In this document: piece after piece, positions 1 to 32,145 of the stretch
Layout: each line of letters begins with the position of its first letter
Numbering within the stretch: position 1 is the stretch's first letter
Assembly (NCBI GenBank): GCA_944383515.1
Contig: CALWPV010000075.1
Location: forward strand, 1-32,145
Direction of reading: 5' to 3'
DNA: 32,145 nucleotides
Source: an uncultured Clostridia bacterium
GTDB lineage: Bacteria > Bacillota > Clostridia > Lachnospirales > Bianqueaceae
Made by a program: the position numbers and the translations under genes
The notes under the pieces: generated by a model
Seen by the model: the letters and a program-made list of their open reading frames with translations, nothing else
Databases searched by the model: none
What the model was told of the DNA's origin: nothing

Positions 1-958
1 CCATTCGGCATTTAATATCTAAGAACTTCTCCGCACCTAAATCGGCGCCGAATCCGGCCTCTGTAATTACAAGATCGGCTAACTTAAGCGCATACCGCGT
101 AGCCCGTAAGCTATTACACCCATGCGCAATGTTGGCAAAGGGGCCGCCGTGAATAATGCACGGTGTATTTTCTAGCGTTTGTACCAGATTAGGATTGATC
201 GCGTCTTTCAGCAATGCGGCCATGGCGCCCTGCGCTTTCAGATCGCTTGCAAAAACGGGTTTTCCCTCGTATGTATAACCGATGAGAATACGCCCAATCC
301 GCTCTTTCAAATCCATAAGGTCTTTAGCCAAACAGAGAATGGCCATAATTTCCGAAGCCACCGTAATCATGTATCCGGTCTCTCTGGGTACGCCCTGGCT
401 TTTACCGCCCAAACCAACAATAACCTGACGCAAGGCGCGGTCGTTAAGATCCACCACCCGTTTCCAGGTAATGGTTCGCGGATCCATACCCAGCGCATTT
501 CCCTGCTGCAAATGATTATCAATCATAGCGGCCAGCAGATTATGCGCCGCGCTAATCGCATGGAGATCCCCCGTAAAATGCAGATTAATATCTTCCATCG
601 GTACCACTTGCGCATAGCCGCCGCCGGCTGCGCCGCCTTTCACTCCCATACAGGGGCCTAAAGACGGCTCGCGCAGCGCAATGATCGCGTTTTTGCCAAG
701 TTTTCCCATGGCCTGCCCTAAGCCTACGGTAGTGGTGGTTTTTCCCTCGCCTGCCGGCGTCGGGTTAATGGCCGTTACCAAAACCAGCTTGCCATCGGGG
801 CGATTTTCAATCTTTTTCCAGAGGCGCTGGCTTAGCTTTGCTTTATACCGGCCATAACATTCCAGATCCTCTTCCTCAATGCCCAGCCCGGCGGCAATCT
901 CCGTAATCGGTTTCATATGCGCCGCTCTAGCAATCTCAATATCGGACTTAACTTCCAT
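1..958 (-). CDS. fhs: Formate-tetrahydrofolate ligase, N-terminal part (cut by window edge)
   Basis: This enzyme makes 10-formyltetrahydrofolate from formate, ATP and tetrahydrofolate in the cytoplasm, feeding one-carbon metabolism and, in acetogens, the methyl branch of the Wood-Ljungdahl pathway. About 319 codons are visible; the family is usually near 555 residues, so the C-terminal 40% lies beyond base 1. The nucleotide-binding loop [13 protein letters not shown] is at residues 65-77. Other family blocks are [19 protein letters not shown] (about 97-115) and FTGDLHAI, and the visible part ends in DIKCRM. The ATG at 956-958 has an ideal AGGAGG site 6-7 bases upstream. It starts 26 bases after the ftsK stop with no promoter between, so the two genes are probably cotranscribed. 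The identification rests on several invariant blocks and is firm. Confidence 0.96.
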
Positions 959-984
959 GACAAATTCCTCCTGTCATTCTTTTT

Positions 985-3687
985 TTAATGCGAAAATTCA
1001 TCATTTTCCCATTCTTCTTGCGTCATTAACACTTTTCGCGGTTTACTGCCTTCGTCCGGTCCTACCACGCCTCGCGCGTATAAGGCGTCCATGAGCCTGG
1101 CGGCCCGATTAAAGCCAATGCGAAAAGCCCGTTGCAACATACTGATACTGGCCCTTTGTTTCTCAACAACAAACCGGATCGCTTCTTCTAAATATTCGTC
1201 GATCTCTTCTTCAATTCCATTGCCTCCTGCCGTATCTTCTCTTTGCAGCGTATCCATCAGTTCATGATCATAGCTGAGCCCCTGCAGGCGCACGGACTCT
1301 ACCACGGCCTCCACTTCCTTATCCGATACAAAAGCGCCTTGAATCCGCACCGGTTTAGACGCTCCAATCGGTGAAAACAGCATATCGCCACGTCCCAGCA
1401 GTTTCTCGGCTCCGACATTGTCTAAGATTGTGCGAGAATCCACGCCTGACGAAACGGCAAAAGCAAGCCGCGAGGGAATATTGGCTTTAATAAGGCCGGT
1501 AATCACATCGACCGAAGGCCGCTGCGTCGCAATAACCAAATGCATGCCCGCCGCGCGGGCCATTTGCGCGATACGGCAAATGGAAGCTTCTACTTCTTTC
1601 GAAGCCACCATCATCAGGTCGGCCAGCTCGTCAATAATAATAACAATTTGGGGCATCTTGGGTTCTTCTTCCCCCAGATCTTGCACCGCTTCGTTATAGC
1701 CTCGAATATCCCGTACATTGAGGTCGGCAAACTTTTTGTACCGACGCGTCATTTCCTGTACGGCCCAGTTTAACGTTGCCGCCGCTTTTTTCGGATCATT
1801 TACAACCGGCAGCAGCAAATGAGGAATGCCATTATAAACCGAAAGCTCTACGACTTTGGGGTCAATCAAAATCAGCTTCACTTCGTTAGGATCCGCTTTA
1901 TAAATTAAGCTAATAATGAGAGAATTGATACAAACGCTTTTACCGGATCCGGTCGCGCCGGCAATGAGCAAATGCGGCATTTTGGCAATATCGGCCACAC
2001 GCACCTCGCCATCAATATCTTTTCCCAGCGAGAACGTAAGCTTGGACGGCGCTTTCCGGAAGGTCTCGCTATCGATAACATCCCGCAGCGTGACCATGCT
2101 AATTTCTTTATTGGGCACCTCGATGCCTACCGCGCTTTTGCCTGGAATCGGCGCTTCAATTCGAATAGACGGCGCCGCCAAATTCATGGCGATATCGTCG
2201 GTTAGATTCACAATACGGCTTACTTTGACGCCTTGTTTAGGCTGTAGCTCAAACCGCGTAACGGCCGGCCCGCGGTTTACCTGCACTACTTTGGCCTCTA
2301 CGCCAAAACTGAGCAGCGCGTCTTCCAGCACTTTGGCACTGCGCAACAGTTCTGCCTTTGTGCCGCCAATGCTCTCTCCGCTTCCCGGTTTCAAAAGCTC
2401 GACGGAAGGCGGCTGATACCGACCGCTCGGCCCCGGTTTTTTAGGCGCCTTCTTAGTTTTTGAAGCCTCTTCGGTCGCTTCTTCTTCCGGATATCCCGTT
2501 GGAAACTCTTCGTTTGCGAACGCCTTTTCTGTAGAAATTTCCTGTGACAGCGCCTCCAGATCTACTTCTTCAAGCAAGGGCTTGGTTTCTTGGCAGGCCA
2601 TGCCGGTTGCTTCCGGCTGCTCTTTGACTGCCTCTGCTGCCTCTAGCTCTGCCACTTCTTCCGGTACGACGGCCGGGCTTACTTCTGCCTGCTCTTGCTG
2701 CGCCGATTGCTGCTGCCGCGCTTCAAATCGTTTTTTACGGCTCATATAGGCCTCGCTGCTGACCAGCGGTATATCTACGGTTCCGTCGGCAATCGGTTTC
2801 TTTCTGCCAACGGGGCTCACTTTGCGCCCATCGGCGCGGGCCTCTGCTTCCGGGTCGGGTTTTAAACCATGAATGATAATCTGCCGATCTCCTTCCGCTG
2901 TAGGCGCCTCCAGATCGAGCCGCGGAGCCGCCTCTTCGTTACTCCACGCCTTTTTTTCTTCCTGTCTGAGGTTTTCCAGCTCTTTCTTTTCCTGCCGGCG
3001 CTGCGTATATTGCGCCGTTTTATCCGCCGTATACTGATGCACCTTCATGGTGGTTTCTTTCGTCTTTTCCGCTGCCTGCGTCATGCCCTTCACAAAAGAG
3101 CGCTCGGTAATCAAAATAGCGCCTATTAGAAACAAAAAGACGAGCACAACGATAGCGCCTGTTTTACCAAATACCTCCGTTAACCCCTGGCCCAGGCAGC
3201 CGCCAACAATGCCCCCCGTGCGAATGGAGGCCTGACTATACATGGCTTTATACGTGGTAAGGTTACTTCCGTTTAAGACATGGAGAAACGCACTAAGTAC
3301 AATCATTTCGCCATAACAGGCGGCAACTCTTTTCCATGTGCGTGCCTGCATTTTACTAAAAAGCTGAAAACCGGCAAGGAGTAAAGAAAATAATGTAATC
3401 ACATAAGCGGAGAACCCAAACAAACCCAAAAACAGCGTGCTAAGCCAAATGCCGGCTATGCCCATGCTGCTTTGCAGATAAACGCCCAGCGTCACTAGCA
3501 GCAAAAGCAAAAAGATAACCCAGCGGCGTACTTCCTGCTGCATCCAGTTTCCTGAAGCTTTCTTTTTCTTTTTCCGCTTTGTCTGCGTTTTTTTGGCGTT
3601 AGTCGTAGTTTTTTTCGTACGACCAACCGAAGTTTTACGCCCCGTACTGCTTCCTGCCAAAACCAGGCTCCCCCCCTTCTCTGTCAT
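985..3687 (-). CDS. ftsK: FtsK/SpoIIIE-family DNA translocase
   Basis: Membrane-anchored hexameric ATPase that pumps chromosomal DNA through the division or sporulation septum. The 900 residues run as follows. A lysine-rich cytoplasmic tail covers about 15-45. Four membrane spans lie within about 52-195. An acidic Glu/Ala-rich linker follows to about 430. Then comes the RecA-like motor, with Walker A GATGSGKS near 578 and Walker [14 protein letters not shown] near 680. The winged-helix gamma domain, which in this family reads polar DNA sites, ends the protein. The start is uncertain. The ATG at 3687 has no good ribosome site and sits 3 bases from a GC hairpin (3691-3706). A TTG at 3658-3660 has a G-rich site (AAGGGGGGGAG) 7 bases upstream and would give 891 residues. 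The gene has its own promoter in the preceding 256-base gap, and fhs follows closely. The sequence alone does not separate an FtsK role from a SpoIIIE role. Confidence 0.95.
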
Positions 3688-3690
3688 GTC

Positions 3691-3706
3691 GCCGCTGTTA
3701 CGCGGC
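3691..3706 (-). other. GC hairpin at the ftsK start
   Basis: Inverted repeat GCCGC / GCGGC with a 6-base loop, ending 3 bases before the ATG at 3687. It would mask translation from that ATG, which favours the TTG at 3660 or suggests translational control. The structure is inferred from complementarity only. Confidence 0.4.
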
Positions 3707-3758
3707 CTATTGTTTTTCTAAATTTCGCTAACACTAAATGGCCTGAGCAGCTTAGCGG

Positions 3759-3824
3759 TTAAATTTCCGTTAAGCCATGCACCAGGCCCGTCATGAACGA
3801 TTGAAGATATCCAGTTGTCTCCAT
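3759..3824 (-). CDS. Possible 21-residue leader peptide ahead of ftsK
   Basis: A short open frame encodes METTGYLQSFMTGLVHGLTEI and a TAA stop. It lies between the ftsK promoter (3895-3923) and the ftsK start. A G-rich ribosome site (AGGGGG) lies 5 bases before its ATG, better placed than anything before the ftsK ATG. The pattern LQ..MTGLVHGLTE loosely resembles the first helix of UppP/BacA undecaprenyl-pyrophosphate phosphatases, so it could be a relic of such a gene, a real leader peptide, or chance. It is below the usual annotation size. Function is unknown. Confidence 0.3.
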   Translation of the reverse strand: METTGYLQSFMTGLVHGLTEI

Positions 3825-3894
3825 GTTTACCCCCTATACTCGCACATGATATTGTATTCTCTCTGCGCTTAAGATTCCACTAAAGAACTCTTAA

Positions 3895-3923
3895 ATTTTA
3901 CCATATTTACAGGGGTTTGTAAA
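3895..3923 (-). promoter_or_regulatory. Sigma-A promoter of ftsK (-fhs)
   Basis: -35 TTTACA (3918-3923), 17-base spacer, -10 TAAAAT (3895-3900). The -35 box lies inside a small dyad (GGTTT / AAACC, 3914-3925). It points toward the small ORF and ftsK, leaving a leader of about 200 bases. It sits just after the tepA stop, so ftsK need not depend on tepA transcription. Confidence 0.7.
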
Positions 3924-3943
3924 CCTTGAAAGCGTCTTTCTTT

Positions 3944-4693
3944 TTAAGTTTCGCTTGACGTTTGGCTCTCTTGCTTTTCCTTAGGCTCTTTGCCAGCAGC
4001 GTCTTTTTTTCGCTTTGCAATCAGCGCATATAGCTTCTCCAGCGCCTCATACAATCCGCCAACAGCATCAATCAGTCCTTCTTTTACCGCCTCTTCTCCC
4101 ATTAAAATACTGCCCACATCTTTTGCCAGTTCATGTGTATTCAGCATAAGAGAGCGAAAACGCTCTTCTTTCATTTTAGAATTGCGTATGACAAACTCGA
4201 TAATCCGGTCCTGAATCCGCTCTAAATATTCAAAGGTTTGCGAAACGCCAATCACTAGGCCATTGGTGCGCACCGGATGAATCGTCATGGAAGCCGAGGG
4301 TACAATAAAAGAGTACGACGCCGAAACGGCAAGCGGGACCCCAATGGAATGCCCGCCGCCCAGCACCAGAGAAACGGTTGGTTTTCCTAAGCCGGCGATC
4401 ATTTCGGCAATCGCCAAACCGGCCTCAATATCGCCGCCTACCGTGTTGATTAAGAATAAAACGCCATCGACCTCCGTGCTTTGCGCCGCGGCCGCCAGCT
4501 GAGGCAGTACATGTTCGTACCTTGTTGTTTTATTTTGAGGCGGAAGCATCATATGCCCCTCAATTTCTCCAATAATACTCATACACAGAATATTGCCTCT
4601 TGGATTATCTTCCTCCGGCATGACTACCTGTGTCTGTCCCAGCTCTCTGACATTTTCCTGATACTCTTCAGGGGTCATGGTTTCTTTTTCCAT
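3944..4693 (-). CDS. tepA: ClpP-like serine protease, TepA family
   Basis: Member of the ClpP/crotonase-fold proteases known as TepA (YmfB) in Bacillus, named for a role in enhancing protein translocation; its true substrates are poorly known. From the start chosen here it has 249 residues. The likely catalytic serine is S116 in GGGHSIG, the histidine is H139 in SMTIHP, and the aspartate is near D192 in a KD...EEAVKEGLID block that matches the ClpP C-terminal part. The last 25 residues are a charged Lys/Glu tail. The ATG at 4693 has AGGAGGG 11 bases upstream. An in-frame ATG at 4717 directly abuts the U-tract of the pnp terminator and lacks a site, so I rejected it. The tepA-ftsK order matches the ymfB-spoIIIE region of Bacillus, which supports the name. 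Confidence 0.88.
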   Translation of the reverse strand: MEKETMTPEEYQENVRELGQTQVVMPEEDNPRGNILCMSIIGEIEGHMMLPPQNKTTRYEHVLPQLAAAAQSTEVDGVLFLINTVGGDIEAGLAIAEMIAGLGKPTVSLVLGGGHSIGVPLAVSASYSFIVPSASMTIHPVRTNGLVIGVSQTFEYLERIQDRIIEFVIRNSKMKEERFRSLMLNTHELAKDVGSILMGEEAVKEGLIDAVGGLYEALEKLYALIAKRKKDAAGKEPKEKQESQTSSET

Positions 4694-4717
4694 ATAGCCG
4701 CAAACCCTCCTGTCCAT

Positions 4718-4754
4718 AAAAAAATCAGCACCATGAATGGTTCATGATGCTGAT
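4718..4754 (-). terminator. Terminator after pnp
   Basis: A 14-pair stem (ATCAGCATCATGAA against TTCATGGTGCTGAT, one G-U pair) with a 3-base loop is followed by seven Ts. This is a textbook intrinsic terminator on the minus strand between pnp and tepA. tepA therefore depends on read-through or on a promoter I could not identify. Confidence 0.85.
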
Positions 4755-4786
4755 AGTATGTGATAAAGTTGCGGCTTTTATACGCA

Positions 4787-6955
4787 TTAGCCCTCGCGGT
4801 GCTCATGCGGCCGTCTGGGCCCGCGTCCTTGACTGCGATCGCCGTCTTCAGGCGGCGGTAAAAGAGCCTTTCTCGATACTTTAACCTTGCCTTGGTCGTC
4901 GATGCCAATAACCTTAACCATAATTTCATCGCCTTCGTGCAATACGTCTTCTACATCTTTCACATACTCATAGCTAATTTCTGACAGATGCAACAAAGCG
5001 TCTTTACCCGGCAGCAATTCTACAAACGCACCGAATTTAGCTAGACGCACTACTTTGGCGTTATAAATCTCATCCATCTGGATTTCTTTAGCAATGGTTT
5101 CGATTGTCTTAATGGCCTGACGGCACATGGCCTCGTTATTACCGAGCACGTAAACGTTACCGTCTTCTTCAATATCAATCTTAACGCCGGTTTCGTCGAT
5201 AATCTTGTTAATCGTTTTGCCCTTCGGTCCAACCACTTCGCCAATCTTAGCAACGCTAATCTTGGTTTGGAAAATCTTGGGCGCATACTCGGACAAGTGC
5301 TCTCTGGGCTCGGCAATCACCGGAGCCATAACCTCATTCAGGATATACTCTCTGGCTTCTTTCGTACGCGCAATCGCCTGCTCAATGATCGGGCGCGTCA
5401 GTCCCTGCACTTTAATATCCATTTGAATAGCGGTAATTCCCTTATGCGTACCGGCAACTTTGAAGTCCATATCGCCAAAGAAGTCTTCCAATCCCTGAAT
5501 ATCCGTAAGCAAAATGAAATCGTCATCGGTATCGCCAGTAACCAGACCGCAGGAAATACCGGCAACCGGAGCTTTAATCGGAACACCGGCAGCCATGAGC
5601 GCCAGCGTGCTGGCACAGATACTTCCCTGAGAAGTAGAACCATTAGAACTGAGCACTTCCGAAACCGCGCGAATGGTGTAAGGGAACTCTTCCTCTGACG
5701 GCAGAACCGGTACCAGCGCCCGCTCGGCCAGCGCGCCGTGACCAATCTCCCTGCGTCCGGGGCCGCGGCTGGGCTTGGTTTCTCCTACCGAGTAGGAGGG
5801 GAAGTTATACTGGTGAATGTACCGTTTGGAATCTACATTTTCGTCCAACGAATCTAAGATCTGTCGCTCGCTCAGGGCCCCCAGCGTTGCCACTGTCAGC
5901 ACCTGCGTTTGACCTCTCTTAAATAAACCGCTACCATGAACCCTCGGCAATACATCCACTTCAGCCGATAACGGACGGATCTCCGTCAGCTGACGTCCGT
6001 CGGGACGTTTTCCATCTTCCTTAATCATTTTACGAACCGTCTTTTTCTGATATTGGTAAATGGCCTCGTCCACATATTTTGCCATATGTTCCTGTTCTTC
6101 TTCCGGCAGCTGCTCAATATAAGCCTTAAATTCGTCTGTCAGCTGGTTAATGCGCTCTTCCCGAACCTGTTTGACGTCGGTGAAGACAACCTCTTCCATC
6201 TGCTGCGGAGGACAAATTTGTTTCAGCGCCTCAAATACGTCTTCCGGCACTACCTGCTCTTCATACGCATGCTTCGGTTTTCCAACAGCTCTCACAATTT
6301 CATTGATAAAGGCTACGATTTTCTGATTAGCTTCATGCCCAAAGAAAATCGCTTCAATCATTTTTTCTTCCGGCACTTCATTGGCACCGGCTTCGATCAT
6401 TACTACTTTTTCTGCGGTAGAAGCAACCGTTAGATCCAGATCGCTCTTTCTTCTCTGCTCTGCCGTGGGGTTAATGACCAATTCGCCATCGACCAGACCT
6501 ACCGATACCGCGCCTACCGGGCCGGCAAACGGAATGTCAGAAATCGAAACGGCAATGGACGAACCCACCATAGCCAAAATCTCCGGAGCACAATCCTGAT
6601 CTACGCTTAAAACCGTGTTGACAATGGAAACGTCGTTACGATAATCTTTGGGGAATAAAGGACGCATGGGACGATCAATACACCGTGCCGTCAGCACTGC
6701 GTTCTCACTGGGACGCCCTTCCCGTTTTAAAAAGCTTCCGGGAATTTTTCCTACGGAATACATTTTCTCTTCATAATCTACGCTCAGCGGAAAGAAATCA
6801 ATTCCTTCTCTGGGCTTGTCCGATGCGGTTGCCGTGGACAAAAGCGTTGTATCTCCATATGAGATCCACACGGCACCATTCGCCTGTTCCGCCACTTTGC
6901 CGATTTCTGCTTTCAGCAGCCGGCCAGCCAGCTCCATTTGAAATACCTGCGACAT
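4787..6955 (-). CDS. pnp: Polynucleotide phosphorylase
   Basis: 3'-to-5' exoribonuclease that degrades RNA with phosphate, releasing nucleoside diphosphates; a trimeric enzyme of mRNA decay. The length of 722 is normal. Domains in order are: first RNase PH domain (about 10-140), helical linker (about 240-310), second RNase PH domain (about 320-540) with [12 protein letters not shown] and the active-site block [22 protein letters not shown] domain (about 560-605, loop GPKGKT), S1 domain (about 622-695), and a short basic tail. The start ATG has AGGAGGT 4 bases upstream. The gene follows rpsO, the classic rpsO-pnp order, but a strong terminator and its own extended -10 promoter lie between them. 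The leader can form a hairpin at its very 5' end, which may matter for stability or autocontrol. Confidence 0.98.
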
Positions 6956-6996
6956 ACTTACCTCCTGTTGTTACCTTACGTTTTACCAATACTACC

Positions 6997-7020
6997 GAGT
7001 GGGAACCCCCGTTCCCGCTC
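6997..7020 (-). other. 5'-end stem-loop in the pnp leader
   Basis: On the minus strand GAG-C-GGGAAC pairs with GUUCCC-A-CUC around a GGGG loop. It begins at about the expected transcription start of the promoter at 7027-7035. Such a 5' hairpin could protect the mRNA; in E. coli a pnp leader stem is the site of autocontrol. The role here is inference. Confidence 0.45.
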
Positions 7021-7026
7021 TACTTT

Positions 7027-7035
7027 ATTGTATCA
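7027..7035 (-). promoter_or_regulatory. Extended -10 promoter of pnp
   Basis: TGATACAAT is an extended -10 (TGN plus TACAAT). No good -35 lies 17 bases upstream; that position is occupied by a perfect inverted repeat (7040-7060), which could be an operator. Confidence 0.5.
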
Positions 7036-7039
7036 TCAG

Positions 7040-7060
7040 TTTGGCGCTACCCGCGCCAAA
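7040..7060 (-). other. Perfect dyad upstream of the pnp -10
   Basis: TTTGGCGC and GCGCCAAA form an 8-pair stem with a 5-base loop. There is no U-tract after it, so it is not a good terminator. It covers the -35 position of the pnp promoter and may be a protein-binding site or a second RNA hairpin after the rpsO terminator. Confidence 0.45.
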
Positions 7061-7078
7061 TCATGACTGCAAAAGACG

Positions 7079-7121
7079 ACAAAAAGTTGTAAACCTGCCT
7101 TCGCAGGCTTACAACTTTTTT
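7079..7121 (-). terminator. Terminator after rpsO
   Basis: A 15-pair stem (AAGTTGTAAGCCTGC against GCAGGTTTACAACTT, one G-U pair) with a GAAG loop is flanked by A and T runs. It begins 5 bases after the rpsO stop. It works on paper in both directions. Confidence 0.88.
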
Positions 7122-7126
7122 GCTGA

Positions 7127-7390
7127 TTATCTTCGAATACCCAGTTTCTCAATCAGAGCACGATATCCTTCAATATCGATGGATTTCAAGTAGTTTAACA
7201 AACCACGGCGCTGACCAACCAGCATTAACAGACCGCGACGAGAATGATGATCCTTTTTGTGGGTCTTCAGATGCTCGGTCAGGTGATTGATACGCTCTGT
7301 TAAAAGCGCAATCTGAACCTCAGGAGAACCTGTGTCGCCTTCTTTACGTCCATACTCCCGGATGATTTCCTGTTTTCTTTCTTTTGTCAT
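7127..7390 (-). CDS. rpsO: 30S ribosomal protein S15
   Basis: Primary binder of 16S rRNA in the central domain of the small subunit. The 87 residues match the usual 88-89. The sequence shows the family pattern [18 protein letters not shown] near the N-terminus, then [15 protein letters not shown] and [12 protein letters not shown]. The ATG at 7388-7390 has GGAGGT 6 bases upstream. An in-frame ATG at 7408 would add six residues not usual in S15 and is rejected. Transcription comes from a strong promoter at 7482-7510. The leader between them can fold into a long imperfect stem (7421-7465), the kind of element S15 is known to use for autorepression in other bacteria, though this one is only a candidate. 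Confidence 0.98.
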
Positions 7391-7420
7391 ATTGACACCT
7401 CCATTCACTCTTGATACTCA

Positions 7421-7465
7421 CCGGCTGCTAAGTAAAGGTTGGAGCTTCCATTCACTGAGCAGCGG
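7421..7465 (-). promoter_or_regulatory. Structured rpsO leader, candidate S15 autoregulatory element
   Basis: CCG-CTGCTCAGT pairs with ACTTAGCAGCCGG (12 of 13 positions, one bulge and one mismatch). The decamer AGTGAATGGA occurs inside this stem-loop (7447-7456) and again overlapping the ribosome site (7400-7409). That allows alternative foldings that could expose or hide the start of rpsO. Inference from complementarity only. Confidence 0.4.
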
Positions 7466-7481
7466 CTAATTCTAAGCAGAA

Positions 7482-7510
7482 ATTATAGCACACTCCCTAT
7501 CGCTTGTAAA
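7482..7510 (-). promoter_or_regulatory. Sigma-A promoter of rpsO
   Basis: -35 TTTACA (7505-7510), exact 17-base spacer, -10 TATAAT (7482-7487). A purine-rich run (A/G on the minus strand, about 7511-7558) lies upstream and may help transcription. Leader length is about 85 bases. Confidence 0.82.
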
Positions 7511-7563
7511 CCGTTTTTTTCTTTTTTTCATCTTTTTTTGCCCTCTTCTTCTTTTATACTCTA

Positions 7564-7592
7564 TTGAAGCCTTCTTCGCCCCATGATATAAT
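7564..7592 (+). promoter_or_regulatory. Sigma-A promoter of dinB
   Basis: -35 TTGAAG (7564-7569), 17-base spacer, -10 TATAAT (7587-7592). It diverges from the rpsO promoter across a pyrimidine-rich spacer. I saw no LexA box (GAAC-N4-GTTC or the CGAACRNRYGTTYC type) near it. Confidence 0.72.
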
Positions 7593-7646
7593 ACCCACAC
7601 AGAACAACCGCAAGAATCTGGCATCTGTTTAAGGAGGGAGAAAAGT

Positions 7647-8846
7647 ATGGACCGAACCATTTTACACATGGATATGGACGCGTTTTATGCCGCCGTTGAA
7701 GTCAGAGATCACCCTGAACTTGCGGGCAAACCATTAATCATCGGCGCGCTGCCTCATGAACGCGGCGTTGTGGCTACCTGTTCGTACGAAGCCCGTCCTT
7801 TTGGCGTCCGCTCCGGTATGAGCATAAAAGAAGCCTATCGGTTATGTCCCCATGGCATATACCGGCATGGCAACTATCCCCGGTACCGCGCGGTAAGCCA
7901 GCAAATCCACGAAATTCTAATGGACTATACCGATCAAATCGAATTTGTAGCCCTAGACGAAGGATATTTAGACATTACTGGTTCTCTTGTTTTATTCGGC
8001 TCCGCCGAAACCATTGGCCGGCAAATTAAAGAGCGGGTTTATGAAGCGACCGGCTTAACCTGTTCGGTGGGCATCGGCTACAATAAAATGACGGCCAAAC
8101 TAGCCAGCGAAGAAAAAAAGCCCAATGGTTTTTTTATCATTCCCGACGCAGCATTCTTTCAGCGCCTCATCATAGACCGTCCCATCCGCACCCTTCCCGG
8201 GGTTGGCGCTAAAACCGCGGCACTATTAAACCGCTATCAGCTAAACACCATTCGGGACCTTTTACGCTGGAAACCCCAAGATCTTCAAAAACTGCTCGGT
8301 CAAAGCGGCCTTGAGCTTTTTCGCGCCGCGCGCGGAATTGACGAGCGCCCTGTTCTTCACCTGGGCGAGGGAGAGGCCAAATCTTACGGCAAGGAAGTTA
8401 CCTACCAGCATGATATGACCCATTTGCCGGAAATGGAAAGTACGCTTCGCCTGCTGGCTCGTACACTTTCTATTGGCCTTATGGAAGACCACCTTTGGTG
8501 CCAGACGATTACCTTAAAAATCAAATACAATAATTTACAGCTGCATACGCGGTCAAAAACCTTAACAAATCCCGTGCGCGATGCCGGCGACATTTTCGCA
8601 ACCGCCAGCGACTTGCTGCGAAAAGCGCCTTTAATCCGGCCGGTGCGCCTGCTGGGCATTAGCACCAGCTCGCTTACCCGGCACGACGTGCACCAAATAT
8701 CACTCGAAGAAAACCGGCTGCGCGAGAAAAAAGAAAAACTGTCTCATTCCCTTCTTCAGCTGTATGATCGTTTCGGAAAAAATATTGTACAGACCGGCAG
8801 CGAAATGGAAAGCCGGCAAATTCTAAAAAAGCATGACCTGCAGTAA
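7647..8846 (+). CDS. dinB: DNA polymerase IV (Y-family, translesion)
   Basis: Error-prone polymerase that copies past damaged bases. The 399 residues begin with HMDMDAFYAAVE; D9 and the D104-E105 pair (ALDEGYLD) are the metal-binding residues, and Y14 is at the steric-gate position. The fingers block YEARPFGVRSGM is at 48-58. The helix-hairpin-helix region (RTLPGVGAKTAALLN) lies around 175-190, and the little-finger domain follows to about 370. The DEG variant of the usual DEA motif is also found in Bacillus PolY1. I see no QLSLF-like sliding-clamp motif at the C-terminus, which ends in KKHDLQ. A ribosome site AAGGAGGG lies 8 bases before the ATG. The gene is monocistronic, with its own promoter and a terminator at its stop. 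Confidence 0.94.
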   Translation: MDRTILHMDMDAFYAAVEVRDHPELAGKPLIIGALPHERGVVATCSYEARPFGVRSGMSIKEAYRLCPHGIYRHGNYPRYRAVSQQIHEILMDYTDQIEFVALDEGYLDITGSLVLFGSAETIGRQIKERVYEATGLTCSVGIGYNKMTAKLASEEKKPNGFFIIPDAAFFQRLIIDRPIRTLPGVGAKTAALLNRYQLNTIRDLLRWKPQDLQKLLGQSGLELFRAARGIDERPVLHLGEGEAKSYGKEVTYQHDMTHLPEMESTLRLLARTLSIGLMEDHLWCQTITLKIKYNNLQLHTRSKTLTNPVRDAGDIFATASDLLRKAPLIRPVRLLGISTSSLTRHDVHQISLEENRLREKKEKLSHSLLQLYDRFGKNIVQTGSEMESRQILKKHDLQ

Positions 8847-8862
8847 CACGGCCATGCTTTTT
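8825..8862. terminator. Shared terminator between convergent dinB and the YitT gene
   Basis: AAAAAAGCATG and CATGCTTTTT form a 10-pair stem around a loop of about 17 bases. The A run on one side and T run on the other suit termination from both directions. It overlaps the dinB stop codon. Confidence 0.65.
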
Positions 8863-8867
8863 GCTAT

Positions 8868-9710
8868 TTATCGCTTGGGTTTATAAAGCACTTCATTCAC
8901 CGCGTACACCGTAACGAAGGCATCGGGATCTACCTGTTTAATAAAGTTCATGAGCTTAACGTATTCGTGCTTATTGACAATGACAATGATTTCGGTCTGC
9001 TTTTCTTCGTCATACGCACCGTACGCATGATATAACGTAGCGCCGCTTTTTAAATCGTCCAGTACAAAGCGGCGTATTTCTTTTTCCTTTGCGGACAAAA
9101 TGCAGACGCGCTTCTTCATACTGGAGCCGAAAATAAAATGATCCAGCACCATACCAAAAACATACGTACCCAGCACGCTAAGAACAACCGTTTTCATGTC
9201 GTAAATAAACACGGCCGAAACCGCTACGCACATACCGGTCAGCGCCATGGCTCTTCCCAAATCGATATGCAGATACTTGTTAAGGATTTTAGCAATAATA
9301 TCCAGACCGCCCGACGACGCATTGCGCACAAAAAGCATGGCAAGGCCTACGCTCACGGCAAAACAATACAAAACCATATCGGTAAACGCATCTCCCGTGA
9401 TAGATGCCTGCTGGGGAAACAGCTTTTCCAATACAGCTAAGAAGACCGGCAATAAAATAGACGTATATACTGTTTTAACGCCAAATTCCTTCCCCAACGT
9501 TACAAAACCCAGCAGAAGCAGCCCCACATTCATAACCATAGTCCAGGTTGATACCGAAAGCGGCGTCACCTCGCTTAACAAAATGGCCAAACCGGAAATG
9601 CTGCCGATCGCCAAATGGCTGGGCACCAGAAAAAAGAATACGGCGGCGGCTGTAATTAACGTCCCCAGTGTAATATAAGCAAAATCCCCTACTTTTTGCA
9701 TCACTTTCAC
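8868..9710 (-). CDS. YitT-family membrane protein with C-terminal DUF2179 domain
   Basis: Integral membrane protein of the YitT/DUF161 family; transport or sensing roles are suspected but not established. It has 280 residues from the chosen start. Five or six hydrophobic spans fill about 10-195, including the glycine-rich segment ASSGGLDIIAKILNKY typical of the family. A soluble C-terminal domain (about 200-280, DUF2179) with a beta-alpha-beta pattern follows. The start is a GTG at 9708-9710, with GAGGAGG 8 bases upstream. The more distal in-frame GTG at 9734 has no ribosome site, and the good site lies inside that extension. It begins 34 bases after the stop of the ParB-like/BMP gene and is probably cotranscribed with it, which hints at a shared sensing or transport task. 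Confidence 0.87.
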   Translation of the reverse strand: MKVMQKVGDFAYITLGTLITAAAVFFFLVPSHLAIGSISGLAILLSEVTPLSVSTWTMVMNVGLLLLGFVTLGKEFGVKTVYTSILLPVFLAVLEKLFPQQASITGDAFTDMVLYCFAVSVGLAMLFVRNASSGGLDIIAKILNKYLHIDLGRAMALTGMCVAVSAVFIYDMKTVVLSVLGTYVFGMVLDHFIFGSSMKKRVCILSAKEKEIRRFVLDDLKSGATLYHAYGAYDEEKQTEIIVIVNKHEYVKLMNFIKQVDPDAFVTVYAVNEVLYKPKR

Positions 9711-9744
9711 AACTCTTTCCTCCTCTTTCGCCACTGCAAGCGTA

Positions 9745-11697
9745 TTACAGCTCTACAACACCCTCGCTGTCACTGCTGCCGTCTTGCGAAGACGTAATTA
9801 GTTTTTGCGCATCGGGCGTAAGCTCGGCAGTCGACGGAATTTCACCAATCACATTATCAATCAGCCAGTCCATGGTAACAATGTCATTGGTGCTGATATA
9901 TCCGTCTTCCTGCGCACGCAGGCGCCCCTGCTGGTCATGAATATAGCCGTCAAACGGCCCTACCATAAGGTGCGTAATGCTCCGCTTATAAAACTGAACC
10001 AGCTGCTGCACGCCTTCCGGCAGATCCTCTGAGTAGATCATATCGACAACATTGGAAGATAACCCCCACCAATAGTTGATCGATTTCAGTTCTTCGGTAT
10101 CGTCAACCTCGTCCCAAGAACCGCTTAAAATACTGCGAATGATTCTCTCATAAAAATGTCCCCAGTTCCAGTATGGCATGGCCAGGCCGCGAATTTCGTC
10201 TTCTTCAATCATGTAAAGACCGAATTTTCGATTGGCCAGCCCCGGCGTAATCATATCCTGGTGCGAAATCATGTCTACATCCAGCTTTTCCAGCGTTTCA
10301 TTGACATTCTGATCCTTTTGCGTAGACCAGCGCAGATATACTTTAGCCTGTGGATTAACAATCTGCACGCCGCGAGCGAAGGCATTGATGTTCGCAATCA
10401 TTCCGGAAATGGGGTAATCGGCTACATAAGCGATTCGGTTTTTCTTTGTCATGGCTCCGGCAATGAGCCCGCAAAGAAACTTGGCTTCATACATGCGACC
10501 ATAATACGTGCGCAAATGCCGATACGCCATATTCACCGAACAATTTAAAAATTTCACCTGTGGGTGGTTGATCGCGGCTTTTAGCGTTTGCTGAATCAGC
10601 TGCGGGGTTGTGGTAAAAATCACGTCGAACTCCCTAGCCACCAATTCTTCTAAAATTTCATCCGGTGTTTTTTCCCGTTGAAATACGGAATCAATCGCCG
10701 TAATTTCTACCTGATCGCCCATTACGTCTTCCAAATACATACGCCCCAGCTCATGGCTATACGTCCAGCTGGAAGTTTCTTTGGTTTTATCATGTACAAA
10801 CGCGATCTTCAGCTTTTTCTTATTGCTGCCGCTCAGCGCGCTGGTCAGCAGATTGACAATGCCTTTGTGGGCCGGCTCTTCTAATGGCTGCATTTGAAGC
10901 CCCACCGGTGTATCCTGCTCTAACAGCTGAATGCTTTCCCAGATTTTTGACAGCTCTTCTTTTAAATCTTCATCGCTTTGCTTTAAAATATCGTCTAAAG
11001 AGAATATTTTTAAAAATTCTAAAAGGGCGTCGCCCACCGTGATATGAAGCTTTTCACCGCCCAGCGCCTTAAACGCATTAGAAAACCGGACATAGCAAGA
11101 ACGAAAATCTTTTTGAAAATCAGTATCCCAATCTTCTCGTTTTGTGCGCCCCAGCACCTGTAAAATTTTAAGAAAGTTTCCTTCCTTGGAGAACCATAGG
11201 TAATTGATATAGGCAACTTTAAAAAATTGCAAAAACTCACGATAAATATTGGATTCATGGCTGCCGTCTGGTCTGGGAATAATACGGGTTACTTCGCCGG
11301 TAATCTCTACGGCGCCAAAATACTTCAAAACGCTAACCCGCTTATTGCCTTCAATGACATAAAAACGGTTCATAAATTCATAGCATTTAATCGGATCCCG
11401 AATGCCTTCTTTCAGGTGAATGTCGCAAAGCGCAATCCACTTGGCCGCGAATTCACTGTCTTCATCCAGAAGGGGCATAAAATTGCTGGCAAAGGCTGTA
11501 CTGCGTGCATGGCTGTTGGTACCGACAATGCGATCAATCGGAATATCATTGATCCCCAGCGATACCTCGGATTCGATCTCGATATTGCTCGTCAGCTCTT
11601 CTAAAACCTGCAGATAGGGATATACCCCCTTTGCCAGATTGGCTTGATATTCTTTGCGGCCCTGCCGCAGTGCTCTTTTATAATCTCCTACTGCCAT
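9745..11697 (-). CDS. ParB-like domain fused to BMP/PnrA-type ligand-binding domain
   Basis: A 650-residue protein with no signal peptide or membrane span, so apparently cytoplasmic. The N-terminal third looks like the ParB/sulfiredoxin fold: an entry around LGINDIPIDRIVGT (47-60) and the signature VIEGNKRVSVLKYFG (114-128). A charged helical region follows to about 285. From about 295 on it matches the BMP (Med/PnrA) family of purine-nucleoside-binding lipoproteins, starting KLKIAFVHD and containing a SWTYSHELGRMY block, but it lacks the export signal and lipobox such proteins need. It is often labelled a BMP transporter protein, but a cytoplasmic nucleoside or nucleotide sensor seems more likely. 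The start ATG at 11697 has GGAGGA 6 bases upstream; the ATG at 11721 does not. Its promoter is interleaved with that of divergent clpE. Confidence 0.8.
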   Translation of the reverse strand: MAVGDYKRALRQGRKEYQANLAKGVYPYLQVLEELTSNIEIESEVSLGINDIPIDRIVGTNSHARSTAFASNFMPLLDEDSEFAAKWIALCDIHLKEGIRDPIKCYEFMNRFYVIEGNKRVSVLKYFGAVEITGEVTRIIPRPDGSHESNIYREFLQFFKVAYINYLWFSKEGNFLKILQVLGRTKREDWDTDFQKDFRSCYVRFSNAFKALGGEKLHITVGDALLEFLKIFSLDDILKQSDEDLKEELSKIWESIQLLEQDTPVGLQMQPLEEPAHKGIVNLLTSALSGSNKKKLKIAFVHDKTKETSSWTYSHELGRMYLEDVMGDQVEITAIDSVFQREKTPDEILEELVAREFDVIFTTTPQLIQQTLKAAINHPQVKFLNCSVNMAYRHLRTYYGRMYEAKFLCGLIAGAMTKKNRIAYVADYPISGMIANINAFARGVQIVNPQAKVYLRWSTQKDQNVNETLEKLDVDMISHQDMITPGLANRKFGLYMIEEDEIRGLAMPYWNWGHFYERIIRSILSGSWDEVDDTEELKSINYWWGLSSNVVDMIYSEDLPEGVQQLVQFYKRSITHLMVGPFDGYIHDQQGRLRAQEDGYISTNDIVTMDWLIDNVIGEIPSTAELTPDAQKLITSSQDGSSDSEGVVEL

Positions 11698-11750
11698 GTG
11701 CGCTCCTCCAACTGTGAACAAACTTTTAAATCTTTCTGATTTTCTACCCT

Positions 11751-11779
11751 ATTATAGCAAAAAGACTTGCAAATGTGAA
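11751..11779 (-). promoter_or_regulatory. Sigma-A promoter of the ParB-like/BMP gene
   Basis: -35 TTCACA (11774-11779), 17-base spacer, -10 TATAAT (11751-11756). Its -35 box lies inside the spacer of the opposing clpE promoter, so the two polymerases should exclude each other. Confidence 0.72.
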
Positions 11780-11795
11780 GAGCAATCCGTATAAT
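11767..11795 (+). promoter_or_regulatory. Sigma-A promoter of clpE
   Basis: -35 TTGCAA (11767-11772), 17-base spacer, -10 TATAAT (11790-11795). No CtsR heptad repeat (GGTCAAA type) and no CIRCE repeat is visible in the gap, although Bacillus clpE is under CtsR. Confidence 0.72.
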
Positions 11796-11803
11796 ATGTT
11801 TGA

Positions 11804-11844
11804 TGCCAAGGCTTTTTTATGCTTAATTAAAGAGGCTTTTGGCA
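11804..11844 (+). other. 5'-end hairpin in the clpE leader
   Basis: UGCCAAGG-c-UUUUUU pairs with AAAGAGG-c-UUUUGGCA, about 14 pairs with several G-U and A-U pairs, around an AU-rich loop. It starts at the expected +1 and ends 8 bases before the ribosome site. It could influence mRNA stability or respond to temperature; only complementarity supports it. Confidence 0.35.
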
Positions 11845-11864
11845 GGAAAATGGAGGAATGATCT

Positions 11865-14189
11865 ATGTTATGTCAAGTTTGTCATAAAAATACAGCGGTT
11901 TTGTTTGTAAACCGCATGGAAAAAGGGCAAAACCGGCAAATCGCGATGTGTTTGACTTGTGCGCAGAAAAACGGTTTTTCCCTTAAAACTATGTTGGAAC
12001 AAAATGGTTTTAAGCCGGAAGACATGGAGAATATTGGCGAACAAATGAACGCCCTCATGGAAAATCTGTCTGAAAACGGCGATATGGAAGAAATGGAAAA
12101 GCTCTTCCCGCCGGATATGCTGAATATGATGATGGGGGCTTCTCATGCCGGCGAAGAATCGGACCAGGATTCGAATACGGAAATGGTGGCCGATGTTGAT
12201 TTGCCTGACGATAGCGGCGCTTCCGGGGCCGATGCCGCGCAAGACGACCGCCGAGTGCGCTATAACAAGCACCGCGCCGACAAGCTGAAAACGCTGTCCA
12301 AATTCAGCACCAACCTAACCGACCGGGCTGCGCACGGCGAAATTGATACCGTTGTGGGGCGTAGCCGTGAAATTGATCGGCTGATGCAAATTTTAAATCG
12401 GCGGACCAAAAATAATCCGGTGCTCCTGGGCGAGCCCGGTGTGGGGAAAACGGCCATTGCCGAGGGCTTTGCTCTTTTAATTGCGCAGGGACGGGTGCCT
12501 GTTAAGCTGCGCGACAAAGAAGTATATCTGTTAGATATGACAGGGCTGGTGGCCGGCACACAGTTTCGCGGGCAATTCGAGGCCAGAATGAAGGCCATTA
12601 TTAACGAGGTGACCAGTGCTGGCAACGTTATTTTAGTGATTGACGAAATCCATAACATTATGGGGGCCGGCGATGCGCAGGGCTCTATGAACGCCGCTAA
12701 CATTTTAAAACCGGCGCTGGCTAACGGCAGTCTGCAGGTAATCGGTACCACCACGCTGGAAGAATACCGAAAATACATTGAAAAAGACTCTGCGCTGGAG
12801 CGCCGTTTTCAGCCTATTATTGTTGACGAACCCTCTACCGAGGAAACCATTGAAATTCTCAAGGGCATTCGTCCTCATTACGAACATTACCATAACGTCT
12901 CGATTTCAGACGAAATAATTGAAGACGCAGTTCATCTTTCTCAGCGCTATATCCACCAGCGCTTCTTGCCGGATAAAGCCATTGACGTAATTGACGAGGC
13001 GGCTTCCCGCGTCAATCTCAATAATACCGGCCTGATTGATCTTCAGGATCTGGAGAAAACGCTGGCCGTTACGCTGCAAAAGAAGGAAGACGCCGCTTCC
13101 GCCGAAGATTTTGAAACCGCGGCCAAATGCCGCGTTGAAGAATTGCGGCTCGAAAAAGAAATTGCGGCTAAAAAAGAGGCCTGCATGCATATGCCGCTTA
13201 CCTTCGACGATCTAGCGCATGTGATTGAAGGCTGGACCAAAATTCCCGTTAAACGTCTGACACAGGCAGAATCGGCCAAACTCATTTCTCTGGAGGAGCG
13301 CCTGCATCAGCGCATTGTTGGCCAAGACGACGCCGTTTCCGCGCTCTCGCGGGCTATTCGCCGCAATCGTTCCGGGTTCCGTAAGGAAAGAAAGCCGGCT
13401 TCATTTATTTTCGCCGGCCCCACCGGCGTTGGTAAAACCGAACTGGTTAAAACGCTGGCCGTTGAACTGTTCGGTACCGAAGACGCGCTGCTGCGTATCG
13501 ATATGTCGGAATATATGGAAAAGCATACTGTTTCCAAGTTAATCGGAGCGCCTCCCGGATACGTTGGGTATGATCAGGGCGGGCAATTAACGGAAAAAGT
13601 GCGCCGCCGTCCTTTCTCGCTCATTTTGCTGGACGAGATTGAAAAAGCGCATAGCGACGTCTTTAACATGCTTCTGCAGATTTTAGACGACGGTCGTTTA
13701 ACCGATAGCCAGGGCCGCACCGTTAACTTTGAAAACACCATTATTGTTATGACAACCAATGCGGGAGCCAGCTTTAAAAATAACGGACTCGGCTTTAACC
13801 AAAGCGAACCGGAAGCTCTCTCCTCTCGTATTGAGGCAGCGCTGAAACAGATTTTCCGTCCCGAGTTTTTAAACCGTGTCGATGAAATTATTACTTTTGA
13901 TCCGCTGACCAAACCGCAGCTTCGCCAAATTGTCGATCTGATGCTGCAGGACGTATACCATTCGGGCGAATATCAGAATATTCAGATTGCCGTAACTGAC
14001 GAAGTGAAAGAATACCTAACGGAAAACGGCTACGACGAAAAATATGGAGCGCGTCCTCTGCGCCGCCTGATTCAGCGGAGCATTGAAGACGAAATTGCCG
14101 AAGCATTTTTGAAAGAAGAAATTGTACCGGGCGACCATATTACGCTCGTTATGGAACAGGGAAAACCGTCTATTCGAAAAGACGCGTAA
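11865..14189 (+). CDS. clpE: ClpE-type AAA+ unfoldase with N-terminal zinc finger
   Basis: Hsp100 ATPase that unfolds proteins, normally for the ClpP protease. The 774 residues open with a CxxC...CxxC zinc finger (C3, C6, then CLTC near 29-32) in place of the double Clp-N repeat of ClpC. That is the hallmark of ClpE. A Met/Glu/Asp-rich linker runs to about 130. The first AAA+ module has Walker A GEPGVGKT near 189 and Walker B VIDEIH near 256. A UVR-like coiled insert is at about 407-440. The second module has Walker A GPTGVGKT at 518 and Walker B LLDEIEKAH near 586. The LGF tripeptide near 642 fits the ClpP-docking loop. The ATG has GGAGG 8 bases upstream. It is longer than Bacillus ClpE (about 700 residues). 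No ctsR, mcsA or mcsB gene is adjacent. ClpC is the alternative label. Confidence 0.88.
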   Translation: MLCQVCHKNTAVLFVNRMEKGQNRQIAMCLTCAQKNGFSLKTMLEQNGFKPEDMENIGEQMNALMENLSENGDMEEMEKLFPPDMLNMMMGASHAGEESDQDSNTEMVADVDLPDDSGASGADAAQDDRRVRYNKHRADKLKTLSKFSTNLTDRAAHGEIDTVVGRSREIDRLMQILNRRTKNNPVLLGEPGVGKTAIAEGFALLIAQGRVPVKLRDKEVYLLDMTGLVAGTQFRGQFEARMKAIINEVTSAGNVILVIDEIHNIMGAGDAQGSMNAANILKPALANGSLQVIGTTTLEEYRKYIEKDSALERRFQPIIVDEPSTEETIEILKGIRPHYEHYHNVSISDEIIEDAVHLSQRYIHQRFLPDKAIDVIDEAASRVNLNNTGLIDLQDLEKTLAVTLQKKEDAASAEDFETAAKCRVEELRLEKEIAAKKEACMHMPLTFDDLAHVIEGWTKIPVKRLTQAESAKLISLEERLHQRIVGQDDAVSALSRAIRRNRSGFRKERKPASFIFAGPTGVGKTELVKTLAVELFGTEDALLRIDMSEYMEKHTVSKLIGAPPGYVGYDQGGQLTEKVRRRPFSLILLDEIEKAHSDVFNMLLQILDDGRLTDSQGRTVNFENTIIVMTTNAGASFKNNGLGFNQSEPEALSSRIEAALKQIFRPEFLNRVDEIITFDPLTKPQLRQIVDLMLQDVYHSGEYQNIQIAVTDEVKEYLTENGYDEKYGARPLRRLIQRSIEDEIAEAFLKEEIVPGDHITLVMEQGKPSIRKDA

Positions 14190-14226
14190 CCTCCCTGCGT
14201 ATCGCCGCCTCATTAAGGTATATGCC

Positions 14227-14270
14227 ATCGGGGCCTGCCTCAAGCAAAACCGCTTGGAGCAGGCCCCGAT
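14227..14270. terminator. Hairpin between convergent clpE and the ABC operon
   Basis: ATCGGGGCCTG pairs with CAGGCCCCGAT (11 pairs, GC-rich), extended inward by CTCAAGC/GCTTGGAG with a bulge. The T tract is weak on both sides (TTATTTGTTG on the plus side). It most likely ends clpE and blocks opposing transcription. Confidence 0.65.
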
Positions 14271-14282
14271 TATTTGTTGAAA

Positions 14283-15854
14283 TTATAAATTCATATTTTC
14301 CACTTGCAGCAATCGACGCGTATACGGATGCTTGGGCGACCGATAAATCTCCTGCGCATCCCCTATTTCAACGATTTCTCCCTGATACATAACTGCCACG
14401 CGGTGGCAAATATGACGCACCAAATTTAAATCATGAGAAATGAAGAGTATAGAAAGTCCATTCTGACGGTGAACCTCTAAAAGCAGCTGTAAAATCTGCG
14501 ATTGCACCGTAACATCCAGCGCTGAAACGGGTTCATCGGCTACCAAAAGTTTAGAATCTCGCAAAAGCGCCGCGCCTATACTGACTCTCTGGCGCTGACC
14601 GCCCGAAAGCTCCCTGGCATATCGATTATAAAAATCTTTAGACAGCCCCATATTCTCCAGCATTTGAAGCACCCGTTCTTTGCGCTCTTTCGCGCTCTTA
14701 ATCCCTATGATTCGCAGAGGCTCCGATAAAATCCAGCCAATCGTATGCGCAGGATTCAGAGACCCGAAGGGATCTTGAAACACCATTTGCGGCTGAAGAT
14801 CAGGCTGCATAAGGATCTCGCCCTCATACTGCGGATTCAATCCGACAATGGCCTTGGCCAGCGTCGATTTACCGCTGCCGCTCTCGCCAACCAGCCCCAG
14901 AATCTCTCCTTCTCGTATTTCCAGATTCGCGTGGTGAACGATTTCTCGGCGCTGAGCGCCCGATCGTTCGGCCTTTCTCTCCCGGTAAAATACACTGACG
15001 TCCCGCAGCGTCAAAACATTCTGCTTGGATCTGGGAGGCGCGATAAAACGGGGAAACCGTTCTACCAAAGTACGGGTATATTCATGTTTCGGGTGATGCA
15101 GCACCTGACTTACGGCGCCTTCTTCAACGATTTGCCCTTGATACATAACCAAAACACGGCTGCAAATTTTCTCTATCACGGCTAAATCGTGAGAAATAAA
15201 TAGAATCGAAACGCCTTTTTCCCGATGCAGGCGGCGCAGAAGTTCTAAAATCTGTTCCTGTACCATGACATCCAGCGCTGTCGTTGGCTCATCGGCAATC
15301 AGCAGCTTGGGCTGATTGATCATAGCCTGAGCAATCATAACCCGCTGCCGCTGTCCGCCGGACAGCTCATGAGGAAACTGCCGGTATACGCGCTCCGCGT
15401 TTTCCAGCCCCACTTCTTCCAGCGCCTTTAAAACCTGCCGGCGAATCTCTTTTTTACTGAGCTTTGCCCCATGCCCCGGGTGCAGAAACAAGCTCTCTCC
15501 CACCTGCTCTCCAATGCGCATGAGTGGATTTAGGCTCGTCATAGGCTCCTGAAAAATCATACTCATTTCACTGCCTTGCACGCGGCTCAGCTCTTTCGCA
15601 TTCAGGGAAAGCAAATTCTGCTCCTCCAGCCAAATGGCGCCTTGCAAAACCCTGGCATTGTCTTTCAGAAGCCCCATGGCCGCTAGCGCCGTCATGGATT
15701 TACCACTGCCGCTCTCGCCAACCACGCCAACAATTTCGCTCTTCCCTTTACCTAGCCCTATGGAAAAGGAAACATCGCTGACAACAGTTTGCAGCGGCTC
15801 GTTTTTGTCTTGAAACGCAATACTTAAATGTTCTACCGCAAAAGCTCGCTTCAT
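14283..15854 (-). CDS. Fused double ATP-binding subunit of peptide-type ABC importer (OppD+OppF)
   Basis: Energy-coupling subunit of the importer encoded just upstream. Its 523 residues contain two complete ABC domains of the Opp/Dpp class. The first has Walker A GESGSGKSM near 45-52, signature LSGGQRQRVMIAQ and Walker B LLIADEPTTALD. The second has Walker A GESGSGKST near 322, signature LSGGQRQRVSIG and Walker B LLVADEPVSALD. Each ends with the family's HPxxxYTR block. In most Opp systems these are two genes; the fused form resembles GsiA and YejF of E. coli. The ATG has GGAGG a few bases upstream, and the gene starts 11 bases after the second permease stop. Cargo cannot be read from the ATPase. 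Confidence 0.93.
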   Translation of the reverse strand: MKRAFAVEHLSIAFQDKNEPLQTVVSDVSFSIGLGKGKSEIVGVVGESGSGKSMTALAAMGLLKDNARVLQGAIWLEEQNLLSLNAKELSRVQGSEMSMIFQEPMTSLNPLMRIGEQVGESLFLHPGHGAKLSKKEIRRQVLKALEEVGLENAERVYRQFPHELSGGQRQRVMIAQAMINQPKLLIADEPTTALDVMVQEQILELLRRLHREKGVSILFISHDLAVIEKICSRVLVMYQGQIVEEGAVSQVLHHPKHEYTRTLVERFPRFIAPPRSKQNVLTLRDVSVFYRERKAERSGAQRREIVHHANLEIREGEILGLVGESGSGKSTLAKAIVGLNPQYEGEILMQPDLQPQMVFQDPFGSLNPAHTIGWILSEPLRIIGIKSAKERKERVLQMLENMGLSKDFYNRYARELSGGQRQRVSIGAALLRDSKLLVADEPVSALDVTVQSQILQLLLEVHRQNGLSILFISHDLNLVRHICHRVAVMYQGEIVEIGDAQEIYRSPKHPYTRRLLQVENMNL

Positions 15855-15865
15855 GTTTTCCTCCT

Positions 15866-16681
15866 CTAGGGCCGCCAGTTTCGAAGCCCTTCACTCAGCA
15901 TGGAAAATCCTAAAATAATGAGTACAATCACAACGCCCGGAGCTATCGCATACCATGGCGCCGTCAGTAAGTAGCCTTGCGCCTCTGAAAGCATGCGACC
16001 AAGACTGGGTAACGGAGGCTGAAGCCCCAGCCCCAAATAACTCATACTCGCTTCCGCCAGTACCGCATTATTAAACGCGATCGCCGCCGTTGTCAGCAGG
16101 CTAACCAGTGTATTGGGCAAAATATGAACAAAAATCAGGCGCAAAGGGCGAACTCCCATAACTTTGGCGCTGCGCACGAAGTCAAGCTCCAAGCAGCGCA
16201 TCACCTCGCCTCGAACAATACGTGCGAAACTGGGGATAAACAGAATGCCAAGTGCCAAAATCATATTGTCGGTTCCTGTTCCCAGCAAACTAATAAACAA
16301 CAAGGCCAACAAAACACTGGGGAAGGATAAAATAATGTCGCAGATCCGCATTAAAACCGTATCCAGCCAGCCGCCAAAATATCCCGTTAACGCGCCAATC
16401 ACTGTGCCCACGATACCACCGATAAGCACAGTTGCCAGAGCCACCCATAACGTAGTGCCGCAGCCATTCATAACACGGCTCAGCACATCCCGGCCAAAAT
16501 TGTCGGTTCCCATGGGGTGGGCCAAACAAGGAGCCAGGTTGGTAGACAGAGGATCCATTTGCGTTACCGAATACGGTGTCCATATCTGCCCAAGAAGAGC
16601 GACCAAAATAAAGAGTCCCGTTAAAATCCCGCCAATCAGCAGATACTTGTTCTGCACTATATCGCTGCGCTTAACTCTCAT
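15866..16681 (-). CDS. Peptide-type ABC importer permease, OppC/DppC family
   Basis: Second transmembrane subunit of the importer. It has 271 residues, one N-terminal span (about 12-32) followed by the five-span BPD_transp_1 core. The EAA coupling loop reads RIVRGEVMRCLELDFVRSAKVMG-like near 160-180. An exported-loop block AHPMGTDNFGRDVLSR is diagnostic of the OppC/DppC group. The ATG overlaps the stop of the first permease by four bases (ATGA), with AGGAGG 6 bases upstream, so the two are translationally coupled. Confidence 0.94.
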   Translation of the reverse strand: MRVKRSDIVQNKYLLIGGILTGLFILVALLGQIWTPYSVTQMDPLSTNLAPCLAHPMGTDNFGRDVLSRVMNGCGTTLWVALATVLIGGIVGTVIGALTGYFGGWLDTVLMRICDIILSFPSVLLALLFISLLGTGTDNMILALGILFIPSFARIVRGEVMRCLELDFVRSAKVMGVRPLRLIFVHILPNTLVSLLTTAAIAFNNAVLAEASMSYLGLGLQPPLPSLGRMLSEAQGYLLTAPWYAIAPGVVIVLIILGFSMLSEGLRNWRP

Positions 16682-17649
16682 AGCTGCCTCCTGCTTGGCC
16701 CTGCATAGGCGGATCGCATGCGCGGATCTATGAGCGGATACAGCATATCCACCAAAAAATTAACGCCTAGAACAATAACCGTAATATACGTTACAACGGC
16801 CTGCACCACCGGATAATCCCGGCCGGAAATGGCTGTAATTAACAGCCGGCCAATGCCTGGCACACTAAATACCTGTTCTACCACAATGCTGCCGGCCATA
16901 ATATCGGCAATAATCAGCGCCAAAAAGGTCAGCACCGGAAGAAACGCATTGCGAAGCACATGTACATACAGTACCCGCCCCTCGCGGTTTCCTTTACTGC
17001 GCGCGGTCCGCACATAATCCAGCTGAATTTCTCCTAAAATCGCTCCCCGCAAGAACTTGACAACCATAGCAATTTTAGGTATCGCTACGGCCAAGGCCGG
17101 AAACAGAAGATAGTATAGGCTCTGCCCCAGATTTTCAGTTGGCGCCACAAAAGCGCCCGGTTGGAACAGGCGCAGCACCAGACCAAAAATATACGTTAGC
17201 AAAATTCCCAGAAAAAAAGAAGGAATTGCCATGGTAATCTGGGTTAGCTGTGTAATGAGTCCGTCTAAAAAACTGCCTCTAAATCTGGCGCAGAGAATAC
17301 CTAATGGCAAGGAAATGACAAGAATGAGCAAAAAAGAAAGCCCCGCCAAAAGCGCCGTTGTTGGCAGACGCTCTGCCAACATGTCGCTAACCTGCACTCC
17401 GTCATACTGATAGGACTGCCCAAAATCTCCCTGCAGCGCCCCGGTTAACCAGTTCCCGTAGCGCTGTAAAACCGGGTCATTCAGCCCCATCTCCTCTCGC
17501 AGCGCTTCTACCTGCTGCGGCGTAGCCTCTGTACCCAGGCGCGCCTGCGCCGCGTCACTGGGAATCACCGCAAAAGCGGTAAATGTGAGTAAGGTGATGA
17601 GTAGTAGCGTAATAATGAGAGTAATGATTTTTTTGACAATATACTGCAT
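16678..17649 (-). CDS. Peptide-type ABC importer permease, OppB/DppB family
   Basis: First transmembrane subunit. The 323 residues match the family. A leading span with the typical start MQYIVKKIITLIITLL is followed by an external segment with LGLNDPVLQRY-like sequence, then five spans. The coupling loop EIQLDYVRTARSKG is near 208-221, and the C-terminal FSVPGIGRLLITAISGRDYPVVQ block is typical of OppB/DppB. A purine-rich site (AAGGAGGT, with GGGAAGGG nearer) precedes the ATG. The gene starts 29 bases after the binding-protein stop and belongs to the same operon. Confidence 0.94.
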   Translation of the reverse strand: MQYIVKKIITLIITLLLITLLTFTAFAVIPSDAAQARLGTEATPQQVEALREEMGLNDPVLQRYGNWLTGALQGDFGQSYQYDGVQVSDMLAERLPTTALLAGLSFLLILVISLPLGILCARFRGSFLDGLITQLTQITMAIPSFFLGILLTYIFGLVLRLFQPGAFVAPTENLGQSLYYLLFPALAVAIPKIAMVVKFLRGAILGEIQLDYVRTARSKGNREGRVLYVHVLRNAFLPVLTFLALIIADIMAGSIVVEQVFSVPGIGRLLITAISGRDYPVVQAVVTYITVIVLGVNFLVDMLYPLIDPRMRSAYAGPSRRQL

Positions 17650-17678
17650 ACCCTTCCCTTACCTCCTTCGTTTATTTT

Positions 17679-19244
17679 TTAAGAAGCGCATCGATATATC
17701 TTCGATACGTCCCATGCGGCCGTTGGATAAAACTCATATCCGGCAAATTCCGAGCTCAGCGCAACATAGTCTGCAGGATCCTCGATATAAACGGAAACCG
17801 CATTTTCCGCTAAATGCAGCTGCAGTCTCTTATACAGCGCCGCCTTCTCCTCTGCGTCTACCGTATTCATTGCTTCCTGCAGCAGTGCGTCATACTCTGC
17901 ATCCGCATAGTTCGTCATATTGTTGGAGGCCTCGCTGCCATACATATCTAGCCAGTTACTCGGAGCCAGCGTTCCGTCGAATCCGATTACCGTTGCCTGA
18001 TACTGGCGCCCCTGATAGACCTCGGAGAGCCAAGTAGCCCACTCTACCTGACGAATCGTAGCCGTAATACCAACTTGCGATAATTGATTCGCAATAATTT
18101 CGGCAGTATTCACATGCTGTGAATAGGAGCTGGGCACCGTAATTTCCAGCGTAAATCCATCGGCATATCCTGCCTGCGCCAATAGCTGGCGCGCCGTTTC
18201 CGGATTATATTCATAGAGAGTTTCGGCTTCTGCTTCATACCACTGCGTCAGCCCCGGAATCATGTGCGAACCAATCAAATGGCTTTTTCCGCCAAACAGA
18301 AAATCATTGATCTCCTGCCGGTTAATGGCGTAGCAAAGAGCCTGTCGTACCCGGACGTCCTGCAGCGGTTCATACTCGTGATTTAAAAACAGACCATGCA
18401 CCAGATTCATGGTTCCCTCTACAATGGTAAATGCATCGCCCTGAGCCCGCTGCAGTGTCTGTACGTTATCAACCGTTAAATAATTGAGCACGTCAATGGT
18501 ACCGGCCTGCAGCTCTGTCATAGCGGTAGTGACATCGGCAATCACTTTAAACTGCACTTCGTCCAGATACGCGCCGTCTTCTTTCCAGTAGCCTTCATAC
18601 CGCTTAAGCTCCAGATTTTGCCCCAGCGTATAGGAAACGAATTGATACGGTCCCGTACCAATCGGATTTCCCGCAGGATCTTCGTTATCTTTAGGAATAA
18701 TTGCCAGCGTCAGCTCCGACAAAAATTCAGAATCTCCTTCTGTTAAATGAACGGCTACGGTCCGGTCGTCAATAATCTCAACCTCTTCCAGGCGATTAAA
18801 AAAAGCGGAGGATTCACCTTGAATCTCCGCATAACGCTCAATCGAATACTGGATATCTTCTACCGTAACTGGGCTTTGATCATGAAACGTAATGCCGTCT
18901 CTCAACGTAAACGTATACGTTTTAGCATCGTCCGAAATATCGACCGACTCCGCGACGGCCGGCTCTAATTCACCGGCAGGCGTCGGCTTAACAAGCCCTT
19001 CGTACAGATTGAATACCACACTCCGAGTTCCTGCGTCCGTGCTTTGATGGGGGTCAAGACTCACCAGATCCTGTGTCATGCCGTAAACCAGCCGGCCGCC
19101 CTGAAGCGGCTCAGAATCTGCCGGTGTGTTAGTTGAAGAAGTATTAGTAGATGAAGAATCTGACTGCCTATCGTCTTGGCAGGCGCCCAGTACAACAGCA
19201 ATCAGAAGTACCCATACGCTTAACAAAAGCGCTCTTTTTTTCAT
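17679..19244 (-). CDS. Substrate-binding lipoprotein of peptide-type ABC importer (SBP family 5)
   Basis: Extracytoplasmic receptor that delivers ligand to the permeases. The 521 residues start with a lipoprotein signal (Lys-Lys-Arg, hydrophobic core, lipobox LGAC, C22), followed by a Ser/Thr-rich linker (about 27-45). The mature part is SBP_bac_5, with VYGMTQDLVSLDPHQS near the start and the family signature around FTLRDGITFHDQSPVTVEDI. It is the first gene of the operon binding protein - permease - permease - double ATPase. GGGAGA precedes the ATG by 6 bases. The ligand cannot be told from sequence: short peptides, glutathione or nickel-type ligands are all served by this family, and the fused ATPase slightly favours a peptide or glutathione-like system. 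Confidence 0.92.
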   Translation of the reverse strand: MKKRALLLSVWVLLIAVVLGACQDDRQSDSSSTNTSSTNTPADSEPLQGGRLVYGMTQDLVSLDPHQSTDAGTRSVVFNLYEGLVKPTPAGELEPAVAESVDISDDAKTYTFTLRDGITFHDQSPVTVEDIQYSIERYAEIQGESSAFFNRLEEVEIIDDRTVAVHLTEGDSEFLSELTLAIIPKDNEDPAGNPIGTGPYQFVSYTLGQNLELKRYEGYWKEDGAYLDEVQFKVIADVTTAMTELQAGTIDVLNYLTVDNVQTLQRAQGDAFTIVEGTMNLVHGLFLNHEYEPLQDVRVRQALCYAINRQEINDFLFGGKSHLIGSHMIPGLTQWYEAEAETLYEYNPETARQLLAQAGYADGFTLEITVPSSYSQHVNTAEIIANQLSQVGITATIRQVEWATWLSEVYQGRQYQATVIGFDGTLAPSNWLDMYGSEASNNMTNYADAEYDALLQEAMNTVDAEEKAALYKRLQLHLAENAVSVYIEDPADYVALSSEFAGYEFYPTAAWDVSKIYRCAS

Positions 19245-19297
19245 GGTGTTCTCCCTTCGTATCGCTAATATTCTCCCATTATTCTATTGTCGAGGTT

Positions 19298-19326
19298 ATT
19301 GTACCCGTTTTTCTCTAAAAAAGCAA
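19298..19326 (-). promoter_or_regulatory. Promoter of the ABC importer operon
   Basis: -10 TACAAT (19298-19303), 17-base spacer, -35 TTGCTT (19321-19326, 3 of 6 consensus bases). The -35 box lies inside the terminator hairpin of the upstream gene. Confidence 0.5.
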
Positions 19327-19335
19327 GCTTTTTTT
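19317..19335 (-). terminator. A/T-rich terminator after the unknown gene
   Basis: AAAAAAG and CTTTTTT pair around a CTTG loop, 16 bases after the stop of the preceding gene. The stem is A-U rich and so weaker than the other terminators here. Confidence 0.5.
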
Positions 19336-19351
19336 CCTCTGGTATAAAGCA

Positions 19352-20512
19352 TTACGCCATATTTTTCCCGCGCTCATACAGCGGTAAGAGTTCGGATTCG
19401 GAAAATTCGTTCCACAACGCTTCTTGCATATCTGTTAGAAAATAACTGATTTTATCGCACGTAGTTAAAACGACCTCCGGATTTTTTCTGTCTTCCGGAC
19501 TCCAGTGGTATAAATGAGCCAAGGTATCATACTGCTCCGGACATTCTTCATTAAAATAGCGAATGGTATTTTCCAGCTGCGCGATCATAAATAGCCCCAG
19601 AATTTCCGCAAAGTCGTCGCGATACGTTGTCCAATACGCCTCTTCTCCCCATTCATTCTCTGAAGGCAGAACGCGCCGTCCATTATATTCGTCCATCAGC
19701 TCATACACAAAAGAGAACATATCCGGTGACAGATCGCCATCGGGAACCAAAATCGCATCTTTATCATCGGCCTGATACGCTGTTTCCTCTTCATTTTCTG
19801 CCATGGTACCGCTGCTGAATACTGCCTCTTCTTCGTCGGCATCCGCTTCTGGTTCTTCTAATATGTAATGCTGATTATAATGAATACACTCGTAAATTTT
19901 GTGCGCGAATAAATCCCAGAGACGCTCTTTATCAAAATGATCTTCGTAATAATCATTGAATTCTTTAGCGTCCATGAGCAGCCCTTTTTCTTGACGATAG
20001 GCTTCAATCTGCTGCCTTCCCAGCGCATAGAATTCCTGCGGCGCTTGTTTTTGAATGTATTCACTTAAATGCATACGCAGAAAATCAAATTGAGTAAACG
20101 CTTCTAGGTAAATTTCTTCAAGCTCATTCTCGTCTAGGTGCCGGCGTCCTGTCTGCTGACTCAGTATGAAGCCCTTGGCTTTCACATCTTCCTTCACTAA
20201 GGCTGCCAGCTTGCCATGTAACAGTTCATGCTTGACATCGTCTTCTACACGATCAAATTCGTCTTCCAGCGCATACTCTATATCGTCTTGCATATCTTGC
20301 AAAATCTCTTGATCTTCCAGACCGAGTGGGTCCCAATCTTTTTCAAAGTAGTCTTTGAGAGTGACATACTGCGCCAAACGCTCCGCTACAATCCGGTGAT
20401 GCTTCTTCTTTTCTTCTATTGTTTCATAAAAATGACTGGCTATTTCTTGTAAAAGAGCCTCACTATCAATCCCCTTCACCAATAAAGTTTTAATCTGTTC
20501 TACCATTTCCAT
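19352..20512 (-). CDS. Unrecognised acidic cytoplasmic protein behind pdaA
   Basis: I do not recognise this family. The 386 residues are strongly acidic, with no signal peptide, membrane span or nucleotide-binding motif. Predicted helical stretches rich in Glu, Asp and Leu dominate (for example LEDQEILQDMQDDIEYALE), split by a disordered Glu/Asp/Ala segment about two thirds in (EADADEEEAVF). Three isolated cysteines do not form a metal motif. The start ATG at 20510-20512 has AGAGGAAG 8 bases upstream, and the gene begins 13 bases after the pdaA stop, so the pair is surely cotranscribed. An in-frame ATG at 20572 lies inside pdaA with no site and is rejected. The link to pdaA suggests a sporulation or envelope role, but that is guilt by association only. 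Confidence 0.8.
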   Translation of the reverse strand: MEMVEQIKTLLVKGIDSEALLQEIASHFYETIEEKKKHHRIVAERLAQYVTLKDYFEKDWDPLGLEDQEILQDMQDDIEYALEDEFDRVEDDVKHELLHGKLAALVKEDVKAKGFILSQQTGRRHLDENELEEIYLEAFTQFDFLRMHLSEYIQKQAPQEFYALGRQQIEAYRQEKGLLMDAKEFNDYYEDHFDKERLWDLFAHKIYECIHYNQHYILEEPEADADEEEAVFSSGTMAENEEETAYQADDKDAILVPDGDLSPDMFSFVYELMDEYNGRRVLPSENEWGEEAYWTTYRDDFAEILGLFMIAQLENTIRYFNEECPEQYDTLAHLYHWSPEDRKNPEVVLTTCDKISYFLTDMQEALWNEFSESELLPLYERGKNMA

Positions 20513-20525
20513 ACTGATTCTTCCT

Positions 20526-21521
20526 CTATTCAAACGTACAAAACTCATAGCCCTGAGCCCGTGTCTCTTCAATAAAATCGCCTAAAATCGTTGCATTGGT
20601 TTCACTGACAGCATGCAATAGATAAATTGCTCCCGGATGTAAACGTTCACACAATAAATCTAAAGCATTCGAAGGATCCATTTGAGCATTCACATTCCAA
20701 TCATTATAAGCAAAGCTCCATAGAACACTTTGATACCCCAAATACTGCGCTATAGCCAACGACTGATGGCTAAACGCTCCTTCCGGCGCCCGGAACAAAA
20801 ACATTTCGTAATTGAAATGTTCTTTAACATATTCATGCAGTTCCATGATCTCGGCCTCTGCTTCTTCAATAGATAAGGTTGTCATATTCGGGTGTGTGGT
20901 TGAATGGTTTCCAACAATATGGCCTTCGTCTATCATACGCTGCACGAGTTCTGGCTGATCTTGTACATAATCCATGGTAACAAAAAACACGGCGGGAACC
21001 TGTTTTTCTTGGAGTGTATCCAAAATATCTGCTGTAAATCCATTTTCATACCCTTCGTCAAAGGTCAAATAGATTTCATTTTTTTCAGGTCCTATAAACC
21101 ATGCGTCATATGAACCATAAAAATCTTGATAGGCAACGCAAACCTCTGATCTATTTTTTTCGTCAAAATTCGTCCCAGGCCCCCATATTATTTGCTGCGC
21201 ATTCAAAGACTCAATCTCTTCTAAGGTGAGTCTGGGCTCTGTTAAAATTGCGTTTTCCAACTGCGATTCTTCCTCGAGAGGCGCTTCCATTGTTTCTGAG
21301 GCTGGTTGTGCCGATTGTTCAGATTCTACAATCTCAGAACTTTCACTCTCTTCTTCCCTCTCCGCTATTACAGAATCTGTTGACTCTTCAGAATGCATAA
21401 CTGATAAAGCGTTATCTGAATTTTGTATTTCCTCATTTTCATTTTGACAGCCTACCATAAAGAGCAATAGCAAAAAAACTAAAATACCCATTTCTACGAA
21501 CTGACAAACCTTTGCTTTCAT
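20526..21521 (-). CDS. pdaA: PdaA-type polysaccharide deacetylase lipoprotein
   Basis: Carbohydrate esterase family 4 enzyme resembling Bacillus PdaA, which removes the acetyl group from N-acetylmuramic acid so that muramic delta-lactam can form in spore cortex. The 331 residues start with a lipoprotein signal (lipobox MVGC, C25). An 80-residue Ser/Glu linker is followed by the NodB-fold domain from about 145. Motifs are TFDEGYENG (catalytic base D155), HSTTHP (H206, H210), RAPEG (R244) and LLHAV (H303). The second acidic position of the usual TFDDG is Glu; Bacillus PdaA has Asn there, so this suits the PdaA branch. AAAGGAGA lies before the ATG. The upstream region shows a sigma-G-like promoter. 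The gene looks more A/T-rich than its neighbours. A general peptidoglycan deacetylase is the alternative. Confidence 0.88.
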   Translation of the reverse strand: MKAKVCQFVEMGILVFLLLLFMVGCQNENEEIQNSDNALSVMHSEESTDSVIAEREEESESSEIVESEQSAQPASETMEAPLEEESQLENAILTEPRLTLEEIESLNAQQIIWGPGTNFDEKNRSEVCVAYQDFYGSYDAWFIGPEKNEIYLTFDEGYENGFTADILDTLQEKQVPAVFFVTMDYVQDQPELVQRMIDEGHIVGNHSTTHPNMTTLSIEEAEAEIMELHEYVKEHFNYEMFLFRAPEGAFSHQSLAIAQYLGYQSVLWSFAYNDWNVNAQMDPSNALDLLCERLHPGAIYLLHAVSETNATILGDFIEETRAQGYEFCTFE

Positions 21522-21554
21522 AAGAAGAATCTCCTTTAGTATATTGATAGTCTA

Positions 21555-21582
21555 TAGTATAGCTATTTCAATCATAAAATAC
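21555..21582 (-). promoter_or_regulatory. Possible sporulation (sigma-G/F-like) promoter of pdaA
   Basis: GTATT (21578-21582), 16-base spacer, TATACTA (21555-21561). This is close to the sigma-G pattern GHATR / CATWHTA with one mismatch in each box. No sigma-A -35 box fits the same -10. Forespore control of pdaA in Bacillus is known; here it is inference. Confidence 0.35.
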
Positions 21583-21614
21583 TCATTGATTTTTATCAGT
21601 CATGATGTAAATAA

Positions 21615-21664
21615 CCGTCAGGTATCTATACCAAAAAGTGACTTTTAATATCAATACCTGACGG
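21615..21664 (-). terminator. Hairpin after glgP
   Basis: Perfect 11-pair arms CCGTCAGGTAT / ATACCTGACGG enclose 28 bases that can pair further (AAAG/CTTT). It lies 32 bases after the glgP stop and is followed by TTATTTA. It probably ends the glycogen operon and insulates pdaA. Confidence 0.65.
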
Positions 21665-21695
21665 AATCTGAGCCGGGGTGACAGATCTTTGCGAA

Positions 21696-24128
21696 TTAGT
21701 GATCTAAATGGGTCAAATGCCAAATCCGCTCGTCATAATCCAGCACTGAGCGATCCGCAGCAAAAATACCAGCTTTAGAAACATTAATTATCGCCTTACG
21801 ATTCCATGGCTCTGTATGGCGAAAAGCTTGATCCGCTTCGCGCTGTGCGCGGCAATAATCTTCAAAATCTGCCAGCACTAAATAAGGATCGGCTACATTG
21901 CCAGCACTATTGAAGAGAAGTGCATTCGCCAGATCGGGAAAGGCAATCTCATGCCCGGGGCTACCAACGCCATGCTGAATGGCGCTAACAATACGGTGAA
22001 TCCAGAAGTTGTTCTGATAATACTCCATTGCGTTATATCCATGCCGCAAAAGATCATTAACCTGCTCGGTTAACAGACCAAACAAAAACATGTTTTCTTT
22101 GCCTACTTGCTGGCAGATTTCAACATTAGCTCCGTCTAGCGTGCCTATGGTCAGAGCGCCGTTTAGCATAAATTTCATGTTGCCGGTACCGGAAGCCTCG
22201 CGGCCGGCAGTAGAAATCTGTTCACTCAGGTTAGCGGCCGGCATCAGAATTTCTGCTACCGTTACTTTGTAATCTTGAATGAAGACCACTTTCATTTTAT
22301 CGTTAACGGCCGGATCGTTATTGACCATATCGGCCACGGCATGAATGAGGCGAATAATCTGCTTAGCGCGACTATAACCGGGCGCGGCCTTAGCGCCGAA
22401 CAAAAAGGTTCTCGGCACATAGTCCATATTGGGATTATCTTTATACTCATAGTACATGCGCAAAATGTGCAGCACATTCAGTAGCTGGCGCTTATATTCG
22501 TGAAGCCGTTTGGCCTGCGCGTCAAAAATAGAACCGGGATCTACGACAATACCGTTTTCTCTTTCAATAAACTCGGCCAAACGAATTTTATTGGCACGCT
22601 TAATGGCTTCAAATTGTTCAAGAACCGCACTATCGTTTGCAAACTTTCCAAACTTCTCCAGTTCGTTCGGGTTCGTTAAAAAGCCGTCGCCAATACATTC
22701 CTGAATGAGGTGGGTAAGCAGCGGATTGCCCTGCCCCAGCCATCTCCGGTAAGCAATACCATTGGTGACATTGCGGAATTTATCAGGCGCATCTATATAA
22801 AAATCATGGAAGCAATCGTCTTTTAGAATCTGTGAATGCAGTTCTGAAACACCGTTAACAGAAAATGAACCGACAATGGACAAATGCGCCATGCGAATTT
22901 CGCCATTAGCCACAATGGCCATTTTAGAAATTTTTTTCCAGTTTCCGGGGAAAACCGTCCACAAATGCTCGCAGAACCGTCTATTAATCTCTACAATAAT
23001 CTGGTGAATACGGGGGACGATTTTCTTAATTAAATCTTCCGGCCAGCGTTCCAGGGCTTCTACCATAACGGTATGATTCGTATAAGCCACGGTTTTCGTT
23101 GTAATAGCCCAGGCTTCGTCCCAGCCCAGTCCGTGCTCATCCATCATAATACGCATCAGTTCCGGAATAACCATAGCCGGATGCGTATCATTGATCTGAA
23201 TCACAATGTGATCCGACAAATTCTGCAGCGTACCATATTGTTTTAAATGTTTATTCAAAATGCTCTGCACCGAAGCGGAAATAAAGAAATACTGCTGCTT
23301 GATACGCAGAGATTTTCCTTCATAGTTATTGTCTTCCGGATACAAAACCTTAGAGAGTACCTCCGCCATGGCTTTTTGCTCCATGGCTTTTAAGTATGCC
23401 CCCTCATTAAACAAAGTCATGTTAATCGTATACGGTGACTGAGGCTGCCACAGTCTAAGCGTATTGACGGTTTTGGACTGATAACCAGAAATCATCATGT
23501 CATTCGGCACCGCATAGACGCTGTCATAATTTTGCAGCGACACTTTCATCCGTCCGTTTTCCCATTCTTCTACCAGTTGACCGCCAAACTTAACTTCTAC
23601 CATTTCGTCCTGCTTGGTAATCAGCCAGCTTCGTCCGGTATCCAGCCAGCTGTCGGGAAGCTCGGTTTGCTGCCCTTCAATAATTCTCTGCTTAAACAAG
23701 CCATACTCGTAAAGAATGCTAAAACCGGTGGCCGGCAGCCCCTGGGAGGCCATACCGTCCATATAGCAGGCTGCCAAACGTCCTAAACCACCGTTGCCCA
23801 GCGCCGCATCCTGCTCAATGTCACAAATGGAATCAAAACTGGTGCCCATTTGAGTTAGCATTTCGCTAAATTCATGCATCAGGCCCAAATTATAAACATT
23901 ATTGCGCAAAGAACGCCCCAGCAAAAATTCAATCGAAAGATAACATACCTGTTTAGCCTGCGTTTTCTCCATTTCTTCTTGCGTAGCCACCCATTTTTCC
24001 ATGAGCATATCACGCACAACCAAAGCACAGGCGTCATAAATCATTTTAGGATTGGCGTCTTCGCTTACGACACCGTAATGTCGTTTCAGTTTTCCATTCA
24101 CCAATTCCTGAAGCTGTTTAACTGTCAT
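21696..24128 (-). CDS. glgP: Glycogen/starch/alpha-glucan phosphorylase
   Basis: Releases glucose-1-phosphate from the non-reducing ends of glycogen. The 810 residues are typical of GT35. The early block YLSIEFLLGRSLRNN and the glycine-rich DAALGNGGLGRLAACYMDG are present, as is the pyridoxal-phosphate site EASGTGNMKFMLNGA with the cofactor lysine near 653. The ATG has GAGGAG 8 bases upstream. It is the last gene of the operon, 74 bases after glgA, with a hairpin in that gap that could lower its expression relative to the synthesis genes. Having breakdown and synthesis enzymes in one operon implies that control must act partly on enzyme activity. Confidence 0.97.
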   Translation of the reverse strand: MTVKQLQELVNGKLKRHYGVVSEDANPKMIYDACALVVRDMLMEKWVATQEEMEKTQAKQVCYLSIEFLLGRSLRNNVYNLGLMHEFSEMLTQMGTSFDSICDIEQDAALGNGGLGRLAACYMDGMASQGLPATGFSILYEYGLFKQRIIEGQQTELPDSWLDTGRSWLITKQDEMVEVKFGGQLVEEWENGRMKVSLQNYDSVYAVPNDMMISGYQSKTVNTLRLWQPQSPYTINMTLFNEGAYLKAMEQKAMAEVLSKVLYPEDNNYEGKSLRIKQQYFFISASVQSILNKHLKQYGTLQNLSDHIVIQINDTHPAMVIPELMRIMMDEHGLGWDEAWAITTKTVAYTNHTVMVEALERWPEDLIKKIVPRIHQIIVEINRRFCEHLWTVFPGNWKKISKMAIVANGEIRMAHLSIVGSFSVNGVSELHSQILKDDCFHDFYIDAPDKFRNVTNGIAYRRWLGQGNPLLTHLIQECIGDGFLTNPNELEKFGKFANDSAVLEQFEAIKRANKIRLAEFIERENGIVVDPGSIFDAQAKRLHEYKRQLLNVLHILRMYYEYKDNPNMDYVPRTFLFGAKAAPGYSRAKQIIRLIHAVADMVNNDPAVNDKMKVVFIQDYKVTVAEILMPAANLSEQISTAGREASGTGNMKFMLNGALTIGTLDGANVEICQQVGKENMFLFGLLTEQVNDLLRHGYNAMEYYQNNFWIHRIVSAIQHGVGSPGHEIAFPDLANALLFNSAGNVADPYLVLADFEDYCRAQREADQAFRHTEPWNRKAIINVSKAGIFAADRSVLDYDERIWHLTHLDH

Positions 24129-24157
24129 ACCTCATACTCCTCACTTCCTAATCACCA

Positions 24158-24192
24158 AATAACAGATGGGACAATAGGTCCCACCTGTTATT
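24158..24192 (-). terminator. Hairpin between glgA and glgP (possible attenuator)
   Basis: AATAACAGGTGGGAC pairs with GTCCCATCTGTTATT (15 pairs, one G-U) around a 5-base loop. The following TTTGG is a poor T tract, so partial termination or a 3'-end stability element is likely rather than a full stop. Confidence 0.6.
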
Positions 24193-24202
24193 GATCATCT
24201 AG

Positions 24203-25642
24203 TTATCGTTTGTTCGTCAATTTACGATACAGCGCCATATATTCTCTGGCTGGGCCGTTCCAGCTAAAGTCTTGACGCATCGCGTTTTCTACTAAAACCG
24301 GCCACTGCTCCGGATTATAATAGGCCGCCTCTGCCTGCCGAATGACATGTAACATATCATGCGCATTGTAATTTGCAAAGGTAAAGCCCGTACCCTTGCC
24401 TTCCCAAGAAATATACGGCAAAACCGTATCTTTAAGGCCACCCGTTTCCCGAACCACAGGAATGGTGCCATACCGCATCGCGATCATCTGCGAAAGGCCG
24501 CACGGTTCGCTTTGAGAGGGCATTAAGAAAATATCGGCTCCGGCATAGATTTTTTGTGCCAAGTCACTATTAAATGTAATATTAGCAGAAACCTTCCCCG
24601 GGTAACGCGCCGCCGCTTCCCTCATCATTTCCTCGTACCGCCAGTCGCCGGTCCCCAATACCACCAGCTGCACATCGTCATATAAAATATCGTCCAGCAC
24701 GGCTTCTACCAGATCCAGACCCTTATGATCTACCAAGCGCGTTACCATGGCAATCATGGGAATTTCTGGATTAACCGGCAGATTCAGTAGCTTTTGTAGC
24801 TCCGTTTTATTGACCTTTTTATCGGCTATCGTTTCTAAGGAATAATTTTTGAACAAATGAGGGTCGGTTTCCGGATTATAGGTATCATAATCGATGCCGT
24901 TAATAATACCGCTTAACTTGGCGTTTTCCTGCTGCAATAGTGTTTGCAATCCATGCCCGTAGTATGCATTTTGAATTTCCTGCGCATACGTAGGGCTCAC
25001 TGTCGTCACCCAACTGGCGGCCATAATGCCCGTCTTCATGAAATTGACGCAGTTATCAAACTGAATATAGCCGCCCGCATAATCCAGCCAGTCCAGTCCC
25101 AATACATTTTCTACAATATCCGGAGAAAAAATACCCTGATACTGAATATTATGAATGGTATAGACCACCTGCACGTGCTGATAGCAGTCGTTAATATTGC
25201 GGTAGAATTTGTTTAAATAAAACGGCAATAATCCCGTTTGCCAATCGTTGCAGTTAATCACGTCGGGTTCAAAATCAATATGCTGCAGCAGCTCCAGCGC
25301 CGCTTTAGAGAAAAACGCAAACCGCTCCGCATCGTCAAAATGGCCATAGAAACCGCGCCGACCAAAATAATACTGATTATCCAGCAAATAATACGTTACG
25401 CCATTGACTTTGGCCTCAAAAATGCCGCAGTACTGACTTCTCCATGATAGCGGCACCCACATTTCCTTGAGAAATGTTAGCTGATCCTTTAGATCCTGAC
25501 GAATTTCCTGATACAACGGCAATACTACCCTAACGCCTACCAGCTTTTTTCGAAGCGCCGCCGGCAACGCACCGGCTACATCGCCTAACCCGCCTGACTT
25601 TGCAAACGGAACCGCTTCCGACGCTACATATAGCACCTTCAT
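24203..25642 (-). CDS. glgA: Glycogen synthase (ADP-glucose type)
   Basis: Transfers glucose from ADP-glucose to the growing alpha-1,4 chain; GT5 family with a GT-B fold. The 479 residues match the usual length. The N-terminal loop KSGGLGDV (about 15-22) binds ADP-glucose. The C-terminal block PSQSEPCGLSQMIAMRYG contains the catalytic-site Glu, followed by RETGGLKDTV. The start ATG at 25640-25642 has AGGTGAGGA just upstream and gives the canonical MKVLYVASE. An ATG at 25660 overlapping the glgD stop would add six residues unlike the family and is rejected. It begins 17 bases after glgD. Confidence 0.97.
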   Translation of the reverse strand: MKVLYVASEAVPFAKSGGLGDVAGALPAALRKKLVGVRVVLPLYQEIRQDLKDQLTFLKEMWVPLSWRSQYCGIFEAKVNGVTYYLLDNQYYFGRRGFYGHFDDAERFAFFSKAALELLQHIDFEPDVINCNDWQTGLLPFYLNKFYRNINDCYQHVQVVYTIHNIQYQGIFSPDIVENVLGLDWLDYAGGYIQFDNCVNFMKTGIMAASWVTTVSPTYAQEIQNAYYGHGLQTLLQQENAKLSGIINGIDYDTYNPETDPHLFKNYSLETIADKKVNKTELQKLLNLPVNPEIPMIAMVTRLVDHKGLDLVEAVLDDILYDDVQLVVLGTGDWRYEEMMREAAARYPGKVSANITFNSDLAQKIYAGADIFLMPSQSEPCGLSQMIAMRYGTIPVVRETGGLKDTVLPYISWEGKGTGFTFANYNAHDMLHVIRQAEAAYYNPEQWPVLVENAMRQDFSWNGPAREYMALYRKLTNKR

Positions 25643-25659
25643 AGATTCCTCACCTCTCA

Positions 25660-26772
25660 TTAGACTACGCTTCCTTTAGCCAACACCATCGGATAGAGTT
25701 TGTATCCGAAGAGCTTTCTGTTTTCACGAATCACAACATCTTTATCGATAATGGCATATTCAAGCTGACTGTTCGACTGAATCTCACACGCTTGCATAAT
25801 AATCGAATTTTTAACCACAGCGCCTTTTCGAATGCGTACGCCGCGGAATATAATGCTGTTTTCCACTTCTCCCTCAATCACGCAGCCATCGGCTACCAAC
25901 GAATTTTTCACGTCGCTGCCATTTTGATAGAGCGTGGGCACTTCGTCACGGATTTTAGTAAAAATCTGCCGCGGCTGATAGAAAAGAGCCTGCCGGATGC
26001 TTTCGTTGAGTAAATCCATGCTCGCCTGGAAGTAGGAAGCGATCGATTCTATTTTAGCATAATATCCGGTATATTCATATCCATAAATCTTCAAATCATT
26101 GACCCGTTTTTGCAACACATCTCTGTGGAAGCTGTACATATTATGGCTGGCGCACTCCCGAATCAGGGTCTCTAAAAGCGACTTGCCAATAATAATTTGG
26201 TCCATGCTTAAATTATCTCGGCCAACCAGCGGATTAACCGCAACGTCAATTACCCGTCCGTCTGCATCGCACTGAATGAAGCAATTATTCTCATGCTCAT
26301 TTTGCCGCTCGAACTTACCTTTTTTATAAATAATCGTAATGTCGGCATCTTTCTCAATGTGGTAATTCAACGCGTCGTCAAAATTCATGTTGCAGACTGA
26401 ATCGGCCGAAGCAATCATAATATATTTATAATTGGACTTACGGATAAACGCATCGGCATTGCCCAGCGCCTCCATTTCTCCGCGATACGAGCCCTCCGAC
26501 TGTGAGAACGGGGGCAGCATATACAGACCGCCGTTTTTACGGCTTAAATCCCACTCTTTGCCAGAACCCAAATGATCCATTAATGACTGGTAATTATTCC
26601 GAGTAATAATACCCACCTGTGTGATACCAGAATTCACCATATTGGAAAGCGCAAAGTCAACGATTCGATACCGGCCTCCAAAAGGAATGGAAGAAAGCGC
26701 TCTTTTCTGCGTAAGCTCCCGCATTAACTCATCATTTTGATAAGCAAAGATTAGACCCATAGTATTTTTCAT
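25660..26772 (-). CDS. glgD: GlgD, non-catalytic partner of ADP-glucose pyrophosphorylase
   Basis: A GlgC paralogue found in Firmicutes that pairs with GlgC and modulates its activity; it is normally inactive alone. The 370 residues keep the nucleotidyltransferase fold (SIPFGGRYRIVDFALSN) and the C-terminal left-handed beta-helix repeats. The N-terminal catalytic loop is degenerate: where GlgC has LAGGQGSRL, this has FAYQNDELM. That is the expected GlgD state, not a mutation. AGGAGGGG precedes the ATG. It follows glgC by 20 bases. Confidence 0.95.
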   Translation of the reverse strand: MKNTMGLIFAYQNDELMRELTQKRALSSIPFGGRYRIVDFALSNMVNSGITQVGIITRNNYQSLMDHLGSGKEWDLSRKNGGLYMLPPFSQSEGSYRGEMEALGNADAFIRKSNYKYIMIASADSVCNMNFDDALNYHIEKDADITIIYKKGKFERQNEHENNCFIQCDADGRVIDVAVNPLVGRDNLSMDQIIIGKSLLETLIRECASHNMYSFHRDVLQKRVNDLKIYGYEYTGYYAKIESIASYFQASMDLLNESIRQALFYQPRQIFTKIRDEVPTLYQNGSDVKNSLVADGCVIEGEVENSIIFRGVRIRKGAVVKNSIIMQACEIQSNSQLEYAIIDKDVVIRENRKLFGYKLYPMVLAKGSVV

Positions 26773-26792
26773 TTCGGATTCCCCTCCTTTTA

Positions 26793-28013
26793 TTATAACC
26801 GGTCTTCGTCCAGCATTTCGCCGGCCTTAACAATCTGATTCTCGCCGATTCGAATTTCATCGCCTAGTACAGCCATATAACCGGACATTTTACCGGGTTC
26901 CACGGTAGCCATGGCCTCTTCTTTGCGGCAGCCCACTTGTGCGCCCCGGCCTACCACGGTCTCTTGTCCAATAATGGAATATTCCACTACGGCGCCGGCC
27001 TCAATCCGCGTGTTCGGCAAAATTACCGAATCTTTCACCACCGCGCCTTCTCCAATATAGACCCCGTGGAAAATGACAGAATGCTCTACACTGCCATAAA
27101 CCTGCGTTCCTTCTGTAATCATGGAGTTTTTAATCTGCGCCATGGAAGAGCAGAAATGAGGGGCTTCGTTAGGATTGCGTGCATAGATTTTCCATGTAGG
27201 GTCCGAAAGGTTAATCGGATTACTGGGGTCGAGCAGCTCCATATTGGCTTCCCACAGCGAATCCAGTGTTCCTACGTCTTTCCAGTAACCGGAAAATTCA
27301 TATGCATACATCGGCTCGCCCGCATTCAGCATGTTGGGTATAATATTTTTACCAAAGTCATTGGAAGAACCCGCCGTCGCTTCATCGGCCTCCAAATACT
27401 CCTTCAGCTTTTTCCAGCTGAATACATAAACACCCATGGAGGCTTTTGTTGATTTGGGATGAGCCGGCTTTTCCTCAAATTCATAAATCCGATTATTTTC
27501 GTCGGTATTCATAATGCCAAAACGGCTTGCTTCTTCCAGCGACACGTTAAGAACGGCAATAGTGCACGCGGCGCCCTGTCGTTTATGGAAATCAATCATT
27601 TTAGAGTAATTCATTTTATAAATGTGATCTCCCGAAAGCACCACAACATACTCCGGATCATAGCGTTCAATAAAGTGCATGTTCTGGTAAATAGCGTTCG
27701 CCGTACCCTTATACCACTGTCCGTCCTTACCGCGCACATACGGCGGCAATACCGATACGCCTCCATCGTTTCGATCCAGGTCCCAAGGCTGGCCATTTCC
27801 AATGTAGGCATTTAAATCCAGCGGCATATACTGCGTTAGAACGCCCACCGTGTCAATCCCTGAGTTAATACAGTTGCTCAGAGTAAAATCGATAATTCGA
27901 TATTTACCCCCAAATGGAATTGCCGGCTTAGCCACTTTTTTAGTGAGCACCCCTAAGCGGCTGCCCTGGCCACCAGCCAGCAGCATTGCTACGCTTTCTT
28001 TTTTAGTACGCAT
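26793..28013 (-). CDS. glgC: Glucose-1-phosphate adenylyltransferase (ADP-glucose pyrophosphorylase)
   Basis: Makes ADP-glucose from ATP and glucose-1-phosphate, the committed step of glycogen synthesis. The 406 residues show the signature [13 protein letters not shown] near 10-22, [15 protein letters not shown], the substrate-site [10 protein letters not shown] and [10 protein letters not shown], then the C-terminal beta-helix ([15 protein letters not shown]). The start ATG at 28011-28013 has GGAGGAG 6 bases upstream. An ATG at 28028 lies before that site and is rejected. It follows glgB by 61 bases. Confidence 0.97.
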
Positions 28014-28074
28014 ATGATTCTCCTCCATTCTGGATTAAATTATAGATACAGGCTGTTATCCCACGGCATGCCGA

Positions 28075-30063
28075 TTAGGACGCGTGAGGTTTTTTCTTGC
28101 CTGTTGTCTTTCTCTTTTTCCCCTCTGCTTTTGGCGCTTTTTCCGGTTGATCCTCGGTCTTTTTAGAGGACCGTTTTTTTCTGGTTGTAAAATAAACGCC
28201 GGCCATAGGGGGAACAGTAATCTCAATTGAATACTCGTATCCGTGCATTGGCTTTTTCTCGGCAGCGATCTGCTTAGGGTTGCCTATGCCCGAACCTCCG
28301 AACCGAACATCATCGCTATTCAGCGCTTCTACATAATACGCATCCTGATACACTCCCATTCGATAATGCTCTCTGGCAATAGGAGAAAAATTAACAACAA
28401 CAATGATTTCTTTTCCGCTTCTGTCAATTCTTCTAAACGATACCACGTTTTGCGTGTTGTCGTCGTAACAGATCCACTTAAATCCTTCCCAAGAATCGTC
28501 TTGCTCATAAAAAGGAGAATGTTTTAAATAAAAACGGTTGAGGTCTTTAACATAGTCCTGCATCTTTTGGTGCATATCGTACCCCAGAAGATTCCAGTCT
28601 AGTTCTTGCGCATAGTTCCACTCTATAAACTGCCCAAACTCGCCGCCCATAAATAATAGCTTTTTCCCGGGGTGCGCCATGGTATACGCATAAAACGCTC
28701 GCAGACCGGCAAATTTTTGCTCATAGTCTCCCGGATTTTTATTTAAAAGGGAACACTTACCATGCACCACTTCATCATGCGAAAGCGGTAAAATGTAGTT
28801 TTCCGAAAACGCATAGGTTAAAGAAAACGTAATATTATTATGGTTGTCTTTGCGGAAGAACGGATCTAGCGAGATATAATGCAGCATATCGTTCATCCAG
28901 CCCATATTCCATTTAAAATTAAATCCCAGACCGCCTACATCGGTCGGCTTGGTAACCAGAGGCCATGCCGTCGATTCTTCAGCAATCATAAGCGCGCCGG
29001 GGTGCTCTTTGAAAACCGCCTCATTCAGGGTTTGCAAAAAATGAATCGCTTCCAGGTTTTCATTGCCTCCATTTTGATTGGCAATCCACTGTCCGTCTTT
29101 TCTCCCATAATCCAGATACAACATACTAGCTACGGCGTCAACCCGAAGGCCGTCTACATGGTACATATCCAGCCAGTACATAGCGCTGGAAATCAAAAAG
29201 CTGATTACCTCTGGCCTGCCGTAATCAAAAACTTTGGTTCCCCATTCATAATGCTCCCCTTTGCGAGGATCTTCGTATTCATATAACGCATGTCCGTCAA
29301 ACCAAGATAAGCCCGCCTCGTCTTTGGGAAAATGCGCCGGTACCCAGTCCATTATGACCCCAATCTGATGCTGGTGGCAAATATCTACAAACTCCATAAA
29401 CTGCTTCGGCGTACCGTAGCGTGAAGTGGGCGCAAAATACCCCGATACCTGATACCCCCAAGAACCGTCAAAAGGATATTCCGAAAGCGGCATAAGCTCA
29501 ATATGAGTATAACCCATTTCTTTCACATAGGGGCACAGCTCTTTAGCCAGCGAAACATAGTCGTAATAACTGCCGTCTTCTCTTAGCTTCCACGAACCGG
29601 CATGCAGCTCGTAAATATTCATGGGCGCTTCATACAGATTGGAACGGTCCCGTTTATTCATCCAGCGCGTATCATGCCAGCGATACCCTTCTAAATGGTA
29701 AATTTTGCTACCCGTTGCCGGTCGCGTCTCCATATGAAACCCATATGGATCGCTTTTCATGTACGTATGTCCGTCGTAACCTTCAATACAATATTTATAA
29801 GTATCGTATTCCTTAAAACCGTAGCCAAATCCTTCCCAGATTCCGGCACTGCTAATTTTTTTCATAGAAATTCCCTGTTTGGAATCCCAATCACAAAAAT
29901 CACCCACAACAGCAATGCTCTTGGCATGGGGCGCCCATACGCGAAATACGGTACAAGAATTTCCCACTTCATCCACCGTATCATGCGCCCCCAAATATAA
30001 GTAAGAACGATAATTCGTTCCTTCATGAAAGACATGCACGGCAAAGTTGTTTGCTTTGTTCAT
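28075..30063 (-). CDS. glgB: 1,4-alpha-glucan branching enzyme with lysine-rich C-terminal tail
   Basis: Introduces alpha-1,6 branches into glycogen; GH13 family. The 662 residues hold an N-terminal CBM48 domain (about 35-120, VFRVWAPHAKSIAVVGDF) and then the (beta/alpha)8 barrel, with nucleophile D near 308 in DGLRVDAVASM, acid Glu near 361 in IAEEST, and the SHDEVVHGK block. A C-terminal beta-sheet domain ends at VYFTTRKKR. After that come about 30 residues of Lys/Pro/Ala/Thr (ending KKRKTTGKKKPHAS), beyond the usual end. It is the first gene of the operon, with its own promoter. GGGAG lies 10 bases before the ATG. Confidence 0.97.
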   Translation of the reverse strand: MNKANNFAVHVFHEGTNYRSYLYLGAHDTVDEVGNSCTVFRVWAPHAKSIAVVGDFCDWDSKQGISMKKISSAGIWEGFGYGFKEYDTYKYCIEGYDGHTYMKSDPYGFHMETRPATGSKIYHLEGYRWHDTRWMNKRDRSNLYEAPMNIYELHAGSWKLREDGSYYDYVSLAKELCPYVKEMGYTHIELMPLSEYPFDGSWGYQVSGYFAPTSRYGTPKQFMEFVDICHQHQIGVIMDWVPAHFPKDEAGLSWFDGHALYEYEDPRKGEHYEWGTKVFDYGRPEVISFLISSAMYWLDMYHVDGLRVDAVASMLYLDYGRKDGQWIANQNGGNENLEAIHFLQTLNEAVFKEHPGALMIAEESTAWPLVTKPTDVGGLGFNFKWNMGWMNDMLHYISLDPFFRKDNHNNITFSLTYAFSENYILPLSHDEVVHGKCSLLNKNPGDYEQKFAGLRAFYAYTMAHPGKKLLFMGGEFGQFIEWNYAQELDWNLLGYDMHQKMQDYVKDLNRFYLKHSPFYEQDDSWEGFKWICYDDNTQNVVSFRRIDRSGKEIIVVVNFSPIAREHYRMGVYQDAYYVEALNSDDVRFGGSGIGNPKQIAAEKKPMHGYEYSIEITVPPMAGVYFTTRKKRSSKKTEDQPEKAPKAEGKKRKTTGKKKPHAS

Positions 30064-30094
30064 TTTACTTTCACTCCCTTGCCTATTTTTTGTA

Positions 30095-30124
30095 ATTATA
30101 TCACAAAGTAGTAGAGAAGGTCAA
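30095..30124 (-). promoter_or_regulatory. Promoter of the glycogen operon
   Basis: -35 TTGACC (30119-30124), 18-base spacer, extended -10 TGATATAAT (-10 at 30095-30100). It is the only clear promoter seen for glgB-glgC-glgD-glgA-glgP. Two heptamers at 30139-30167 lie just upstream. Confidence 0.8.
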
Positions 30125-30138
30125 CGTAAAATGGATAC

Positions 30139-30167
30139 ATTTGACTTAAATATTACATTAATTTGAC
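30139..30167 (-). repeat. Direct heptamer repeats upstream of the glycogen promoter
   Basis: GTCAAAT occurs twice (30161-30167 and 30139-30145) with a 22-base period, about two helical turns, starting 15 bases above the -35 box in A/T-rich DNA. That geometry suits an activator site, but the motif is short and may be chance. Confidence 0.3.
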
Positions 30168-30209
30168 AAAAAGGTCTGCCTCAGCTTATAAGTTCAGCTG
30201 AAACAGACC
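30168..30209 (-). terminator. Terminator after ligA
   Basis: GGTCTGTTTCAGCT pairs with AGCTGAGGCAGACC (14 pairs, two G-U) around an 8-base loop, followed by TTTTT. It isolates the glycogen operon from ligA. Confidence 0.88.
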
Positions 30210-30221
30210 GTTACGCACCGT

Positions 30222-32145
30222 TTATTTTTCTTCTAACAAAGCCAGTAGCGCCTCTTCATTTAAAATCGGAATCCCTAGCTCCCGCGCTTTCTTATTTTTA
30301 GACGATGTGCTTTCTGTATCATTATTGATCAGGTAACTGGTTTTAGAGCTCACGCTCCCCGCTACCTTGGCGCCTCGCTCTTCCAGCACCTTTTTCAGCT
30401 CGTCTCGATTAGCAAAGTGCTTCAGGCTTCCCGTAATGACAAAGGTAACGCCCTCCAGCTGCTGCACCTGAGCGCTTTCCCGCTCCGGCTCAATCTGCAC
30501 AAACTGCATCAGATCCATTATCATGTCCTGATTTTGCGGCTGCCTAAAAAACCGCCTAATCTCCTCGGCCAAAACCGGCCCAATCCCGTCGATCTGCGAA
30601 AGCTTCTCCTCCGTTGCCTGCATAATGGCGTTTAAATCTCCATGAAAATACCTAGACAAAAGCCGGGCGCCGGCTCCGCCAATACCGGGAATACCCAGGC
30701 CGCTCAGCAGAGAGGAAAGCTGCGCTTTTCGGCTCTTTTCAATGGAGGCCAGCAAATTTTCGCAGGACTTTTCGCCAAATCCCTCCATTTGCTGAATCTC
30801 CGCCGCATGCTCCTTGAGCCGGTACAAATCGGCAAACGTTTCCAGCCAGCCCTGGTCCGCCATTTTGCGTAGCGTAGCTTCCGAAAGTCCCTCTATATTC
30901 ATAGCCTGCCGGCTCGCAAAATGCTCCAGCGCCTTAATCTGTTTGGCCGGGCAGCCCGGGTTGGTACACATCAGCACCTTTACGTCTTCTCGCGTAACCA
31001 CTTCCGTCTGACCGCCACAGCGCGGACAGCGCTCCGGCGGCGATACCGCTCCGCTGCGCGTTATATTCTCGGCAATCTGGGGAATAATCATATTCGCTTT
31101 GTACACGGTAATCTCATCGCCAATCCCCAGCTCCAGCTCCTGCAAAATGCTCACGTTATGAAGACTTGCCCGCTGCACCGTTGTTCCCTCCAGCTCCACC
31201 GGCTCAAAAATAGCCACCGGGTTAATCAGCCCGGTGCGCGAAGGGCTCCACTCAATCGCTAACAGGTGCGTAGACACCTCTTCATCCTGCCATTTAAACG
31301 CCATAGAATCCCGCGGAAACTTCGCCGTACTGCCCAGCCGCTCCGAAAGCGACAGGCTGTCCAGCGTCAAAACAAGACCGTCCACAGGAAAAATCATGGT
31401 CTCTGTTTTGCGCGCAAAGCGCGTAACCGCTTCCGCTACCGCCTCTCCGGTAACCATTTCATATTCGACAAGCGTAAACCCTTGTTCTTGTAAAAACTGA
31501 AGCTGACGCTGCTTGGAGTCGGCAAAATCTATATCCGCGCCACATTCCACCAGCGTGTACGCAATAAAACAGACTTTACGCTCTGCTGTAATACGGCTAT
31601 CCAGCTGCCGCACGGAACCGCTGCAAAGGTTGCGCGGATTTTTATATTGCTGCCCTTCTTCCATTGTTTCGTTAATCCGCTCAAAATCAGGATAAGAAAT
31701 GACCGCTTCCCCCCGCACAACTAAACGCCCGGTATACGGAATCCGCAGCGGCACATTTTGAAACACTTTGGCATTGGGCGTAATGACCTCGCCGGTATTT
31801 CCATTACCCCGCGTTGCCGCCAGCGTCAAAGCGCCGTTTTCATAGGTTAAAATAACCGTTAAGCCATCCAGCTTCCAAGAGAGCATGCCGCGCCGATCGC
31901 CCAGCCAGCTCGCCAGCGCCTGTACGTCTTTGGTTTTATCCAGCGACTGCATAGGCCGCGCATGCTCCACTTTAGGCAGTTCACTCACCACCTCGTAGCC
32001 AACCTGCTGCGTCGGACTATGGGACAGGATAATCCCGCTTTCTTTTTCCAGCTGCGCCAGCTGATCATAAAGCTGATCGTATTCCAAGTTACTCATGATC
32101 TCCTGATCCGTTTGATAATACGCATACGAGGCCGCATTCAGCTTC
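30222..32145 (-). CDS. ligA: NAD-dependent DNA ligase (start beyond window edge)
   Basis: Seals nicks in replication and repair using NAD+. The frame is open to the right edge: upstream of the first in-window ATG (32096) it reads KLNAASYAYYQTDQEI, which is the conserved LigA domain Ia, so the true start lies outside. About 641 codons are visible; the family is near 660-670. The adenylated lysine is in WKLDG (codon 31872-31874). Next come the OB domain, a four-cysteine zinc finger (CPRCGG...CTNPGCP), helix-hairpin-helix repeats (GLGIPGIGGAGA, IDGIGPVLAEEI) and a C-terminal BRCT domain. The usual PKIDG reads WKLDG, a mild variation. Confidence 0.96.
   Translation of the reverse strand, partial: KLNAASYAYYQTDQEIMSNLEYDQLYDQLAQLEKESGIILSHSPTQQVGYEVVSELPKVEHARPMQSLDKTKDVQALASWLGDRRGMLSWKLDGLTVILTYENGALTLAATRGNGNTGEVITPNAKVFQNVPLRIPYTGRLVVRGEAVISYPDFERINETMEEGQQYKNPRNLCSGSVRQLDSRITAERKVCFIAYTLVECGADIDFADSKQRQLQFLQEQGFTLVEYEMVTGEAVAEAVTRFARKTETMIFPVDGLVLTLDSLSLSERLGSTAKFPRDSMAFKWQDEEVSTHLLAIEWSPSRTGLINPVAIFEPVELEGTTVQRASLHNVSILQELELGIGDEITVYKANMIIPQIAENITRSGAVSPPERCPRCGGQTEVVTREDVKVLMCTNPGCPAKQIKALEHFASRQAMNIEGLSEATLRKMADQGWLETFADLYRLKEHAAEIQQMEGFGEKSCENLLASIEKSRKAQLSSLLSGLGIPGIGGAGARLLSRYFHGDLNAIMQATEEKLSQIDGIGPVLAEEIRRFFRQPQNQDMIMDLMQFVQIEPERESAQVQQLEGVTFVITGSLKHFANRDELKKVLEERGAKVAGSVSSKTSYLINNDTESTSSKNKKARELGIPILNEEALLALLEEK

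Follow-up and report, generated by a model that had tools for sequence, protein, structure and literature searches.

The gene at positions 9745..11697 (minus strand) of the analysed stretch of DNA (32,145 nucleotides from an uncultured Clostridia bacterium of the family Bianqueaceae; hereafter the window) raises the question of whether its product is what its Pfam label says. In the encoded protein (650 aa plus stop codon, ATG at 11697), Pfam names a BMP domain only, i.e. the binding protein of an ABC transporter, and the anatomy of the protein contradicts this label. A ParB/sulfiredoxin (Srx)-like domain, a helical region and the BMP domain follow one another from the N- to the C-terminus. 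The protein is a cytoplasmic fusion of a ParB-like domain with a BMP domain, so that two well-studied folds, one associated with nucleotide binding (ParB/Srx) and the other with ligand binding (BMP), are united in one polypeptide.

The cytoplasmic location had been proposed in the first-pass annotation, which described the protein as devoid of an export signal unless one was hidden 5' of the chosen start. Analysis of the upstream region revealed that the frame can be extended by at most 8 codons, up to a TTG at 11721, and the claim was upheld. A candidate promoter lies at 11751..11779 (minus strand), with the sigma-70-like sequence TTCACA-17-TATAAT (11 of 12 consensus positions); it was called by consensus only, and nine such sites occur in the region against 6.5 expected. 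If this site (11779-11751) is the promoter, a hidden signal peptide would not fit upstream. In five of 12 relatives examined (loci L002, L003, L005, L006 and L010), the frame offers no start codon 5' of the corresponding one. The mean Kyte-Doolittle value of the most hydrophobic 15-residue stretch within the first 50 aa was 0.52 for the window protein and 1.28-1.75 for the top five of 48 fusions, compared with 1.97-3.58 (first 60 aa) for 13 exported BMP paralogues. Judged by the start site and by this hydrophobicity measure, the fusion carries neither a signal peptide nor a lipobox. A PHROGs search with the fusion gave no match. Rfam detected no regulatory RNA in the window, and only tRNAs and RNase P in the loci of 15 relatives.

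The BMP domain (AtzT-like, PnrA-family) spans residues about 293-625 (9823..10821, minus strand), and its assignment was borne out at several levels. The PF02608 match (E 1.2e-21) scored 77.5 bits against a gathering score of 24.1, and PDB entry 6pi5 matched residues 293-621 by sequence (E 1.2e-31). Among the Foldseek matches listed for the full-length model, 6pi5 and 3s99 were also the closest by fold (E about 1e-17); the best 50 of 1474 matches included 22 at E 0.001 or better, all of them BMP-family or ABC binding proteins. The possibility that we are dealing with the usual substrate-binding component of an ABC transporter for nucleosides, whose start has been misread, agrees with the Pfam label and is nevertheless barely credible. 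It is contradicted by the fusion anatomy: the N-terminal part of 290 aa is conserved in 49 distinct fusions and no signal peptide precedes it. Moreover, in the genome from which the window derives, the fusion is the sole BMP match, and the single BPD_transp_2 permease (L083:56-2166, contig G000:C35) is located beside a different lipoprotein, presumably a TrpX-like one.

The ParB/Srx-fold domain occupies residues about 45-145 (11263..11565, minus strand). Direct Pfam and NCBIfam searches with the fusion protein returned no ParB model, and a 13-member profile of residues 1-290 retrieved sulfiredoxin only (E 0.61). The assignment was therefore made in two steps, from the fusion to stand-alone relatives and from these to solved ParB/Srx structures. 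Profile-profile comparison (hhalign) aligned residues 27-186 of the fusion with the stand-alone relatives at 98.5% probability (E 2.2e-15), and the core profile of these relatives, used to search the genome of origin, recovered the window protein at 11131-11607 (E 7.7e-16). Of 24 matches of the stand-alone profile among 177,635 PDB sequences (E 5 or better), 21 were named ParB/Spo0J, Noc, sulfiredoxin, SbnI or serine kinase, one was a conserved hypothetical protein (1vk1) and two were unrelated. The best match, Spo0J (E 3.5e-4), was the sole one below 0.001; the rest of the 21 named matches ranged from 0.013 to 0.7. As judged by these profiles, the N-terminal domain of the fusion is of the ParB/sulfiredoxin fold, which agrees with the first-pass annotation. 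In AlphaFold models, whether built for residues 1-290 or for the full-length protein, the ParB core is unreliable (pLDDT below 50). With the model of residues 1-290, Foldseek produced no match at E 0.001 or better, and VIA-align gave only weak matches (best Z 4.3), mostly to residues 152-265; ParB chains were not among them, an absence that carries no weight given the poor model.

The sequence originally quoted for this domain, VIEGNKRVSVLKYFG, contains the GxxR (P) motif, here E116-G117-N118-K119-R120 (11338..11352, minus strand). Among 49 distinct fusions, counted without any string filter and including the divergent L086, EGNKR is present in 48 and EGHKR in one, while G117 and R120 are found in all 49. 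The stand-alone proteins in the alignment carry DGNHR (10/11) or DGHHR (1/11). It is worth mentioning that the sets of 48 fusions used for hydrophobicity and for the binding site were chosen partly by the string GNKR.

Between the two domains lies a helical region (residues 146-290; 10828..11262, minus strand), for which AlphaFold gave pLDDT values (per ten residues) of 81-94 over residues 141-260 and low values beyond. It corresponds in position to a region of the stand-alone relatives that matches DUF4032; the fusion itself gave no DUF4032 match. Of six long stand-alone relatives scanned, five carry a C-terminal 4Fe-4S ferredoxin module over the cut-off and three carry DUF4032, also over the cut-off, between the ParB-like part and the C-terminus; the sixth protein (L087) has neither over the cut-off. 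The first cysteines of the ferredoxin module are missing in 4 of 11 aligned proteins (L087, L088, L089 and L094), which indicates that ferredoxin is frequent, and not constant, among the stand-alone relatives. The BMP domain of the fusion occupies the place of this module; that several relatives have ferredoxin there instead points to a shared core whose inputs can be exchanged.

The first-pass annotation expected similar proteins in other Clostridia, and this proved correct. All 19 genomes searched from the same family gave a match, which in G008 and G009 is limited to the N-terminal part and lies at a contig end. Among 245 genomes from the order (drawn at a completeness of at least 90), 113 gave a match, 51 of these by the BMP half only, and 62 carry the fusion; the latter count was made by hand from the match table and includes genes broken by contig ends or split (G009, G103). 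In an even draw from the phylum, the N-terminal part was detected in 23 of 398 genomes, as 5 fusions (own class only) and 18 shorter proteins. The fusion is conserved and is neither a chance product nor an assembly artefact. One genome (G158) contains, besides the ordinary fusion, a second, divergent ParB-like/BMP fusion (L086:2630-4411, contig G158:C72) of 593 aa and 30% identity, adjoining what we take to be a methyltransferase gene and two genes presumably forming an AbiE-type pair.

The genes flanking the fusion in the window are of limited distribution as neighbours. A yitT/DUF2179 gene (8868..9734, minus strand) lies 10 nt downstream, and coupling of the fusion to its membrane protein had been suggested. 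This suggestion does not stand: yitT adjoins the fusion at just 2 of the 49 distinct loci, which belong to the genus of the window's genome, and YitT is present in 234 of 245 genomes, so it was rejected as a partner. A gene that we presume to be clpE-like (11865..14189, plus strand) is divergent from the fusion, and this arrangement was found in 11 of the 49 loci, all within the same family (L015-L024 and L057; 11 of 16 family loci). ClpE was also rejected; the 5 family loci without it comprise four with an adjacent metallophosphoesterase (MPE) gene and one in which the contig stops on the side of the MPE. These neighbour counts depend on the length of the flanks, which are short in some of the 49 loci. 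Elsewhere in the window (21696-30063) there is presumably a glycogen cluster, with genes for phosphorylase, synthase, branching enzyme and two tandem ADP-glucose pyrophosphorylase-like proteins.

The partner of the fusion is the MPE, not YitT, and this was overlooked in the first-pass annotation. A gene encoding an MPE of ~200 aa follows the fusion in all ten loci L004-L013. Within the same 245 genomes, the fusion is present in 62, the MPE in 61 and both in 60; thus 60 of the 62 fusion-bearing genomes have the MPE, against 1 of the remaining 183 (Fisher p about 1e-53, a statistic that ignores relatedness). In six hand-listed genera in which some genomes have the fusion and others do not (g17, g25, g42, g53, g57 and g83), the MPE tracks the fusion genome by genome, which argues that relatedness alone is not the explanation of this co-occurrence. 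The MPE gene lies 12-225 nt downstream of the fusion (measured between match ends) in 48 of the 62 genomes, 26 of them with both genes on one strand and 22 with the genes arranged tail-to-tail. It is located on another contig in 12 (9 of them in the family of the window's genome) and was not found in two (G003 and G013); the G013 contig stops 138 bases past the fusion match. In Clostridium symbiosum the two genes overlap. The window's own genome has its MPE on another contig (G000:C69:28080-28676); this MPE shares 59% identity with that of C. symbiosum.

Within the family, 4 of the 16 distinct loci have an adjacent MPE (L025, L026, L028 and L029), none of them with clpE, and 12 lack one, including L030, which ends at a contig edge. 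The genus of the window's genome belongs with the majority in having the two genes apart. The family loci split into those with divergent clpE and no MPE (11) and those with an adjacent MPE and no clpE (4). The single genome of the 245 with the MPE and no fusion (G110; L120:4865-5494) carries it in the midst of what appear to be additional phosphoesterase genes.

The pairing extends to the non-fused relatives from other families of the phylum, in which 14 of the 18 loci have the MPE gene directly upstream in the same orientation; the other four have short frames (127-183 codons). Short ParB-like frames (about 125-170 aa) without an adjacent MPE (L096:4351-4725, L097:5933-6310, L103:5607-6065 and L104:5763-6269) are possibly core-only proteins. 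In L098, L101 and L102 the MPE and ParB/ferredoxin pair is followed by a gene that we take to be Sir2-like.

All three MPEs scanned matched PF00149 over the cut-off. Among solved structures, MPPED2 (3rl4, E 0.001) comes closest in sequence, and the match to the YfcE model (E 8e-5, 22.8 bits) lies under its cut-off of 56.25. Residues D8, D34, N57, H58, H129, H165 and H167 are invariant in 37/37 fusion partners and in 15/15 other MPEs (one of them from G110); going by the motifs of the family, we presume that they are metal ligands. The motifs GD, GNHD, H and GHxH are kept, and the histidine of DxH is replaced by Glu in 34 of the 37 fusion partners and by Pro in three. Activity of the MPE is plausible; DxE in place of DxH could mean that it is altered or lost. 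The fact that the fusion travels with one MPE gene suggests an uncharacterised two-gene system. Such tight co-inheritance with a single phosphoesterase yields a concrete hypothesis, which may be tested in culturable species, e.g. C. symbiosum.

What the BMP domain binds was approached through AtzT, whose guanine contacts are Tyr45, Trp194, Ser97, the Phe98 backbone, Glu165, Asn218 and Asn220 (PMC6834077). A single numbering offset places all seven named residue types on the 6pi5 chain, and the positions were compared across two sets from one order, comprising 48 fusions and 13 exported paralogues. Glu165 is present in 13/13 exported paralogues and 0/48 fusions (Gly in 43), as is Trp194 (13/13 versus 0/48; Lys in 36), where the loop is shortened in the fusions. 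Position 45 is aromatic in all 48 fusions and all 13 paralogues. Ser97 is retained in 12/13 paralogues, compared with Ser in 21 and Thr in 17 of the 48 fusions. Position 218 is His in 13/13 paralogues and mixed in the fusions (Asn in 5/48), and position 220 is Asp or Asn in the paralogues (Asp in 12) and Asp or Glu in 48/48 fusions. The AtzT-type purine site, with its Tyr/Trp sandwich, Ser97, Glu165, Asn218 and Asn220, is therefore not retained as a whole in the fusions. They have near-invariant residues of their own (e.g. N385 in 46/48, K406 in 47/48 and W544 in 46/48), which, together with the loss of Glu165 and Trp194, suggests that the domain is still selected for a ligand and that this ligand is probably different from that of AtzT. 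The fusion would accordingly not be an ordinary purine binder.

These substitutions weaken the idea, put forward at the outset, of a soluble purine or nucleoside sensor, in which the BMP domain would still recognise a purine base or a nucleoside, to be read out by the ParB part. In its favour are the BMP fold itself, the nearest solved relatives of which bind guanine, adenine or nucleosides, and the retention of W311 (49/49 fusions), which supplies one aromatic face, and of D481 (46/49). As far as AtzT-type contacts are compared, the complete loss of Glu165 and Trp194 from the fusions makes such a sensor rather doubtful; a nucleoside might be held through other, PnrA-type contacts. An alternative derived from the other end of the protein is a ParB-like, DNA-binding CTP switch, i.e. 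a regulator that loads on DNA. Spo0J and Noc are indeed among the closest solved matches of the core profile; however, neither a helix-turn-helix (HTH) nor a ParB C-terminal domain was detected in the fusion (Pfam at E 10, NCBIfam at E 1), its constant partner is an MPE, and a PF02195 (ParB_N) search of the genome of origin placed two other proteins over the cut-off, with the fusion absent from the result. No ParA gene was recognised by eye in the ORF lists beside the fusion. We regard a switch of this type as improbable.

Our best explanation, held tentatively and with somewhat less than even confidence, is that the fusion acts in the cytoplasm as a nucleotide enzyme or switch of the ParB/Srx type, which responds to a ligand and works with its dedicated MPE. 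The ParB/Srx-fold domain would bind a nucleotide via the GxxR motif. The remodelled BMP domain, kin of exported AtzT-like proteins, would bind a small molecule, probably not plain guanine or adenine, and would gate the ParB-like domain. The MPE may then act on the product, or on a phosphorylated target, of that domain. Alongside the observed domain make-up (ParB by sequence profile), the missing export signal, the conserved GxxR, the altered site and the link to the MPE in both distribution and position, the simplest mechanism would be a nucleotide-using domain that is gated by a ligand domain and has a phosphoesterase as its counterpart; it could take the form of a kinase/phosphatase pair, of a maker and an eraser of a signal, or of an NTP switch. 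Several observations speak against this explanation, namely the unreliable model of the ParB core, the DxE motif of the MPE, the separation of the two genes in most loci of the family, and G110 with its MPE and no fusion. According to the main text of a survey of the ParB-CTPase fold, replacement of the GxxR arginine by alanine abolished nucleotide binding, and 17 of the 28 proteins with this fold that were purified failed to bind an NTP (PMC12704722); binding of NTP by the fusion therefore cannot be assumed.

One specific form of this explanation, and not exclusive of it, is a kinase/phosphatase pair, in which a SerK/SbnI-like kinase would phosphorylate a small molecule bound to the BMP domain, and the phosphate would be removed again by the MPE. 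The stand-alone relatives, with their DGNHR or DGHHR motifs, match the SerK model weakly (best L098, E 5e-5), their profile matches a serine kinase and SbnI in the PDB, and the pairing with a phosphoesterase is constant. On the other hand, the fusion has EGNKR instead of DGNHR, the best SerK match is far under the cut-off (22.5 versus 380 bits), and MPPED2, the nearest solved relative of the MPE, is reported to be a phosphodiesterase. The fusion gave no NCBIfam match and is thus not over the curated SerK/SbnI cut-offs. Such a pair is possible, yet on balance unlikely. A broader proposal, which we put forward as speculative, is a modular two-protein system, for signalling or for modification, spread across the phylum, comprising (i) a ParB/Srx nucleotide enzyme, (ii) an exchangeable sensor, and (iii) an opposing MPE, in which a phosphorylated small-molecule or nucleotide signal would be made and erased. 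The sensor module would be ferredoxin-like in several families outside the class, and BMP in the order of the window's genome and in some relatives within the class.

A search of the literature, with supplements and most subscription papers outside its reach, found no account of a ParB-like/BMP fusion or of its pairing with an MPE, and no papers on DUF4032. ParB-fold fusions are already known as a kind from the survey cited above (Kaljevic et al. 2025, PMC12704722), whose main text describes ParB/Srx domains with GxxR fused to other domains, as here. Its domain search was seeded on PF02195, which misses the window fusion, and its main text nowhere refers to BMP, metallophosphoesterase, ferredoxin or DUF4032 (PMC12704722). 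The closest solved relatives of the BMP domain by sequence and fold, AtzT (6pi5) and the purine-binding Brucella BMP lipoprotein (3s99), are stand-alone binding proteins, in contrast to the fusion, which has no signal peptide and has lost AtzT Glu165 and Trp194 in 48/48 cases. Med, an activator of comK (2hqb; a regulator according to its PDB title), also matches this domain by fold (E 2.4e-6). SerK (an ADP-dependent serine kinase) and SbnI are ParB/Srx-fold enzymes acting on a small molecule and are weakly matched by the stand-alone relatives, but their P motif differs from that of the fusion, and to our knowledge a BMP domain is not part of these families. Finally, the partner MPE resembles the MPPED2- and YfcE-type metallophosphoesterases in its PF00149 domain and in its matches to both, and differs from them in having DxE for DxH, in scoring under the YfcE cut-off and in its constant pairing with ParB-like proteins.
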